Assembly (NCBI RefSeq): GCF_001306035.1
Contig: NZ_LGCM01000014.1
Coordinates: forward strand, 124,501-188,500
Source of the DNA: Levilinea saccharolytica
GTDB lineage: Bacteria; Chloroflexota; Anaerolineae; Anaerolineales; Anaerolineaceae
DNA: 64,000 bases
Direction of reading: 5' to 3'
Shown: piece by piece, positions 1-64,000 of the stretch
Layout of the letters: each line of letters starts with the position of its first letter
Numbering within the stretch: the first letter of the stretch is position 1
Notes under the pieces: generated by a model
Seen by the model: only the letters and a program-made list of their open reading frames with translations
Databases searched by the model: none
What the model was told of the DNA's origin: nothing
Program-made: the position numbers and the translations under genes

Positions 1-31
1 CAATTTTTAGGGTCGGGGTAACCTCAATCAT
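1..31 (-). CDS. arfB: Start of an arfB-type ribosome-rescue peptidyl-tRNA hydrolase gene, running off the left edge
   Basis: Only the first ten codons are visible, reading MIEVTPTLKI on the minus strand. They match the first ten codons of the arfB fragment at 31462 (MIEITPTLSI), and the matching continues upstream into the promoter. ArfB is a small GGQ-motif protein that releases peptides from stalled ribosomes. The two copies are clearly related but not identical, so this is not a simple target-site duplication. I infer that the mobile element carries this 5' end and that it joins the chromosomal remainder of the gene just outside the window. The sequence left of base 1 would settle this. 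Confidence 0.6.
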   Translation of the reverse strand, partial: MIEVTPTLKI

Positions 32-37
32 GGGTTA

Positions 38-43
38 AGTATA
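38..43 (-). promoter_or_regulatory. -10 box of the element-borne arfB start, probably leaderless
   Basis: TATACT lies six bases before the arfB ATG at 31 and just past the stop of the integrase gene. At that distance the transcript would begin at or near the start codon. The chromosomal copy has a related TACCTT at the same distance from its ATG. No Shine-Dalgarno sequence is present in either copy. Confidence 0.45.
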
Positions 44-48
44 TCAGT

Positions 49-1017
49 TCACTCAGAAATGGTCGCCGGAGAGAAACCCTTCGGTACATATTTATAAGTC
101 ACATCAATCCGGGCATGCCCAAGCAATACTGACACACATTTACGTGCCTCGCGCTCATCCATTCCCTGGGCTAGAAAATCCTGGTATTTATTCTGGGCAA
201 AATTAGCCCGCAACCGATGAACCCCGCTGATCTCAATACCAAGGGCTTTGGTCGCATCTCGAACCGTTCGACGGAAACCAGCTCGCCAGGAAGCGCTTGG
301 GGTAAACAGATATTGTTTGGAGTGGTTTAGCTGACTAAGCAAATCGTCTGGGATAGGAACAGGACGATATCGGCCACCTTTGCCAGTGATATGCAGCAGC
401 TTATGTTCTACATCGATGTTCTCGCCTTTCAATCCAGCAATTTCATCTTCCCGTAGCCCACAGCGTAAAGCCAGTTCCGCCGGCAGAGCATAGACAGATT
501 TTTTCGCTTTCAGATGGGAAACCACTCTTTCGGCATCTTCAGGTCTATATCCAAACCTTGGTGAACGCACATCACTATCGTCGCGAAATGCCTTTACCCA
601 ATCACGTAATTCTGGGGTAATCGGGCAAGGCTCTTTCGTCCAGCCGAGTTTGGTACAACCAAGATGAACTTTCTCTAGCGCTGCCAACAATTTGTTCGCC
701 GTCCCAGGTGCCGCATCTGAGTAGTGCTCTTCAAAAGTTGTCATGATGATGTCTTGATCCAGAAGGTTGGCCAGCAAACCCTCATCGGCGATTTCTTCAG
801 CGCATTTGAAGAATAAAGTAGCTGCCTGAAAATAAGTTCGACGGGTGCTGATGCCCAGAATGACCGGTAGGGGTTGGGTTGGATCTCCGCCTGGTCGCAG
901 CGATTTCTTGACAGATGTCACTCCTTGCTCGGCCTGGTACTCTGCAATTTGTTCTTTATTCCAGGTTACTTTGGCCAGGGCATGATTGACCTGGTTGGAT
1001 ATGGATGCCAAAGACAA
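49..1017 (-). CDS. Tyrosine recombinase / phage-type integrase
   Basis: A 322-residue site-specific recombinase, presumably for integration or excision of the surrounding element. The catalytic set is visible in the C-terminal half: Arg in ALRCGLREDEIAGL, Lys in ITGKGGRYR, His-x-x-Arg in GVHRLR, His in LLGHARIDVT and the nucleophile region YKYVP. The N-terminal part is the expected helical SAM-like domain. I start it at TTG 1017, because GGAGG lies six bases upstream; the open frame continues to 1239 but that extension is Arg/Ser-rich and unlike the family. Its 3' end points at the element's left end, 18 bases from the arfB start, so it faces the attachment site, as the serine recombinase does from the other side. 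Confidence 0.88.
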   Translation of the reverse strand: MSLASISNQVNHALAKVTWNKEQIAEYQAEQGVTSVKKSLRPGGDPTQPLPVILGISTRRTYFQAATLFFKCAEEIADEGLLANLLDQDIIMTTFEEHYSDAAPGTANKLLAALEKVHLGCTKLGWTKEPCPITPELRDWVKAFRDDSDVRSPRFGYRPEDAERVVSHLKAKKSVYALPAELALRCGLREDEIAGLKGENIDVEHKLLHITGKGGRYRPVPIPDDLLSQLNHSKQYLFTPSASWRAGFRRTVRDATKALGIEISGVHRLRANFAQNKYQDFLAQGMDEREARKCVSVLLGHARIDVTYKYVPKGFSPATISE

Positions 1018-1397
1018 TTTACACCTCCTCCGACGGCTTTGGATTGCGTTTCCAGCCGTTTCTAGTATTAAGGATTTTTTGTGCCGTTGAGCCTTTCGCC
1101 GAGATGATCTCGACGTACGAACAGGGTTTGCACTTCGCGATGCCTGCGACCCTGGGCGCTCTGCGCGGCATCTTCGGACTGGTGTTGATCTGTCATTTCG
1201 TGACAGACCGGCAAGCGCAGGACTTGCCTTCTTCCCCATGAATAACTCACGTTGAAAATAAATCTCACGATAGGGGAAACCAGCTCACGTTGAGAAACAT
1301 GATTTTGTCTACGAAGAGACAATTTGTACTGTTACTAAACCACAAACCCACGATTTAGTTCAAGTACCCACTTTTCGGGAATTTACATCTTGTATTC
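1018..1397. other. Non-coding gap between integrase and RHH gene, with a 10-base direct repeat
   Basis: No convincing gene is present; the short open frames here are arginine-rich and lack ribosome sites. CTCACGTTGA occurs twice, at 1246-1255 and 1284-1293, with a related CTCACGATA at 1264 between them. The repeats could be recombinase arm sites or regulator sites, but nothing in the sequence decides between these. Confidence 0.35.
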
Positions 1398-1415
1398 GTA
1401 ATACATTTGTATTAC
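1391..1415. promoter_or_regulatory. Operator-like palindrome upstream of the RHH gene
   Basis: GTAATACA-TT-TGTATTAC (1398-1415) is a perfect 8-base inverted repeat, and TGTATT at 1391 adds a third half site. It ends 30 bases before the RHH start codon. Arrays of short half sites in front of their own gene are typical of ribbon-helix-helix repressors, so autoregulation is likely. Confidence 0.6.
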
Positions 1416-1445
1416 AATATTGATAACAACATACAGGAGAATAAA

Positions 1446-1673
1446 ATGCCCAGGAAAAACTCGAGCACTAAACCAGTACGTTCTTTCCGCCTCAGTCTTG
1501 AGTGCGTGCGCCAGTTAAAAGATCTGTCTGGAACGATGGGGCGCAGCGAAGGAGACGTCGTTGAAATTTCAATTGACCGGATGTACCGGGAAGAACTGAG
1601 ATTTGGAAACTTGATAGTGGCTGAGGGAAATAACTCTGAGGACAACTACGTCGTTGAAAAGAAAGAGGAATAA
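1446..1673 (+). CDS. Small ribbon-helix-helix DNA-binding protein
   Basis: A 75-residue protein. Residues about 9-46 (VRSFRLSLECVRQL to DVVEISIDRMYRE) have the beta-strand/helix/helix pattern of CopG/Arc-type repressors; the acidic tail is probably disordered. AGGAGA lies six bases before ATG 1446, so the longer open frame from 1407 is not used. The stop is followed after two bases by the start of a membrane-protein gene, so the two form one operon. The palindrome at 1398-1415 suggests that it represses itself. It could be a lone regulator or the antitoxin-like half of a pair with the membrane protein. Confidence 0.7.
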   Translation: MPRKNSSTKPVRSFRLSLECVRQLKDLSGTMGRSEGDVVEISIDRMYREELRFGNLIVAEGNNSEDNYVVEKKEE

Positions 1674-1675
1674 AC

Positions 1676-2131
1676 ATGGTTTCGGGATTTTTACACCTGG
1701 TATGGAAACTGATCTCAAATATCGTGCTTCTGATGGTCTGCGCTGGTATTGTGTTCATTGGATACAAAGCGAACCAGCCTATGGCAGTTGCCGGAGCGCC
1801 AGCGGGGATGACGTACGTTGAGTTCATGCAGGATCGGCTGGATGCGGCAAAAACCGTAAAGCCATCCCGTTGCGGATGGGGCATGATGTTGTCTTTAGCG
1901 GCGCTGGGACCAATTTATTCACTTGACTATACTTGGGTGGCAACCCATCCGGATGGTTATCTGGCGAAGGTCACGGCTCCAGACCCGGATATCCCTCAGA
2001 ATGTGGCCGGGGCAAGTTGGTATAAAATCCCTGGAATCTGGTGGACAGTGGTCGAGCGATTGTCCTGGACAATGCTGGCAGAACATCACCCGGGATGTAA
2101 TTTGGGTCTGGTGCAAGCGCGAAGTGATTAA
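1676..2131 (+). CDS. Small membrane protein of unknown function
   Basis: A 151-residue protein with one clear N-terminal hydrophobic helix (residues about 10-28, ISNIVLLMVCAGIVFIGY) followed by a mostly polar, Trp-rich domain likely to lie outside the membrane. I do not recognise a family. It begins two bases after the RHH gene and is followed by a terminator, so the pair forms a closed two-gene unit. A toxin-like or envelope role is possible, but the sequence does not show one. Confidence 0.6.
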   Translation: MVSGFLHLVWKLISNIVLLMVCAGIVFIGYKANQPMAVAGAPAGMTYVEFMQDRLDAAKTVKPSRCGWGMMLSLAALGPIYSLDYTWVATHPDGYLAKVTAPDPDIPQNVAGASWYKIPGIWWTVVERLSWTMLAEHHPGCNLGLVQARSD

Positions 2132-2160
2132 TACGATCGCAGTTGAAAGAGTTGGCGCAT

Positions 2161-2195
2161 AAAAACAGCCGCGGTAGATTGTGCGGCTGTTTTTG
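2161..2195. terminator. Bidirectional rho-independent terminator
   Basis: ACAGCCGC (2165-2172) pairs with GCGGCTGT (2183-2190) and is flanked by A5 on the left and T5 on the right. It can end both the rightward RHH operon and the leftward hicAB operon. Confidence 0.8.
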
Positions 2196-2210
2196 TTGCT
2201 TGGTACTCTT

Positions 2211-2546
2211 TTAGCATCTTACCCTGCTGAGCTTGTCACTTGCCAACCGGTTCAGGCTAACGCCGGATTCTGCTGCTTCCATTACCAACTGTCGGTGGAG
2301 TTCAGGAGGGACTCGCACCATAAAGCGGCCGCTGTATTTTTTCACAGCCAGAGGTTCCGGAACCGGTTCGCCGCTCTTTTGCAAGTCAGCCACGACATCG
2401 GCAACCACCTGGCGGATTCCCTGGAGTGCCGCTTCGGGGTCGGCTGCCAACCAGCTCAGACTGGCGAACTCCGCGCACAGCCCAATATATTCGCCATCCT
2501 CTTCGGACCAGGTAACACGATAGGTGTAATGATCATTTTGTAACAT
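2211..2546 (-). CDS. hicB: HicB-family antitoxin
   Basis: A 111-residue protein with the two-part HicB layout: an N-terminal partial RNase H-like domain (YTYRVTWSEEDGEYIGLC, then the ASLSWLAADPEAALQGI stretch) and a C-terminal ribbon-helix-helix DNA-binding part (SGRFMVRVPPELHRQLVMEA). It should neutralise HicA and repress the operon. I choose ATG 2546, which has GGAGG nine bases upstream; the ATG at 2564 would place that site inside the gene. The start overlaps the end of hicA by 14 bases. Because the toxin gene is damaged, the antitoxin may now act alone as a repressor. Confidence 0.85.
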   Translation of the reverse strand: MLQNDHYTYRVTWSEEDGEYIGLCAEFASLSWLAADPEAALQGIRQVVADVVADLQKSGEPVPEPLAVKKYSGRFMVRVPPELHRQLVMEAAESGVSLNRLASDKLSRVRC

Positions 2547-2835
2547 TGTCTTGTACCTCCACATCCCCGTCGGGGGCTGTCAATCGTTCAATGGCTTTGA
2601 GCACTTGCTTCACCTGATAAGCTTTTGCCATTCCTCTGTCGTTTTGAATGTTTACTCGCGGATCTCCCGGCCAGGGTGTCTTGCCCCCACCCTGGGTGGG
2701 GGTTGTAGATCCTGTGGCTGCTGCCGGACTGTCGGGCCACACCAAAGAAATGGTCGTACCTTTACACAAATCGCCAAAACTTACCCCTTTTGGGTTTCGC
2801 CGCATGATAGCGAGAATGTCTTGGATGGATGGCAT
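2533..2835 (-). pseudogene. hicA: HicA-family mRNA interferase toxin with two compensating frameshifts, probably inactive
   Basis: The first 25 residues (MPSIQDILAIMRRNPKGVSF...) and the last 50 (KTPWPGDPRVNIQ... to QVLKAIERL) are typical HicA. The middle is not. Reading bases about 2757-2705 in another frame gives DHFFGVARQSGSSHRIY, the normal HicA core with its catalytic His. One base appears missing near 2758, and a 22-base palindromic insertion at 2683-2704 restores the frame. The present open frame therefore has the right length but a scrambled catalytic centre. Alternatives are a consensus or assembly error, or an unusual hypermutable switch. Confidence 0.75.
2683..2704. repeat. 22-base GC-rich hairpin insertion inside hicA
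   Basis: The insertion contains CCCCCACCC and GGGTGGGGG separated by one base, a near-perfect palindrome with almost no loop. It lies exactly between the Tyr codon of the SSHRIY motif and the Lys codon of the KTPW motif, which are adjacent in normal HicA. It adds 22 bases, which shifts the frame by one. Confidence 0.7.
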
Positions 2836-2860
2836 ATCAATATGATACTACTATTGATAT
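2834..2860. promoter_or_regulatory. hicAB operator palindrome
   Basis: ATATCAATA (2834-2842) and TATTGATAT (2852-2860) form a perfect 9-base inverted repeat that overlaps the hicA start codon. HicB or the HicAB complex normally binds such a site to repress the operon. It also lies upstream of the divergent phosphatase gene at 2916. Confidence 0.6.
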
Positions 2861-2915
2861 CATTGTTAAGAAATTTCATAACGAGTCACCCCACAAGTGA
2901 GTTATCATCATTGCT

Positions 2916-3929
2916 ATGAACACCTTTGTCATTGGGGATATCCACGGCTGTACCACCGAACTACAGGAGCTGCTCGACAAAGCCGGTGTCGCAGAGGACG
3001 TCCGCATTATCGCGTTGGGCGATATCGTCGACCGCGGACCGGATTCGGCGCAGGTGCTGGATTTCTTTAGCAACAATCCTTCCCGGCTCAGCCTGATGGG
3101 CAACCACGAGCGCAAACACGTTCGCGGTGCACGGCATGAAGTCCGTTTAGCACTGTCGCAGATCATATCGCGAGAGGAGTTCGGGCCAGCGTATCCGCAA
3201 GCGCTGGAACGGATGGGCAGCTTTCCTCTATACATCGATCTTCCTGAAGCCATACTTGCGCATGGCTATCTTGAGCCGGGCATTCCGTTGGAGCAGCAGC
3301 GGGACACGGTGTTATGCGGCACGATGTCGGGAGATCATTATCTCCGGAACCAATATGAACAGCCCTGGTATGCCCTGTACGATGGTGAAAAACCGTTGAT
3401 CGTTGGACACCATGACCATCTACACAATGGGCAGCCGTTCATTTTCCAGGATCGTGTTTTCTGTCTGGACACCAGTTGCGTGCATGGCGGAACCCTGACC
3501 GGTCTGCTGCTTCCCGAATTCAAGATTGTGTCGGTTCCCAGCCGGCGCGATTATTGGCGCGAAACCCGTCAGAAGTTTACAAAATCGAAATCACCTCAAC
3601 AGGTGGACTCGCCCAAACGAACCCTGCCCGATGGGTGGGATGACGCCAGTGAGCAAATTCTCGAAATGATCGCTGCGTTGGCCCAGGCCGAGAATAGTCG
3701 AATCCTGGCAGAGTTACAAAATGATCCTGGCTTTTCTGAATCAACACCCCGCCAGCAGGCAAAAGCTTACGCGGCGGTGGTTGGCAGCGAGATGCCATGG
3801 GCACCGCTGCTGCATCAGGCTCGGAACGGAGGAATTCGATTGGACACGGCCCGGCGGTTGTTCAAGAGCCATATAGAGGCACGAGATCTTTTGAGCCGAT
3901 TAAACGGGACAAATGAAAAATGGGTTTAA
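2916..3929 (+). CDS. Metallophosphoesterase / PP2A-like protein phosphatase
   Basis: The first ~210 of 337 residues form a calcineurin-like two-metal phosphatase, with GDIHG (residues 7-11), GDIVDRGPD (about 36-44), GNHERKH (about 62-68) and the late His in IVGHHDH. It most resembles the lambda-phosphatase/PrpA type, which removes phosphate from proteins or small phospho-esters. The C-terminal ~120 residues have no family that I recognise and contain helical segments. It is divergent from hicAB and shares that intergenic region. It sits in the accessory island next to a nuclease gene, so a role in element or defence regulation is possible but not shown. Confidence 0.8.
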   Translation: MNTFVIGDIHGCTTELQELLDKAGVAEDVRIIALGDIVDRGPDSAQVLDFFSNNPSRLSLMGNHERKHVRGARHEVRLALSQIISREEFGPAYPQALERMGSFPLYIDLPEAILAHGYLEPGIPLEQQRDTVLCGTMSGDHYLRNQYEQPWYALYDGEKPLIVGHHDHLHNGQPFIFQDRVFCLDTSCVHGGTLTGLLLPEFKIVSVPSRRDYWRETRQKFTKSKSPQQVDSPKRTLPDGWDDASEQILEMIAALAQAENSRILAELQNDPGFSESTPRQQAKAYAAVVGSEMPWAPLLHQARNGGIRLDTARRLFKSHIEARDLLSRLNGTNEKWV

Positions 3930-4042
3930 AATAGGGAAACGGAGAATGGTTGAAAAGCACATCTCCGTTCTCGGCAATTCAACATGTTCTTTCTACTTAC
4001 GGAATATTGTCGTTTTTAATTTCATAGTTCACAAGATAGAAG

Positions 4043-4048
4043 TATAAT
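4043..4048 (+). promoter_or_regulatory. Candidate -10 box for the OLD-family gene
   Basis: TATAAT sits about 90 bases before the start codon in an AT-rich stretch; no good -35 is visible. The gap 3930-4138 otherwise holds a weak hairpin (ACGGAGA/TCTCCGT, about 3951-3979) after the phosphatase gene and an AAAGGGGTG ribosome site before ATG 4139. Confidence 0.4.
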
Positions 4049-4138
4049 TTAGAACATCTGAACAGGTAATGCCGACCTTTATGGAGACATTACACCATTG
4101 TCAATTTCGCTTCGGTCCGTTAAAAAAGGGGTGAAAAA

Positions 4139-6112
4139 ATGAAGCTCCAATCCGTCAGAGTACGTGAATTTCAATCCATCCAAGATTCAAACGAATTTGA
4201 AATTGGAGACATTACCTGTCTCGTTGGTAAAAATGAAGCAGGAAAAACTGCCATATTGCAGGCTTTGTATCGTCTGAATCCCATCATTGAAACCGAAGGG
4301 AATTATGATGTCACCGATGATTACCCTAGAGCTTACGTTGAAGATTATCAACAAGATATTGAAACCCGAAAAAGAAAACCAGCGACCGTTGTTACAGCAA
4401 AGTTCAGTCTAGATCCAAAGGAAGTCGCAGAAATCGAAAATGAATTTGGATCGGGGATATTGGTCAACCCAGAATTTACTTACAGTAAGAGCTATGAGAA
4501 TCAACGGTTTTTTAATTTAAACGTAAACGAGATTATTGGCATTCGATCTCTTATTGAAAAAGCAGAGTTACCCACCCGACTTTCATCGAGTCTATTAAAA
4601 GCCACAAGACTTGAGGAGTTGAAAGAGGTACTTCAATCAAAGAGCACTCCCGAAAATGCTGATCACCTAAAACGGCTCAATAGTGAATTAAGTAAAATCG
4701 GCAATAAATCATTAGATCAGTATATTTTTGAGACTTATATCGTTGCACACATTCCAAGGTTCATGTATTTTGATGAATACTATCAAATGACTGGGCGTGA
4801 AAACCTCGACGCGTTGATAAAGCGCAATAATGAAAACAAGTTGCAAAAGAGTGACTATCCTCTCCTTGGGCTACTTGAATTAGCGCGCATAACTTTCAAC
4901 GAGGTGTTAAATCCTACGCGGACTCAGGAGCTTGTGAATAAACTTGAAGGAGCCAGCAACCACCTAAGTAGAAAGATTTTAAAGTATTGGTCACAAAACA
5001 AACATATTGAGCTTAGGTTTGATGTCCGACCTGCACGACCTCAAGACCCGGAAGGAATGACGAACGGCACCAATATTTGGGCTAGGGTTTATGACAGCAA
5101 ACACAAGGTTTCAACCCTACTTGGCTCTCGTTCAAGAGGATTTGTGTGGTTTTTCTCCTTCCTCGCATGGTTTGATAAACAGCAAAAGGCAAACGAACCT
5201 TTGATCCTTTTATTGGACGAGCCAGGTTTATTTTTGCACGGAAAAGCCCAGGAAGATTTGCTGCTTTATATCGAGGAGGAATTAAAAGACAAGCATCAAG
5301 TAATCTATACTACTCACTCACCATTCATGGTCGATGCACGAAAATTTGAGCGAGTGCGTATCGTTCAAGACAAAGAAATGGACACTACTGAAGATTTACC
5401 AGAGGAAGAGCGCGGAACAAAAGTCCTGAACGACGTCTTGGAAGCAACGGACGACAGTTTATTTCCTTTGCAGGGCGCTTTAGGATATGAAATATATCAA
5501 ACACTCTTCGTCGGCCCTAACAACTTAGTTGTTGAAGGGGTTTCTGACTTGATGGTACTTCAGACGATATCGGCCCTCTTGGATAGGCTCGGTAAAACGA
5601 GCCTATCTCCAAAATGGACAATTACTCCTGTTGGTGGAACCGATAAAGTCCCGACTTTTGTCGCCATTCTTCGTTCTCAAAAGGGCATGACAACAGCCAC
5701 TCTAATTGATATTCAGGCTAAAGATCGTCAGCTTATCGAGAATCTATATAAAAAGAAACTTCTAAAAAAGCAGAATGTGATTACATATGCTGACTTTTTA
5801 GGTCGAGGCGAAGCGGATCTTGAAGATATGTTTGGGGATGAGTTTTATTTACAATTAGTCAACAAGGAATATGAAGCCAGTTTACAAAAGCCAATAACTG
5901 TCGATGACATCAAAAATGGCCACCCACGTCTACTTGTCAGGCTAGCAGAATATTTTGAACATAACCCAATGAAAGGCAATATAACTTTTTCTCATTATCG
6001 TCCTGCAAGATACTTCGTTGATTGTATTGGAGTTTTGGAAAATCACCTCCCACAAACCACAATCGAAAACTTTGATAAGGTATTCAGTACTTTGAACAAG
6101 CTACTTAGGTAG
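4139..6112 (+). CDS. OLD-family ATP-dependent endonuclease (AAA + TOPRIM)
   Basis: A 657-residue protein. The N-terminal ABC-type ATPase has Walker A GKNEAGKT (residues 30-37), Walker B LILLLDEPGLFLHG and the switch motif YTTHSPFMVD. The C-terminal TOPRIM-like domain has the acidic VVEGVSDLMVL motif, a LIDIQAKDR strand in place of the usual DxD, and EADLEDMFG. Proteins of this build nick or degrade DNA and often defend against phages. It has its own promoter and terminator and no GajB-like helicase or other partner beside it, so it looks like a solitary class 1 OLD protein rather than Gabija. The unusual DIQ in the second TOPRIM motif should be checked against active family members. Confidence 0.82.
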   Translation: MKLQSVRVREFQSIQDSNEFEIGDITCLVGKNEAGKTAILQALYRLNPIIETEGNYDVTDDYPRAYVEDYQQDIETRKRKPATVVTAKFSLDPKEVAEIENEFGSGILVNPEFTYSKSYENQRFFNLNVNEIIGIRSLIEKAELPTRLSSSLLKATRLEELKEVLQSKSTPENADHLKRLNSELSKIGNKSLDQYIFETYIVAHIPRFMYFDEYYQMTGRENLDALIKRNNENKLQKSDYPLLGLLELARITFNEVLNPTRTQELVNKLEGASNHLSRKILKYWSQNKHIELRFDVRPARPQDPEGMTNGTNIWARVYDSKHKVSTLLGSRSRGFVWFFSFLAWFDKQQKANEPLILLLDEPGLFLHGKAQEDLLLYIEEELKDKHQVIYTTHSPFMVDARKFERVRIVQDKEMDTTEDLPEEERGTKVLNDVLEATDDSLFPLQGALGYEIYQTLFVGPNNLVVEGVSDLMVLQTISALLDRLGKTSLSPKWTITPVGGTDKVPTFVAILRSQKGMTTATLIDIQAKDRQLIENLYKKKLLKKQNVITYADFLGRGEADLEDMFGDEFYLQLVNKEYEASLQKPITVDDIKNGHPRLLVRLAEYFEHNPMKGNITFSHYRPARYFVDCIGVLENHLPQTTIENFDKVFSTLNKLLR

Positions 6113-6131
6113 TACCTGAAAAGCCCTTTTG

Positions 6132-6171
6132 AAAAGCTCTCTACTCAAACCTAGAGGGCTTTTCTCTTTTT
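6132..6171 (+). terminator. Rho-independent terminator after the OLD gene
   Basis: AAAAGCTCTCT (6132-6142) pairs with AGAGGGCTTTT (6153-6163), with one G-T pair, followed by CTCTTTTTA. Confidence 0.7.
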
Positions 6172-6231
6172 ATGGCATTACTACTATATCCCATGCTCCA
6201 AGAAATTCGTTCACGAAAGAACTATTTTTGA

Positions 6232-6260
6232 TTGACACCCATGAAATAAGATGCAATAAT
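6232..6260 (+). promoter_or_regulatory. Promoter of the BREX-like operon
   Basis: TTGACA (6232-6237), a 17-base spacer and AATAAT (6255-6260) lie 40 bases before the HTH gene. This is the only strong promoter that I see at the head of the long co-directional operon. A second perfect consensus inside the operon was not found. Confidence 0.6.
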
Positions 6261-6299
6261 TACTAACAACCTCAAATAACAGTCTTACGGGAGCACTCG

Positions 6300-6524
6300 A
6301 TGAATGACGAGAGTTCACCCATCATAACCATTGAAGAAGCGGCTGATCTGCTAAAAATACCAGTATCATCTGTATATAAATTAGCTCAGGCCGGTAAGAT
6401 ACCCGCCCAAAAAGTGGGCAGGCATTGGCGTTTTCATCGTCCGACGCTGATTCAATGGATTGCGAATGGTCAGTTGAACTTTGATTCCTCAAAATCAAAG
6501 CCGCCTAAAATGGATTTTTCATGA
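6300..6524 (+). CDS. Excisionase-type helix-turn-helix protein
   Basis: A 74-residue protein with the MerR/Xis-like fold of the HTH_17 family: TIEEAADLLKIPVSSVYKLA, then GKIPAQKVGRHWRFHRPTL. Such proteins bind DNA as small regulators or recombination factors. It is the first gene of the BREX-like operon and overlaps the next gene by four bases (ATGA), so it is probably the operon's transcription regulator. An excisionase role for the element is possible, but the position inside the defence operon argues against it. Confidence 0.75.
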   Translation: MNDESSPIITIEEAADLLKIPVSSVYKLAQAGKIPAQKVGRHWRFHRPTLIQWIANGQLNFDSSKSKPPKMDFS

Positions 6525-7687
6525 ACTCAGATTCAGCAAAAGATCATGAAGGCCATCGAGAACGTTTACGAAAACGTTTTTTAACTTTTGCTGACCAGGT
6601 CAGTGAAATTGAATTACTGGAATTAATCCTAACGTATTCGATACCCCGGAGAGATGTGGCTCCCCTTGCTGGAAATTTATTACAGCATTTTGGAAGTATA
6701 GACGCTATCATTTCAGCCCCTATCGAGAAATTATCGTCCTTTCCTGGCATTGGAGAATCAACGGCCACTTTGTTCAGAATTATTGATGCTATCAAAATGA
6801 AGAAATCATTTATTCAACAACCCACTCTTTTTAATTCACATGAAGCGAGTGTTCAGGAATTGGAACCAGAATCACGCAATATGCGTGTTTTTGCAAATGA
6901 TGAAATTGCCAATTCTCTACTTCTTTTACCCAAGGCCCCTTCTTTTACAAATTTAGAGGATTACAAGAACTACCTAATTAGCAACCTTCCTTATAACTCT
7001 GAAGAGACGCGACGAAGAAGAGCCAATTACATTGTTGACCGGTTTTACTCAACGGGAAAATTCAAATCCCCTTTGACCCTATTCCTCAGTCATGAACCAC
7101 AAGATAATGCCCTAAAACCGATTGTTTTTTACCATATACTAAAATCCGAGCCGATAGCCATTAAGGTGGCGGAAGAATTGGTTTATCCATTGCTCCCAAT
7201 CGGGCGAACCAACCGGGACCAGGTGAAGGATTTTGTTCTAAAATACTTACCTGAAGCCAGCGATTCTTCCCTTAAAAACATGCTTCGGGCAATATTCTAT
7301 TCTTATAATCTTCTAGGCATCGGCAATGTAGCCGGTGAGACTATACGTTTTCAATTACGGCCCGGTGAGTTTGAGCCTTTTTTGTATGTTTTCACTTCTG
7401 AATTTAGCGAACCCGGTATTTATACATTTGATCAACTTTACCAGGGGCCACTACACCGGTGGTTACTTTGGGATCGAGAGTGGCTTCGCCGTCAGTTATA
7501 CAACCTGCGCGATTTGGGAATTATTTCCAAAATCAGCGAAATCGATAATGTGAAGCAATTTACCGTCTCACTCGATCAAACAGCGGCTTTACAGGAATAT
7601 TTTTCGAAGTCAAAAGATAAGGCGTTATTCCTGCGTGAAAAACCGGAAGATTTCTCCGACACTCAACAGGAATCTGCAGAGTCGTAA
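6521..7687 (+). CDS. RadC-type HhH domain protein in the BrxA position of a BREX-like operon
   Basis: A 388-residue protein. Residues about 8-85 match the N-terminal helix-hairpin-helix region of RadC proteins (GHRERLRKRFL, ELLELILTYSIPRRDV, FPGIGESTA). The JAB metalloprotease domain that normally follows is absent. Residues about 140-375 are instead helical with repeats such as SEETRRRRANYIVDRF and LYNLRDLGIISKI, which recall the DNA-binding BrxA/DUF1819 proteins, but I cannot prove that homology by eye. It overlaps the HTH gene by four bases and precedes the BrxB-slot gene by 14 bases. Most likely it is a DNA-binding component of the system. Confidence 0.6.
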   Translation: MNSDSAKDHEGHRERLRKRFLTFADQVSEIELLELILTYSIPRRDVAPLAGNLLQHFGSIDAIISAPIEKLSSFPGIGESTATLFRIIDAIKMKKSFIQQPTLFNSHEASVQELEPESRNMRVFANDEIANSLLLLPKAPSFTNLEDYKNYLISNLPYNSEETRRRRANYIVDRFYSTGKFKSPLTLFLSHEPQDNALKPIVFYHILKSEPIAIKVAEELVYPLLPIGRTNRDQVKDFVLKYLPEASDSSLKNMLRAIFYSYNLLGIGNVAGETIRFQLRPGEFEPFLYVFTSEFSEPGIYTFDQLYQGPLHRWLLWDREWLRRQLYNLRDLGIISKISEIDNVKQFTVSLDQTAALQEYFSKSKDKALFLREKPEDFSDTQQESAES

Positions 7688-7701
7688 AGGGGAAGCAAAT
7701 T

Positions 7702-8268
7702 ATGAAGTTGAGCGGGCCGCAAATCACAACGATACTCAGAGAAAACCTGCAAATTGACAGCGGGCGCCACTTATATGGTGTCTTGGGTACTTACTCGCAA
7801 CTGGCTGCGTTTGAGAATGACATCCTATCTCAAATAAACCTCTTGTCTCAGGAACCAGGCAATGCGACCACCGCTCGCCACCAGGTCGTCAATCTAAATT
7901 TTGCTTTGATGGATCGGATTGGAGATGAGGACCTGCGTGACCTCGTTCGAAGTGAAGGGAAACGTCCTCAAACCATCCAACGCCGGCTTAATTTGACATT
8001 TGACTCGCTTCTTGCCAATCTCTTAGAGAAGGATCACTTTATCATCCTCAAACAAATTGAGTTATTGTTCGCCTATGATCTAGATCTACAGACCATCCGC
8101 GCGCGAGCATCCAACCAAAACCATATCCTGCTTTTACTTCCTGGTGAAAAGCGGGGTGACCATGTCGCGCTGTTTACCGAGGCGAATTCACGTTTCCACC
8201 GAGAATTGCCTTACCAGTTGATCGCCGACAACCATCTTTGGGAGTTAGAAAATGCCAACGCCGCCTGA
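7702..8268 (+). CDS. Small protein in the BrxB position of the BREX-like operon
   Basis: A 188-residue soluble protein with no obvious catalytic motif. The C-terminal part (ILLLLPGEKRGDHVALF, then a run of aromatic and acidic residues) resembles the end of DUF1788/BrxB proteins in pattern, and its size fits. The gene overlaps the next ATPase gene by 17 bases, which implies coupled translation. The family assignment rests mainly on gene order. It could equally be an adaptor specific to the PglY-type ATPase. Confidence 0.5.
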   Translation: MKLSGPQITTILRENLQIDSGRHLYGVLGTYSQLAAFENDILSQINLLSQEPGNATTARHQVVNLNFALMDRIGDEDLRDLVRSEGKRPQTIQRRLNLTFDSLLANLLEKDHFIILKQIELLFAYDLDLQTIRARASNQNHILLLLPGEKRGDHVALFTEANSRFHRELPYQLIADNHLWELENANAA

Positions 8269-11200
8269 ACTTAAACTTTACCAACGAAAATCACTCGACC
8301 AGATCACTCAGGTGCCCGACGATATTATCAGCGTCTATGTTGTCGAACAGCACATTTGGAATAATAAGGGAACAGAGGAAGAGCGACACCAATCCCGGAA
8401 AAACCGCGTTGGCGAAACGCAGACAGTGACAGAATTCCTGATCGATCCTGTCCGGCCCTTCCTGATGGATTTCTTCCGTCAACTATCTGCACCCTATGAT
8501 CCCAAAAGGAAAGACACCCCGATTGGTCAAGGATATTGGATTCAAGCAGAATTTGGCTCAGGGAAAAGCCATCTTTTGTCATTCCTCGGTGCATTGGCGC
8601 TAGGCGGCGAGAAGGAATGGGAGGTTGTTCGAGAAAAAGAAGACAAGCTTGGGAAAGGAAAACGCGACAGCCTGTATTACTTCTATGAAAATGGACTAAA
8701 GAAGAAAACCCAAGAAACCAGAGGGCTTTTGGTAGCTGTAAAAACGTTGGTGGGGCAAGGTGGCGGCAGCGGCTCTGGATTAAGCGGATCTGAAAAGAAC
8801 CTGGCTGATTACATTCTTGAAGCGGTTGGCGAGCAGTATTTCATTGAAAACGGTCATTCGCTGCCTTTGTACCCAACCGAAATTCTGGCGGAACGCTTCC
8901 TACAGCAGGATATTGAACGTTATAGTCGTGACCTGAGCAAATTCTTACAGGATCCAAAATACTTTGACGAAGAAAGCCGGGAAAGCCTGGAGGAATTCCT
9001 GGGCGATTTACAGAACAACCAGGACCCGGGTGTTCGGCGTGACTGCGGTCAGCGTTTGTGGGATTTTTATCGACTCTATCTAAAAGTTACTCCCGATATC
9101 CCGGTGGATACTGAGCCAAAGCTCAAACACATGGTTGATCGCTTACTTTCCGAAGGGTATGCGGGCTTGTTGATTATTTTGGATGAAGTATCCCTTTTCA
9201 TGAAAGGCCGCAGCGACTCGCAGCGGGTAGAGGATGAGAAAGCCCTCGTGGTGCTGTCGAATCGTCTGGCCAAGGTTGAGAACCTGCCCGTGTGGACGGT
9301 ATGCGCTGCCCAGCAGGCGATCGAGACCAAGCTGGTGGGGGTGAAAAATATCATCGCGGACGAACGCTTGAAACTCGTGCCTTTGCTCAACCGGCCAGAT
9401 TACTATTACGATATCGCTCTTTCGCGCGTGCGGGAAATTACGGACAAAGCCGCGATTGATCAATACTACGAAGATTACAAGCGCAGTTTCTCCTGGCCGC
9501 AAGCGACCGGAAAAGATCAGTTTGCCCGTTTCTTCCCATTCTATCCGCCGGCTATCGATGTGGTACGTGCGGTGTCTTTCCACCTGACAACGGTACGGTC
9601 GGCGCTTTATTTCATGCTCCAGACGCTGAAAACCCAGCGGAAACGTCAATCCAACGAATTGATCACCCTCTGGTCGCTCTTTGAAGACGTGGTCAGTTAT
9701 GAAGAAGATCCATCCGGCACCACGCGCAGTATCGCCAGCATCAAAACTAAATTTCCCGAAGAATGGCAGGCTTACGAGGAAGCCAAACGCCAGATTGACG
9801 GTGCACTGGGCGGGCAAATCAAAGTGTTCCGCAGCCGCTGTGAAAAGATCGTCAAGACGCTGTTTCTATATCATGTGGCAAATCTTTCACCGGATGGTCT
9901 TTCTTTCGAAGAATTAATGAACTGTGTTATGGAGTGGAAAGATCACGACAAAGGTCAGGCGGCAGACCTACAAGATAACCGGGATCACTATGAAATATTG
10001 GCCGATAAGCTGGATATCGAACTCGTCCAGGTTGAAAAGGTCAGCGGTAAATACCGCTTCAATGTCACGGGGTCTGGTCCCAATCCGGTGGATATCTTCC
10101 AAAAAGCCCGGTCTGAAGCCGAACAGAACGAAGTTTATCAGCGCGATGCCTGGCATCAACTGCTGGCGTTGGACGGTTGGCAAATTGACACCAACCTTCT
10201 GACTCTAGAACTGGCCTCCGGTACGCAATCGCTCTTGCGTGAGGTTGCTCCGGAAAGCCAGAAAGATTTCACCATCAAATGGCATGGCCGCGAAATTACC
10301 GGCAGAGTTTACATGCGCAACCTGTTGGATATTGCCAAACGCGGCGCAATCCTTCCTTCCATCAACAGCGCAGAAACCGGCCTGGACTTTGCAGTATTCA
10401 TCAGTAACACGCCGGCGGGGAGCGAACTGGAAAAGCTGGCGAAGGATAAAGGCGACTCGCGGATTCTCTATTGGTCTCCGGATCAATTAACCCCGGCCGA
10501 GGAATCCCTGCTTTTGGATTTCGCCGCTTACCGCAGCATGGTGGCCGAAGCGATGGGTAAGGATTCGGATAAGGCCAAACTCATCCTGGATTGGGTTCAA
10601 GGCCGGCTAAAAGCCCAGATGGGCACCATCTATCGCATCGTTCCGGATAGCTACGGGCGGGGTCAGATCACCGCCACCGACCATTCTCAAATGGCATTTC
10701 TGTCGCAGGGAGAGCTCACCGCGATCCTGACGCCTCTGGTTGGGCAGGTGTTGGATTCAACCTATGCCTGCAAAGATATCGTCTTCGATGCTCAAGCTCC
10801 CTTCAACGACCTGAATGCAATCAATGTAATTAATGGGATCGTAAAAACAGGCGAATTCCCACGCGGTGTAAAACCTGGCAAGGAGGTGTCCGCGTCCTGG
10901 AACTACGGCTTCGCGTTAGGGATCATGCGCAAACCCAACGACCTCAAACTGGACACGCGGGACTGCCGTTATACCAAAGAAATGCTGGAGTGGATTGAAG
11001 ATAAGATCGGCAGCAGCGGGGTTAGCCTGGCTGCCACCACCCTGTATAAAAATTTCACGGGAATCGGCGGTCCGGGAGGCGTGAATTACGGCCTCAGCAA
11101 GCGCATGATCCAACTCTATCTGCTGTGCCTGGTGCGGGAAGGCCGTTTGCGCATCACGTTATCGGGTAAGAATTTGCCTGCGGAAGCGATCGATTACAGC

Positions 11201-12586
11201 AACATCACCACGATCGACTTTAAAACCGCCACCCTGGATGCTTTTGACCAGATCCAGCGCTTGAAGCCCCCGGAAGGGTGGGAGGTGCTGGCGCCTTTTG
11301 CCGCCGTTTTCTTAAATGATGAAAGCCTCAAATCCGTGCATGAGGACGCGGACATCCAGATTGCGGTGCAGCGAATATTGGAATTCAAAAAAGATGCGCT
11401 GGAGCCCTGCCGGAAGTTAAACAAGGGGATGAAGGATCTCTTCGAAGAAATCGGCAAACCTTTCACGATGGCAGAAAGGATGAGTGCCTGGGAGAGATTT
11501 TTGGCCAGCCCGGTTGAAGTGACCGATCCAATCCCCTTCCTGCGCAATGCGATCGAAAAGGCGTTTGGCTATCCTACCTATCATGAGGATGTTGTTCGCT
11601 CCGAAGACGTGGATGACCTGATCATCCGCCGGAATGAGATCGATCAGGTCGGCAAGTTCTATGCCTATCGGGAACAGCTCCGCGCCGGCATGCGTTACCT
11701 GGATGTGGAGATCCCCACAACCCCCGAACTGGCGGATCTGGGACGAAATCTGGCGGCGTTGAAGCTGCGGATGAAAGACCTGGATGCCTGGGTGAAAAAT
11801 GAAACCCGGTTGTTGAATGAATTTATCCAACCCATGCAGGAGGCGATTGAGTCCTACCGGGTGCGCTACCTGCAAGCCTTTGACCAGGTGGTGTCGCATA
11901 CCGAACAGGTCCGGCAGGAACTCGGCGAAGTAGAAAGCCAACCCGAATACCTGGCCCTCAAAGCGCTGGCGCAGCTCAAAGCATTGGGAGCCGACCCCTG
12001 CCCGGCCATCCAGAACCTGGTTCGCCAATTGGAAAAATCACCGGATTTGTTCCCTGCCAGCCTGACACGCGCCGGGGTCGAACGCGATTTGGCCTACTGG
12101 CCGCAGCCGGCCAACTGCCCGCTGACCTTGGGCAACAGCTCTGAATGGATCACCCGAGCAAATGCTGCGCTTCAGGCAGCCCGGGAAAGCATTCAGACCG
12201 CGTTGACGGCCAAGGTTCAACTATTATTGAGCCCATCCCTGCAGCAGCGTCTCAAGCAGGGTGAGGAGGAAGCTCTCATACGTGATCTACTTGCGGCACG
12301 AGACGCAGATAATTTGAAGTCAGTTCTTGTAATGTTACTCATGGGTGATAACAAGAATGCGCTATTGCACTTGCTTGAAAAGTATCTCAAGCAAGTTGTG
12401 ATGATTAAGATTAATATGGCTGATTTCATGCCCACTAAACGCACCTATGAGGGTGGTGAATTAGAACTGATCGTTTCTGAATTTGAAACTTATCTTCGTA
12501 AACAGATTATCGGGAACGATCAGGCTGACCAAACGCTTGTGATCGAGATTTCGACATCCACCGATGACCAAAAGGGCGCACCGTAA
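8252..12586 (+). CDS. Large BREX P-loop ATPase, BrxC/PglY type
   Basis: A 1444-residue protein. Walker A is EFGSGKSH (residues about 100-107) and a Walker B-like LLIILDEVSLFMKGR lies near residue 310. The remainder is a very long mixed region with coiled-coil character near residues 1150-1230. ATPases of this size and motif style (BrxC in type 1 and PglY in type 2 BREX) are core components needed for phage exclusion. GGAG lies seven bases before ATG 8252, inside the upstream gene. The last ~110 codons (from about 12,260) are visibly AT-richer than the rest and match the next gene in composition, which suggests that the C-terminus was exchanged together with it. Confidence 0.75.
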   Translation: MPTPPELKLYQRKSLDQITQVPDDIISVYVVEQHIWNNKGTEEERHQSRKNRVGETQTVTEFLIDPVRPFLMDFFRQLSAPYDPKRKDTPIGQGYWIQAEFGSGKSHLLSFLGALALGGEKEWEVVREKEDKLGKGKRDSLYYFYENGLKKKTQETRGLLVAVKTLVGQGGGSGSGLSGSEKNLADYILEAVGEQYFIENGHSLPLYPTEILAERFLQQDIERYSRDLSKFLQDPKYFDEESRESLEEFLGDLQNNQDPGVRRDCGQRLWDFYRLYLKVTPDIPVDTEPKLKHMVDRLLSEGYAGLLIILDEVSLFMKGRSDSQRVEDEKALVVLSNRLAKVENLPVWTVCAAQQAIETKLVGVKNIIADERLKLVPLLNRPDYYYDIALSRVREITDKAAIDQYYEDYKRSFSWPQATGKDQFARFFPFYPPAIDVVRAVSFHLTTVRSALYFMLQTLKTQRKRQSNELITLWSLFEDVVSYEEDPSGTTRSIASIKTKFPEEWQAYEEAKRQIDGALGGQIKVFRSRCEKIVKTLFLYHVANLSPDGLSFEELMNCVMEWKDHDKGQAADLQDNRDHYEILADKLDIELVQVEKVSGKYRFNVTGSGPNPVDIFQKARSEAEQNEVYQRDAWHQLLALDGWQIDTNLLTLELASGTQSLLREVAPESQKDFTIKWHGREITGRVYMRNLLDIAKRGAILPSINSAETGLDFAVFISNTPAGSELEKLAKDKGDSRILYWSPDQLTPAEESLLLDFAAYRSMVAEAMGKDSDKAKLILDWVQGRLKAQMGTIYRIVPDSYGRGQITATDHSQMAFLSQGELTAILTPLVGQVLDSTYACKDIVFDAQAPFNDLNAINVINGIVKTGEFPRGVKPGKEVSASWNYGFALGIMRKPNDLKLDTRDCRYTKEMLEWIEDKIGSSGVSLAATTLYKNFTGIGGPGGVNYGLSKRMIQLYLLCLVREGRLRITLSGKNLPAEAIDYSNITTIDFKTATLDAFDQIQRLKPPEGWEVLAPFAAVFLNDESLKSVHEDADIQIAVQRILEFKKDALEPCRKLNKGMKDLFEEIGKPFTMAERMSAWERFLASPVEVTDPIPFLRNAIEKAFGYPTYHEDVVRSEDVDDLIIRRNEIDQVGKFYAYREQLRAGMRYLDVEIPTTPELADLGRNLAALKLRMKDLDAWVKNETRLLNEFIQPMQEAIESYRVRYLQAFDQVVSHTEQVRQELGEVESQPEYLALKALAQLKALGADPCPAIQNLVRQLEKSPDLFPASLTRAGVERDLAYWPQPANCPLTLGNSSEWITRANAALQAARESIQTALTAKVQLLLSPSLQQRLKQGEEEALIRDLLAARDADNLKSVLVMLLMGDNKNALLHLLEKYLKQVVMIKINMADFMPTKRTYEGGELELIVSEFETYLRKQIIGNDQADQTLVIEISTSTDDQKGAP

Positions 12587-12604
12587 AATGAAAGGGGGAA
12601 TAAG

Positions 12605-13876
12605 ATGACCACCCAAAAAACATCCAACATTCAGGAAACCATCCTGAATCAGGTTCAAACACTCAACGAATCTTCTGCCTTTTTGGAATGGAAAGGCAAA
12701 GAATTAACTCGGTTTGAAGAAGATGATCTGGTGATCATCAACAATTCTTTCCTGTTTCGGGATCAATTTCAAACGAACAAGAATCCCTCTTACCTTTGCA
12801 TGATGGCCGCAGATGGAAGTGATTTTAATATAAAGAATCTTGCATTAGTGGATGGAATTCAGGTGAATTCCGATTTCAAATATATTTCCAAGAAAAGTAA
12901 GAACCTGCCTAACAAGCAATCGATCACCAATGCGATTGAAGGTGAATTAGCCTCGCTTGGCCGGATGGTTTTCATTTTGATTGGGAAGGTCAATGCGACG
13001 GAGCAGTTTTCGGAAACCATTAATCATGCCCTTTTCAACGAAATTCAGATTGACCCAACCCTACCCAATTCATTAACCGTGGCTCAACCTCTCATCCAAG
13101 TTCAGAATTTACCCGACGAAGAATTATTGCTGGATGAGGTTGAAAAGGCCGTCCCTTTACCCGACAACTTTTACAAGCCATTCCATGATGCATATATTAA
13201 GTTAAAGAAAAAATGTTTCGCATCTCTACAGGTTCCTAAGCCAGGCGAAAAGGTTACCGTCGGTTTTTTAGACGAGGTGGCCAATGCTCTTGCAAGGCAA
13301 GCAGATGAATATCACGCGTCTCTTCAAAAATGCGGCCCTCAATTGGATCAGAACCAGGCGGAATTCAACAATGTGCTTCGAATCGCGTATGATTTTGAAA
13401 GCGATGCCGTTAGAATTCTACGCCTGTTGATGAGTGTCTGTGACTTGAAGCCGATCATTCTCTGGATGACCCTTTCGGCTCACCACAACCTGAGTGAAGC
13501 CTTCCGCTGCCTGCCACGGTCTCGAGATCAGAATAAACCCTCTTTGTCAAATTACCGTGAGATGATCCACGGGGCCAGAAATAGAGCATTTCATAATCTG
13601 CTCCCATTTGGCCAATCGATTCAGGTGGATCTGGATGGAATTAATATTAAGGCAAAGCGATTGAGGCTGTTTTCAGAGTACAAGTTGAAATCCGAGAATG
13701 TCTTCGACTTCGAGGATAAGCAACTGGTTGAGATCCTTACCGAGTTCACCCGCGCGGATGAAAAGTATGTAACCCCAGACTTCTGGAAGCGCAATCATGA
13801 TGTAATGATAGCCACAGCGCAGCTTGTGGCAGCCGTATCAGATGCAATCAAAGCGCTCAATTTATTGCACGTATAG
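12605..13876 (+). CDS. Unknown protein with an RX4H (HEPN-like) motif, nested in the BREX-like operon
   Basis: A 423-residue, mostly helical protein that I do not recognise as a named family. The C-terminal half contains YREMIHGARNRAFHNLLPF, where Arg325, Asn326 and His330 form an R-N-x3-H pattern like the active site of HEPN ribonucleases. A helix ahead of it (AYDFESDAVRILRLLM) and one after (NHDVMIATAQLVAAVSDAIK) fit a HEPN four-helix bundle. It is AT-rich compared with the genes around it and follows the ATPase gene after 18 bases. If the motif is real, it may be an RNase effector released on infection; otherwise it is an accessory subunit. The family call is inference only. Confidence 0.55.
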   Translation: MTTQKTSNIQETILNQVQTLNESSAFLEWKGKELTRFEEDDLVIINNSFLFRDQFQTNKNPSYLCMMAADGSDFNIKNLALVDGIQVNSDFKYISKKSKNLPNKQSITNAIEGELASLGRMVFILIGKVNATEQFSETINHALFNEIQIDPTLPNSLTVAQPLIQVQNLPDEELLLDEVEKAVPLPDNFYKPFHDAYIKLKKKCFASLQVPKPGEKVTVGFLDEVANALARQADEYHASLQKCGPQLDQNQAEFNNVLRIAYDFESDAVRILRLLMSVCDLKPIILWMTLSAHHNLSEAFRCLPRSRDQNKPSLSNYREMIHGARNRAFHNLLPFGQSIQVDLDGINIKAKRLRLFSEYKLKSENVFDFEDKQLVEILTEFTRADEKYVTPDFWKRNHDVMIATAQLVAAVSDAIKALNLLHV

Positions 13877-13887
13877 GTCGCACCCCC

Positions 13888-16473
13888 ATGCCCAAACAAA
13901 AACCCTCCCCTCATCAATCCCCGCTCTTCAAGCGCAGCGTGCCACGGATGCCCGACGGCTACTACTCCTCCGGCCCCAACCCGAACTTGCGCAAATTCGT
14001 GGAGGAGCACGCCACGCCCTACGACCCCGAGCATGACGATTACAACGTGCCGCCTTTTGATGTCCCGATCACTACAACGAAGGCGACCGCCATTTACAAC
14101 ATGCACACTTACTGGTCGAAGAAGCCGCATGACGCCATCCAGCAGTACATCCGCCATTACACCCAACCTGGCGACCTGGTGCTGGACCCCTTCTGCGGCT
14201 CGGGCGGGACGGCACTGGCGGCGTTGATGGAGGGACGGGCTGCCATCGCCATTGACCTTTCGCCGGCGGCCACCTTCATCACCAAGAACTACTGCACCCC
14301 GGTGGATGTGGATGAACTGCAGCGCGCCTTTGAGGAGTTGAAAGCCAAAGTAAAGCCCGAAATGGACTGGCTGTACGAAACGCGCTGCGACCGCTGCGAC
14401 GGGCGCGCCACGACTGCCTATACCGTTTTTTCAACAGTCTTCCAATGCTCACGGTGTCTTGAGAAAGTAGCTTATTATGATTGCCCAGAAATTCAAAGTC
14501 AGACTAGTGATGGAAAGTTAAAAACAATACGCATTTGCCCATCTTGCCTGAAACATGGTCATCAGGAAGAGATTAATACTTCTGGGAAACGTCTAGAATC
14601 CATACCCGTAGAGGTTAGTTACATTTGTGAAGAGGGTTGTAAACCTCAACGTGGTGAACGTAGCCATATTGACCCCAATGCTAAGAAACGAAAATACTTT
14701 GAGTTGTTTGACTTAAAAAAAATTAAAGAAATTGAAAGCAAATCGTTACCGTATTGGTATCCCCACAATAACATGAATAACACCCCTGATAAAGAATTAA
14801 GGTGGGGATTGTTATGGCGTCCCTACCACGGGGATTTGAAGAGAGTTGACCAATTTTTTACCAAGCGGAATTTATGGGCCTTCGCATTATTCTTGTCTGA
14901 AGCAGACAAATCATTATATTCCAATGTTTTTCGCCTACTTCTAACAGGTTCTTGTTTACACGGTAGCAAGATGAGCCACCATAAAGAAGCTGGTGGGGGA
15001 ATTATGGCGGGAACTTACTACTTGCCACAGATGTGCAAGGAACGAAACGTATATGATCTGCTGGAAAGAAAGTTTGTAGATATTAGAAATGCAGAGGTTG
15101 AATTATCCAAGTCATTATCTGCTGTTGATGTTTCGATTTCTACACAATCAGCAACTAATATCGGAACAATCCCTAACGATTCAATTGACTACATCTTTAC
15201 CGATCCTCCTTATGGTGAAAAAGTTCAATATGGTGAACTTAACTTTGTTTGGGAAGCATGGTTAAAACTAGATACATCTTGGCAAGACAACGAAATCGTA
15301 ATTAACAAAATAAGAGGTAAAACCGATGTAGACTGGGCTCAATTAATGCGTAGCTCTTTTGAAGAGTGTTTCCGAGTGCTAAAACCTAATCGGTGGATAA
15401 CACTTTGCTATCACGATACAAGTGAAGGAACTTGGGAACTGGTACAAGACTTTATGACCGAAATTGGATTTATACCAGATAAATCTGACTCTACTCTTTT
15501 TATTGATACTGGCCAAAAATCATATAATCAATATACTGCTGAAAAAGTTACCAAACGAGACCTGGTGATTAATTTCCGTAAGCCGCGACCGGGCGAAGTG
15601 GCCGCCAAAGTCATCCTCACCGGCGATGAGGACGCGACTTCCTTCTTCGAAAAAGCGCGCGCCATCCTGATTGAAGCTTTGGAAGCCCACCCCGGCAGCA
15701 GCGCTGACCGGCTGTACGACGAACTGGTCAGCCGCATGGTGCGGCGCGGCGAGTTTCAGCGCCACAACTTCGACGAGCTGCTGCGCAGCGTGGCCGAACC
15801 GGTGACCGAGCCGGTGATGAAAAACCTGTTTGAACAAAAAGAAGCTGATTTGTTCGGATCGCATGAGGCCGTGCGCTGGTACCTGCTGGATACCGCCGGC
15901 CTGGTGGATGAGGCCGAAGGCAAAAAAGAATCCGCCGCGGCGCAGCGCCTGGAGGCCTTCATGCAGCGCTGGCTGCGTGAACACCCTGGCGAGAGCGGCG
16001 TGCACTATTCAGACCTGTTCGAGCAGTACCTGCCCATCAGCGATAAACCGCGCCGCCTGCTGCAGGAATGGCTGCCGGAATTCTTCTTCAAAACCGCTGA
16101 AGGCACCTGGCGACCGGCCAAAGACGATGAAGAACGTCAGCAAAAGCTGGGGCTGCGCTCTACCGGTGTCCTGCGCCACATTAAACGCTTTGCCAACGCC
16201 CTCAGCGAAGGGGTACCGCCGGGCGAGCGCGACAAACCCGCCAACCCCGCCACCCTGGCAGACTGGATCTATCAATGCCGTCGCGCCGGGCTGTACGATC
16301 TGGGACGCATCCTGTACGAAAAGGGCGGCCTGCGCTTCGATGGGCTGGGCGAAGAACTGCAGCTGCAGGTGGAAGAGGATTACCAGATCTGCGTCAAGCG
16401 CGGAATACAAACAAGCCCGAAGAAAACCAGGAAGAAACCCGACCAACCCCAATTGGAAGGGTTGGTCGATTGA
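13888..16473 (+). CDS. DNA N6-adenine/N4-cytosine methyltransferase with zinc ribbons (non-PglX)
   Basis: An 861-residue protein. The SAM-binding motif DPFCGSGGTALAAL (residues 100-113) precedes the catalytic motif TDPPYGEKVQYGE (D439-Y442), the alpha-type order, with the probable target-recognition region between them. That region holds Cys pairs typical of zinc ribbons (CDRCDGRA, CSRC, CPSC, CEEGC). The N-terminus has the HTYWSKKPHDAIQQYI motif seen in several restriction-linked methylases. It is not PglX, which has a different layout and lies near 1200 residues. Bases about 14,410-15,565 (residues about 175-560) are clearly AT-richer than both ends, so the core looks swapped in. It should mark self DNA for the BREX-like system. 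Confidence 0.8.
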   Translation: MPKQKPSPHQSPLFKRSVPRMPDGYYSSGPNPNLRKFVEEHATPYDPEHDDYNVPPFDVPITTTKATAIYNMHTYWSKKPHDAIQQYIRHYTQPGDLVLDPFCGSGGTALAALMEGRAAIAIDLSPAATFITKNYCTPVDVDELQRAFEELKAKVKPEMDWLYETRCDRCDGRATTAYTVFSTVFQCSRCLEKVAYYDCPEIQSQTSDGKLKTIRICPSCLKHGHQEEINTSGKRLESIPVEVSYICEEGCKPQRGERSHIDPNAKKRKYFELFDLKKIKEIESKSLPYWYPHNNMNNTPDKELRWGLLWRPYHGDLKRVDQFFTKRNLWAFALFLSEADKSLYSNVFRLLLTGSCLHGSKMSHHKEAGGGIMAGTYYLPQMCKERNVYDLLERKFVDIRNAEVELSKSLSAVDVSISTQSATNIGTIPNDSIDYIFTDPPYGEKVQYGELNFVWEAWLKLDTSWQDNEIVINKIRGKTDVDWAQLMRSSFEECFRVLKPNRWITLCYHDTSEGTWELVQDFMTEIGFIPDKSDSTLFIDTGQKSYNQYTAEKVTKRDLVINFRKPRPGEVAAKVILTGDEDATSFFEKARAILIEALEAHPGSSADRLYDELVSRMVRRGEFQRHNFDELLRSVAEPVTEPVMKNLFEQKEADLFGSHEAVRWYLLDTAGLVDEAEGKKESAAAQRLEAFMQRWLREHPGESGVHYSDLFEQYLPISDKPRRLLQEWLPEFFFKTAEGTWRPAKDDEERQQKLGLRSTGVLRHIKRFANALSEGVPPGERDKPANPATLADWIYQCRRAGLYDLGRILYEKGGLRFDGLGEELQLQVEEDYQICVKRGIQTSPKKTRKKPDQPQLEGLVD

Positions 16474-16565
16474 CCATGAGCATTGGATTGTGTGATGATA
16501 GGGGATGTTCTTTGTCAAGTATGACAGGTACTCGAATGAATGACGTGAAATGGAGATGATCGGAT

Positions 16566-17669
16566 ATGGCCAGACCTCTCGACCAAATCAGTATAAAAGG
16601 TTTCAAATCGATCCGGGAATTGGTTGATTTTCCCCTGGGTCCGCTTAACGTGTTAATTGGGGCAAACGGGGCAGGCAAAACCAACTTTATCTCCTTTTTT
16701 AACCTTCTAAACCAGATCGTGCAAAACAATCTGCAGGTAACGATTGCCCAATCTGGTGGAGCGAATTCATTCTTATATTTCGGGCAGAAGAAAACTTCGG
16801 AGATAAAAATTCGCCTGGTTTTCGGCAGCAACAGCTATCAATGCACTCTGGTTCCTGCATCCGGCGATACGCTCATATTCGCGGATGAGTTGATTTGGTT
16901 TCATGACAAAAAACGGTATCCCAATCCGTACACCGTCCAATTAGGGGGAGGGCAACGGGAGACAAGGTTACATGAAGAATCCAGACGCCAACAATTTATG
17001 TCTATCGCGGATCATGTTCTTGGGGCCATAAAGAGCTGGCGGGTTTATCATTTTCACGATACCAGTTCCAGCGCCAGGGTAAAGCAGCAAGGCGATCTTA
17101 ACGATAATCAGATGCTTCGCCCAGATGCGTCCAACCTGGCGGCTTTTTTGTATCTTTTGCGTGAGACTGAAAACGACCATTACCGCAAAATCGTTTCGAC
17201 GATCCGGTTGGTTGCGCCTTTCTTCGATGATTTTACTCTGCGCCCCAATCCGCTGAACCAGGAAAAAATACAACTGGAATGGCAGGAGAAGGGTTCGGAT
17301 ACCTACTTCAATGCCCAAACGCTTTCGGATGGCACTTTGCGATTCATGTGCCTGGCGACATTGTTGCTGCAACCCAAGCTTCCCTCGACGATCATTATTG
17401 ATGAACCTGAGCTGGGCTTGCATCCCTATGCCATCACCATGCTGGCGTCCCTACTGAAGAGCGCATCCCAAAAAACCCAGGTGGTGGTCTCAACCCAATC
17501 CGTGCCGTTGGTCAACCAGTTTGGGCCCGAAGAGATCGTCGTGGTCGATCGCAAAGATGGTCAGTCAACCTTCGAGCGCCGAACCGCTAAGGATCTTGAG
17601 AACTGGCTGGATGATTATGGAATGGGCGACCTGTGGGAAAAGAACTTGCTTGGGGGACGCCCTCGATGA
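16566..17669 (+). CDS. AAA_21 / ABC-type ATPase, partner of the DUF4276 protein
   Basis: A 367-residue ATPase of the RecF/SMC-like AAA_21 group: Walker A GANGAGKT (32-39), signature LSDGTLRFMCLATLL, Walker B TIIIDEPELGLHP and a Q/H-switch region VVVSTQSVPLVNQF. Such ATPases act as sensors that control a nuclease or Toprim-type partner, as in PARIS (AriA/AriB). The stop TGA overlaps the start ATG of the DUF4276 gene, so the two are translationally coupled. The pair sits between the methyltransferase and pglZ and appears to be an inserted module. Confidence 0.8.
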   Translation: MARPLDQISIKGFKSIRELVDFPLGPLNVLIGANGAGKTNFISFFNLLNQIVQNNLQVTIAQSGGANSFLYFGQKKTSEIKIRLVFGSNSYQCTLVPASGDTLIFADELIWFHDKKRYPNPYTVQLGGGQRETRLHEESRRQQFMSIADHVLGAIKSWRVYHFHDTSSSARVKQQGDLNDNQMLRPDASNLAAFLYLLRETENDHYRKIVSTIRLVAPFFDDFTLRPNPLNQEKIQLEWQEKGSDTYFNAQTLSDGTLRFMCLATLLLQPKLPSTIIIDEPELGLHPYAITMLASLLKSASQKTQVVVSTQSVPLVNQFGPEEIVVVDRKDGQSTFERRTAKDLENWLDDYGMGDLWEKNLLGGRPR

Positions 17670-18328
17670 ACCGAGTTCTCATCTCTGTGGAAGGGCAAAC
17701 GGAGGAAACGTTTGTCCGGGAAATCCTCACGCGGCATCTCTGGAATCTTAATGTAGATCCAATTCCTGTTGTGGTCTCTACGAAGATCGTAAAGCAAGGC
17801 AATAAGTTCAAAGGAGGATTGCTTTCATATGCGCAGGTGCGAAATGATGTCCAAAGATTGTTAAGAGACAGCAACGCACTGGCCATTACCACCATGTACG
17901 ACCTTTACAAACTTCCAACTGACTTTCCAGGTTATTCGACAAGACCTGCTGGAAATTGTTTTACCAAAGCCGCTTACCTTGAAGCTGAGTTCCAGCAAGA
18001 CATCAACCACCCAAGATTCAGACCTTATCTTCAGGTTCATGAGTTTGAGGCGCTGTTGTTTGTCAACCCTGAGATAACTGCGCGCATGTTCCCCGAAACC
18101 AATAAACTGAGGGAATTACAGCAAATAAGGAATGGGTTTAACTCCCCCGAAGAGATCAATGATGGAGTAACAACCGCCCCTTCTAAACGAATTCTGCGAT
18201 TATTTCCAAATTACGACAAGCCGTTGTACGGCTCTCTCGTCGCAATTGATGTGGGTCTGGAGAATATTCGGGCTGAATGCCCTCACTTCAATGAATGGAT
18301 TACCTGGTTGGAGGGATTGGGGGGATAA
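17666..18328 (+). CDS. DUF4276 protein, probable Toprim-like effector
   Basis: A 220-residue protein. The N-terminal VEGQTEETFVREIL motif and the later TTMYDLYKLPTDFPG and QVHEFEALLF motifs identify DUF4276. I recall this family being grouped with Toprim-fold proteins encoded next to ABC ATPases; that link is from memory. ATG 17666 overlaps the ATPase stop (ATGA), with a G-rich ribosome site just upstream, and the stop TAA overlaps the pglZ start (TAATG). The gene is AT-richer than both neighbours. It is likely the toxic or nuclease half of a two-gene sensor-effector module. Confidence 0.75.
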   Translation: MNRVLISVEGQTEETFVREILTRHLWNLNVDPIPVVVSTKIVKQGNKFKGGLLSYAQVRNDVQRLLRDSNALAITTMYDLYKLPTDFPGYSTRPAGNCFTKAAYLEAEFQQDINHPRFRPYLQVHEFEALLFVNPEITARMFPETNKLRELQQIRNGFNSPEEINDGVTTAPSKRILRLFPNYDKPLYGSLVAIDVGLENIRAECPHFNEWITWLEGLGG

Positions 18329-21117
18329 TGCTGGAAAGCTATATTTTGTCAAAACTAGAATCAATAAAAAACTCATCCCTGATCATCCTGCGCGACCCGC
18401 AGCGCATGATTCGTCCAGGTGCAAGGGCTGTAGATGGTTGGGCGCAAGAACACGGCTATACTGTTTTACTCTGCACCGGGAATCTTGCCCTGCGGGAAAT
18501 GTACGAGCGCCTGCGCAATACACCGGATGCCAAAATCCTCCTGGTTGACCGCAGCCGCAACGATGGTCAACTCTTCTACCCTGATCTTGAAGCCGCCTCG
18601 CCTAAACCGCCTTTAGAGATTACCCTCAGGGATTTTTTGGTTGAGAAAACGGGCGATCCTGCCTGGCCTCACCTTGTGGCTGATCGCAACTTTTCGCGTC
18701 TCATTTTGGCAAATATTGAAGGGGTGATCGCGGCGCACGAGCAGTTGCGCCAGGTTTCACCCACCCGGTTCAGCGACAGCGATCTTTACAAAATCATCCT
18801 GGGTGCCAGTCTTCACATTAACCCATTTAAAAAATTATCTACCAGCGAGGTGCGGAAAATCTGCCTCGAACAGCACAGCACTTTGGAAGAACTAAATCGT
18901 GTTTTGCCAGATGAGGTAAAAGTAATCCTGCAACAAATTATCAAAAGTGCGCCAAAGCCTTTCTGTTATTTACTGGATCGCGATCCTGAAGCAATCATTC
19001 GCGCCTTTACCCTAGCCGGCATACTCCACCAGCATGGGCTGGATTACTCACTCCTGCTAGCCAACCTGGATCCGGCGCTGCACGAATATAAGAACATTGA
19101 GCCAGCCGTGCTGGATGCTGCCCTCAAGGATCAGATTGCATTCGATCCGGATTGCATTTTGGCCGATGTGCAAAAAGTCGAAGAATTCCTAAAGGAAGAT
19201 CCAAAGCGCCTGTCCTTCCTGCTGCGCGACCAACTCCACCTGGACGAACCAAAATTCGCAGTCGAAGCGCTGAAAAAGGAACAACTCTCCAACCTGGTGC
19301 GATCCATCGCACTGGCCACTCTACTGGTAGATTTAATCCTTGAACTCAACTGGCAGAAGCACCTCAAAGTACTAAAAAATCTCGAAAAACAGGAGCGTGA
19401 AGCCGTTTTTCCAGTTTTGCGCCGGCCAACGGAGCAGTGGCAGCAGTTGCTTTCAGCTTATAAACGGGCAATTTCCCTGTATGAATTAACCGAGAAGTTG
19501 AAAAACCAGTACATGGATCTGAAAGTTGCCCAAACAGAGGATTTGACTTTCACGAAATTTGATCAGCTATGGAACCAGGAGCGGTTAAACCGGCTCGATT
19601 TTTACGTTTCTGACCTGGAACGGATGCTGCGTGTAAGTGATATGCTGCCCGTTCCGCATGCTCAATTATGGCCTGAGTTTGAAAAACGCTGGAATGATGC
19701 GCGATCTGCGTTTAAATCCACTTCCGACGTGGTTGACAAGGTTTTCCAGGTCATCAATAAGCAGTTCCAGGATCTTTACCACAAGAACTACACCAAATGG
19801 ATTCTGCAAAATGATTCGCCGGTGGTTTTTACGCATCAATTCCTCAGCCGGATGTTAAAAGCGCATTGGGATCCAAAGTCTGGTGTCAAAGCCGTTGTCA
19901 TGGTTTTTGATGGCCTGCGCACGGATGCCTGGGATGAATTTGTACGACCGGTGCTCGAAGAACAATTTGATGTGATGGAGAGCCGTCCTGGCAGCGCGTT
20001 AATCCCTACCGAAACCGAATTGTCGCGGAAAGCCATTGCAGCGGGAGCGCTACCGACCGAATTCCCCATTAAAAGTAAACGCGAGCTGGATTTGTTGGCT
20101 GCCTGGCTTAAAACCAACATGAATCTCTCCTCACATTTCACTGTGCTGCGGGATGATGATACGATTGCATCTGGAATGACGGTACGGTACCAGTCGAAAG
20201 AGTTAGATTACATCGTCTTCAATTTTACCGATGACAATCTCCATCACAACAGCCAGGACCTGGCGTTTATTTACAACACCACGGTTCGAGAGATCATTCG
20301 TCAAGATGTGCGCAGCGTACTGCGTGAGTTGCCGGCGAACGCGATGGTCTTCGTGACCAGCGACCATGGTTTCACCCCCATGCCTTCCGGAGCCCTGGAC
20401 GTTACCGATCAAATTGTTGGAGATCCTGCTCTGATCAAGTATCGCAGTGCTCGAGCAGCGCACAATTTCAGCGGGGCGGAAGCCACTCAGGTCGTTTCGT
20501 TTGATATTCGCGCTTTAAAAATTCCTATCCCGAATGTGTCCCATGGATATGATCCGGTTCAATCCGTGCTATTCCCGCGCCCCGGGATTAATTTCCGGAG
20601 AGATTCCTACAAGCACTCCCCAGATCGGTACAGCCACGGCGGGCTAAGCCTCGCGGAATGCATGGTGCCGATGGTGGTTCTGAGCCGCCGCAGGCAGGAT
20701 CAGGGCGTGCTGATCCTGGAGGATGTGCAGCAGATTGGCTCCATGAATGAAAATGAACCGCTCGAAATCGCCATCAAAGTTCGATCCAGCCAGATGCTGT
20801 TTGAAGGCCTCCCGTTGACGCTGTCATTCAGCACCCCGGAGATCACAGACCGCAAGGAGTTTTTCAGCGGAATTGAAAAGGTTTACCAGGTGCAATGGAA
20901 ACCTAAGCTGAAAGACATTACGGAAGAGGAGCGCAACCAGGGATTTATCGAAATTCCGGTCACAGTAATTTTAACTTACGCGCATAAGGATCAATCCTTC
21001 CGGCAGAGCAAGACCGCCGATTTACGCATACGGTTGGACACCAACCGCCTGCGCCGGCGGATCGACTCCAGGCTGGACTTGCTGATGGGCAAAACGCCCA
21101 AAGAGTTGAAGAGTTAA
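18328..21117 (+). CDS. pglZ: BREX alkaline-phosphatase-fold protein PglZ
   Basis: A 929-residue protein. The PglZ domain is in the C-terminal half: metal-binding VMVFDGLRTDAWDE (about residue 525), the nucleophile region LIPTETELSRKAIAAG, FVTSDHGF (about 674) and the hallmark HGGLSLAECMVP (about 770). The N-terminal half is helical with unknown detail. PglZ is the signature protein of BREX systems and is required for methylation and defence in the characterised ones. Translation should start at ATG 18328, overlapping the DUF4276 stop by one base, rather than at the upstream ATG at 18295, which lies inside that gene. Confidence 0.9.
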   Translation: MLESYILSKLESIKNSSLIILRDPQRMIRPGARAVDGWAQEHGYTVLLCTGNLALREMYERLRNTPDAKILLVDRSRNDGQLFYPDLEAASPKPPLEITLRDFLVEKTGDPAWPHLVADRNFSRLILANIEGVIAAHEQLRQVSPTRFSDSDLYKIILGASLHINPFKKLSTSEVRKICLEQHSTLEELNRVLPDEVKVILQQIIKSAPKPFCYLLDRDPEAIIRAFTLAGILHQHGLDYSLLLANLDPALHEYKNIEPAVLDAALKDQIAFDPDCILADVQKVEEFLKEDPKRLSFLLRDQLHLDEPKFAVEALKKEQLSNLVRSIALATLLVDLILELNWQKHLKVLKNLEKQEREAVFPVLRRPTEQWQQLLSAYKRAISLYELTEKLKNQYMDLKVAQTEDLTFTKFDQLWNQERLNRLDFYVSDLERMLRVSDMLPVPHAQLWPEFEKRWNDARSAFKSTSDVVDKVFQVINKQFQDLYHKNYTKWILQNDSPVVFTHQFLSRMLKAHWDPKSGVKAVVMVFDGLRTDAWDEFVRPVLEEQFDVMESRPGSALIPTETELSRKAIAAGALPTEFPIKSKRELDLLAAWLKTNMNLSSHFTVLRDDDTIASGMTVRYQSKELDYIVFNFTDDNLHHNSQDLAFIYNTTVREIIRQDVRSVLRELPANAMVFVTSDHGFTPMPSGALDVTDQIVGDPALIKYRSARAAHNFSGAEATQVVSFDIRALKIPIPNVSHGYDPVQSVLFPRPGINFRRDSYKHSPDRYSHGGLSLAECMVPMVVLSRRRQDQGVLILEDVQQIGSMNENEPLEIAIKVRSSQMLFEGLPLTLSFSTPEITDRKEFFSGIEKVYQVQWKPKLKDITEEERNQGFIEIPVTVILTYAHKDQSFRQSKTADLRIRLDTNRLRRRIDSRLDLLMGKTPKELKS

Positions 21118-21149
21118 CCTAAAGAATAAATAACAAAGGAGTTTAAGAA

Positions 21150-21539
21150 ATGGCCAAATCACGAGTTTTCATCAGCTTCGATTACGACCATGACCTGGGT
21201 TTAAAGAATTTGCTTGTCGGTCAGGCTAAGAACCCAGATTCCCCATTTGAGTTAGCGGATTGGTCTGTAAAAGAGCCTTTTACTGGAGATTGGAAAGAAA
21301 AGGTCCGTTCAAGGATGAGACAGACCGACCAAGTTATTGTGATTTGTGGCGAATACACAGATAAAGCCAGCGGTGTAAACGCTGAAGTTACGATTGCCCA
21401 AGAGGAAGCTTTGCCTTATTTCCTTTTGTATGGATATTCCGATAAAACATGCGTAAAACCCAAAACAGCCAAGGATTCCGACAAAATGTATAAATGGACA
21501 TGGGATAATTTAAAACTATTGATTGCAGGGAACAGATGA
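21150..21539 (+). CDS. TIR-domain protein (ThsB/DUF1863-like)
   Basis: A 129-residue single-domain protein. It has the SRVFISFDYDHDLG start, the SVKEPFTGDWKEKVRSRM helix and the VIVICGEYTD strand of Thoeris ThsB-like TIR proteins, with Glu79 (GVNAEVTIAQEE) in the place of the NADase catalytic acid. TIR proteins of this type make NAD-derived signals or destroy NAD+ on infection. The next gene, encoding a membrane protein, overlaps its stop by four bases, so the two are a unit. No ThsA is present nearby. A GGAG site precedes the start. Confidence 0.8.
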   Translation: MAKSRVFISFDYDHDLGLKNLLVGQAKNPDSPFELADWSVKEPFTGDWKEKVRSRMRQTDQVIVICGEYTDKASGVNAEVTIAQEEALPYFLLYGYSDKTCVKPKTAKDSDKMYKWTWDNLKLLIAGNR

Positions 21540-22093
21540 AAAAGAAGGACCCGCAACCTAAACCACATATCGAATTACGCAATCCGCACATTTCACAAGA
21601 AGCTTATTGTTCAAACGAGAAATATCAAGACCATCTGTTTGAGCAATACAAACTCTATGTGGAGATGGCGGACCGATTGAGCGAACGGCGAATGGTTGCT
21701 AATACTTTTTTTCTTACACTCCACACTCTAATAATCGGTATAGCAGGATTTTCTTACGAAAGCCTACTTAGTTTGCCATATAAGGGGTTTTTGATTTTTC
21801 CGTTACTAGCGATCATCGCTCTATGTTATGCGTGGAGACGAATCTTATATTCTTATAAGCAATTAAATACTGGCAAGTTTGAAGTGATAAAAGAATACGA
21901 AAATCTGTTACCCACTCGTCCATATGTAGAAGCCGAATGGAAGGCTCTAGGTTTGGGTAAAGACCCTAAAATTTATAGACCATTGACAGACATCGAAAAC
22001 TGGATTCCAATAATATTTGCTGTTTTGTACATTATCGGAATAAGTCTTATTATTGCGACTGTCCCTCCTTCTTGTGGCTCTACTACCCCATGA
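21536..22093 (+). CDS. RipA/SLATT-like small membrane protein, partner of the TIR protein
   Basis: A 185-residue protein with three predicted membrane helices: about residues 53-73 (VANTFFLTLHTLIIGIAGF), 82-103 (FLIFPLLAIIALCYAWR) and 158-177 (IPIIFAVLYIIGISLIIA). The conserved EQYKLYVEMADRLSERR stretch before the first helix recalls proteins annotated as RipA-family octameric membrane proteins, and the layout is like SLATT effectors. Such proteins can open the membrane when a nucleotide signal is present. Overlap with the TIR gene (ATGA) makes a signal-maker/membrane-effector pair plausible, but this is inferred from arrangement only. Confidence 0.6.
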   Translation: MKKKDPQPKPHIELRNPHISQEAYCSNEKYQDHLFEQYKLYVEMADRLSERRMVANTFFLTLHTLIIGIAGFSYESLLSLPYKGFLIFPLLAIIALCYAWRRILYSYKQLNTGKFEVIKEYENLLPTRPYVEAEWKALGLGKDPKIYRPLTDIENWIPIIFAVLYIIGISLIIATVPPSCGSTTP

Positions 22094-22133
22094 ACCGAAT
22101 AATAAGCTCTACTAATTCCCCAAGGATGTGTAT

Positions 22134-24164
22134 ATGAACTTGCGGTTTAAAGATTCTTTTTCAGGAAAAGTTGTCAACAAACGGCTGACTTTTAATACAG
22201 GCATGGACGAGTTCCCACGCTACGTTCTCGAATATCTGATTGACAACTATTGTTCTGAAGATAATTTTCAGGAAGATTTTGAGCGGGTGAAACGCCGGCT
22301 TAGAGAAAACTTTGTTCATGGAGCAGAGGCAGAACGCATCCGATCTTACATCCGGGAACATCGAGAACATACGATAATTGCCAATCTGGAAATACGCCTG
22401 GTAGAAACGGAAGACAAGTACTGGGGATCGATTGGCGCGATCAATGAATCGTTCGTCAATATCCCAGAGCCATTGGTCAAACAGTACCCCATGCTATTAG
22501 CCGGCGGCATGTGGGGCACTATCACGCTGACATACGACGAGAGTGAAGTGCACAATAAAAAAATCCGGCCTTTTAAAGTCGCCGAATTTACCCCATTCCA
22601 AATTTCGATGATTGACTTGAAAGAGTTCATCGAGAAACGAAAGTTATTTGACGATCGGGAATGGCTGGATATTTTGGTGAATTCATTCGGCCTAAATCCA
22701 GATAAGATGACGCGCCGAGAAAAATTGCTTTATATCAGCAGGGCAGTCCCGTTGGTAGAAAGTAACCACAATATGATCGAACTGGGACCGCGCGAAACCG
22801 GGAAAACGTATTTATTCCGTAATGTATCCTATTATGCTCACGTTCTGAGCGGTGGGAAAGCCACGCCCGCAGGTTTGTTCATCAACCTGAATACTGGAAA
22901 TGTTGGGCTGGTTGGCACCCGTGAAGCGATTGTGTTTGATGAAATCGCCAATACCGACTTTACCGATCCCAAAGCCATGGTCAGTATCATGCAAGGATAC
23001 ATGCAGGATGGAAAGTTCAGTCGTGGGAAAAAGGAAATTTTGGCATTTGGTTCCATTGTGTTAGTCGGCAATTTGGACATCCAGGGAAAACTGCCTCACG
23101 AAAAGTATTATCACCTCTTTGAGCCCTTACCCAGTTTTCTGCAAGTCGAGGCACTGATCGACCGTCTGCACTACTACCTGCCCGGTTGGGAAGTTCCAAA
23201 AATTAGTCCGGAAGGTGCCAGTCAGGATTATGGATTTATTACGGACTATTTTTGTGAAATTATGCATGAGCTGCGAAGGATTGATGTCTCTGGACCAATC
23301 AAAAGCCGATTTGAAATCTTTGATGGTTCGGGCACCGGACCTGGATTAACCTCGCGTGACGTGCGGGCTATTAATAAAACCTTATCCGGGTTGCTTAAAC
23401 TCATGTATCCACATGGGGAAGTCAGCGATGACCAGTTAGAAGAATTGGTTTCATTAGCCATAGAAGGCAGGCAGCGTATTCGAAATCAGCTACACCTGAT
23501 GGCACCAGGCGAATATGCACCAGTTCAAATATCTGCGCGTATTATAAAAAGTGGTGAAGTGATCATTCCTACGTTAATCGAAGGAGATCGGAAAGTTCAC
23601 GTACAACTTCCTGCACAAGCTTTGGTTGGTGAGGTTACAGGCCTTGCGGTTGCTGGCGAACAGGGGATGATTTTGCGTTTTGAAACTCAGGCCTCAAAAG
23701 GTCATGGCCGTATTGTGCCTTTAGGTTCGATTCAACGCGTTATGCGGGAATCCATTGAAGCAGCGGCGCAATATATCAAGGTCTATGCTGCAGATCTGGG
23801 GATTGCTGCGGATTGGGCAGAAAACTTTGACCTGGCAGTTTTGGCAACAATGATGGCTATTCCCAAAGAGGGGCCGTCCGCAGGAATAACAATTGTGACG
23901 GGAATTGTTTCGGCTTTGAAGAATCAACCCGTTCGCCATGATATCGCGATGAGTGGTGAAATTACGATTATGGGAAAGGTATTGGGGGTTGGAGGTATTC
24001 AGCCCAAATTAATGGCAGCCATTGATGCTGGCGTTAAGATGGTCATATTACCCGAGGAAAACAAGACTGACGTTCTTAACCTTCCTGAATATATTCGAAA
24101 TCGTATTCAGGTACAATACGTGACTGATATTAAGCAAGTTCTAGGGTTGGCTTTATTGGTTTAA
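22134..24164 (+). CDS. brxL: BREX protein BrxL, Lon-like ATPase/protease
   Basis: A 676-residue protein. The N-terminal BrxL domain is followed by an AAA+ core (Walker A-like [12 protein letters not shown], Walker B-like [11 protein letters not shown]) and a C-terminal Lon protease domain with Ser582 ([10 protein letters not shown]) and Lys625 ([10 protein letters not shown]). The 43-residue gap between them equals that of the Lon dyad, so the protease site looks intact. BrxL marks type 1 and type 4 BREX and assembles on DNA to block phage replication. I choose ATG 22134, with AAGGA seven bases upstream, over GTG 22128. It is the last recognisable BREX gene. Confidence 0.92.
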
Positions 24165-24167
24165 ATA

Positions 24168-25259
24168 ATGTCGCCTAAAATTACAGGGCTGAATTGTTTT
24201 CGAAGTGTCATCGCTTGCTTCCAACCTGTGTTTGGACCGGGGGATTTTTACTTTTCCCAATCGACAGAGTCGGCAGAGCTAATCCTATATTGTAAACAGT
24301 GGGGAAATATTGGGAAAATATTTTTTCGAGAAGGTCATCTAGCGGCAAGTCAATTTCGTTTCGAGCCCCCATTCGCAGTCATTCCTGATGAGCCTCTTAA
24401 GTACGAAACCATGCTCCGCGAAGAAGTCCTGGGGCCCAGGGGACGACTTGCCGAACTGATGGGCCAGAAAGATGTTTACCAAGCCATTCTCTCCGATGCG
24501 CTGTTTGAGAAGCGCGTCCAGCGACAGCAGGAATTCAAAGTCTGGCTTTCCAGCAGATTACAAATCTTTGGTTATCACGACCTGCCTTTTGGAGCAGTTG
24601 CGGACGGCTCAAAGAAAATCGATCAGCAGTTCGATTTCTCCATCAAAGGCACGCCGGCGCAGTTCGGGGTCATGCTGCGTCAATTCGCACTGACCTTACG
24701 GAGCAAAGCAAACTACCAACGGCTAGCGTGCCAAATTCTACTTCCAGGCGGACGCAAAGATGCAGGCAGCATTCCACCAGATGCCAACCCCATTGAAGCA
24801 AAGATTTCTCTCGATAAGAATCGCTTATCCATTCACGCGCATATCCTGCCTTCAGCAGGGACCCTTCTACGAATACGCTTGACCGGTGAAAGAACCCTCT
24901 GGGACCTGTGGGATGCGATCCGCGAAGAGCTGGAAAAGTTGGGTTGGTTTTCCTTGCCAGAAATCCCCGAAGTCACTGCTTCTACTACTCCACAAGCTGT
25001 AACCAGTACCGAAGCGCAATCTCAACCAGCAAATCCAACTGCGGAGATCTGGATGACCATCCCGGATGTCGGACCCAACCGCGAGATCTTGCGCCATTGG
25101 CACAAAGGTCTGACCTGTGAACAGATCGCGGTCCGGGTAAGCCTTTCGAGAAAAACAGTCCTCAACCGGATCAATAAGCTGCGAAAAGGTTATGGGGCTG
25201 AAGTAGTACCCTACCGAAAGTCGAATTACATCAAGGATTCCAAGAAGAAGCTCTCTTGA
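24168..25259 (+). CDS. Unknown protein with C-terminal helix-turn-helix
   Basis: A 363-residue protein of no family that I recognise. The C-terminal ~60 residues (REILRHWHKGLTCEQIA, SLSRKTVLNRINKLRKGYG) form a clear LuxR/MarR-like HTH. The middle part (residues about 95-260) is probably a mixed alpha/beta ligand or protein-binding region, and residues about 275-298 are a Thr/Ala/Pro-rich linker. It starts three bases after the brxL stop with no good ribosome site and is followed by a terminator, so it closes the defence operon. It could be a regulator of the operon or the first gene of the element's maintenance region. Confidence 0.55.
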   Translation: MSPKITGLNCFRSVIACFQPVFGPGDFYFSQSTESAELILYCKQWGNIGKIFFREGHLAASQFRFEPPFAVIPDEPLKYETMLREEVLGPRGRLAELMGQKDVYQAILSDALFEKRVQRQQEFKVWLSSRLQIFGYHDLPFGAVADGSKKIDQQFDFSIKGTPAQFGVMLRQFALTLRSKANYQRLACQILLPGGRKDAGSIPPDANPIEAKISLDKNRLSIHAHILPSAGTLLRIRLTGERTLWDLWDAIREELEKLGWFSLPEIPEVTASTTPQAVTSTEAQSQPANPTAEIWMTIPDVGPNREILRHWHKGLTCEQIAVRVSLSRKTVLNRINKLRKGYGAEVVPYRKSNYIKDSKKKLS

Positions 25260-25342
25260 ACCAATAACCTTCGAAAAAAGGATATGGAAGGGATAAAGAG
25301 GGATATTGCGGGTACTTGAGCAAGGGATATCCCTGGCGGCAG

Positions 25343-25380
25343 AATGGCGGCGTTGAACGATAACGCCGTCATTTTATTTT
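25343..25380 (+). terminator. Rho-independent terminator closing the defence operon
   Basis: AATGGCGGCGTT (25343-25354) pairs with AACGCCGTCATT (25362-25373), one mismatch, followed by TTTTATTTT. The preceding ~80 bases have three GGGATA-type repeats of unknown meaning. Confidence 0.7.
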
Positions 25381-25395
25381 GCCGAAAGGAGATCT

Positions 25396-25599
25396 ATGCT
25401 CAACCGTTTGAAAATCCTCTTAGAACAGCCCGAATACTCCGCCCTGATTCATCTGGCGGAGCAGGAACTGCGTACCCCGGCGGACCAGGCCAGGCTCATC
25501 GTCCGCCTCGACCTGATCCGGCGCGGTTTGTTATTAGCTTCAGAAAGCCCATCCACAGAACCACAGGAGAATTGTGTTCGCCATGATTCAACCTGCTGA
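25396..25599 (+). CDS. Small hypothetical protein
   Basis: A 67-residue, mainly helical protein with no recognised motif (LEQPEYSALIHLAEQEL, then RLIVRLDLIRRGLLL). AAAGGAG precedes the ATG by seven bases. It overlaps the next small gene by 26 bases, suggesting coupled translation ahead of the primase-helicase gene. Confidence 0.55.
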   Translation: MLNRLKILLEQPEYSALIHLAEQELRTPADQARLIVRLDLIRRGLLLASESPSTEPQENCVRHDSTC

Positions 25600-25834
25600 G
25601 ATCCTCCAACTTTCACCGGAGGAGCAGGGGAGGTTGTTGGCGCGCGTCTACGCTTACATCCTCAGTGATCAATTTACAGGTACGAAACCCGAAGGCCCCC
25701 GCACGCAGTGCAGGGGGAGAGAGCCAGGCAAGAAATCGGACGAACCTTCCACAAAGAAACGCAAGGTACGAACCACAGGAGACACAGCTGTTTTAGACGC
25801 AGAAACCACCGATAGCCAGGAGCCCAAAGCATGA
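25574..25834 (+). CDS. Small basic hypothetical protein
   Basis: An 86-residue protein. Residues 1-30 are helical (QPAEILQLSPEEQGRLLARV) and the remainder is basic, polar and probably disordered. GTG 25574 is chosen because AGGAGA ends four bases before it; ATG 25583 is the alternative. The stop overlaps the primase-helicase start (ATGA), so it is the middle gene of a tight three-gene set. Function unknown. Confidence 0.5.
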   Translation: MFAMIQPAEILQLSPEEQGRLLARVYAYILSDQFTGTKPEGPRTQCRGREPGKKSDEPSTKKRKVRTTGDTAVLDAETTDSQEPKA

Positions 25835-28488
25835 GCCTCACCGACCTGTCCCTTTCAGACAAACACTTGAAGATGCTTACCGAAGAATCGGGCATCTCGG
25901 AACAGGTGATTCGAGAGCGTGGCTACCGCACGATTACCAGCGAGGGCGACCTGGTTCAATATGGCTTTTCGCCCGCCCAGCGGCGTGTGCCCGGACTGCT
26001 TATCCCTTTGCACACCACAGACGGCAAGGTTGGCTTGCACGTCTACCGTCCCGACAACCCACGCACCTATGAAAATCGCGGCAAACGTGATTCTGACGGC
26101 TTGCGACCGGTTAAAGTGCTCAAGTACGAGATTCCCAAAGATACCGGTGTGCGGGTGGACTGCCCAACCTCCTGCATGAAGAAACTCACAAATCCGAGCA
26201 TTCCGCTGTACATCACCGAAGGGCAGAAGAAAGCCGATTCTTTAGCCACGGCAGGAGCTTGCACCATTGATTTACTCGGCGTCTGGAACTTCAAAGGGCG
26301 CAATGAATTTGGCGCGACAACCATCCTGGCGGATTTCGACTTCGTTGCCTGGGAGAACCGCTCGGTGCGCATCGTTTTCGACTCGGACGTGATGTACAAA
26401 CCTTCGGTGCGCCAGGCGATGGAACGCCTGACGGAAATCCTCCAGCGCAAGGGAGCTACCGTTTCGGCCATCTATCTGCCCAATCATCCCAGCGGGGCCA
26501 AATGGGGTGTGGATGACTGGTTGGCCAGCGGGCATGATCTGAAAGACCTGGAAGCGCTGGCAGAACTCCCCCGCCCCATCCCCCAGGCTGCCCTGCCGAC
26601 CATCGAGTTGTTGGATGAACCTTCGCCCAATATCAAGCGCCCCCTCTGCCTGATTGGGAAATATGCATTCGCTGCGACCTGGCTGCCGGTGCGCACCACC
26701 CAGCGCGAAGGGTTGGACAAGGATGGCAACCTGATCGTCCACAACCCGCCCCTGGTCGAGGAAAAGACCTGCCTGTTCATCATTCGCAGCGACCGGCGCG
26801 TTTTCGCTGAAGTCAGCGACGGCCAAAGCACACGCCCGATGAGTGAACTGGGGATGAACGCGATCTTCCCCGAAATCATCCCGGTCGAGAAACGCTGGTC
26901 TACGCGCGGCGTCCGCGCTTACGTTCAAGGCAAAATCCCTGACCCGATCGACACCTTCCAGCAAGTCGTGGATGTGGTCAATCGCTTCCTGGATTTCGAT
27001 CATTCGTTGGGTGACCAGCAGGCCATGGCCGAATTGGTTGCCTGCTACATCATGGCGACCTACTTATTGGATGCATTCAATGTGATCGGGTTTCTCTGGC
27101 CAAACGGGGGAGCCGGATCAGGAAAGACTAACCTGCTAATCGTGGTGACCGAAATGGCTTACCTGGGCCAGCTTATCCTGGCCGGGGGAAGCTTCGCCAG
27201 CCTGCGCGACCTGGCGGATTATGGCGCCACCCTGGCTTTCGACGACGCCGAGAACCTGGCTGACCCGAAAAAGACCGACCCGGATAAACGCGCATTGCTG
27301 CTGGCCGGCAACCGGCGCGGTTCGACCATACCGCTGAAAGAACCGGATGGGCCCGGAAAATGGAAGCTGCGCCACGTGAACGCCTACAGCCCGCGCTTGT
27401 TTTCCGGGATCAACATACCCGATCCCGTTCTGGCATCGCGCACCATCGTCATTCCCCTCATCCGCACCGCCGACCGCGACAAGGCCAATTTCGATCCCCT
27501 GGATCACACCTTCTGGCCACACGACCGCCGCGCACTGGTCGATGATCTGTGGGCCGTGGGTCTGGCAAATTTGCCCTTGCTGCACGATTTTGAAACTCAA
27601 GTCGCCCAAAATGCACGCCTCCGAGGGCGCAATCTTCAGCCCTGGAAAGCGATCCTCTCCGTTGCCGCCTGGTTGGACAGTCTTGATCAGCAGCACCGCT
27701 TGCAGCACTCTTACACAGTTCGCAACCAGGGCCAGGATCAGGTGGTAATCAGTGGCCTCTGGCAGCGATTGGAGGAGATGTCCTGGCGCTACCAGCAGGA
27801 GGAGAGCGCCGACCAGCAATCGGGAGACATCGTTTTACTGGTGCTGCAGGGGCTGTGTAAGCTGGCAGGTGACAAGAGTGACATTAAGGACAACAGTGAC
27901 ATTCATTCAACCGTATGGACGTTTACGACATCTCAGATCAGCGAAGCTGCCCAACACATCGCCGAGCAAACCGAAGCCGATATCGACACGGAGAAAATCA
28001 CTTCACGGAAGGTGGGGCGACTGCTGGGAAAGCTCAGGCTGCGCAAGGCGCGTGAAGCCGGCAAAGGTACGCGCATGTGGCAGGTCACCCTCGCCGATCT
28101 AAAACGCTGGGCAGCCGTTTACAACATCCAACTGCCGAAAGAGCTGGGGCAAGAAAATAATGTCACTCATGTCACTGATGGCCAAACGTCACAAGAGACT
28201 GAAGAGCCCTGGTTGAACTGTGAAATCGCCATCCGCCTGCCCGCGGACAGCAAAATGCCCGCGATTGGCGGCTGCTGGCGCAGGCTGCCGGATGGAAGAA
28301 TCGAGGCCGGTTACAACCCGGAGCAGCTGGCTATGGCGCTGTCGATTTTCCTGGATAGGAATGTCGGGGCCGAGAAAATCAGCGGCTCGCCCATACCACA
28401 GTTGAGAGAACGATTGACGGCGGTTACAGATGGGGAGGTCATCCATATCCATCTACCGGAGAAATCCGAGGAAAGCAAAGATGGTTGA
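25831..28488 (+). CDS. DUF3854 Toprim primase / P-loop helicase of a mobile element
   Basis: An 885-residue protein. The N-terminal third is a DUF3854 Toprim domain with LYITEGQKKADSL (about residues 126-138), IVFDSDV (about 181) and WGVDDWLASG. The middle has a P-loop WPNGGAGSGKTN (about 425) and a Walker B-like TLAFDDAENL, as in phage- and plasmid-type replicative helicases. The C-terminal part includes a helical, possibly winged-helix segment near residues 690-760. It likely starts replication of the excised element. It lies far from the recombinases but upstream of them and on the same strand as the serine recombinase. Confidence 0.72.
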   Translation: MSLTDLSLSDKHLKMLTEESGISEQVIRERGYRTITSEGDLVQYGFSPAQRRVPGLLIPLHTTDGKVGLHVYRPDNPRTYENRGKRDSDGLRPVKVLKYEIPKDTGVRVDCPTSCMKKLTNPSIPLYITEGQKKADSLATAGACTIDLLGVWNFKGRNEFGATTILADFDFVAWENRSVRIVFDSDVMYKPSVRQAMERLTEILQRKGATVSAIYLPNHPSGAKWGVDDWLASGHDLKDLEALAELPRPIPQAALPTIELLDEPSPNIKRPLCLIGKYAFAATWLPVRTTQREGLDKDGNLIVHNPPLVEEKTCLFIIRSDRRVFAEVSDGQSTRPMSELGMNAIFPEIIPVEKRWSTRGVRAYVQGKIPDPIDTFQQVVDVVNRFLDFDHSLGDQQAMAELVACYIMATYLLDAFNVIGFLWPNGGAGSGKTNLLIVVTEMAYLGQLILAGGSFASLRDLADYGATLAFDDAENLADPKKTDPDKRALLLAGNRRGSTIPLKEPDGPGKWKLRHVNAYSPRLFSGINIPDPVLASRTIVIPLIRTADRDKANFDPLDHTFWPHDRRALVDDLWAVGLANLPLLHDFETQVAQNARLRGRNLQPWKAILSVAAWLDSLDQQHRLQHSYTVRNQGQDQVVISGLWQRLEEMSWRYQQEESADQQSGDIVLLVLQGLCKLAGDKSDIKDNSDIHSTVWTFTTSQISEAAQHIAEQTEADIDTEKITSRKVGRLLGKLRLRKAREAGKGTRMWQVTLADLKRWAAVYNIQLPKELGQENNVTHVTDGQTSQETEEPWLNCEIAIRLPADSKMPAIGGCWRRLPDGRIEAGYNPEQLAMALSIFLDRNVGAEKISGSPIPQLRERLTAVTDGEVIHIHLPEKSEESKDG

Positions 28489-28717
28489 CGCGATTATCCA
28501 TGACCCGTATATAGCACTGGCCCTGGCTGTGATCTACCATGCCGTTCTGGATCTGGACAGCGATAACCCGGCTCGCATGGCCGAAGCCCGAGCATGGCTG
28601 CAGTTTGTCGGGCTGAATTGGTGCGAACTGCTGGGTGTTTCCGAGGAGGAGTTGGAAACGTGGGTGGCAGGCGGTTTTGCTCTGCCGCCCAGCGCCCATC
28701 GCAACTGGCGCTATTGA
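28481..28717 (+). CDS. Small acidic hypothetical protein
   Basis: A 78-residue acidic, Trp-rich protein (LALAVIYHAVLDLDSDNPAR, ARAWLQFVGLNWCELL). ATG 28481 has GAGGAAAG upstream and overlaps the primase-helicase stop by eight bases, so it belongs to that operon. It resembles small element proteins often found beside replication genes, but I cannot name a family. Confidence 0.55.
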   Translation: MVDAIIHDPYIALALAVIYHAVLDLDSDNPARMAEARAWLQFVGLNWCELLGVSEEELETWVAGGFALPPSAHRNWRY

Positions 28718-28776
28718 CTTTTTTCCGGTTGGCTCGCTACTTCCGGATAGCCCTAAATTCGATTACTCGCATATTT

Positions 28777-28802
28777 GTTCTATGAGATATAATAGATAGA
28801 AC
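28777..28802 (+). promoter_or_regulatory. Promoter with a -10 box framed by an inverted repeat
   Basis: TATAAT (28788-28793) is bracketed by GTTCTAT (28777-28783) and ATAGAAC (28796-28802), a perfect 7-base inverted repeat. A repressor bound there would cover the -10 box. It drives the structured leader and the genes at 28981 and 29776. Confidence 0.55.
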
Positions 28803-28815
28803 AAAACCATAGGAC

Positions 28816-28956
28816 GGTTCGTGCAGGTGTAGCGAGCACCTACACGAACCTGACCCCAACCACCGGAATTGGCGGCGGCAGGGGCTGATCTCATTATAGC
28901 TGATCAGCCAGGATTCGCCCTCGGTGGGGACCATTTGCCGGGGGCTTTTTGTTGCC
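28816..28956 (+). ncRNA. Structured leader RNA upstream of the wHTH-membrane and recombinase genes
   Basis: A long hairpin pairs 28816-28829 with 28837-28850 (13 of 14 pairs, 7-base loop TAGCGAG). It is followed by GCTGATC repeats at about 28886-28912 and by a GGGGGC/GCCCCC hairpin at about 28937-28956 with a T-rich loop. The leader is about 180 bases long, and the ribosome site comes only after the last hairpin. It could be an attenuator, an antisense-type control RNA, or a single-strand or transfer origin. No T-tract ends the long stem, so it is not a plain terminator. Confidence 0.4.
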
Positions 28957-28980
28957 CCCTACTTATTAAGGAGGCTTATC

Positions 28981-29766
28981 TTGGCTGATCAATCTTTTCT
29001 TATTCGATTCCGGGAGGCCCTCTCGGAAATTGAGACCAATCTTACTGATGGCATTGCCGCCATCGGTCCCTGGATCACTCCCATCCCCAGCGCCGTGCTG
29101 GTGGCCAATGCCACAGTCAAAGACTTGCATTGGAGCGCTGAGTTAGCTTGGGTCGCTGCTGCGATCATCGAGAGCCTGGGCCTAACTACCGTAAGTACCA
29201 GCCTGCTGCTTTGGGAGTACAACGCAGACAAAAGGAAAACGGATCCAGATGCGCCTTTTTTGTTGGCAGCTTCTTTAGTCGGTGTTTACCTGGTTTCCAC
29301 CATTGGTTTGACCGTGCTGTTGGATATTTTCCCAGATCTGGCCCGTTACGCGCCGGCACTCTTTCCAATTCTGGCGCTGGTCGGTGCCGTCAATCTGGCA
29401 TTGCGTTCTGGACATCGCCGGCGTCTGGCAGGTATTACCCAAGAGCGTGCAGATCGAAAAGCGGAACGTCAAGCTGTTCGTCCACCAGTGGGGAATCTGA
29501 ATGACTTACTTGCGTCCAATGCAACGTCTATAACTGTCAATCCAGACAGTTCGTTAGTCAAAGCGCGTCAAGCCAGGGCAGCTATTCAGGGTAACCGAAT
29601 GGACAATCTTTTGACACTCTATCGTGACAATCCAACGATTGGGGTGACAGATGCTGCTCGTACATTGAACATGTCCAGGCAGACGGTTTACTCCTACCTG
29701 GATCGTCTTGAAAATGATGGGCGCATTCGGCGCAATGGACATGGTGTTGAGATCATTAAGGGTTAG
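28981..29766 (+). CDS. Membrane protein with C-terminal winged-helix DNA-binding domain
   Basis: A 261-residue protein. It has hydrophobic segments at about residues 55-75 (AELAWVAAAIIESLGL region), 92-112 and 120-138, then a basic linker and a C-terminal wHTH at about 200-258 (GVTDAARTLNMSRQTVYSYL). TTG 28981 follows GGAGG by six bases; the open frame reaches upstream to 28924, but no ribosome site supports that. It ends directly against the recombinase gene. A membrane-anchored regulator controlling recombinase expression is one reading; a partition or replication role is another. Confidence 0.6.
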   Translation: MADQSFLIRFREALSEIETNLTDGIAAIGPWITPIPSAVLVANATVKDLHWSAELAWVAAAIIESLGLTTVSTSLLLWEYNADKRKTDPDAPFLLAASLVGVYLVSTIGLTVLLDIFPDLARYAPALFPILALVGAVNLALRSGHRRRLAGITQERADRKAERQAVRPPVGNLNDLLASNATSITVNPDSSLVKARQARAAIQGNRMDNLLTLYRDNPTIGVTDAARTLNMSRQTVYSYLDRLENDGRIRRNGHGVEIIKG

Positions 29767-29775
29767 GTGATAATT

Positions 29776-31407
29776 ATGGCTACCAAACGTGCGATTATTT
29801 ACTCTCGGGTTTCTACGGACGATCAGCGATCCAACTTCAGCATTCCCACCCAAATTGCGGAATGCGTCAAGTATTGTCAAAATAACGGTTATACCCTGGT
29901 GGGGAATGCGTTCGTGGACAAGCAAAGTGGATTGGATGTCGAGAAAAATCCCAATTCAATTCCCGCTTACGTAGATGATTATTCCTCCCGTGAAATGAAC
30001 CGTCCCAGTCTGGATGCCGCGTTGACCTATCTCGAAGATTATGGCTTTGATGTTGTTGTGGTCCATTCGATCGATCGGTTAGCCCGCGACCCCTATATCC
30101 GCCAAACCTTGGAGAAGGAATTCTTCCGGCGGGGAGCCAAAGTCGAATTTGCGCTCGGAAATTATGACGACTCACCCGAAGGCGAAGTGCGCAAAGATAT
30201 GGATGCCACTTTTGCCAAATGGGAAAATGCCAAACGTGTCGAGCGCTGCAATCGTGGGAAACGTGGTAAAGCCGAAAAGGGTCTGTATGTTGGTGGACGA
30301 ACACCGTATGGTTACATATTGGATGCGAAGGGAATGGGTGGACTGTCTATTCATCCTGAGCAAGCCGAGGTCGTTCGATTGATCTTCTCGCTTTATGGCG
30401 AGGAGAACTACTCTATGCACAGGATTCGTGTAGAGCTAGAAAACCGTAGTATTCCTTCCTACACGGGAAAACCAAACTGGCACTTATCCGCCATACGAAA
30501 CATCCTGACCAATACCGCTTATAAAGGGTATGTCCATTACAACAAATCGGTATGCCGGAGTAATTCGGATCGAAAACCACGTGAAAAACGTGAATGGATT
30601 AAGATTGAAATTGCCCCTCTGATAGATGTGCAATTATTTAACCTCGTTCAAATGAGGATCAAGGATCATCGCGAAGCGCTCCGCCGCCAGCCCCAACACT
30701 TTTATCTTTTATCTGGGATGATCCGTTGTATGGAATGTGAGAAACCTTACAGGGCCAATTTCCAAAAGGATCGTCCAAAGGAGCATCGAAAAGCTCATCG
30801 ATCCTATCGCCATCGCAGAATTGAAGGCCAGTGTATGGATCGGGAAATAACAGCAGTACGTCTGGAAGAACGTGTTTGGGAAGCCGTAAAGGAAATGCTG
30901 GTCGATACAGAGGTTCTGAGACAGGCTTATTACCAGGCTCAACAATTGGATGTGGAAAATCGCTCGCGCTCGCGCATCCTACTCGAAGGGTATTATCGGT
31001 CAGCCGGTAAACTAGAACAACAGTTAACCAATCTGACCCGCGCCTACACGGATCCAGACATCCAGATGACAAAAACGGAATATCTCGCCCAAAGGGTGCA
31101 GCTAGACCGGGATCTTACCGAAGTCCGCGCGAAAATTGAGGAGATAGAGGCCGTACCCACCGCTGTACCAACTCAGAGGCAGTTTGAAGATTTAGAAGGT
31201 TTTGCCCAGAAAGTAAGGGAACGGATTGCAAATGAGGATTGGGACCCTACACCAGAGAGCAAGCGTCAGGTGCTGGAGCTGTTGCATGCCAAGGTTGTTC
31301 TCTCAAAAGATGGCTCCGGGAAGGTGACCGGGTGGTTTGGAGAAACGTCAGGGTTTTCGTACACACGCCGTTCACATTTTGGCCGCCCGGGCCGGAAGAA
31401 CGAATGA
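29776..31407 (+). CDS. Large serine recombinase, 3' end supplied by target-gene DNA
   Basis: A 543-residue integrase. The resolvase domain has the catalytic Ser in AIIYSRVSTDDQ and the IDRLARD motif. It is followed by a recombinase domain (GGRTPYGYI, HRIRVELENRSIPS), a zinc ribbon (MIRCMECEKPYRANF, GQCMDREI) and a coiled coil at about 395-470. ATG 29776 has AGGTG six bases upstream; GTG 29767 is the alternative. The last ~11 codons (HFGRPGRKNE) are read from the antisense strand of the arfB 5' fragment, so the gene spans the attachment junction. This fits an integrase whose attP lies at its own 3' end. Confidence 0.9.
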   Translation: MATKRAIIYSRVSTDDQRSNFSIPTQIAECVKYCQNNGYTLVGNAFVDKQSGLDVEKNPNSIPAYVDDYSSREMNRPSLDAALTYLEDYGFDVVVVHSIDRLARDPYIRQTLEKEFFRRGAKVEFALGNYDDSPEGEVRKDMDATFAKWENAKRVERCNRGKRGKAEKGLYVGGRTPYGYILDAKGMGGLSIHPEQAEVVRLIFSLYGEENYSMHRIRVELENRSIPSYTGKPNWHLSAIRNILTNTAYKGYVHYNKSVCRSNSDRKPREKREWIKIEIAPLIDVQLFNLVQMRIKDHREALRRQPQHFYLLSGMIRCMECEKPYRANFQKDRPKEHRKAHRSYRHRRIEGQCMDREITAVRLEERVWEAVKEMLVDTEVLRQAYYQAQQLDVENRSRSRILLEGYYRSAGKLEQQLTNLTRAYTDPDIQMTKTEYLAQRVQLDRDLTEVRAKIEEIEAVPTAVPTQRQFEDLEGFAQKVRERIANEDWDPTPESKRQVLELLHAKVVLSKDGSGKVTGWFGETSGFSYTRRSHFGRPGRKNE

Positions 31408-31462
31408 ACTCAAATTGGATCTCGCTCTCAGGGATAGAAAGGGTAGGGGTAATCTCGATCAT
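31247..31462 (-). pseudogene. arfB: arfB 5' fragment split by the element
   Basis: From ATG 31462 the frame encodes the ArfB N-terminus (PESEIQFEFIRSSGPGGQN), with the GGQ motif that hydrolyses peptidyl-tRNA on stalled ribosomes. After about codon 31 the sequence is element DNA and the frame stops at 31247 with unrelated residues. The rest of the domain and the basic C-terminal tail that reads the empty mRNA channel are missing, so this copy cannot work. It should be the original chromosomal 5' end. A replacement start lies at the left window edge. Confidence 0.82.
31370..31382. other. Right attachment junction of the element, at the GGQ motif of arfB
   Basis: To the right of about 31,370 the minus strand reads arfB codons up to GPGGQNVN; to the left the frame continues into recombinase-antisense sequence (GVCTKTL) that does not resemble ArfB, where KVATAV or similar is expected. 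The crossover therefore lies at or just left of the Asn-Val-Asn codons. The matching left junction is outside the window, so the exact core cannot be read. Confidence 0.6.
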
Positions 31463-31539
31463 GGGGATAAGGTAGGGGGGAAGGTGGGCAGTGGACGGGT
31501 TAATCATACCATTTTTTATGCGTCCATTGACCGGGAGAT

Positions 31540-31715
31540 GGCGTCACTTCGTTCGCGATGACATCATGCAGATGTGTCATTGCGAACCCCCGTTTTTTGG
31601 GGGGTGAAGCAATCTCTGCCCCGAGGGAAGAGAACGCGCCGAGGTAGAGATCGCCGCGGGCAAAAAACGCCGCCTAAGCCACCGGTTTTCGGTGGTCGCG
31701 ATGACATGCAAGGGG
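31540..31715. repeat. Intergenic repeat, copy 1 (related to 60378-60560)
   Basis: The stretch contains CTTCGTTCGCGATGACAT, a CCCCCGTTTTTTGGGGGG hairpin, GCAATCTCTGCCCCGAGG, GAGATCGCC and TCGCGATGACATGCAA. The same words in the same order occur at 60378-60560. It is a dispersed REP/MITE-like unit beside the element boundary. The remaining gap 31,716-31,956 holds the nuclease gene's upstream region; I see no gene there. Confidence 0.6.
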
Positions 31716-31956
31716 GGCGCGTTGCCCCCGAAAGGCAGATATCTGCGAAATCTGCGTCATCTGCGGATCAGGCCTTGCACAAGGGGCAAGTCGGCCGCCG
31801 CAGCCCAAAATTGACGGCTTAAATTAATTTCTGATAAGAGAATGTAAGGTTATAATAACTACGGCCCTTGCACCGAAAATCACAAACCGGCCTCCCCTGG
31901 AGGGAAATCCCATTGGTTCCTCGGAACACCCAAGAAACAGAATAGGAGAACATTGT

Positions 31957-34923
31957 ATGAGAACTGCCAATCGGTTCTTCAACCTCATCGTCGCAATTTC
32001 CATTGCGCTCGGTTTGGTCATGCTGCCCGCCCCGCAACACACGGTGCAGGCCGCCAGCGATTTGCGTATCAGTCAGGTGTATGGGGGCAACAGCAATGCC
32101 AGCTCTCCATACAAGTATGATTATATCGAACTGTACAACGCCGGTTCCTCCGCGGTTTCACTGACGGGCTACTCCGTTCAGTACGCCAGCGCCACCGGAA
32201 GCTCTTGGTCTGTGACCAGCCTGTCCGGCAGCGTCGCTGCGGGCGGATATTATCTGGTCCAGGAAGCTTCTGGAACGGGTATTGCAGACCTGCCTACCCC
32301 TGATGCCACCGGTACGATCAACCTGAGCGGCACGAATGGTAAGGTGGCTCTGGTGTCCAGCACCACCGCGCTGACGGGCACCAACCCCAGCGGCGGCAGC
32401 CTGGTGGACCTGGTGGGTTTTGGCACGGCAAACGGCTTTGAAGGCACCGCCGCCGCCCCGGCTCCCAGCACCACGACTTCAATTTTCCGCAAGCTGAACG
32501 GCTGCACGGACACGGACAACAACAGCGCCGATTTTGAAACCGGTGCGCCCGCCCCGCGCAACTCCGCCAGTGCCACCCACACCTGCTCCGGCAACCAATT
32601 GCCCAGCGTGCTCTCCAGCGTACCCGCCAACAACGCCACCAACGTGGCCGCGGATGCCACCCTGACGGTGGTCTTCAGCGAGCCGGTGACTTTGGCCGCG
32701 GATTGGTTCAGCCTGACCTGCGGCGGCTCCCCCGTCGCCTTCACGGAAGACGCCACCGGCGCCCCCACCTACGTGATGACCCCCACCAGCGGCCTGCCCC
32801 TGGCGGCCAACTGCACCGCCACCGTTTCCGCCGCCAAGGTGACGGATGCGGACGGGGCTGCCATGAGCGGCGATTACGTGATCAACTTCGCCACCGTGGG
32901 CGCCTGCCCGGTGCCTACCAATCTGCAAGAGATTCATACGGTGCAGGGGACTGGGGCGACCAGCCCCTTAGTCGGCCAGGTCGTCACGGTGCGCGGCATC
33001 GTCACCGCGGACTTCCAAACCTCCGCGGGCATGAGCGGCTTCTTCTTGCAAAGTGATCCGAGCAATGCGGATGCAGACCCGGCCACCTCAGAAGGCATCC
33101 TGATCTATGACGGCGGCTCCCCCGCCGTGGACGTGGCCGTGGGCGACGCGGTTCAAGTGAAAGGTACGGTCACTGAATATAAGGAAATGACCGAAATTGG
33201 GACGGTCACTTCCGTGGCCAAATGCGGCACGCCTGCCGTGATTGCACCGGTGCAGATCACCCTGCCGGTTCCCGCGGGCAGCACCCTGGAACCCTATGAG
33301 GGCATGTTGGTGCAGATTGATCAACCCCTGACCGTGACCCAGAACTATTGGCAAGGGCGCTACGGCCAGCTCAACCTTTCCGCTGGGGGACGTCTGTTTA
33401 ACCCCACCAACGGCAATGAGGCCGGAACCTATGCGGATCTTTCGGATGCCAATCTGCGCCGCATGATCATGCTGGATGACGGCAAAAGCGTTCAAAACCC
33501 CAACCCCGTGCCCTATTACACCTACGGCAATCCCTCCGGCGTCAATTACTTCCCGCGCTCCGGCGATTTGACCAGCGGCAGCCTGGTGGGTGTTTTGGAT
33601 CACGGTCTGATCACCTCCAATTCCACCGCTCCCATTCACTACCGCCTGCACCCGGTTGCCCCGGTGGCCTTCACCTCCGGCAACCCGCGCAGCGGCCCCC
33701 CCGCCACCACCGGCAGCCTGAAAGTGGTCGGCTTCAACGTGCTGAATTACTTCACCACCCTGAACAGCCGCGGGGCCAACACCTCGGTTGAATTCACCCG
33801 CCAGAAAGATAAAATCGTGGCCGCTTTGGCTGCCCTCAACGCGGACGTGTACGGCTTGATCGAGTTGGAAAGCGACCCCGCTGCCGGGGCTGTGGACGAC
33901 CTGGTCGCCAGCCTGAACGCTGTGGTGGGCGCCGGCACCTACGCCAAAGTGGCGGATCCCGCCAGCGGCGTGGGCACGGATGTGATCAAAGTCGGGTTCA
34001 TCTACAAACCCGCCACGGTCGAATTGGTGGGCGCTTCCATGAGCAGCACCGCCGCCATCTTCAAGCGCGCTCCTGTGGCCCAGACCTTCAAAGAAAAAGC
34101 CACTGGCGCCGAGTTCACCGCTGTGGTTAACCACTTCAAGTCCAAAGGCTGCGACGGCGCCACTGGCCTGGATGCCGATCAGGGCGACGGGCAGGGCTGC
34201 TGGAACGCCACCCGTATCGAAGAGGCCGAAGCGCTGCTGGACTTCATTGATGACATCGTCACCACCTCCGGCGACCCGGACGTGCTCGTTCTGGGCGACC
34301 TGAATTCCTACAATGCCGAAGACCCCATTGACGTGTTGGAAGCCGGCGGTCTGGTGAACCATGCAGACAGCATCCCCGCCGCCAACCGCTACAGCTACAT
34401 CTTTGACGGCGCCGCGGGCAATCTGGATCACATGCTCAGCACCGCCAGCCTGGCCACCCAGGTGACCAGCGCGGCCTTCTGGCACATCAACACGGATGAA
34501 CCCGTGTTCATTGACTACAACACCGAGTTCAAGCCCACCATTGACCCCTACGCCCCAGATGCCTACCGCTCTTCGGATCACGATCCCGCGGTGGTGGGCC
34601 TCACTCTGGCTCCGCCCGCTCTGGCGCCCACCAGCCTGAAGCTTTCGCGCCTGCTGTTCTTCAAGTACGCGCTGCCCGGCACGGTGGTGGGCACGCTGAC
34701 CGCCAAAGACCCCAACCCGGGTGAAACCTTCACCTACTCGTTGGCCCCCGGCGGCTACGACAACGCTCGGTTCGCCGTGCAGGACAACAAACTGGTGCTG
34801 GCCACCACCTTCCGCTACGAAAAGCGCCCCTACTACTATGTGCGCCTGCGCGTCACCGACAGCACCGGCCTGAGCCTGGATCTGAACGTGCGCCTGACCA
34901 TGGTGAAATTCGCCCTGCGCTAA
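31957..34923 (+). CDS. Secreted ExeM/NucH-like nuclease with lamin-tail domain
   Basis: A 988-residue exported protein. Signal peptide 1-32 ends at VQAAS. Lamin-tail domain at about 34-150 (DYIELYNAGSSAVSLTGY), bacterial Ig-like (Big_5) domain at about 210-313 (PSVLSSVPANNATNV), OB-like region at about 320-425 (VVTVRGIVTADFQ), endonuclease/exonuclease/phosphatase domain at about 585-885 (KVVGFNVLNYF, YGLIELES, LGDLNSYNAEDP, SSDHDPAVVGL) and a cadherin-like tail at about 890-988. Such enzymes degrade extracellular DNA for nutrients or biofilm turnover. AGGAGA precedes the ATG, and a strong terminator follows. Confidence 0.88.
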   Translation: MRTANRFFNLIVAISIALGLVMLPAPQHTVQAASDLRISQVYGGNSNASSPYKYDYIELYNAGSSAVSLTGYSVQYASATGSSWSVTSLSGSVAAGGYYLVQEASGTGIADLPTPDATGTINLSGTNGKVALVSSTTALTGTNPSGGSLVDLVGFGTANGFEGTAAAPAPSTTTSIFRKLNGCTDTDNNSADFETGAPAPRNSASATHTCSGNQLPSVLSSVPANNATNVAADATLTVVFSEPVTLAADWFSLTCGGSPVAFTEDATGAPTYVMTPTSGLPLAANCTATVSAAKVTDADGAAMSGDYVINFATVGACPVPTNLQEIHTVQGTGATSPLVGQVVTVRGIVTADFQTSAGMSGFFLQSDPSNADADPATSEGILIYDGGSPAVDVAVGDAVQVKGTVTEYKEMTEIGTVTSVAKCGTPAVIAPVQITLPVPAGSTLEPYEGMLVQIDQPLTVTQNYWQGRYGQLNLSAGGRLFNPTNGNEAGTYADLSDANLRRMIMLDDGKSVQNPNPVPYYTYGNPSGVNYFPRSGDLTSGSLVGVLDHGLITSNSTAPIHYRLHPVAPVAFTSGNPRSGPPATTGSLKVVGFNVLNYFTTLNSRGANTSVEFTRQKDKIVAALAALNADVYGLIELESDPAAGAVDDLVASLNAVVGAGTYAKVADPASGVGTDVIKVGFIYKPATVELVGASMSSTAAIFKRAPVAQTFKEKATGAEFTAVVNHFKSKGCDGATGLDADQGDGQGCWNATRIEEAEALLDFIDDIVTTSGDPDVLVLGDLNSYNAEDPIDVLEAGGLVNHADSIPAANRYSYIFDGAAGNLDHMLSTASLATQVTSAAFWHINTDEPVFIDYNTEFKPTIDPYAPDAYRSSDHDPAVVGLTLAPPALAPTSLKLSRLLFFKYALPGTVVGTLTAKDPNPGETFTYSLAPGGYDNARFAVQDNKLVLATTFRYEKRPYYYVRLRVTDSTGLSLDLNVRLTMVKFALR

Positions 34924-34948
34924 GGCCGCGGCACTGGTTATAACCAAA

Positions 34949-34980
34949 AACTCCGGAGCGAAACCGCTCCGGAGTTTTTT
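34949..34980 (+). terminator. Terminator after the secreted nuclease gene
   Basis: CTCCGGAGCG (34951-34960) pairs with CGCTCCGGAG (34965-34974), loop AAAC, followed by TTTTTT. Confidence 0.9.
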
Positions 34981-35003
34981 ATCGGCTGGATCCAGATCGG
35001 GGG

Positions 35004-35048
35004 TTAAAAAGAGCCTCCGCCAGGGGCGGTGAGGGACCTGGCGGAGGC
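35004..35048 (-). terminator. Terminator for the leftward deoxyribosyltransferase gene
   Basis: GCCTCCGCCAGG (35013-35024) pairs perfectly with CCTGGCGGAGGC (35037-35048). On the minus strand it is followed by TCTTTTTTA. The 130 bases between it and the gene end show no open frame of note. Confidence 0.8.
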
Positions 35049-35180
35049 TTTCGCCAAAGGAGGAGACAGCGATAAGCTATTTTGGAGTGTCTGAGGTGCG
35101 TCTCCATATACAATATACCGGATATAGCAGGCTGAATGCAAAGGAAAACGTCACCGCTTTTGAATGATCTTCCTCACCTT

Positions 35181-35600
35181 TCAGCCAATTTTCCCCAAGA
35201 ACGCATCCACGATTTGCAGAGCTTCTTCCGGGGTGCGGTAGGCGCGCACCATCACCGCGGGGTTGGGGTTACCGGTGATCATTTTGCTTACCTTGCGCCC
35301 GGCCTGATAACAGCACAGCACCGGCATGCCCAGGCTTTCGGCCAGGGCAATTTCATAGCCCACGCCGTGAGAGGGTGTGCTGACCTCGGCGATGAGGGCC
35401 TGGCTGGTTTTTACCCAGTTCACGTCGCGCGCGTAGACCGCCGCCGCGTCCAACTGGGCTTCGGGCGGCTCCATCTGTGCATCCGCCAGGAGCGCGGTGG
35501 GCACCTGGTGGCCGCGCGCCTGCAAATGCGCCACGATGCGCTGGTAGATGGGCTGGTCTTGCCGCCCGCCGGTGATGGAACAGGAGAAGTAGATTTGCAT
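35181..35600 (-). CDS. Nucleoside 2-deoxyribosyltransferase
   Basis: A 139-residue protein with the N-terminal IYFSCSITGGRQDQ strand-loop and the VAEVSTPSHGVGYEIALAES-type motif (ALIAEVSTPSHGVGYEIA, with the family's catalytic Glu) typical of purine or dNMP deoxyribosyltransferases. These enzymes exchange or remove the base of deoxynucleosides and sanitise nucleotide pools. ATG 35600 is chosen because residues before it are unrelated to the family; AGGCGG lies just upstream. It stands alone between two divergent or convergent transcription units. Confidence 0.85.
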   Translation of the reverse strand: MQIYFSCSITGGRQDQPIYQRIVAHLQARGHQVPTALLADAQMEPPEAQLDAAAVYARDVNWVKTSQALIAEVSTPSHGVGYEIALAESLGMPVLCCYQAGRKVSKMITGNPNPAVMVRAYRTPEEALQIVDAFLGKIG

Positions 35601-35768
35601 GGGGCCGCCTTTCAACACGCTGGGGTTGGAACGGCGTAATTGTATCATCCGGTTGGTATGCTTTTTGCAACCACTTGCTGCGTGTCGGCTTTGGCGGTGA
35701 CAGCCGGAAGCAGGGGGAAACCATTCCATCCTCCGAACGACACCTTAAAAATCTAGGGGAGACGGCCG

Positions 35769-36449
35769 ATGACAACCGATGTACGCGTTATCCGTGAGGA
35801 TTTTTCCAAGCTGCTGATCGGCAGCACAGCAGTTTTCACCTTGTTTGCCGAATTTGTGTTCGGCATGGATCTGGTGCGCCGCTACTTTTTTGAAAAGATG
35901 GCTGAGGGCATCAACCCGGCCCTCATCACCCTGGCCATGTTGGTGGTGATCTGCTTCCTGTTCTCCCAGGCCCTGGTGCTGGCTTACGGCACGGGGCGGC
36001 CAGCCCGCACCCTGGAATTTCAGGCCTTTCAAATCATCCTGGGCTGCCTGCTGATTCTGTTCTTCTGGCTGCACTTCTTGGGCTACACCGGGCTGTTTCT
36101 TCTGACCTCGCAGCGTTTCATCCTGACCTATCACAACGCCCAATTCACCCGCTACGTGGTCATGCTGTGCATGTCGGGGGGCACCGCCCTGCTGGGCTTT
36201 GTGATGGGACGCGTGCTGCAAATCGCCCTCAAGGGCATGGATCCCTTTGTGGAGGCTGTGCTGCAAGCGTCGCTGCAGGGCAGCACGGTGGTGTATCTGA
36301 TCACCGCTGTGGCGCAGATTGGCATGTGGCTGTACCGCAGCGCCAACGGCCTGGAAATGGGCTTTGATTTCAGCATCATTCTGGCGCTGTCCTTGTTTGT
36401 GGTCAACGCCGGTCTGGCGCTTTTCCTCTCGAACCAACCTGCGCCCTGA
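35769..36449 (+). CDS. Integral membrane protein of unknown function
   Basis: A 226-residue protein with about six hydrophobic segments: LLIGSTAVFTLFAEFVFG, LITLAMLVVICFLFSQAL, FQIILGCLLILFFWLHFLG, YVVMLCMSGGTALLGFV, STVVYLITAVAQIGMWL and IILALSLFVVNAGLALFL. I do not recognise the family and see no polar motif suggesting a transporter mechanism. AGGGGAGA lies eight bases before the ATG. It is a single-gene unit ended by a terminator. Confidence 0.7.
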   Translation: MTTDVRVIREDFSKLLIGSTAVFTLFAEFVFGMDLVRRYFFEKMAEGINPALITLAMLVVICFLFSQALVLAYGTGRPARTLEFQAFQIILGCLLILFFWLHFLGYTGLFLLTSQRFILTYHNAQFTRYVVMLCMSGGTALLGFVMGRVLQIALKGMDPFVEAVLQASLQGSTVVYLITAVAQIGMWLYRSANGLEMGFDFSIILALSLFVVNAGLALFLSNQPAP

Positions 36450-36473
36450 GCCGCGCTCGTCCCCGCCGTTATG

Positions 36474-36500
36474 AACCGCCTGAACCCAGGCGGTTTTTTT
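36474..36500 (+). terminator. Terminator after the membrane-protein gene
   Basis: AACCGCCTG (36474-36482) pairs with CAGGCGGTT (36487-36495), followed by a T run. Confidence 0.85.
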
Positions 36501-36527
36501 ATTGGGTCAAAATGGGCCGATGGGGGG

Positions 36528-36555
36528 TTGACAAGCCCAGGAAAAGGTCTATAAT
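36528..36555 (+). promoter_or_regulatory. Consensus promoter of the nicotinate phosphoribosyltransferase gene
   Basis: TTGACA (36528-36533), a 16-base spacer and TATAAT (36550-36555), 41 bases before the start codon. Confidence 0.8.
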
Positions 36556-36556
36556 A

Positions 36557-36571
36557 GTGTATAAATTACAC
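36557..36571 (+). promoter_or_regulatory. Candidate operator overlapping the transcription start
   Basis: GTGTATAAATTACAC, with GTGTA/TACAC arms around a 5-base centre, directly follows the -10 box. A repressor of NAD metabolism (NrtR, NiaR or NadQ type) would be a natural ligand-linked regulator here, but none is encoded in the window. Confidence 0.45.
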
Positions 36572-36596
36572 CAATTGCAGCACACAAGGAGCCAAA

Positions 36597-37940
36597 ATGA
36601 GCATCTTTGACGGGAAACGCCTGACGAACAGCACCTTCAAATTGGATATTGAACGGATGCGGCGCGGGTGGTACACCGATAAATATTTCACCAACATCGC
36701 CGCCATGCTGACCACCCTGGCGGAACGCGGCGAGATGTACACCGGCACCGGCCACCGCCTGCCCCCCGAAATTTCTCCGGATGGGATTTGCAGCGGCGAT
36801 CTGGAAGTGGAAATGCAGTGGTTCACCCGCCGCCCCGGCAAAACCCTGGTGGTGGGCGTGGATAAGGCCCTGGCCATGCTGCGCCACTGCACCGGCGCCT
36901 GGCAGGGCGACACCTTTACCGATACCTCTGACCAGATGCAGGTATGGGCTGTGCAGGACGGCGACACCGTGACCTACGACGGCGATCCGCGCAGCATTCA
37001 GCCCGTGCTGCGCGTGCGCGGGCGCTACCGCGACTTTGCCATGCTGGAAACGCCCACCCTGGGGATTTTAACCCGCGCCAGCCGCGTGGCCACCAACGTG
37101 TATGAGGCCTTGCAGGCTTCGCGCGGCAAGCCCATGCTGTTCTTCCCGGCGCGCTTTGACCTACACGAGGTGCAGGCCGCCGACGGCTACGCCTATAACA
37201 TCGCCGTGCAGCGTTTTAACATGGATTTCGCCGGTGTGCTCGGCCCATTTGTGTCCACCGATGCCCAGGGCGACTGGTGGGGTGGGGCGGGCGGCGGAAC
37301 CGTGGCGCACGCGGCCATCGCCTGCTACCTGGGCGACACCTGCGAAGCCATGCTGGCTTTCTCGCGCGTTTTGCCCACCAGCATCCCGCGCATCGCTCTG
37401 GTGGATTTTAACAACGACTGCGTGGCCGATTCGCTCACCGTCTGCCGCGGCATGTTCGACCGTTTCCGCGCGCTGATGGACAGCGGGCAGACCGAAGAGG
37501 CCGAGCGTTACCGCCTGTATGGGGTGCGCCTGGACACGAGCGGCACCCTGCGCGACCGTTCGGTGACGCCGCTGGGCGACCCCGCCCTCGACCTGGGCGT
37601 GAACCCGCGCCTGGTGTTTGTGGTGCGCCAGGCCCTGGATACCGCCTGGGAAAGCTGGGACCTGCCCCTGCACTGGCAGGAGCGTGCCCGCAAGTATTGT
37701 CAGGCGGTCAAGATCGTCGTTTCCGGCGGGTTTAACCCCGAAAAAATCCGCCGTTTTGAAAAACTGAACGTTCCGGTGGATATTTACGCCGTGGGCTCTT
37801 CATTGTTCGACAACCACGGCCCCACCGTCACCGATTTCACCGCCGATGTGGTGCGCGTTAAGGTGCACGGCGAGTGGGTGGATATGGCCAAGGTGGGGCG
37901 CCAGCCCTGCGATAACCCCCACCTAGTGCGCGTGTGGTGA
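36597..37940 (+). CDS. pncB: Nicotinate phosphoribosyltransferase
   Basis: A 447-residue type II phosphoribosyltransferase that joins nicotinate and PRPP to nicotinate mononucleotide in NAD salvage. Visible marks: the N-terminal RGWYTDKYF (Tyr and Lys near the active site), the ETPTLGILTRAS stretch, the ARFDLHEVQ region and the late phosphate-binding VVSGGFNPEKI. Length fits the family. GGAG lies eight bases before ATG 36597. The strong promoter and palindrome upstream suggest control by NAD status. Confidence 0.85.
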   Translation: MSIFDGKRLTNSTFKLDIERMRRGWYTDKYFTNIAAMLTTLAERGEMYTGTGHRLPPEISPDGICSGDLEVEMQWFTRRPGKTLVVGVDKALAMLRHCTGAWQGDTFTDTSDQMQVWAVQDGDTVTYDGDPRSIQPVLRVRGRYRDFAMLETPTLGILTRASRVATNVYEALQASRGKPMLFFPARFDLHEVQAADGYAYNIAVQRFNMDFAGVLGPFVSTDAQGDWWGGAGGGTVAHAAIACYLGDTCEAMLAFSRVLPTSIPRIALVDFNNDCVADSLTVCRGMFDRFRALMDSGQTEEAERYRLYGVRLDTSGTLRDRSVTPLGDPALDLGVNPRLVFVVRQALDTAWESWDLPLHWQERARKYCQAVKIVVSGGFNPEKIRRFEKLNVPVDIYAVGSSLFDNHGPTVTDFTADVVRVKVHGEWVDMAKVGRQPCDNPHLVRVW

Positions 37941-38759
37941 GATCCGCGGCGAGGGTTGGGCCGTGCGCCGCAGCAGCAGCGGGCCCAGCCGGTCAATCAG
38001 CCAGCCAAAGCTGATCTCCAGCCAGGGGGCCGCGCGCAGCAGCGCGGGAACATACACCACGCGGCGCGGACGGCCCAGCAGCCGCCACAGACTCTCGGCC
38101 ACCTGTTCACAAGAAACCGCAAAGCGCTCCGCGGGCACTGGGCTGCCCCCGGAGCGCTGGGCTGCCTGGGGGTAGAATTCACTGCGCACCGGCCCGGGGC
38201 GCAGCACGCTGACCTGCACGCCGCTGCCGCGCAGTTCGCGGTGCAGCGAGGTGGAATAACTGTCCAGAAAGGCTTTGCTGGCGCCGTAGAGGGCGATGCC
38301 CTGCATGGGCAGGCTGCCCGCCACCGAGCTGATGTTGATCACCGCGCCGCTGCGCCGCGCTAGCATGTCGGGCAGCGCGCGGTGGGTCAAATCCACCGCC
38401 GCCTCCACATTCACCGCCAGCAGTTCGCGGGCGGTCTCGGCGGGCATGTGCGTAAACCAGCCGTACCAACCCAAACCGGCGTTGTTGACCAGCACATCCG
38501 GCGCACCCCAGCGGGCGTTCACCTGCGCCCACAGCGCCTCGCGCTGCGCTGGGTGGGCCAGATCCACGGGAAATGCGGCGGCCTGTCCGCCCGTCTGGAT
38601 GATCTCCGCGGCCAGAGCCTCCAGCCGCTCGGCCCGGCGGGCCGTCAGCGCCACGCGCAGCCCACCCCGCGCCAGGCGGCGGGCGATGGCGGCTCCAATG
38701 CCGCTGGAGGCCCCCGTCACCAGCGCCAGCTTGCCTTCCCAATGATTCTGCCGGTTCAC
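37923..38759 (-). CDS. Short-chain dehydrogenase/reductase
   Basis: A 278-residue classical SDR. The Rossmann motif is TGASSGIGAAIA near residue 15, followed by NNAGLG, the catalytic Ser in INISSVAGSLP and the Tyr-x3-Lys in YGASKAFLDSYS. GTG 38759 is chosen because it overlaps the stop of the upstream epimerase gene (GTGA), leaving no reason for a longer form. It is last in the tetR-epimerase-SDR operon, all with four-base overlaps. The substrate is not evident; a lipid, polyketide or steroid-like alcohol would fit the family. Confidence 0.85.
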   Translation of the reverse strand: MNRQNHWEGKLALVTGASSGIGAAIARRLARGGLRVALTARRAERLEALAAEIIQTGGQAAAFPVDLAHPAQREALWAQVNARWGAPDVLVNNAGLGWYGWFTHMPAETARELLAVNVEAAVDLTHRALPDMLARRSGAVINISSVAGSLPMQGIALYGASKAFLDSYSTSLHRELRGSGVQVSVLRPGPVRSEFYPQAAQRSGGSPVPAERFAVSCEQVAESLWRLLGRPRRVVYVPALLRAAPWLEISFGWLIDRLGPLLLRRTAQPSPRISPHAH

Positions 38760-39766
38760 ATGCGCCCCAGGGCGGCCAGAGAGCGCAGGCGGGCGGCGTT
38801 TTGCCGCCACCACTGCACGGTATCTGTCAGGGAATCGCGCAGGCTGCGCGGGGCAAAGCCCAGCTCACGGCGGGCGCGCTGGTTGCTGATTTCCGAATTG
38901 CTCTGCACCGTCTCCAGCGAATAGGGCGTAAAGCGCGGGCGGGTATGCGTCAGGCGGTAATACCAGGGGGTCAAATGCGCCGCTGCCATCGCCAGGCCAA
39001 AGGGGATTTTGACCCGCGGGCTGTGAATGCCGGCAGCCTCCTGCACGATGCGCAGCATGGAATCCAGGGTGATGTTTTCGCCGCCCAGGATGTAGGTCTG
39101 GCCGCGCTGCCCGTACTGGGCCGCCAGAATGTGCCCTTCAGCCACGTCGCGCACGTCCACGAAGTCAAAATGCCCGTCCACAATCACGTGCAGGCCGCGC
39201 TTCATCCACGAGAAGATCAAATTGCCCATCTCCGACCAGCGGTAATCCCCCGGACCGACCACACCGGTGGGGCACACGATGACCGCGTCCAGCCCGTCCT
39301 GGGCGGCCTCCAGCACCGCCAGGCTGGCCTGGGCTTTGGTGCGGTCATATTCCCCTGCCGGATTCTGAGGGTCAAAGGGCAGGCTCTCATCAATGGGCGT
39401 GCCGTGGGGGGCGCGCAGAATGGCGTGGATGGAACTGGTGTACACCAGCCGCCGCACCCCCGCCGCCCGCGCTGCGGCGATGACGTTGCGCGTGCCTTCC
39501 ACGTTCACCCGCCGCATCATCTCGTTTTGCCCCGGCAAAATGGACACCATCGCCGCCAGGTGGTAAACCGTGTCCACGCCCTGCGCGGCTCGCAGAAGTT
39601 CCTGGGGGTGGAGCACGTTGCCTTCCACCACCTCCACATCCAAATTTTCCAGGGGGGTGCGTTCTTCGTTGGGCAGGATCATGGCCCGCACAGGCAGGCC
39701 CCGCGCCCTCAAAGCGCGCACCAGGGTATTGCCAATATGTCCCGTGGCTCCGGTTACCAGGTTCAT
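38756..39766 (-). CDS. NAD-dependent epimerase/dehydratase (extended SDR)
   Basis: A 336-residue protein with the N-terminal TGATGHIGNTLVRAL nucleotide-binding motif, YHLAAMV, a Ser in YTSSIHAIL, and YDRTKAQAS as the YxxxK element. It resembles dihydroflavonol-reductase- and 3-beta-HSD-like members. Substrate unknown. It overlaps both the tetR gene (ATGA) and the SDR gene, so it is the middle gene of a regulated oxidoreductase operon. Confidence 0.85.
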   Translation of the reverse strand: MNLVTGATGHIGNTLVRALRARGLPVRAMILPNEERTPLENLDVEVVEGNVLHPQELLRAAQGVDTVYHLAAMVSILPGQNEMMRRVNVEGTRNVIAAARAAGVRRLVYTSSIHAILRAPHGTPIDESLPFDPQNPAGEYDRTKAQASLAVLEAAQDGLDAVIVCPTGVVGPGDYRWSEMGNLIFSWMKRGLHVIVDGHFDFVDVRDVAEGHILAAQYGQRGQTYILGGENITLDSMLRIVQEAAGIHSPRVKIPFGLAMAAAHLTPWYYRLTHTRPRFTPYSLETVQSNSEISNQRARRELGFAPRSLRDSLTDTVQWWRQNAARLRSLAALGRM

Positions 39767-40362
39767 CCTGCCTCACTCCTTCGCAAACCATCCATTAAGA
39801 ACTGGATCGATTGGCGCGTGGCCGCCGCCCAATCGGCGCCGTCGGGGTTCAGCACGCTTTGCAGCAGCATCCCCACCCCCAGGCTCATCAGGGTATGGGC
39901 CGCCGCCTGGGGATCCACCGGGCGCAGGTGGCCTTCTTCGATGCCCTGGGCGATGATCTCCGCGAAGATTTTCTCAAAGCGGGAATAGGGGGCCATGCTG
40001 GCCGCCCACACCGCCGGGTCTTTGCGGGCCTGATTCCAAAATTCCAAAATGATGGGCAGCCGTCCGGCCGCATCGGCGAACACGGCGGGGGTTAAATCGG
40101 CCATCCACAGCAGCAGGGTGGGGATATCCGGCGCTTCTTCAAAGAAGCGGGCAAACTGGGCTTCGATCTGCGCCAACCATTGGTTCAGCAGCTCCAGAAA
40201 GACGGACTGCTTGGTGGGGAAGTGGTGGTAAAACGCGCCCTTGCTGACCCCCGCCGCGGCGCACAGATTCGACACGCTGGCGGCGTCATAACCAAATTTT
40301 GAAAACTGATCCACCGCCGCGGCCAGGATGCGGGCGCGGGTCTCTTCGCTGCGTTCTTGCAT
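39763..40362 (-). CDS. TetR-family transcriptional regulator
   Basis: A 199-residue protein. Residues about 7-55 are the TetR HTH (ARILAAAVDQFSKFGYDA, SVSNLCAAAGVSKGAFYHHF) and the remainder is the ligand-binding helical bundle. ATG 40362 has GAGGAA four bases upstream; the open frame above it covers the promoter. As first gene of the operon it likely represses itself and the two dehydrogenases through the palindrome at 40386-40399 until a lipophilic ligand binds. Confidence 0.88.
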   Translation of the reverse strand: MQERSEETRARILAAAVDQFSKFGYDAASVSNLCAAAGVSKGAFYHHFPTKQSVFLELLNQWLAQIEAQFARFFEEAPDIPTLLLWMADLTPAVFADAAGRLPIILEFWNQARKDPAVWAASMAPYSRFEKIFAEIIAQGIEEGHLRPVDPQAAAHTLMSLGVGMLLQSVLNPDGADWAAATRQSIQFLMDGLRRSEAG

Positions 40363-40385
40363 GGTTCCTCCGAGGATGTTAACAT

Positions 40386-40399
40386 ACCGACTGGTTGGT
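40386..40399. promoter_or_regulatory. Probable TetR operator
   Basis: ACCGACTGGTTGGT is an imperfect palindrome (10 of 14 positions symmetric) 25 bases before the tetR start. ACCGAC/GGTTGGT-like half sites are common for this family. Confidence 0.5.
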
Positions 40400-40596
40400 T
40401 TTATTGTACGCTGCGCCCCCTGCCTCACGCAGAGCATCTGGGCATACTGGGGTCATATTTTCGGGCACATTTCCATCGGCAAAACGGCGCGCCCCCTGCC
40501 CCGAACTTTCTCCGCCGCGCGGGTTTGCCTATGGTAAAATCAGGGGCAGACTGCGCTTTTGCGGTCATTTCGCGGGGAAGGACGGATGAAAACCTG

Positions 40597-42063
40597 ATGG
40601 AATACGAAGCGGTCATTGGTCTGGAAGTTCATGCCGAAATGCAGACGCGCTCCAAGATGTTTTGTGCTTGCCCAGTGGTGGATACCACCCAGGTGGAAGC
40701 CAATGTAGCTGTCTGTCCGGTGTGCGCGGGCATGCCCGGCGTGCTGCCGGTGGTCAACCGTCAGGCGGTGGAATACGGCCTGCGGGTGGCGCTGGCTTTG
40801 GAATGTGAGGTGGCGCGCACCAGCCTGTTTGACCGCAAGAACTATTTCTATCCCGACCTGCCCAAAGGCTATCAAATTTCTCAGTACGAATATCCGCTGG
40901 CCCAGCACGGGCAGCTGTGGATCACCACCAGCCAAGGCGAGCGCGCCGTCCGCGTGCGGCGGGTACACCTGGAAGAAGACACCGGCAAGCTCACCCACGT
41001 CACCCGCGACGGCGAGAGCTATTCTTTGGTGGACCTGAACCGCGCCGGAATTTCTCTGCTGGAAATCGTCTCCGAGCCGGATATGCACACTGTGGAAGAA
41101 GTGCGCGCCTATGCCGACGGGCTGCGCGCCATCGTGCGCTACCTGGGGGTCAATTCGGGCGATATGGAAAAAGGCGTGATCCGCTTTGAGGCCAACGTTT
41201 CCGTGCGGCCAGCGGGCAGCCAGACTCTAGGCACGCGCGTAGAGATCAAGAACCTGAACAGTTTTCGCGCCCTGGAACGTTCGGTGGCGTATCAGATCGA
41301 AGAGCAAATCGCCGCTCTCGAACGGGGCGAAAGCGTGGTGCAGCAGACCCTGGGGTGGGATGAGACCGCCGGGAAGACTTTCTCGCAGCGCAGCAAGGAA
41401 GAAGCCCACGATTACCGCTACTTCCCTGAACCCGACCTGCCCCCCCTGGTGGTGGAGCCGGAATGGGCCGCGGCCGTGGCCGCCAGTCTGCCGGAACTGC
41501 CGCGTGCCAAACGCGCCCGCTTCCAGGCGGAATTTGGCCTGACGCCTTACGAAGCCCGTCTGCTGGCCGAAGATCAGGCCGTGGCCCGCTACTTTGAGCG
41601 CGCGGCTGCCGCGGGCAAGGGCCTGGCCCCGCGCACCTTGGCGCTGTGGATCACCGGCGAGCTGTTCGGCTGGCTCAACCAGAACGGCGGCGACATAGAG
41701 ACTCTGCGGGTGGCGCCCGAAGGATTGGCGGAACTGCTGGGATTTTTGGAGCGGGGAGAGATCAACATGGCCACCGCCAAAACCCTGCTGGGCGATATGC
41801 TTGTCAGCGGACAAAGCGCCGCTGCTCTGATCCAAAGCCGCGGCCTGCGGCAGATTTCCGACAGCGACGTGCTGGCGGCCCTGGTGCGGCAGGCGCTGGA
41901 AGAAAACCCCGCCGAGCTGCAAAGCTATCTGAGCGGCAAAGAGACCCTGGCCAACTGGTTCTTCGGCCAGGTGATGCGCGCCGCCCGCGGACAGGGCAAC
42001 CCGCAGGTCATCCGCGCCGAGCTGGAACGGCAGCTGGCTGAACGCAAACAAGCCGCTTCATAA
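40597..42063 (+). CDS. gatB: Aspartyl/glutamyl-tRNA amidotransferase subunit B
   Basis: A 488-residue protein, the expected GatB length. It binds misacylated Glu-tRNAGln or Asp-tRNAAsn and phosphorylates the side chain for amidation with GatC and GatA, which are not in the window. Marks: EAVIGLEVHAEMQT at the start, the zinc site (CACPVV, then VCPVCAGMPG), LFDRKNYFYPDLPKGYQIS, VHLEEDTGKL and the C-terminal YqeY-like tail. ATG 40597 starts at the conserved MEYEAVIG; the open frame reaching back to 40357 is antisense to tetR. TAAAAT at about 40,535 may be its -10 box. Confidence 0.95.
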   Translation: MEYEAVIGLEVHAEMQTRSKMFCACPVVDTTQVEANVAVCPVCAGMPGVLPVVNRQAVEYGLRVALALECEVARTSLFDRKNYFYPDLPKGYQISQYEYPLAQHGQLWITTSQGERAVRVRRVHLEEDTGKLTHVTRDGESYSLVDLNRAGISLLEIVSEPDMHTVEEVRAYADGLRAIVRYLGVNSGDMEKGVIRFEANVSVRPAGSQTLGTRVEIKNLNSFRALERSVAYQIEEQIAALERGESVVQQTLGWDETAGKTFSQRSKEEAHDYRYFPEPDLPPLVVEPEWAAAVAASLPELPRAKRARFQAEFGLTPYEARLLAEDQAVARYFERAAAAGKGLAPRTLALWITGELFGWLNQNGGDIETLRVAPEGLAELLGFLERGEINMATAKTLLGDMLVSGQSAAALIQSRGLRQISDSDVLAALVRQALEENPAELQSYLSGKETLANWFFGQVMRAARGQGNPQVIRAELERQLAERKQAAS

Positions 42064-42073
42064 AAGGCACATC

Positions 42074-42964
42074 ATGAAACTACTGCGCATCACCTGCATG
42101 ATCCTGATCATCGCCGTGCTGAGCGGGGGCTGCTCTGCCCGTTCCAGCAGCGAACCAGGACAGGCGGCGAGCGTATATTTGCAGAATAAAGGCTCCGACA
42201 CGATGGTAAACCTGGCCCTGGCCTGGGCCGAGCGCTACCAAAGCGCCCATCCCGAGGTGACCATCGCCGTCACCGGCGGCGGTTCGGGCACGGGGCTGGC
42301 CTCGCTGGCCAACAACACCGTGGATCTGGCCAACGCCTCGCGCAAAATCAAAGCCGAAGAGCTGGCTCAGGCCTCCGCCGCCGGGGCCGACCCGCAGGAA
42401 TTTGTGGTCGCGCGCGACGCCATCGCCGTCATCGTCCACCCCGACAACCCGGTGGAGAACCTGACCCTGGAACAAATTGCTCTGATCTACCGCGGCGAGA
42501 TCAACAACTGGCTGGAGGTGGGCGGCGAAGACCGGCCCATCGTGCGCCTGTCGCGCGAGACCAATTCCGGCACGCATGTCTACTTCCTGGAAGAGGTGGT
42601 GCGCCTGGGCAATTCTGAAGATAAGAGCATCTTTTCGCCGCAGACCCTGCTGCTGCCCTCCTCCGAAGGCATCATCGCCGAAGTCAGCGACAACCCCAAC
42701 GCCATCGGTTACGACGGCCTGGGGTACGTCACCGACCATGTTAAAATGGTCGCCGTGGCCCCCAGCGCCGGTGCGCCGTACGTACGCCCTTCGGTCACCA
42801 CGGTCAACGACGGTTCGTACCCCATCGCCCGCGACCTGTACATGTACACCCGCAGCGCCCCGCAGGGCACGCTCAAGACCTATCTGGACTGGATCTTTTC
42901 CGCCGAGGCTCAGCAGATTGTGGGCGACCTCGGTTTTGTGCCGGTGACCCAGGAGACCCCATGA
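42074..42964 (+). CDS. pstS: Phosphate ABC transporter substrate-binding lipoprotein
   Basis: A 296-residue protein with a lipoprotein signal (LSGGC at residues 17-21), so it is anchored outside the cytoplasmic membrane. Phosphate-binding marks are NKGSDTMVNL, GGGSGTGLASL, NASRKIK and SRETNSGTHVYF. It delivers phosphate to PstCA. It is the first gene of pstSCAB; the start follows gatB by only ten bases, so the operon may be read partly from the gatB promoter. No Pho box is obvious. Confidence 0.92.
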   Translation: MKLLRITCMILIIAVLSGGCSARSSSEPGQAASVYLQNKGSDTMVNLALAWAERYQSAHPEVTIAVTGGGSGTGLASLANNTVDLANASRKIKAEELAQASAAGADPQEFVVARDAIAVIVHPDNPVENLTLEQIALIYRGEINNWLEVGGEDRPIVRLSRETNSGTHVYFLEEVVRLGNSEDKSIFSPQTLLLPSSEGIIAEVSDNPNAIGYDGLGYVTDHVKMVAVAPSAGAPYVRPSVTTVNDGSYPIARDLYMYTRSAPQGTLKTYLDWIFSAEAQQIVGDLGFVPVTQETP

Positions 42965-43887
42965 CCTCCTCCAACCCCTCCCTGGAATCCACCCGCCCTC
43001 CGGCCCGCCGCACAGAATGGATCATCACCCTGCTGATCCGTGTGGCGGGCTATTTGAGTATCTTCTACGTGGCGCTCATCAGCCTGTTCCTGCTCAAGGA
43101 GGGCCTGCCTGCCTTGACGGATGTGCCGCTTTCCAGCCTGGCGGGCAAATTCTGGTACCCCATTGAAGGCTATTACAGCCTGTGGCCGCTGATTTTCGGC
43201 TCGCTCACCGTCACCCTGGGCGCGGCCCTTTTTGCCGTGCCTTTGGGGCTGGGAACCGCCATCTTCCTGTCGGAAGTGGCCCCCAAATGGGTCAAAGAGA
43301 CCCTCAAGCCGCTGGTGGAGCTGCTGGCGGGCCTGCCCTCGGTGGTGCTGGGGTTTGTGGGCATTTTGGTGCTGTCTCCCTTCATCCGTAAAGCTTTTGA
43401 TCTGCCCACCGGCCTGACGGCCTTCACCGGCGCTCTGCTGTTGGGCTGGGCGGCCATTCCCACCATTGTGTCCATCGCCGAAGATGCCCTGTACGGCGTG
43501 CCGCGCTCCTACCGCGAGGCGGCTTTGGCGGTGGGGGCCACCCCCTGGCAAGTCATTTGGGGCGTCACCCTTCCGGCGGCGCGTTCGGGCGTGCTCACCG
43601 CGGTCATGTTGGGCATTGGGCGCGTCATCGGCGAAACCATGGCCGTGATGATGGTGACCGGCAACGCTCCGGTGCTGCCCAGCGGGCTGGGGGCGCTGTT
43701 TGGGCCGGTGCGCACCATGACCGCCACCATCGCCTCCGAAATGGGCGAGGTGGCCACCGGCAGCCAGCATTACCAGGTGCTCTTCCTCATCGGCATCGTC
43801 TTGTTTGCCCTATCCCTGATCATCAACATCACCGCTTTCATGGTCAGCAACCGCCGTACCCAGCGCGTGGAGCGCCTGCTCTCCTGA
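42961..43887 (+). CDS. pstC: Phosphate ABC transporter permease PstC
   Basis: A 308-residue inner-membrane permease with six hydrophobic segments and the EAA-type cytoplasmic loop (SYREAALAVGATPWQVIW). It forms the channel with PstA. ATG 42961 overlaps the pstS stop by four bases. Confidence 0.92.
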   Translation: MTSSNPSLESTRPPARRTEWIITLLIRVAGYLSIFYVALISLFLLKEGLPALTDVPLSSLAGKFWYPIEGYYSLWPLIFGSLTVTLGAALFAVPLGLGTAIFLSEVAPKWVKETLKPLVELLAGLPSVVLGFVGILVLSPFIRKAFDLPTGLTAFTGALLLGWAAIPTIVSIAEDALYGVPRSYREAALAVGATPWQVIWGVTLPAARSGVLTAVMLGIGRVIGETMAVMMVTGNAPVLPSGLGALFGPVRTMTATIASEMGEVATGSQHYQVLFLIGIVLFALSLIINITAFMVSNRRTQRVERLLS

Positions 43888-43897
43888 GGAGTTGGGA

Positions 43898-44764
43898 TTG
43901 AACCTGCCAAAACCCTTCCTGACCGCACGCCAGACCCAAAAAGTGGGCTATGCCGCTTTGGCGGGCATCGCCGTGCTGACGGTGATCCCCATCATCGCCC
44001 TGTTTATCTACATTTTGATCGCTGGCCTGCCCGCCATCAGCTGGGAATTCCTCAGCGGTTTTCCGCGCGACGGCATGCGCAGCGGGGGCATCCTTCCGGC
44101 CATTTTGGGTACGCTGTATCTGACCCTGGGCACGGCGCTCTTCTCTGTTCCGCCAGGGATCGCCGCGGCGGTGTACCTGGCCGAATACGCGCCGGATAAC
44201 GGCCTGACCCGCACCATCCGCATCGCCATGATCAACCTGTCCGGCATCCCCTCGGTGGTGTACGGCCTGTTTGGGCTGGGGCTGTTTGTGCTCTTCCTGA
44301 AATTCGGCACCAGCATCCTGGCTGCCTCGCTGACCCTTTCGATCATGACCCTGCCGGTGATCATCAGCACCACCGAAGAGGCGCTGCGCTCGGTGCCCAC
44401 CAGTTTTCGGGTGGTGAGCATTTCGATGGGGGCCAGCAAATGGGAGACCATCTGGCGCATTGTGCTGCCGCAGGGTCTGCCGGGGATCATCACCGGCATC
44501 ATCCTGGGTCTAGAGCGGGCCGCGGGCGAAACCGCCCCCATCCTGTTCACCGGTGCGGCCTTTTTCCTGCCCAATCTGCCCAATTCGCCCCTCGACCCCA
44601 CCATGGCCCTGCCCTACCATCTGTTTGTCATCTCCACCCAAATTCCGGGGATGCCCATCCAGATCCAATACGGCACGGTGCTGGTGCTGCTGACCTTCGT
44701 GCTGGGCATGAATTTGATCGCCAATTTCATCCGCTCGCGGGCGCGCGCCCGGCGGCATTGGTAA
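43898..44764 (+). CDS. pstA: Phosphate ABC transporter permease PstA
   Basis: A 288-residue permease with six membrane segments and the EAA loop (SFRVVSISMGASKWETIW). TTG 43898 is chosen because TGAGGAG ends six bases before it; TTG 43892 would sit on top of that site. The gene follows pstC by ten bases and precedes pstB by four. Confidence 0.88.
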   Translation: MNLPKPFLTARQTQKVGYAALAGIAVLTVIPIIALFIYILIAGLPAISWEFLSGFPRDGMRSGGILPAILGTLYLTLGTALFSVPPGIAAAVYLAEYAPDNGLTRTIRIAMINLSGIPSVVYGLFGLGLFVLFLKFGTSILAASLTLSIMTLPVIISTTEEALRSVPTSFRVVSISMGASKWETIWRIVLPQGLPGIITGIILGLERAAGETAPILFTGAAFFLPNLPNSPLDPTMALPYHLFVISTQIPGMPIQIQYGTVLVLLTFVLGMNLIANFIRSRARARRHW

Positions 44765-44768
44765 GCGC

Positions 44769-45524
44769 ATGGACAAAATTGTCATTGAACACCTCAGCCT
44801 GAACTACTCCGACGGCACCGAAAGCCTGAAGGATGTCAGTCTGCGCATTCCGGCGAACCAGATCACCGTGCTGTTTGGCCCGGCGGGCGGGGGAAAATCT
44901 ACCCTGCTGCGCTGCATCAACCGCCTGAACGATCTGGCGGATGTGACCATGCTGTCGGGGCGGGTGCTGCTGAACGGCGTAGATGTGTTGGACCCGCACA
45001 CCAACGTGACCGAGCTGCGACGGCGGGTGGGCATGGTGTTCTCGCGGCCGGTGCCTCTGCCGCTGAGCATCTATCAAAACATCACCTACGGGCTAGAAAT
45101 CGCCGGGGAACGGCGCAAAGCCCGCCTGGATGAGGCCGTGGAACGCGCCCTGCGCCAGGTGGTCTTGTGGGATGAGGTCAGCGACCGGCTGCAGGACCCG
45201 GCCCACGCCCTGAGCGGCGGCCAGCAGCAGCGCCTGTGCATTGCGCGCGTGCTGGCGCTGCAGCCGGAGGTGATCTTGTTGGATGAGCCCACCTCGGCCC
45301 TCGATCCCGTGTCCACCTTCAAGATCGAAACCACCCTGCGCGAGCTGCGCAGCGAGCTGACCATCGTCCTGGCCCCGCACAGCACCCAACAGGCCGCGCG
45401 CATCGCCGATACCGCCGCTTTCTTCCTGGCGGGCGAATTGGTGGAAATGCAGGAGGGCGAAAAACTGTTTGTGAACCCCAAAGATCCGCGCACTCAGGAT
45501 TATATTCAAGGGCGTTTCGGCTAA
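44769..45524 (+). CDS. pstB: Phosphate ABC transporter ATP-binding protein
   Basis: A 251-residue ABC ATPase. Walker A is GPAGGGKST, signature LSGGQQQRL, Walker B VILLDEPTSALDP and the switch His in LAPHSTQ. The RRVGMVFSRPVPLPLSIYQN stretch is typical of PstB, although Q in the Q-loop position is replaced (VFSRP rather than VFQ). Its context in pstSCAB makes the role clear. No phoU follows. Confidence 0.88.
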   Translation: MDKIVIEHLSLNYSDGTESLKDVSLRIPANQITVLFGPAGGGKSTLLRCINRLNDLADVTMLSGRVLLNGVDVLDPHTNVTELRRRVGMVFSRPVPLPLSIYQNITYGLEIAGERRKARLDEAVERALRQVVLWDEVSDRLQDPAHALSGGQQQRLCIARVLALQPEVILLDEPTSALDPVSTFKIETTLRELRSELTIVLAPHSTQQAARIADTAAFFLAGELVEMQEGEKLFVNPKDPRTQDYIQGRFG

Positions 45525-45595
45525 AAAGGCCCCTCACAGCCATCCTTCCCCCGTGTTGAAGAAGGTCATCACGCGAACAGGCGACTTTCATCATA

Positions 45596-45637
45596 TTGAC
45601 CCGCACCCTCAAATTTGTTACCTTTAACACAGTAAAC
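45596..45637 (+). promoter_or_regulatory. gdh promoter with a motif shared with the ferredoxin promoter
   Basis: TTGACC (45596-45601), 17-base spacer, TACCTT (45619-45624), then two bases and ACACAGTAAAC (45627-45637). The same 11-mer sits two bases after the -10 box of the ferredoxin gene at 47241. The ~155-base leader that follows has a GCGGGCACAC/GTGTCCGC hairpin near 45,695. Confidence 0.6.
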
Positions 45638-45792
45638 CGGCGGGCGGAGGAAAGCAGTGTACGATAGGACGAAACAACCCTGGTAGCAGGCGGGCACACT
45701 ACGAACGTGTCCGCTTATTGTTTTCCAGACTCGCCCGGCGCACAGCCTCAGTCCCACAATTCATTTAGATCCTAACGATAGGAGAATTTTCT

Positions 45793-47079
45793 ATGGCAGG
45801 AACAACCAATGCGTTTGAAATGGCACAGCGCCAGTTCGACCATGTGGCCGACCTCCTCAAGCTCGATCCGCAGGTTCGTGAAATCCTGCGGTGGCCGCTG
45901 CGCGAATTCCATTTTCGCATTCCCGTGCGCATGGATGACGGCACCATTAAGGTTTTCCAGGGCTTCCGCGTTCAGCACAACGACGCCCGCGGCCCCAACA
46001 AGGGCGGCATCCGCTTCCACCCCTCGGAAACCATTGACACCGTGCGCGCCCTGGCCACCTGGATGACCTGGAAATGCGCCGTGGTCGATATCCCGCTGGG
46101 CGGCGGCAAGGGCGGTGTGGTGGTTGATCCCGCCACCATGTCCACCGGCGAGAAGGAACGGTTGGTGCGCGGCTGGGTGCAGCAGATGTGGAAGAACATC
46201 GGCCCACGCAAAGACGTGCCCGCCCCCGACGTTGGAACCACCCCGCAGATGATGGGCTGGATGATGGATGAATTCTCCAAACTCCAGGGCGATTACACCC
46301 CCGGCGTGATCACCGGCAAGCCTGTGGGCGGCGGCGGCTCCTTGGGCCGCACCGAAGCCACCGGTTTCGGCGTGATCTACACCGTGCGCGAAGCCATGAA
46401 GCACCTGGGCATGGACTCCAGCAAATGCACCGCGGCCCTGCAGGGCTTCGGCAACGTCTCTCAGTACGCCGCCATCGGCTTTGTGGAAATGCTCAAAGGC
46501 AAAGTGGTGTGCGTTTCCTGCTGGGATCGCGAAGACAAAGTCTCCTACACCTTCACCAAGATGGACGGTGTGGATCCGCGCTTCCTGATGAGCATCACCG
46601 ACCAGTACGGCACGATTGACAAAGCCAAAGCCAAAGCGGCTGGCTACGTCATTGAAGACGGCGAAGCCTGGATCAGCAAGGAAGTGGACGTGCTCATCCC
46701 CGCGGCCCTCGAAGGTCAGGTCAACGCTGACACCGTCAAGAAGATCAGCAGCAAAGTGCGCATCATCGCTGAAGGCGCCAACGGCCCCACCACCCCCGAA
46801 GCCGACGAAGTCATCAAAGAACGCGGCATCTTCATGGTGCCCGATTTCCTGTGCAACGCGGGCGGCGTGACGGTGTCTTACTTTGAAGGCGTGCAGAACG
46901 ACATGAACTTCTACTGGAGCAAGGAAGAAGTGCTGAGCAAGCTCGATGAGAAGATGACCGTGGCTTTCCAGGGCGTTTTGGATATGGCCCTGAAGGAAAA
47001 GGTCTACATGCGCGATGCGGCCTATATGGTCTCGATTGCTCGCGTGGTGAAAGCCATGCAGCTGCGCGGCTGGATCTAA
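45793..47079 (+). CDS. gdhA: Glutamate dehydrogenase (NAD(P)+)
   Basis: A 428-residue hexameric-type GDH converting glutamate to 2-oxoglutarate and ammonia, or the reverse. Marks: GFRVQHNDARGPNKGGIRFH with the substrate Lys, TWMTWKCAVVDIPLGGGKGG with the catalytic Lys, APDVGT, and the nucleotide motif GFGNVSQYAA. AGGAGA precedes the start by seven bases. It is a single gene with its own promoter and terminator, and shares a promoter motif with the ferredoxin gene downstream. Confidence 0.94.
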   Translation: MAGTTNAFEMAQRQFDHVADLLKLDPQVREILRWPLREFHFRIPVRMDDGTIKVFQGFRVQHNDARGPNKGGIRFHPSETIDTVRALATWMTWKCAVVDIPLGGGKGGVVVDPATMSTGEKERLVRGWVQQMWKNIGPRKDVPAPDVGTTPQMMGWMMDEFSKLQGDYTPGVITGKPVGGGGSLGRTEATGFGVIYTVREAMKHLGMDSSKCTAALQGFGNVSQYAAIGFVEMLKGKVVCVSCWDREDKVSYTFTKMDGVDPRFLMSITDQYGTIDKAKAKAAGYVIEDGEAWISKEVDVLIPAALEGQVNADTVKKISSKVRIIAEGANGPTTPEADEVIKERGIFMVPDFLCNAGGVTVSYFEGVQNDMNFYWSKEEVLSKLDEKMTVAFQGVLDMALKEKVYMRDAAYMVSIARVVKAMQLRGWI

Positions 47080-47104
47080 TCCCAGGCCTGTAATGAACCC
47101 CATG

Positions 47105-47142
47105 CTCCCCTCCTCTGGTTTGTCCGGAGGGGGGGAGTTTTA
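47105..47142 (+). terminator. Terminator after gdh
   Basis: CTCCCCTCC (47105-47113) pairs with GGAGGGGGGAG (47126-47136), followed by TTTTAT. Confidence 0.75.
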
Positions 47143-47208
47143 TGAGAGGCACCCGGCAGTTATGACATTTTGAAGCGAATCTGATGACAGATGACCGCTG
47201 GAGCAATG

Positions 47209-47459
<251 letters not shown>

Positions 47460-47492
47460 TCCTCCTTAGTTTTTCCAACAATCGGCAAGTTC

Positions 47493-47525
47493 CAGCCCCT
47501 CACTTAGGAGGGGCTGGGCTTATTA
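47493..47525 (+). terminator. Terminator after the ferredoxin gene
   Basis: CCAGCCCCT (47493-47501) pairs with AGGGGCTGG (47510-47518); the T-tract after it is weak. Confidence 0.6.
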
Positions 47526-47557
47526 AAAGCTGCTGTGCCCCGAGGGTGGGGAAGTGT

Positions 47558-47563
47558 TATAAT
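47558..47563 (+). promoter_or_regulatory. -10 box giving a probably leaderless transcript
   Basis: TATAAT ends seven bases before the ATG at 47571, and no Shine-Dalgarno sequence fits between them. Confidence 0.5.
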
Positions 47564-47570
47564 CGCGCTG

Positions 47571-48275
47571 ATGGAAGAACCCACCCCACCCACCCTGTCC
47601 GATCCGCCGCGCGAACTGAGCGTGGCTGCCCATTTGACCCCTCTGCTGCGGCGCGGCCTGCTGCTGGCGCTGGCTTTTGGCCTGGGGCTGCTGGGCGGCT
47701 ATCTGCTGTGGTACCGCGGCCCGGCGGTACCCCAAAGCGCGCTGGCCGCCGCCCTCTTAGATGACGATCCCTCGCGCGGTCCGGCCGACGCTCCCATCAT
47801 CCTCATCGCCTTCAGCGATTACGAATGCCCTTACTGCCGCCATTGGGAACAGAACGTTTGGCCCCAGTTGGAAGAAGCCTACCCCGGCAAAATCCGCCTG
47901 GTGTACCGCGATTTTCCACTGCTGGGCATTCACCCCAACGCCGCCCCTGCTGCCGAAGCTGCTAACTGCGCCGGTGACCAGGGCCAGTATTGGGAGTACC
48001 ACGACCGTCTGTTTGCCCAGGAAAGCCTGGAGACGGCCACCTTTAACACCCTGGCCGCCGAGCTGGGCCTCGACACCGGCAAGTTTCAATCCTGCCTGGA
48101 TACGCAAAAATTCCGCGCCGAAGTGGCCGCAGATTTTCGCGACGGCATCACCCTGGGCATTGAAGGCACGCCCACTTTCTTCGTTAACGGCATTCGCATT
48201 GTGGGAAACCAGCCCCTGCGCAGTTTTCAGGAGCTGATTGACCCCATGCTCATGCAGGCCGAACTGAACCCCTAA
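47571..48275 (+). CDS. Membrane-anchored DsbA-family thioredoxin
   Basis: A 234-residue protein. One N-terminal anchor helix (LLLALAFGLGLLGGYLLWY, residues about 29-47) is followed by an extracytoplasmic thioredoxin-fold domain with the active site CPYC (YECPYCRHWE) and the cis-Pro loop GTPTFFVNG. It matches BdbD/Thioredoxin_4 proteins that oxidise or isomerise disulfides of exported proteins. Start ATG 47571 follows a -10 box directly. The next gene begins 21 bases after its stop. Confidence 0.9.
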   Translation: MEEPTPPTLSDPPRELSVAAHLTPLLRRGLLLALAFGLGLLGGYLLWYRGPAVPQSALAAALLDDDPSRGPADAPIILIAFSDYECPYCRHWEQNVWPQLEEAYPGKIRLVYRDFPLLGIHPNAAPAAEAANCAGDQGQYWEYHDRLFAQESLETATFNTLAAELGLDTGKFQSCLDTQKFRAEVAADFRDGITLGIEGTPTFFVNGIRIVGNQPLRSFQELIDPMLMQAELNP

Positions 48276-48296
48276 GCCCTCACCGCAGGAGGATCT

Positions 48297-48959
48297 ATGA
48301 ACAAATTCATCGCCGTCGCCGGGAACATTGGCGTGGGCAAGTCCACCCTGGTCACCCTGGTCAGCCAACGCTTGGGTTGGGAGCCGTTTTTTGAGCCCGT
48401 GACCGAAAACCCCTACCTGGCTGATTTTTATCAGGCCATGAGCACCTGGGGCTTCCATTCGCAGATCTTCTTTCTCACCCACCGCCTGCGCATTCACCAG
48501 GACCTGCTGCACCACAGCGGTTCGGTGATTCAAGACCGCAGCATTTACGAAGATGCCGAGGTGTTCGCGCGCAATCTGTTTCTGCAGGGGCACTTAAGCG
48601 AGCGCGATTACCACACCTATCACACCCTCTATCAAACCCTGGCGGGTTTCCTGCCGCCGCCCGACCTGGTCATTTACCTGCGCGCTTCGGTTCCCACCTT
48701 GCTGCAGCGCATCGCCCGCCGCGACCGCGATTATGAACGCACCATCGCCCCCGGCTATCTGGCGCAGCTCAACGACCTGTACGAAACCTGGATTTCCAAT
48801 TTCGTCCTGTGCCCCGTGCTGACGGTTCCGGCCGACGACCTGGACTACGTGGCCCATCCCCGCCATTTGGATTTGGTGGTGCGCAAAGTGGAAGAAAAGC
48901 TCACCGGTAAAGAGGTGGTCATGTTTGCGCCAGATGAAGTCTCGGAGGCAAGCGATTAA
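48297..48959 (+). CDS. Deoxynucleoside kinase (dGK/dAK type)
   Basis: A 220-residue kinase that phosphorylates deoxynucleosides for salvage. It has the P-loop GNIGVGKST (residues 9-17), the substrate-binding EPVTENPYL, the DRSIYEDAEVF motif and the lid RIARRDRDYE. Length fits the family. AGGAGG is five bases before ATG 48297. It may share a transcript with the thioredoxin gene. Confidence 0.92.
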   Translation: MNKFIAVAGNIGVGKSTLVTLVSQRLGWEPFFEPVTENPYLADFYQAMSTWGFHSQIFFLTHRLRIHQDLLHHSGSVIQDRSIYEDAEVFARNLFLQGHLSERDYHTYHTLYQTLAGFLPPPDLVIYLRASVPTLLQRIARRDRDYERTIAPGYLAQLNDLYETWISNFVLCPVLTVPADDLDYVAHPRHLDLVVRKVEEKLTGKEVVMFAPDEVSEASD

Positions 48960-48983
48960 ACCCCGGTGGAGTTCCGGGGTTTA
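48959..48983 (+). terminator. Terminator after the kinase gene
   Basis: AACCCCGG and CCGGGGTT form an 8-base stem with a 7-base loop, followed by TT. Confidence 0.6.
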
Positions 48984-49017
48984 AGACTTCCTGCTTTTTT
49001 GAGGCCGAGGGAACGGC

Positions 49018-49278
49018 TTATCTCGGCTCGATGACCAGCTTCACCGCCGTGCGGACTTTCTCATCAATTTCCACATCAACAAATTCTGGGATGCAGACCA
49101 CGGAGATCCCATCTTCGCTCAGGTATCCTTTGGCAAGTACCAGAGCTTTAACAGCCTGATTGACCGCGCCGGCGCCAATGGCTTGCACCTCCGCGCGGTG
49201 GTGTTCGCGGATCACTCCAGCGATTGCCCCTGCAACGGCTGCTGTGCGGGAGTTGGCCTTTACTTTGATGACGTCCAT
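49018..49278 (-). CDS. spoVS: Stage V sporulation protein S family (SpoVS)
   Basis: An 86-residue Alba-like protein, full length: MDVIKVKANSRTAAVAGAIA, then VQAIGAGAVNQAVKALVLAK. SpoVS helps spore development in Bacillus, yet homologues are common in non-sporulating Chloroflexota and Thermus-like bacteria, where the role is probably nucleic-acid binding. GGGAGG lies upstream of ATG 49278. The region 49279-49463 separates it from a divergent gene and has an imperfect inverted repeat around 49,352-49,388 (GTACATTG / AATTGTAC). Confidence 0.92.
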   Translation of the reverse strand: MDVIKVKANSRTAAVAGAIAGVIREHHRAEVQAIGAGAVNQAVKALVLAKGYLSEDGISVVCIPEFVDVEIDEKVRTAVKLVIEPR

Positions 49279-49463
49279 TTCGAACCTCCCATGCTGGTGA
49301 ATGTCGGATGATGGTTGCGGTTAAGTTCCCGGGGGCCTTACCAATAGATTGATCGTACATTGTTCCGAATATATATGGGAATTGTACAAGATTTAACGAC
49401 GAGAATCAAGCGGATGATCCGCGAAATATGCGCGCAGCCCCCCGATTTTGAGGTCAAAACCGG

Positions 49464-50087
49464 ATGACAAACACCGAAATGCCCCTGTTAGAGACCGAAC
49501 GGCTGTGGATTCGCCCGCTGCGGCGCGGTGATTTGCAGGCCGTCAGTCATATTTTGGACGAAGCCCTGGGCTTCACCGACGGCGGTTCCCAGGAACTGCG
49601 CGGCCTGCGCGAGCGGCGGCGCTGGCTGGAATGGACGGTGCGCGGCTACCGCGAGCTGGGTCAACTGTTCCAGCCGCCCTACAACGACCGCGCCGCCGTC
49701 CTCAAATCCAGCGGGGAGATCATCGGGGTGTGCGGCCTGGTGCCCAGCCTGGGGCCGTTTGGGCAAATTGGCCTGGGCGGGGCCGCGCCGGGGGCCATGA
49801 CCCCCGAAGTGGGCCTGTTTTACGCCGTCCACCCCCGCTGGCAGCGGCAGGGCTACGCCCTGGAAGCCGCGCGCGCCCTGGTGCACTACGCCTTTGAGGG
49901 CATGCATCTGGCGCGGGTGGTGGCCACCACCTCAGACGATAACCTCGCCTCGCGGGCGGTGATGCGCCGCCTGGGCATGACTCTGCGGCGCAACCCGCTG
50001 TCCGAACCGGTATGGTTCCAATGGGTGGGGGTGCTGCACAACCCGCGCTATGCGCCTGCACACCCGCTGGAAACGGAGCGCGCTTGA
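49464..50087 (+). CDS. GNAT-family N-acetyltransferase
   Basis: A 207-residue acetyltransferase of the RimJ/RimL-like group: LETERLWIRPLRRGDL at the start, the acetyl-CoA loop region HPRWQRQGYALEAARALV and the following NLASRAVMRRLGM. The acceptor may be a protein N-terminus or a small amine; the sequence does not decide. It runs into the next gene after 33 bases. Confidence 0.85.
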   Translation: MTNTEMPLLETERLWIRPLRRGDLQAVSHILDEALGFTDGGSQELRGLRERRRWLEWTVRGYRELGQLFQPPYNDRAAVLKSSGEIIGVCGLVPSLGPFGQIGLGGAAPGAMTPEVGLFYAVHPRWQRQGYALEAARALVHYAFEGMHLARVVATTSDDNLASRAVMRRLGMTLRRNPLSEPVWFQWVGVLHNPRYAPAHPLETERA

Positions 50088-50120
50088 CGGCCTGGGTATA
50101 ATCAGCTTAAGGAGATGCGC

Positions 50121-51179
50121 ATGAGCGAACGGCAGGCGCTTCTGGACGAAATGACCGCCGACGGTGAGCTGGTGGAGCGGCTGGAGGACGGCCGCCTGCG
50201 CTGCACCGCCTGTGCCCACCGCTGCACCCTGGCCGAGGGACGGCGGGGGATCTGCGAGGTGCGCTTTCACCGCCAGGGGCAGCTGCGCGTGCCCTACGGC
50301 TATGTGGCGGCCCTGCATGTGGACCCCATTGAGAAAAAGCCCTTCAATCACCTGCTGCCGGGGCGTACAGCCCTGACCTTCGGCATGCTGGGCTGCGACT
50401 TCCACTGCGATTTTTGCCAAAACTGGCAGATTAGCCAGGAATACTGCGACCCGCTGAACGGGGTTTCGCCCGCGCTCCTGCAGCGCACTTCCCCCCAGGA
50501 ATTGGTGCGGGCGGCTGTGCGCGCCGGGGCCGCAGCCCTGATCTCCTCGTACAACGAGCCGCTCATCACCAGTGAATGGGCCGCGGCTGTCTTCCGCGAG
50601 GCCAAAGCCGCCGGTCTGCGCACGGCTTTCGTCTCCAACGGCCACGCCACCCCCGAAGTGCTGGTCTATCTGCGCCCCCACCTGGACGCCTACAAAATTG
50701 ACCTGAAGAGCATGCAGGAGCGCCGCTACCGCGAGATGGGCGGTAAACTGCAGGCGGTTTTAGACAGCATCGCCCAGGCGCATGCGATGGGCCTGTGGGT
50801 CGAGGTGGTCACCCTGGTCATTCCCGGTTTTAACGACAGCCCAGAGGAGCTGTGGGAGGCGGCCCGCACCCTGCGCGCGCTGTCGGCCGACATCCCCTGG
50901 CATGTGACCGCTTTCCATCCCGACTATCACCACACCCAGGCCGAGCCTACCCCGGCGGCCCTGCTGCAACAGGCGGCGGAAATTGGTCAGGAGGCCGGAC
51001 TGCACTATGTGTACGCCGGCAACCGCCCGGGGCGGGTAGGGTCGTTGGAAAACACCTACTGCCCCCAGTGCGCTTTGCCCCTGGTGCAGCGGCGCGGCTT
51101 TTACGTGCTGGAAAATGTGCTGACCCCCCAAGGAAAATGCCCGCGCTGCGGAACTGCGATCGCGGGCATCTGGTCTTAA
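50121..51179 (+). CDS. amrS: AmmeMemoRadiSam system radical SAM enzyme
   Basis: A 352-residue protein with the radical-SAM cluster motif CDFHCDFCQ (CxxxCxxC), an N-terminal Cys pair (CTACAHRCTL), the VPYGYVAALHVDPIEKKP signature and a C-terminal Cys-rich ribbon (CPQC, CPRCG). It belongs to the AmmeMemoRadiSam group, whose Memo and AMMECR1 partners are not encoded here. ATG 50121 has AGGAG six bases upstream; ATG 50115 would be too close to it. Confidence 0.9.
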   Translation: MSERQALLDEMTADGELVERLEDGRLRCTACAHRCTLAEGRRGICEVRFHRQGQLRVPYGYVAALHVDPIEKKPFNHLLPGRTALTFGMLGCDFHCDFCQNWQISQEYCDPLNGVSPALLQRTSPQELVRAAVRAGAAALISSYNEPLITSEWAAAVFREAKAAGLRTAFVSNGHATPEVLVYLRPHLDAYKIDLKSMQERRYREMGGKLQAVLDSIAQAHAMGLWVEVVTLVIPGFNDSPEELWEAARTLRALSADIPWHVTAFHPDYHHTQAEPTPAALLQQAAEIGQEAGLHYVYAGNRPGRVGSLENTYCPQCALPLVQRRGFYVLENVLTPQGKCPRCGTAIAGIWS

Positions 51180-51203
51180 AGCGGCTGAAGAGTTAGGGCT
51201 GAC

Positions 51204-53009
51204 CTACCAGTCTTCGTCTTCCCAATCCTCGTCTTCCCAATCTTCATAATCTTCATCGTCCCAGCTGTCTTCATCTTCCCAGTCCCCGTCCAGATAGGGG
51301 GTATCGGGGGTGGGGGTGATGTTGACTGCCAGCCAGGGGGTCGGCGTGGGGGCTGCCCCCGGCACCTGGACGATATCCGCCACGTATTTCACCGCGCCGC
51401 GGCAGGCGGGTTCCAGATTCCTTGAGACATAGCGCCATTCCAGCGGGTCTTCGTTGTCGTAGGTGGTCTGCACGGCCTCCGCCAGGCAGCCCGCCCCGGC
51501 GTTGTAATTCACCAGGGTGAAGCGCCACAGGTCGGTGTAGCTGGAGACCTGGCCGGGCTCGCGCTCGGTGACGTTGCGCACGATGCGCGCCACCTGCTCG
51601 CAGTTGGCCAGCAGCCCTTCGGCAAACACGCCCACGCTGAAATTGGCCTGGGTCATGTCAATCCCCTCCGGGCAGTCGGCGCAGGCCGCGTTCACCTTCT
51701 GCACCAGCGCGCCGCGCAGGATGTTCTGTTCCTGCTCGCCCAGTTTCAGGAAACCCTGCCGGCAGGCGTCGCGGCTGAGCACCAGCGGGCAGAACTGGTC
51801 AAAAAAGCTGGAATTCCACAAAAGCACCGTATCGGCCCCGTTGGAGGTCAGCTGGCCCAAACCCGCCTCGCGGAAGGTCTTGTACAGGCCCGGCCAAAGC
51901 TGGCTTTCGCGCGAGAAGATGTTTTTCACCAATTGGGCAGGGACGCCCGTATCCTGCGAAACCTGCATGATTTCGGCGTCAAAGCGGTTCTGCCACTCCA
52001 GCACCTCCGGCATGGCCACCTGTACCCCGCAGGCGTTGGCCACGCCGTCTTTCTGCAGGCCGTCGTTGGGGCACATGCCCGCGTCCACCGCGCCGTTTTG
52101 GATCAAAATACCGGCCAGGTAGTAATAGGAGATGGATGAGCGCAGCTCATCTGCACTCTGCGGGCTGGAAAGCCAGGCGGGCAGCCCGCCCACGTCGGGC
52201 AGGGCCTGCCAAATGTCGGAGCAGGAGGCAGGGCGCTGTCCGCGCCATTGGGAGGAAAGCACATCCACGTAATACAGGCGCGGGTCGCTTTTGCGGCCTT
52301 CGGGGGACATAAAATCGCCCCAGGGCAGCACCCGCACCAGGGCGGTGTAGCGCTGGCTGGAATCGCCAAAACTGGAATCGGCCCAAAACTGAACCGTCTC
52401 CCCTTTGGGACCGGTGGGGCGCATGGGCAGCACGCAGGTTTCACCCGTGCAGGAGAACGGCTCGGAGCCAAACGCACCTTGAATGCGCATGATGCTTTCG
52501 TTGGGCAGGGGTTCTTTGGCGCTGATCACCAGGCTGGGGATGGTGGAACAGCGGTTATCGGGGGGTTCGGGCTGGCAGCCCTCCAACGACACCCACACTT
52601 CGGGGGCGGGCAGCTCAATCTTGACCTCTTTTTGCACCCGTTCCTGATTCACCCGGTGCAGATACACTCCCGGGCAGGTGCTTTTATCCCCCAGCGATTG
52701 GTCGCAGGGGGCGCTTTCTTCCCAGTCTTCGTAAATATCTAACCCGCAGGCATTGAGCACTTCCACACCGGTGGGCGCATCGGGGTGTTCCACCACCACC
52801 GTGCAGGCGACGCGGTTGTTGTCCCAGCGCAGCAGCCACCAGGTGTAGCGGTCGACATCAATATGCAGGATGGTTTGACGAATGGGACGGTCGGTGGGGG
52901 TCGGGGTGGGGGTGGAACCGTCTTCGGCGCGCGCCCAGGTCATGGGAGAGGCTAAAAAGCTCCCCAACAAAAGGACACCGATAAGACCGCCCAGCAGCCA
53001 ACGCCTCAT
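51204..53009 (-). CDS. Secreted protein with a lysozyme/transglycosylase-like domain and an acidic repeat tail
   Basis: A 601-residue exported protein (signal peptide about 1-28, ending near TWARAED). The N-terminal half has Cys-rich beta segments; residues about 345-540 resemble a lytic-transglycosylase fold (AQLVKNIFSRESQLWPGLY with a catalytic Glu, AGLGQLTSNGAD, LVNYNAGAGCL). It ends in Trp-Glu-Asp-Glu-Asp repeats (about residues 572-601), which are strongly acidic. It probably acts in cell-wall turnover or on extracellular glycans. The acidic tail may bind cations or act as an intermolecular linker. Confidence 0.65.
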   Translation of the reverse strand: MRRWLLGGLIGVLLLGSFLASPMTWARAEDGSTPTPTPTDRPIRQTILHIDVDRYTWWLLRWDNNRVACTVVVEHPDAPTGVEVLNACGLDIYEDWEESAPCDQSLGDKSTCPGVYLHRVNQERVQKEVKIELPAPEVWVSLEGCQPEPPDNRCSTIPSLVISAKEPLPNESIMRIQGAFGSEPFSCTGETCVLPMRPTGPKGETVQFWADSSFGDSSQRYTALVRVLPWGDFMSPEGRKSDPRLYYVDVLSSQWRGQRPASCSDIWQALPDVGGLPAWLSSPQSADELRSSISYYYLAGILIQNGAVDAGMCPNDGLQKDGVANACGVQVAMPEVLEWQNRFDAEIMQVSQDTGVPAQLVKNIFSRESQLWPGLYKTFREAGLGQLTSNGADTVLLWNSSFFDQFCPLVLSRDACRQGFLKLGEQEQNILRGALVQKVNAACADCPEGIDMTQANFSVGVFAEGLLANCEQVARIVRNVTEREPGQVSSYTDLWRFTLVNYNAGAGCLAEAVQTTYDNEDPLEWRYVSRNLEPACRGAVKYVADIVQVPGAAPTPTPWLAVNITPTPDTPYLDGDWEDEDSWDDEDYEDWEDEDWEDEDW

Positions 53010-53159
53010 GATCGTGGCAAAACTCCTCCCAACTTACAAACTGCGTTTCGCCTGCATCCCACCTCGAAAGCGGCGGTTTCTGGAAGAAACGTCGTCTCTT
53101 GCGTGTAGTGTATCATAAAACGTTTAAAAGCAGATGAAATATTGGGGATGAGTGCGGCA

Positions 53160-54623
53160 CTAGGGCGGCGGGATGGTGAAGGTCACCGTGGGCGAAGGCG
53201 TGAGGGTGATGGTGGGAGTCAGTGTGATGGTGTGGGTCAGTGTGATGGTGGGGGTCAGCGTGATGGTAGGCGTGGCCGAGATCGTCGGCGTGGTGGAAAT
53301 GGTGGGTGTGGTGGAGATGGTCGGCGTGGCCGAGATGGTGGGCGTGCGCGTGATGGTTCCGGTGCGCGTGGCCGTGCGCGTGGCGGTGATCGTGCGCGTG
53401 CGGGTGATGGTGCGCGTCAGGGTGATGGTGCGCGTGCGCGTGATGGTGCGGGTGGGGGTGATGGTGCGCGTGCGGGTGGGCGTGCGCGTGGGCGTCAGCG
53501 TGGGGGTCAGGGTGATGGTGGCGGTGGGGGAACGGGTCAGCTCATATTGCAGGGTCAGCACGCGGTCGGTGACCGGGCCTGGGTCGTTCAAGAAATCCGC
53601 GGCCTGCTGCAGCACCGGACGAATGCGTTCGCGGTTGGGCAAAAACACCATCGCCCCTCCCTGCCCCGGCAGGCTCCAGGCCGAGATGTCGGCCCGCGAA
53701 AGGGTGTACAGTCCCAAACGGCCCACATCCGCCACACGCAGCGCCAGGGGGATATTTTCCACCAGGTCGGCCGGGGTCAAATTGGTCGCCAGCACCGCTT
53801 GATAGCGCTTGCTCAGTTCATCCAGGCGGCTCAAGGCCCCACCCTGCGCCATGCGCATGAAGATCAGCTCAAACACCTGCAGTTGGCGGATATTGCGGTC
53901 AATTTCGTCATTCTCCTCACGGAAGCTGACGTAGCACAGCAGCTTTTGCCCGTCCATGCGCACCGGGCCGGCGCGGATGCCGCCGCAGGCTTCGGGGTAG
54001 TCGCGCAGCACGGTGATTTCTAAACCGCCTTCCTCATCTACGTAATCGCTGAAGAGGTCGGCGTTCACCAGGGCAAAATCATCCACCGGCAGGCCGAAGT
54101 TATAGCGCAGGGTTTGCTGAAGCAGATCCAGGCCGCCCAGCCCATAGGCGGTTTGGATGCGCTGCATGGTGTGGCCGGGCAGATAGCCCATCAGGTCCGC
54201 AGGCAGGGCCACCACGCTGGCGCGCCCAAAGCGCGGGTGGTACAGAATCAGCAGCATGGCGTCTGTGCGCCCCACAAAGGGCGCGTCTTGATCCGTGCCC
54301 ATCAGCACCAGCACGCGCACCTCATCCCCCAGGTTCAGCGGGGCTTCCGGCGGCGGGATGGGCAGAACCGGCGTTTGGCGCGGGGCGGGATAATCCTGCC
54401 AGACGGGCAGGTCGGGGTTCAGACCAAAGGTGGGGGAAAGCACCGGGCTGGGCTGGGCCGTGGCCGAAGCCGTGGGTGCGGGCGGCGGGCTGGCAGAAGG
54501 GGTGGGAGTGGGCGCGGGGGCCGACAGCCAGGCGCAGCTCACCGCCAGCAGCAGCGAACCGGCCGCCAGGCAAACCGCCAGGCAGCGGCGGGTGATCACA
54601 CGGGCGGACGGGGCGGCGCACAT
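53160..54623 (-). CDS. LytR-CpsA-Psr family protein with a long Thr-Pro repeat tail
   Basis: A 487-residue lipoprotein-like or anchored protein (VCLAAGSLLLAVSC ends in a lipobox-like Cys), with a Pro/Thr linker and then an LCP domain at about residues 85-340 (VLVLMGTDQDAPFVGRTDAM, SVVALPADLMGYLP, IRAGPVRMDGQKLLCYVSFR). LCP enzymes attach glycopolymers to the cell wall. Residues about 360-487 are dozens of Thr-Pro/Thr-Arg-Thr-Ile repeats, likely O-glycosylated and wall-spanning. ATG 54623 follows a -10 box after six bases, so the mRNA is probably leaderless; longer starts lie in the promoter. Confidence 0.8.
   Translation of the reverse strand: MCAAPSARVITRRCLAVCLAAGSLLLAVSCAWLSAPAPTPTPSASPPPAPTASATAQPSPVLSPTFGLNPDLPVWQDYPAPRQTPVLPIPPPEAPLNLGDEVRVLVLMGTDQDAPFVGRTDAMLLILYHPRFGRASVVALPADLMGYLPGHTMQRIQTAYGLGGLDLLQQTLRYNFGLPVDDFALVNADLFSDYVDEEGGLEITVLRDYPEACGGIRAGPVRMDGQKLLCYVSFREENDEIDRNIRQLQVFELIFMRMAQGGALSRLDELSKRYQAVLATNLTPADLVENIPLALRVADVGRLGLYTLSRADISAWSLPGQGGAMVFLPNRERIRPVLQQAADFLNDPGPVTDRVLTLQYELTRSPTATITLTPTLTPTRTPTRTRTITPTRTITRTRTITLTRTITRTRTITATRTATRTGTITRTPTISATPTISTTPTISTTPTISATPTITLTPTITLTHTITLTPTITLTPSPTVTFTIPPP
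53170..53540. repeat. Degenerate tandem DNA repeat encoding the Thr-Pro tail
   Basis: About 18-24-base units rich in GGTGATGGT, GTGCGCGT and GTGGGGGTC repeat for ~370 bases with no spacers. On the minus strand each unit encodes TPTIT or TRTIT words. Confidence 0.85.
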
Positions 54624-54629
54624 AAGGGC

Positions 54630-54635
54630 ATTATA
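54630..54635 (-). promoter_or_regulatory. -10 box of the LCP gene, leaderless arrangement
   Basis: TATAAT on the minus strand lies six bases before the chosen ATG at 54623. Confidence 0.5.
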
Positions 54636-54645
54636 GCACGCGCCC

Positions 54646-57129
54646 TCAGGGGCGCGCCGTCCAATCCCCGTCGCGCGGGCAAAGCGCCACCCATTCGCGC
54701 GAAGTCCACAGGTCAAAGCGCGGTGGGGTCCACACAGCATCCTGCACCGGACATTCGTATTTCCCCAGGCGCACCATCTCACCTTCCAAGGCCACCACCA
54801 GATCTTCGTTCATCCACGGTTCAAAGATCACCAGCACATCCGGCTGGCGGATGCGCGCAGCCAGTTCGGGGGAGAATTTCGGCTCTGTCACCACCGCCCG
54901 ATCCAACTGTTCCTGAGAAGGCGGCAGGCGGTAAATGTCGCGCAGCACGCGGATGCCGTCAATGCCCCAGTCCTCTTCGGTCAGGAACAGGTAGGTTTTG
55001 TTTGCATCAGCAAAGAGGGCGTGGTCGCGCTGCAGCAGGCGCACAAACAGCACCTCGATTTCGGGGATGCCCACCGTGCGCAGGCGCGAGAGGCCGTAGC
55101 CCTGATACAGATTGAGGGCCGCAACCCCCAACAGCACCGCCCCCAAAACCGCGCGCTGCAGCCCGGGCTTGCCCGGCCAGGCGTTGGCCCAGCGCCGCAT
55201 CCACCCATCCAGCGCGCTGGCCGCCATCCAGGCCCAAAACGGCAGCAGCATGAACATGCGCGTGTTGGCGGGGAACTCGCGGTCGTGGGTGGTGCCCACC
55301 AGGATCAACAGCAGGGCAAAACAGGCCAGCCCAGCGCGGGCAAAGCGTTGGCGGCCCGCCTGGCGCAGCAGCTCAAAGAAACCCAGGGTCACCAGGATCC
55401 CGCTGAGCGGGTCCATATACGATGAAACCACGAAATGCGACTCATTGGGAATGTACAGATAACCCAGGGCCGAATAGAGCAGGTTGCTGAGGAAATGCTG
55501 CCCCAAAGAGCCGCCGTTGGTCGTCAGCTCCGGCTTGTTCAGAAAGGTGCCGGGGATTTTTTCGGCCCAATAGCCGGGCTGGAAAACCAACGGCGCCAGC
55601 AGCAGAAACAAGGGGGTGAGCATCAGCCACCAGCGCCCCCAGGCCTGCCGGTCGCGGGGAAAGTCATAGAACAGCAGAAAGACCACCGGCAGGGGCAGCA
55701 CGTACAGGGCCGCCGGGTACACGTAAAAACAAAAGCCCAGGGCGGTCCCCAACAGGCTGTAGGCCATGCGGCGGCGGGTGTGGGCCGCCTCGGCGGTCAG
55801 GGCCAGCACCACCCCCATCAGAAACAGGGCCTGCAAATTGTTGTAGCCGATCTTGCTGAAGGCCATCAAATAATGAGAGCAGGCCATCCAAAAAGCCGTC
55901 AGGAAAGCCGTGCGCGGGTGGGTGAAGCGCCGGAAGAAGGCGTAAAACAGGGCAGCGGCGATGGAGATCAAAAAGATATTGCTGAAGCGCCACCCAAAGG
56001 CGTCTTTGCCCAGGATGCCCATGAAAGCGGCCTGAATGAGAGAGGAGAAATAGGGGTGGCTGCCGTACACCGCCTGACCGGAGAAGAAGCGCGACACGTG
56101 CGTGCTGAAGGTGAATTCTTCCAGCTGATCGCGGGCGTAGGTGTAAAAACTGTGCTCGTCGCCAATGGCGGCAAACTGCCAGGAGAGGATTTGCAGGGAA
56201 TACAGCACCAGCGCCAGCAAGACCAGCCACGCGGCGGCGGGCACGCGGGCGCGCTGCGGCCACAAGGCCGCCAAAGCCAGGGCCAGGAAGGCCCCCAGTC
56301 CCCAGGCCGCGGCGCTCTGGCTCCAGGTGAGGGCGCGCAGGAACAGCGTCAGGGCAACGATCACCAGAGCAAACAGCCAGGGCCAGGCGGGCATTCGCCC
56401 CAGGGCGGCGCGCAGGCGCACCCAGGGGAATTCCGTCAGCAGCCGCCCCAGCAGGTACAGCAGCAACGCCAGCAGCAGCTCGGCCCCGGGGTAGGTCTGG
56501 CTCAGGGCGGCGCGCCCAAAGCTGAACATGGCCAGCAGCACCGCCGCAATTTGCAGGCCGCGGCAGATCCAGCCTTCGAGCGGCGAAAGAGTCGGCAGCG
56601 GCTCTGCAATGGGGGACGGATCCGGCAGATAACCTTCGCGGTCGCGCGGTACCCAACGCAGGAAGATAAAAAGCGCCGCCAACAGGCAGGCGAACACGAT
56701 CAGGAAGTAGGAGGGCAGCGCCAGGGTTTTGAAGAAGGGAACGGCGTTCCATTCACGGTAGAGCATGTCGCGGATCTGCTCCTGCAGCCAGCGTTCGCGC
56801 AGGATGAGCCACACGGGGACAACCAGGCTGAGGATCAGTCCCAGCCCCACTGCCAGCGCGCGGGCATGGCGGCGCGCCCAGGCCGCCCAGGGCGGTGTGG
56901 GGCGCGGGCCGGGTTCATCCGGCGGGGGCTGGGGCTGCAGGGCTTGCAGTTGGGCGCGCAGGGCGTCGCGTTCGGCGCGCAGAGCCGCCACCTCGGCCCG
57001 CAGCGCGCGCACTTCCTCCGCCGTGTCCGCAGCGGGCGGCTCCGGCGGGCGAGCAGCCTCCTCCGCCAGGGGTACGGCGGGGGAACGCAGCCAGGGAAGA
57101 AGGGAAGAACGGCGTTTTGGGTTTGGCAT
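54646..57129 (-). CDS. GT39-like polytopic membrane glycosyltransferase
   Basis: An 827-residue protein. After a short coiled coil at about residues 35-70 (EEVRALRAEVAALRAERDAL) it has about a dozen hydrophobic helices (for example ALAVGLGLILSLVVPVWLIL, YFLIVFACLLAALFIFL) and, after helix five or so, a loop with GDEHSFYTYARDQ and YGSHPYFSSL, like the acidic loop of dolichol-phosphate-mannose-type protein mannosyltransferases. The ~100-residue C-terminal end is soluble. It likely glycosylates exported proteins or lipids, a good match to the Thr-Pro-rich tail of the LCP protein encoded beside it. Confidence 0.75.
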   Translation of the reverse strand: MPNPKRRSSLLPWLRSPAVPLAEEAARPPEPPAADTAEEVRALRAEVAALRAERDALRAQLQALQPQPPPDEPGPRPTPPWAAWARRHARALAVGLGLILSLVVPVWLILRERWLQEQIRDMLYREWNAVPFFKTLALPSYFLIVFACLLAALFIFLRWVPRDREGYLPDPSPIAEPLPTLSPLEGWICRGLQIAAVLLAMFSFGRAALSQTYPGAELLLALLLYLLGRLLTEFPWVRLRAALGRMPAWPWLFALVIVALTLFLRALTWSQSAAAWGLGAFLALALAALWPQRARVPAAAWLVLLALVLYSLQILSWQFAAIGDEHSFYTYARDQLEEFTFSTHVSRFFSGQAVYGSHPYFSSLIQAAFMGILGKDAFGWRFSNIFLISIAAALFYAFFRRFTHPRTAFLTAFWMACSHYLMAFSKIGYNNLQALFLMGVVLALTAEAAHTRRRMAYSLLGTALGFCFYVYPAALYVLPLPVVFLLFYDFPRDRQAWGRWWLMLTPLFLLLAPLVFQPGYWAEKIPGTFLNKPELTTNGGSLGQHFLSNLLYSALGYLYIPNESHFVVSSYMDPLSGILVTLGFFELLRQAGRQRFARAGLACFALLLILVGTTHDREFPANTRMFMLLPFWAWMAASALDGWMRRWANAWPGKPGLQRAVLGAVLLGVAALNLYQGYGLSRLRTVGIPEIEVLFVRLLQRDHALFADANKTYLFLTEEDWGIDGIRVLRDIYRLPPSQEQLDRAVVTEPKFSPELAARIRQPDVLVIFEPWMNEDLVVALEGEMVRLGKYECPVQDAVWTPPRFDLWTSREWVALCPRDGDWTARP

Positions 57130-57249
57130 ACATCCTGCTGCCCATGCAAGGGGCTGCTTTGTATTATAGCGGTTCTCCTGGCGGAAAGCGCTAAAAATCT
57201 AGGGTATAATCTTATCGTATCGTGTGCAACCAAAAAGCGAGCGGATTCT

Positions 57250-58194
57250 GTGGCCCGTAAACGAACCCCTGAAGAACTGACAATCGAAGAACTGCGCCAG
57301 CTGCTGATTGAAAAGCGGCGCGCAGAACGTCAGACGCGTCTGGAACGCTACCGCGTGACCGGGCGGGTGGTGATGGTAGAGCCTCAGCCCGCGGCTGTGC
57401 CCCTGGAACGCCTGCGCAGCGGGGGAGCGGCGGCGGACGAAGAGGGGGAGGACGAATGGGAAGAACCGCGCCGGGGCCGTGCGGCCCCCACCGCACGGCG
57501 CACGCGTCAGCCCCGCAGTTGGGTGGACCGGCTGCTGCTGGGGGTGGAGGTTGCCGCGGTGCTGGGGCTGGTGTTTGTGCTGCTCAACGGCATGAACTCC
57601 CTGCGCAGTTTAAATCAGGAAGTGGCTTCGGCGCTGATCCAGCCCACCCTGACGCCCACGCCGCTGATCATGGCGGTGGTGCTGCCCTCCGGCCACACCC
57701 CGCCCAACGCGCCGGGGGGCGTGCAGCCCAACGATGCAGAAATTCCCGAACACCTGCGGCCGCTGGTGCAGTCCCTGGCCAATTTGCCCGCCCCCACGGC
57801 CGGCCCTCAGCAAGCCGTACGCATCCAGATCCCCGCCATTGGGGTGGATCACCCGGTGGTGCAGGGGGACGGCTTTGAGCAATTAAAGAAAGGCGTGGGT
57901 CAAAGCGCCGGAACCCCCAACCCCGGACAGGATGGGAATATTGTGCTCTCGGCGCATAATGACGTGTTCGGCGAAATTTTCCGCCATCTGGATCGTTTGA
58001 ACCCGGGCGATGAGGTGATTTTGTTCACCAGCCAACGCACCTACACCTACATCGTGCAGCAAACCCAGGTTGTGGAGCCGACTCGAGTGGAAGTTATGGC
58101 CCAGACTCGCGAACCTGTGGTAACATTGATATCCTGCTACCCTTATATGGTGGACGACCAGCGCATTGTGGTCAGCGCGGCGCTGCAAGAATAA
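57250..58194 (+). CDS. Sortase (class D/E-like)
   Basis: A 314-residue protein. A basic and acidic cytoplasmic N-terminus, one anchor helix (VEVAAVLGLVFVLLNGM, about residues 98-116), a linker, and a C-terminal sortase domain with His in IVLSAHNDVF, the nucleophile Cys in TLISCYPY and Arg in DQRIVVSA. It joins surface proteins by transpeptidation. GTG 57250 is used because it is the first plausible start after the -10 box TATAAT at 57205; the open frame reaching back to 55435 is antisense to the GT39-like gene. Confidence 0.88.
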   Translation: MARKRTPEELTIEELRQLLIEKRRAERQTRLERYRVTGRVVMVEPQPAAVPLERLRSGGAAADEEGEDEWEEPRRGRAAPTARRTRQPRSWVDRLLLGVEVAAVLGLVFVLLNGMNSLRSLNQEVASALIQPTLTPTPLIMAVVLPSGHTPPNAPGGVQPNDAEIPEHLRPLVQSLANLPAPTAGPQQAVRIQIPAIGVDHPVVQGDGFEQLKKGVGQSAGTPNPGQDGNIVLSAHNDVFGEIFRHLDRLNPGDEVILFTSQRTYTYIVQQTQVVEPTRVEVMAQTREPVVTLISCYPYMVDDQRIVVSAALQE

Positions 58195-58231
58195 GGGCCG
58201 CAGCGCGAAAATCATTGTAAGGAGAGTTTGC

Positions 58232-58441
58232 ATGTCCAAGAAGAACAAACGCCAGGTTTCTCGCAGTGAAGTTGCCGCTCCGGTTGCGGCGGCCCCCAGC
58301 GCCCCCGTTGCTCCGCGCTCGTCCCTGACGACGGAATTCAACCCGGATTATGGGTATGTGATCAGCGACCTCAAGCGCATCGGCATCCTGGCCGGCTCGT
58401 TCATCGCCGTGCTGGTGATTCTGTCTTTCATCATTCGCTAA
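58232..58441 (+). CDS. Small tail-anchored membrane protein
   Basis: A 69-residue protein: a basic, Ala/Pro-rich N-terminus, then one C-terminal hydrophobic helix (IGILAGSFIAVLVILSFIIR). AAGGAGAG lies seven bases before ATG 58232. It follows the sortase gene by 37 bases and is closed by a strong terminator, so the two are one unit. The function is unknown; a small partner for the sortase is conceivable. Confidence 0.7.
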   Translation: MSKKNKRQVSRSEVAAPVAAAPSAPVAPRSSLTTEFNPDYGYVISDLKRIGILAGSFIAVLVILSFIIR

Positions 58442-58455
58442 TTCAACCTTCCCTG

Positions 58456-58490
58456 CGGGCCATGTCTTCACCCTGGACATGGCCCGTTTT
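58456..58490 (+). terminator. Terminator after the sortase operon
   Basis: CGGGCCATGTC (58456-58466) pairs perfectly with GACATGGCCCG (58476-58486), loop of nine, followed by TTTTG. An ATG at 58479 lies within the right arm. Confidence 0.8.
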
Positions 58491-58508
58491 GTGTTCCCCA
58501 CCCCTCTG

Positions 58509-59576
58509 ATGAGCCCCAGTTTTTCCCCCGGATCGGGCGATATTGCCCCCGAAGTGTTGGCCGCCCAGGCGCGCCCGGCCTTGCCGTGCCCCGGCGGTGA
58601 ATTGGACGCGCTGCTGCAAAGCCTGGCCGAACGCATGCAGCCGCTGCTGGGCACCGCGCGTCCGGTGTATTTTTTGGGCAGCAGCGCCAGCGGGCTGATG
58701 GAAGCCGCCGTGCGCAACCTGGTGGAGGGCACGCTCTTGGTCAGTGTGGGCGGCCCCGCGGGTGAACGCTGGGCGCGCGTGGCGGCGGGCTGCGGCAGGA
58801 CGGTGGAACGTCTGGAGGTGGATTGGGGTGAGACCCTTTCCGCAGAGAAGCTGGCGGCGGCCCTGCAGGCCCAACCCTATCCGGCGGTGGCCCTGACCCA
58901 CCACGAAACCGCCACCGGCACGCTCAACCCGGTTGCCGAATGGGCCGAGGCGGTGCGCCAGGCCAGCCCCGATACCCTCATCCTGGTGGACGCCGCCTCT
59001 TCGCTGGGCGGGCTGCCGGTAGAGATGGACGCCTGGGGGGCCGATTTTGTGCTGGGGGTCTCACAGCACGCCTTAAATGTGCCGCCGGGATTGGGCATCT
59101 TCAGCGTTTCGGCGCGGGCCTTGGAGCGGGCGGCGCAGGTGGCCGGGCGGGGCTGGTATTTTGACCTGCTCACCCTGGAACGTCAGCGCCTGCGCGACCA
59201 AACCCAGGACTGTCCGCCGCTGGGCCTGCTCTACGCCCTGGATGTGCAGTTAGACCGCATGCAGGCCGAGGGGCTGACCCTGCGCTGGGCGCGGCACGCC
59301 GCCCTGGGGCAGAGACTGCGCGAGTGGGCCGAAAGCCGCGGGATGCCCCTGCTGGCCCCCGCCGCGGCCCAGTCCCCGTTGGTGAGCTGCCTGCAGAACC
59401 GCCTGGGGCTGGATGTGGCCGCCCTCAACCGCTATTTGCAGCCGCGCGGACTGCGCGTGGGGCAGGGCGTGGGCATGCTGCGCGACCGCACCATCCGCGT
59501 GGCCCACGGGGGTGAACTGCAGCTGCACGATCTTGAGGCTTTGTTGAACGCTTTCGATTCGTTCCTGACGCAGTAA
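58509..59576 (+). CDS. Class V aminotransferase-fold protein lacking the PLP lysine
   Basis: A 355-residue fold-type I protein of the alanine-glyoxylate/serine-pyruvate group: ETATGTLNPVAEWAEA, VDAASSLGGLPVEMDAWG and a C-terminal RIRVAHGG-like RVAHGGELQLHDLEALL. Where the family has the Lys that binds pyridoxal phosphate (SQKALMxPPG) this protein has SQHALNVPPG; the His codon is CAC at 59067-59069. It may no longer be an aminotransferase. I start at ATG 58509 (MSPSFSPGSG, where the family consensus begins) because ATG 58479 lies in the terminator hairpin. Confidence 0.75.
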   Translation: MSPSFSPGSGDIAPEVLAAQARPALPCPGGELDALLQSLAERMQPLLGTARPVYFLGSSASGLMEAAVRNLVEGTLLVSVGGPAGERWARVAAGCGRTVERLEVDWGETLSAEKLAAALQAQPYPAVALTHHETATGTLNPVAEWAEAVRQASPDTLILVDAASSLGGLPVEMDAWGADFVLGVSQHALNVPPGLGIFSVSARALERAAQVAGRGWYFDLLTLERQRLRDQTQDCPPLGLLYALDVQLDRMQAEGLTLRWARHAALGQRLREWAESRGMPLLAPAAAQSPLVSCLQNRLGLDVAALNRYLQPRGLRVGQGVGMLRDRTIRVAHGGELQLHDLEALLNAFDSFLTQ

Positions 59577-59624
59577 CAGCGCTTTTTCCAACCATTCATG
59601 TAGACGAAAAGACAGGAGGGTGAC

Positions 59625-60377
59625 ATGCAGCCGTTCTCAACCCGTGGGTTAAGCCAGGCGCTGACGTTTCCATTTCGCGGCAGCAAGTTTCTGATCGCCT
59701 GCCTGGTCACGTTCAGCGCGTTTTTCATCCCCTTTGTGCCCTATCTGGCCTTGCGCGGTTATTCCTTCCGCATCATGAAGCGCGTCCTCCAGGAGGACGG
59801 GCAGCTGGATATGCCGGAATGGGATGACTGGGGCCAGTTCCTGAAAGACGGGCTGCGCCTGTGGGGCGCGAACCTGGTGTACAGCCTGCCCCTGCTGGTG
59901 CTGTGGGCGGGGGTGTTCACCCTGTACGCGCTGTTCATGGTCACCCTCATCGCCGCTTCAGCGGGCCGCGAAAGCGATATTCTGGCTGCGTTTTCGGTGT
60001 TGGGCACCTTTTTCCCGATTCTGATGGGCGTGGTGCTGCTGGGGATGATGATCTTTCAGGCCGTGCTGTACTTCTTCCTGCCGGTGATCAACGCCCACCT
60101 GGTGGCCAAAGACCGCTTCGGCGCGGCCTTTGCCGTGGGCGAATGGGGGCGCGTGCTCAAGGCCAATTTTGGCGGGTTCGCCATTTTGTTTTTGCTGTCG
60201 ATCGGCGGCTTTTTCGTTTTTATGTACGTTTTTCAGTTTCTGTACATGACCCTGGTGCTGTGCGCGCTGCTGCCCTTTGTGTCGGCGGCCTTTATCGCTT
60301 ACACCACGCTGGTGGTGGACGGCCTTTCGGCGCTGCTGTACCGCGAGGGGCTGGAGCAGCAGGACGAAGCAAAATGA
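59625..60377 (+). CDS. DUF4013 family membrane protein
   Basis: A 250-residue protein with about five hydrophobic segments (FLIACLVTFSAFFIPFVPYL, LVYSLPLLVLWAGVFTLYALF, LLGMMIFQAVLYFFLPVI, FAILFLLSIGGFFVFMYVF, LVLCALLPFVSAAFIAYTTL) and the conserved DUF4013 opening (ALRGYSFRIMKRVL, then MPEWDDWGQFLKDGLRLW). Function unknown in the family. AGGAGGG precedes the ATG. Confidence 0.85.
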   Translation: MQPFSTRGLSQALTFPFRGSKFLIACLVTFSAFFIPFVPYLALRGYSFRIMKRVLQEDGQLDMPEWDDWGQFLKDGLRLWGANLVYSLPLLVLWAGVFTLYALFMVTLIAASAGRESDILAAFSVLGTFFPILMGVVLLGMMIFQAVLYFFLPVINAHLVAKDRFGAAFAVGEWGRVLKANFGGFAILFLLSIGGFFVFMYVFQFLYMTLVLCALLPFVSAAFIAYTTLVVDGLSALLYREGLEQQDEAK

Positions 60378-60560
60378 CATCATTTGAACATGTCACTGCG
60401 AGGCCCCGCCTTTTGGGGCCGCGGCAGTCTCTACGCTGAGGGAAGAGATCGCCACAGCCCCCAAAGAACGGGGGCTTCGCGATGACATGCAAAGGACCCT
60501 CGGCAGTCTCTACCCTGAGATCGCTTCACTTCGTTCGCGATGACATGCAAAGATGGTCGC
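60378..60560. repeat. Intergenic repeat, copy 2 and a partial copy
   Basis: It contains TTTTGGGGCCGCGGCAGTCT, GAGGGAAGAGATCGCC, CTTCGCGATGACATGCAAAG and, after a partial repeat, CTTCGTTCGCGATGACATGC. The order matches the unit at 31540-31715. The palindromic GGGG/CCCC parts would form hairpins in RNA. Confidence 0.65.
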
Positions 60561-60564
60561 GCCC

Positions 60565-61476
60565 CTACACCTTTTCCAGCGGACGGAAACCCTCTCCCAG
60601 GGCCTCATTGGCCTGCCCAATCACCATAAACGCGTTGGGGTCAGCCTCGCGCACCAACTCCTTCAACTGATTGACCTCCGAACGCGTCACCACGCAGTAC
60701 AGCACCGGCCGCTGTTCCCCGGTGTACCCACCGGTGGCCTCCAACAACGTCACCCCGCGCTCCAACACCGTCAGCACCCGCTGGGTCACCTCCTGCGGTA
60801 GGGCGGTGATGATCATGGCGGTGCGGTAAATATTACCGCCTTCCGAGGCCATCTCGGCTGCCAGCCCGCTGACGTAAATCACCACCACGCCGTACAGGGC
60901 GTGTTCCCAGTCAAAGGCGATACCGCCCAGCAGCACCACCAGGGTGTCGGTGATCATGTAAGACTGCGAGATGGAAATGCCCAGACGGTGATTGAGGATG
61001 CGACCCAAAATGTCGGAGCCGCCGCTGGTGCCCTTGCCGCGGTACACAATCCCCAGGCCAATGCCCAACACCACGCCGCCGTAGATGCTGTTCAAGAACA
61101 GGTCATCCGTGACCCCGCCCGCGGGGAGAAAGACCACCAGCAGATCGGTGAGAAACGAGAATGAGGCGATGGCCGCCGCCGTGCGCAGGGCGAAGCGCAC
61201 CCCGCCCAAATAGCGCCAGCCGAGCACGAACAGGGGCACATTCCCCACAAAGACCATCAAACCGATGGGCCAGCCAGTGAAGAAATTGATAATTTGGGCC
61301 GCGCCGCTGACCCCACCGCTGACCAGCGTGGCGGGGATGAGGAACAGACGCAGCGCCAGCGCCTGAATCAGCGTCCCCAAAAGCACCAGGGCATAATCCT
61401 GCACAGATTTTCGTGAAAAACGCACCGACCGCGCCAGGTCGCGCAGCGTCTCGTGAGCTGCCGGTTGAACTTTCAT
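60565..61476 (-). CDS. YitT family membrane protein (DUF161 + DUF2179)
   Basis: A 303-residue protein with five to six N-terminal helices and two internally repeated GGVSGAAQII / GGSDILGRIL motifs of the YitT fold, then the cytoplasmic DUF2179 domain (IYRTAMIITALPQEVTQRVL, LEATGGYTGEQRPVLYCVV). The ligand is unknown; DUF2179 domains often bind small ligands. It is convergent with the DUF4013 gene. Confidence 0.9.
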   Translation of the reverse strand: MKVQPAAHETLRDLARSVRFSRKSVQDYALVLLGTLIQALALRLFLIPATLVSGGVSGAAQIINFFTGWPIGLMVFVGNVPLFVLGWRYLGGVRFALRTAAAIASFSFLTDLLVVFLPAGGVTDDLFLNSIYGGVVLGIGLGIVYRGKGTSGGSDILGRILNHRLGISISQSYMITDTLVVLLGGIAFDWEHALYGVVVIYVSGLAAEMASEGGNIYRTAMIITALPQEVTQRVLTVLERGVTLLEATGGYTGEQRPVLYCVVTRSEVNQLKELVREADPNAFMVIGQANEALGEGFRPLEKV

Positions 61477-61563
61477 AGCCTACCCTCCATAGAATGCGGA
61501 GATGGATTATAAACGGCAGTGGTCGTTTGCGAAAGTGGCAAAATTCCCCGCGGCGGCGAGGGA

Positions 61564-62433
61564 TCAGGGCTGGGGCGGGCGGCTGAGGGGGGTGTAGAGG
61601 TGCGGGCGGCGGTAGGCCAGCCAGACTTCATGTTCACGGTAGCCGCGCAAAGATTCCAGATCGAGGGAAGCCAGAAAGATGCCCTCCTCGGCGCCCGCCT
61701 GCACCACGACCATATCGCGCGAGGTGCCGTCCGGGGCGAAGGCGCGCCCGTCCAAAACCAGCGAAGCGCCGTTTTCCTGCGGCGCGGGGTAATTGGTCAT
61801 GGCCAGGGCGGTCATGTTCTCAAAGGCCCGCGCGCGGAACTGGGCCAGACGGTTACCTTCCAGCTGGCAGGCGTTGGGAACCAGGATCAGCTCAGCGCCG
61901 CCCAGGGCCAGCAGGCGGGCGCTTTCGGGGAATTCGCGGTCAAAGCAGATCATGGCCCCCACGCGCACCTGCCCCTGAGCGGTATCCAGGGTGCAAACGG
62001 GGAAATCCTCGCCGGGGGTCAGGGCGGCTTCCCAATCAAAGGCGCAGGGGTGGGCTTTGGCGTAGGTCAGGGCCGGCTGCCCCCAGCGGTCAAACAGCAC
62101 CAGGGTGTTGCGCGGCCCGCCGGGCCAGCGTTCCAGCAAGGTCAGGGCAATTGCCATGCCCAACCGCCGCGCCTCTTCCTGAAAGGCGCGCACAAAGGGG
62201 CTGTCCAGGCTCAGCGCCTGCGCTTCCCAGGCGCGGCGCTGGCGCTCGTCCCGCGGGTCGAAGCCAGCGTAGCCCGTGCTCCACATTTCGGGGAAGAGGG
62301 CCACATCCGCGCCCTGGGCCTGGGCGGCCCGGCAGGCGGCCAGCCCTTTTTCCAGATTGGCGGATGGATCCGGGCCGCAGGGGGCCAATTGCAGCAGGGC
62401 GAGAGTGAGATTGGGGGCCAATCGGGGGGTCAT
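61564..62433 (-). CDS. Carbon-nitrogen hydrolase (nitrilase superfamily)
   Basis: A 289-residue enzyme with the catalytic triad: Glu in VALFPEMWSTGY, Lys in TYAKAHP, and Cys in MICFDREFPE. It hydrolyses a non-peptide C-N bond, such as an amide, carbamoyl or nitrile group; the substrate cannot be told. ATG 62433 has GGAGG five bases upstream, so the longer frame from 62472 is not used. Confidence 0.88.
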   Translation of the reverse strand: MTPRLAPNLTLALLQLAPCGPDPSANLEKGLAACRAAQAQGADVALFPEMWSTGYAGFDPRDERQRRAWEAQALSLDSPFVRAFQEEARRLGMAIALTLLERWPGGPRNTLVLFDRWGQPALTYAKAHPCAFDWEAALTPGEDFPVCTLDTAQGQVRVGAMICFDREFPESARLLALGGAELILVPNACQLEGNRLAQFRARAFENMTALAMTNYPAPQENGASLVLDGRAFAPDGTSRDMVVVQAGAEEGIFLASLDLESLRGYREHEVWLAYRRPHLYTPLSRPPQP

Positions 62434-62529
62434 GCGCGCCTCCGGGAAAAGAAAGAAGAATCGAGACGGCATAAGCGTATCAAATTATTTGGCGGGCCGC
62501 AACCCGCCATTGAGGGTATTTCGCGGGCG

Positions 62530-63192
62530 TCAATTGAGCCAGGCGGCCCGTTCAGCACGGCGCTCTTCAATCCCCAGCAGGCGCGCCAGCAGGGGGATTT
62601 CGCGGCTGTACAGGCGCAGCACATGGGCCTGCAAATCCTGCCCGCACACATCTTCCAGCAAGGCCTGCTTTTCCACCGCGGGGAGCTGGAGCAAGGCCGC
62701 GGCCAGATAGGTGAGGAACATGGGGTCGTCCGGCATCTCCAGCTGGTTTAACTCCATCAGGTCGCGCAGACCGGTGCGCGCCAGCAGGCGGATGTAGCGC
62801 GCCAAGTATTTGCGCAAAAGATGCCCGCCGCGGGCCACCTGCAGGGTGTGGGCGGTGTTCAGCGGCAAAGATTCCACCTGCGCGGTCAAATAGGCGTGGG
62901 AACGGTCGATCGACAGAATGCGAAAGCGTTCATCCCCCAACGCCACCAGGTTCATGCGCCCGTCGGGCAGGGTGGCCACCTCGGTGATGTGGGCGGTGGT
63001 TCCCACCGGAAAAGGATCGGCCAGCGGTCCCAGCGCCTCCATGCCCTGACGGATGAGCACCACCCCAAAGGGGCGCTGATCGTCCAGGCACAGGCGCATC
63101 ATTTCGCGGTAGCGCGGCTCGAAAATATGCAGGTGAATGGGCATCCCGGGGAAGAGCACGGTATGCAGCGGGAAGAGCGGCAGATCATACAT
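62530..63192 (-). CDS. LON substrate-binding domain protein
   Basis: A 220-residue protein made only of the Lon N-terminal PUA-like domain (LPLFPLHTVLFPGMPIHLHIF, EPRYREMMRLC, GTTAHITEVATLPDGR) plus a helical tail. There is no ATPase or protease part. Such stand-alone proteins are common in bacteria and may bind unfolded proteins or act as adaptors. Confidence 0.9.
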   Translation of the reverse strand: MYDLPLFPLHTVLFPGMPIHLHIFEPRYREMMRLCLDDQRPFGVVLIRQGMEALGPLADPFPVGTTAHITEVATLPDGRMNLVALGDERFRILSIDRSHAYLTAQVESLPLNTAHTLQVARGGHLLRKYLARYIRLLARTGLRDLMELNQLEMPDDPMFLTYLAAALLQLPAVEKQALLEDVCGQDLQAHVLRLYSREIPLLARLLGIEERRAERAAWLN

Positions 63193-63241
63193 AGGGCCAT
63201 TCTACCCAATTGAGGGGGATAAATCACGGGATTGTACAGGC

Positions 63242-64000
63242 TTAGGGGGCCGCGCGCTGGAAAATGAGCATGCCCTGGCTGCCGTACATATCGGTGGGCA
63301 GGGTTTTCCACAGGCGGTATTGATTCAGAAAACGCGCGTCCTGCAAAAAGGTGCGGCGGCCGTACACCTCCAGCACCACCACCCAATCGGGCTGCTGCTC
63401 CACCAGCAAATCGGCGGGGACGGCGTAGTTGATCACATAGGCGGCCGGGTCCAGGGGGTAATAGCCCAGGGAGACGGGCGAGTTCAGGCCGACCGTGTCC
63501 AGAATCTGCGCGGGGGTAAAAAAGCCCAGCACGCCCACATCCCCCGCCGCCAGACGTGTCTGCGGGGTCAGTTGGGGGGCCAGTTCATCCGCCGCCCGCC
63601 GGTACAGGCGCTCCAGCTCGATATAGGCCATGTGCGGGGCAGGGCGCAGCGCACCGCCGTCGGGCCGCAGCCGCCATTCGCCCAGGGTGGAAACCAGCGG
63701 CAGCAGGCACACACAGGCCGCCGCCAGGGCCGCGCGCCGGGCGTGGGCCGCATCCACGCGCAGCAGGCGGCTGAGCAGTTCCTCGGCCCCCAGCAGCAGA
63801 AAGAGGAAATAAGCGGGCAAGGGCGGGGTCAGATACCAGCGGAAGATGAGCGGGTTGGAGACGGCGAACACCAGCAGGTACAGCCAGGGGTACACCAGCC
63901 AGCCCAGCAGCCGCGGCTGAACGCGGGCCGCGCGGCGGGCGCCCACCAGATAGAGAAAGGGGTACAGCAGCAGCCCGGCGCCGATGGCCCAGGCCCCGCC
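63242..64000 (-). CDS. Polytopic membrane glycosyltransferase, C-terminal part only
   Basis: The frame is open to the right window edge, so the N-terminal part is missing. The visible part has hydrophobic helices (AIGAGLLLYPFLYLVGA, WLVYPWLYLLVFAVSNPL, YFLFLLLGAEELLS) and a soluble end with AGDVGVLGFFTPAQILDTVGL, which is typical of ArnT/GT39-like and related glycosyltransferases whose C-terminus reads DxxGLxxP-like motifs. The donor and acceptor are unknown. Confidence 0.7.
   Translation of the reverse strand, partial: GGAWAIGAGLLLYPFLYLVGARRAARVQPRLLGWLVYPWLYLLVFAVSNPLIFRWYLTPPLPAYFLFLLLGAEELLSRLLRVDAAHARRAALAAACVCLLPLVSTLGEWRLRPDGGALRPAPHMAYIELERLYRRAADELAPQLTPQTRLAAGDVGVLGFFTPAQILDTVGLNSPVSLGYYPLDPAAYVINYAVPADLLVEQQPDWVVVLEVYGRRTFLQDARFLNQYRLWKTLPTDMYGSQGMLIFQRAAP

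Follow-up and report, generated by a model that had tools for sequence, protein, structure and literature searches.

The arfB gene of Levilinea saccharolytica was found to be split by an inserted element of ∼31.85 kb (C45:124023 to C45:155871), which carries a complete arfB of its own. The window analysed was 64,000 nt long (G000:C45:124501-188500, from a draft genome of 4.23 Mb in 65 contigs), and the left junction of the element, at G000:C45:124023, is outside it. We consider it very probable that the element is a site-specific, probably mobile defence island, whose serine recombinase splits arfB at the codons for GGQNVN and whose own complete arfB would compensate for this.

A PF00472 family search detected three arfB pieces on the minus strand of C45: a match at 124127-124510 that crosses the window edge, a partial match at 123734-124033 just left of it, and the right fragment at 155855-155941. 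In gene order, the 5' fragment lies at the right, followed by a complete ArfB of 141 aa and, furthest left, by a 3' remnant. The complete gene (L002:9606-10031, equal to G000:C45:124106-124531, minus strand) encodes GGQNVN and a basic tail. Its first ten codons, MIEVTPTLKI, occupy positions 1-31 of the window, and the rest lies to the left, down to L002:9606. As the initial annotation had described, these codons are preceded on the minus strand by TATACT (43-38), a probable –10 box, six bases and ATG (31-29). The stranded host 5' fragment (31371-31462, minus strand) has 31 codons, MIEITPTLSIPESEIQFEFIRSSGPGGQNVN, at which the arfB homology ends; upstream of its ATG (31462-31460) the minus strand reads TACCTT (31474-31469) and six bases. 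The same layout had been claimed for this end: the six-base spacing was the same, as were the residues at 8 of 10 codons, but TACCTT, a weak –10-like hexamer, matched only loosely. With ArfB family matches at both places, the resemblance of the two ends exceeds chance. The host 3' remnant (L002:9189-9525, minus strand) lies ∼80 bp left of the element arfB; it lacks GGQ, begins with ...MNKVATAVQLRYD and finishes in a normal tail. Directly left of it, a gene of restriction-endonuclease-like look was observed (L002:8064-9095), which was absent from G068, a genome of the same genus, and near which inverted repeats containing GATAATACC were found.

The empty site was provided by G068, an element-free relative with a single intact arfB, such as the initial annotation had proposed to look for. 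The right fragment was 91% identical to this gene up to ...AATGTGAAC, and its 31 residues were 96.8% identical to the intact ArfB; the left remnant was 96% identical, starting at TGAACAAGG. In this comparison the two host pieces overlapped by 5 bp, TGAAC, no sequence was lost, and the 5' fragment at 31371-31462 continued exactly into the 3' remnant. The anatomy of the insertion is secure, and the initial proposal was borne out in three respects: arfB is split by an integrated element, its original 5' end has been left stranded at the right together with the promoter (TACCTT), and the host retains a differently promoted arfB at the left junction.

A large serine recombinase of 546 aa (29767-31407, plus strand; PF00239, PF07508, PF13408) adjoins the right end of the element. 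With its resolvase, recombinase and zinc-ribbon domains and its position at the element end, it is of the kind expected in an integrative element and is likely the integrase. Its best NCBIfam match was CcrB, at 98 bits far under the cut-off of 900. In the integrated form, its final 11 residues and stop are read from the antisense strand of the host arfB; in the circular form, the frame would continue into element sequence and give a longer, element-encoded tail. In G007, which holds a closely similar recombinase, the frame stops at the junction, implying that a host-encoded tail is probably not required. The element-side sequence of the right junction (31358-31373, plus strand) was identical in G007. 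The right junction there reads TCAA|CGGCG and the intact arfB TCAA|TAAAG, which places the crossover at AA. The crossover dinucleotide is thus most likely TT/AA at 31371-31372, within the Asn codon of GGQNVN, and GTTTTCGTACACACGCCGTTCATGCCCTGGAGGACTGCCGGTACAC is the predicted joined attachment site. Recoding of the element arfB as a means of avoiding its own recombinase was also considered; the gene retains the AA core and similar arms of the crossover region.

At the left end, a tyrosine recombinase of 396 aa (49-1239, minus strand; PF00589, E=1.4e-11) is encoded directly upstream of the element arfB. Proteins 77-85% identical to it were found at the left ends of sister elements, and Ornatilinea apprima also has a relative. 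This recombinase may have another role, and it could contribute to mobility. No relatives of either the serine or the tyrosine recombinase were found in IMG/VR. More distant recombinase relatives (34-49% identical) at L061, L062 and L081-L085 were tried as arfB elements and rejected, because all were without arfB; most of these loci were in a comM/YifB-type gene. At L061, L062 and L081-L084, the relatives lay in this AAA ATPase gene at or near the Walker A codons, which likewise encode a very conserved motif.

The insertion recurred in other hosts. Among 147 family genomes, the element-side left 28-mer was found exactly in G000 and in G070, which belongs to another genus, and otherwise not at ≤3 mismatches. 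G070 repeats the order of host 3' remnant, complete arfB and tyrosine recombinase; a recombinase of the arfB-element type was not found in its assembly. In G007, from a third genus, an arfB 5' fragment adjoins a serine recombinase of 97% identity, and the right 27-mer on the element side is identical. G120 carries the tyrosine recombinase with a truncated, degenerate element arfB. Only in G000 were both junctions of a single insertion seen; G070 showed the left one and G007 the right one. A precise empty site and insertions at the same position in other hosts are what is expected of a site-specific integrative element. G007 holds both a split and an intact arfB, which share 128 bp up to the crossover, and may represent a mixed population. 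The intact copy is located at a contig end, adjoining a repeat present at many contig ends. It was considered as the left end of the G007 element and rejected, since the 127 bp upstream are this repeat and the element-side left sequence is absent. Broken or duplicated arfB genes were also observed at L040, L042, L043/L078 and L044 (in G139, G101, G120 and G117) with no matching serine recombinase nearby, and arfB may be a wider recombination hotspot.

The element backbone was found to recur at another target gene, mvaD. It comprises 24168-25259, a DUF3854 protein, 28430-28717 and a winged-HTH protein, and is present in G070, G101 and G139. The DUF3854 protein (885 aa, 25831-28488, plus strand; PF12965), primase/helicase-like by inspection, was 77-91% identical over its full length in L069/L070/L071. 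The winged-HTH protein (28924-29766, plus strand; PF13412), directly upstream of the serine recombinase, was 71-92% identical in the sister elements with a different recombinase. Their serine recombinase was only 26-30% identical to that of the arfB element, and its 3' end overlaps the mvaD start. At the sister loci (L069, L070, L071, L075, L077 and L079), the insertion lies in the first mvaD codons and the 5' end is rebuilt. In G139 both ends are on one contig: the stranded mvaD start, MSNYTATAVACPNIAF, is at 256061, adjoined by the tyrosine recombinase and with mvaD sequence lost thereafter, and the rebuilt start, MSTSTATAVSHPNIALIKYWGN, is at 337736, within the 3' end of the recombinase gene. 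Similar mvaD starts were found next to the tyrosine recombinase in L079 and L075. Related elements therefore restore the 5' end at mvaD and supply the whole gene at arfB. Length may be the reason for the two strategies, as the mvaD crossover is at most ∼16 codons from the start and that of arfB at codon 31.

The element ArfB scored 174.2 bits against the equivalog NF006718 (cut-off 100), which assigns it to ArfB, and it aligned nearly end to end with the solved E. coli ArfB/YaeJ, including GGQNVN and the Lys/Arg-rich C-terminal tail. Both the element and the host gene encode ordinary ArfB-type peptidyl-tRNA hydrolases with GGQ, of the ArfB (YaeJ)/ICT1 family. The element arfBs of G070 and G120 were 87-89% identical to that of G000, across three genera, whereas the G000 element arfB was only 54% identical to the host 3' remnant next to it. 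GC3 was lower in the element arfB (0.57) than in the host remnant (0.87). In a tree of 36 ArfB sequences, host arfBs paired with those of congeners (G000/G068, G070 remnant/G069 and G120/G117, each 100/99), and the element arfBs stood apart from the copies of their own hosts, showing an ancestry separate from that of the host gene. The element copies did not form a well-supported clade of their own (81/30) and may have more than one origin. In phage and plasmid records, all ArfB matches were below 60% identity, and the plasmid ones listed were mostly from very large replicons.

Is the element arfB kept for repair of the target, or is it either an ordinary passenger or left over from an earlier insertion? 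The second possibility is unlikely in our judgement. It is favoured by the presence of tmRNA and SmpB in the host, beside which ArfB probably serves as a backup; the insertion might then be survived with no replacement, loss of ArfB might be tolerable, and the gene might be kept for some reason other than rescue. The further arfB rearrangements in G101, G117, G120 and G139 would also fit an arfB that is a general hotspot. However, arfB was found beside the tyrosine recombinase only at arfB-type left ends (G000, G070 and, degenerate, G120), and was absent from the mvaD-type left ends of L075, L077 and L079. Moreover, the element arfB is intact in G000 and G070, and dN/dS values between element copies were 0.155, 0.07 and 0.044, which indicates selection for function. 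Purifying selection together with the exact association with the arfB site argues that the element arfB is kept for use. Compensation by the element copy is likely: since the island carries a complete arfB, one full-length ArfB is still encoded in the cell once the island has integrated, and the insertion probably costs the host little. We infer that the element arfB is expressed and that the island is mobile at present.

A different form of repair had been put forward in the initial annotation, in which the element provides a promoter and N-terminal codons that are fused to the host 3' end, as at prfC (SXT) and dusA. This mechanism does exist in the family, in the mvaD sister elements (G139, starts at 256061 and 337736), but at arfB it is highly improbable. 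The DNA left of base 1 does continue through GGQ and a basic tail, as had been expected; it does so as a complete second arfB and not as the host 3' end. This is part of what the initial annotation itself had named as evidence against its reading. No element codons run on in frame into the host 3' end, which is a separate remnant, the complete element gene with its 54% identity to that remnant lying in between. Nor did the idea that the element had made a new leaderless promoter as a mimic hold up. An exact TATACT-N6-ATG was found upstream of 21 of the 39 arfB starts examined in the family (the conservation was noted at L009-L038, L040, L044 and positions 29-43 of the window), whereas TATACT at 5-8 nt spacing occurred at ∼0.1% of random positions. 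The layout is thus a usual property of arfB genes and not an element-made copy, and its conservation suggests leaderless arfB transcripts in the family. In the genus, the host arfB hexamer was weak (TACCTT in G000, CACCTT in G068).

That no mobile element is involved, and that the arrangement arose by gene duplication or as a chimera of the assembly, is barely credible, even though the host genome is a 65-contig draft with an estimated contamination of 4.94%: each of the two junctions recurs exactly in an independent genome from another genus, G068 gives an exact empty site, and the arfBs of element and host differ in ancestry.

Between the two ends, the island carries defence cargo (4139-24164, plus strand; Pfam and PADLOC matches): an OLD-like AAA/TOPRIM ATPase, a HEC-01A/HEC-01B pair, a TIR-like protein, 8xMP, and the BREX-type genes for a BrxC-like protein, a PglX-like methyltransferase, PglZ and BrxL. 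No relaxase or type IV secretion genes were found among the element ORFs scanned with Pfam, and the island is thus not classed as an integrative conjugative element.

For mobile elements, mending the gene at the insertion site is established both for tRNA genes and for protein genes, in the latter at the 3' or the 5' end. Among the closest parallels are the SXT/R391 ICE in prfC and dusA islands such as IMEVchUSA3, in which a conserved translation-related gene is entered and a version is kept under an element promoter (PMC8409611; for prfC also PMC2791158). In those systems a new N-terminus is fused to the host 3' end (in SXT via a tyrosine recombinase), whereas for the arfB island the cut is probably made at the catalytic motif by a serine recombinase, and a complete second gene is brought along. 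The Dehalococcoides ssrA islands (DsiB) have a CcrB-like serine recombinase and restore ssrA (PMC3146451). They resemble the arfB island in the phylum, in the 3' end of the CcrB-like recombinase gene running antisense over the target, and in the ribosome-rescue target (tmRNA there). In them ssrA is kept, with its 3' end repeated directly over 20 bp, whereas at arfB a protein gene is split in mid-coding sequence and replaced whole. A likeness to SCCmec (CcrAB, rlmH) was also seen, in the CcrB-related large serine recombinase, encoded at the end of the element close to a protein of probable replication type, but the CcrB match far under the cut-off and the target arfB do not allow assignment to the SCC cassettes. 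SCC targets the 3' end of rlmH, where no replacement gene is needed. Restoring the target by supplying the whole gene is a new form of such repair; in the part of the literature searched, no earlier description was found of a mobile element with a replacement copy of arfB or of another protein target.

In the mechanism that we propose, the large serine recombinase would insert the island into arfB at the GGQNVN codons, leaving two dead host pieces, the 5' one at the right and the 3' one at the left, and the complete arfB of the island would adjoin the attachment site under the usual leaderless promoter of the family. A further reading is more tentative, and we give it slightly less than an even chance: that nearly invariant catalytic codons are targeted, that the complete replacement gene buys tolerance, that both travel as one cassette and that the host becomes dependent. 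Targeting such codons of a conserved gene would widen the host range. The recombinase and the replacement gene would flank the attachment site of the circle and be exchanged as one cassette, either the arfB recombinase with a whole arfB or its mvaD counterpart with a mimic of the mvaD 5' end. With the decay of the host arfB pieces, the host would come to depend on the island.

An element that destroys a gene at its active-site codons but brings a complete foreign orthologue would represent a solution of its own. Since the same backbone occurs with end-repair at mvaD, the two strategies become directly comparable. With its very conserved target codons, the arfB recombinase may also be of use for Chloroflexota genetics. 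By this solution, integration becomes gene replacement, which would provide a route for the horizontal replacement of a translation-quality gene.
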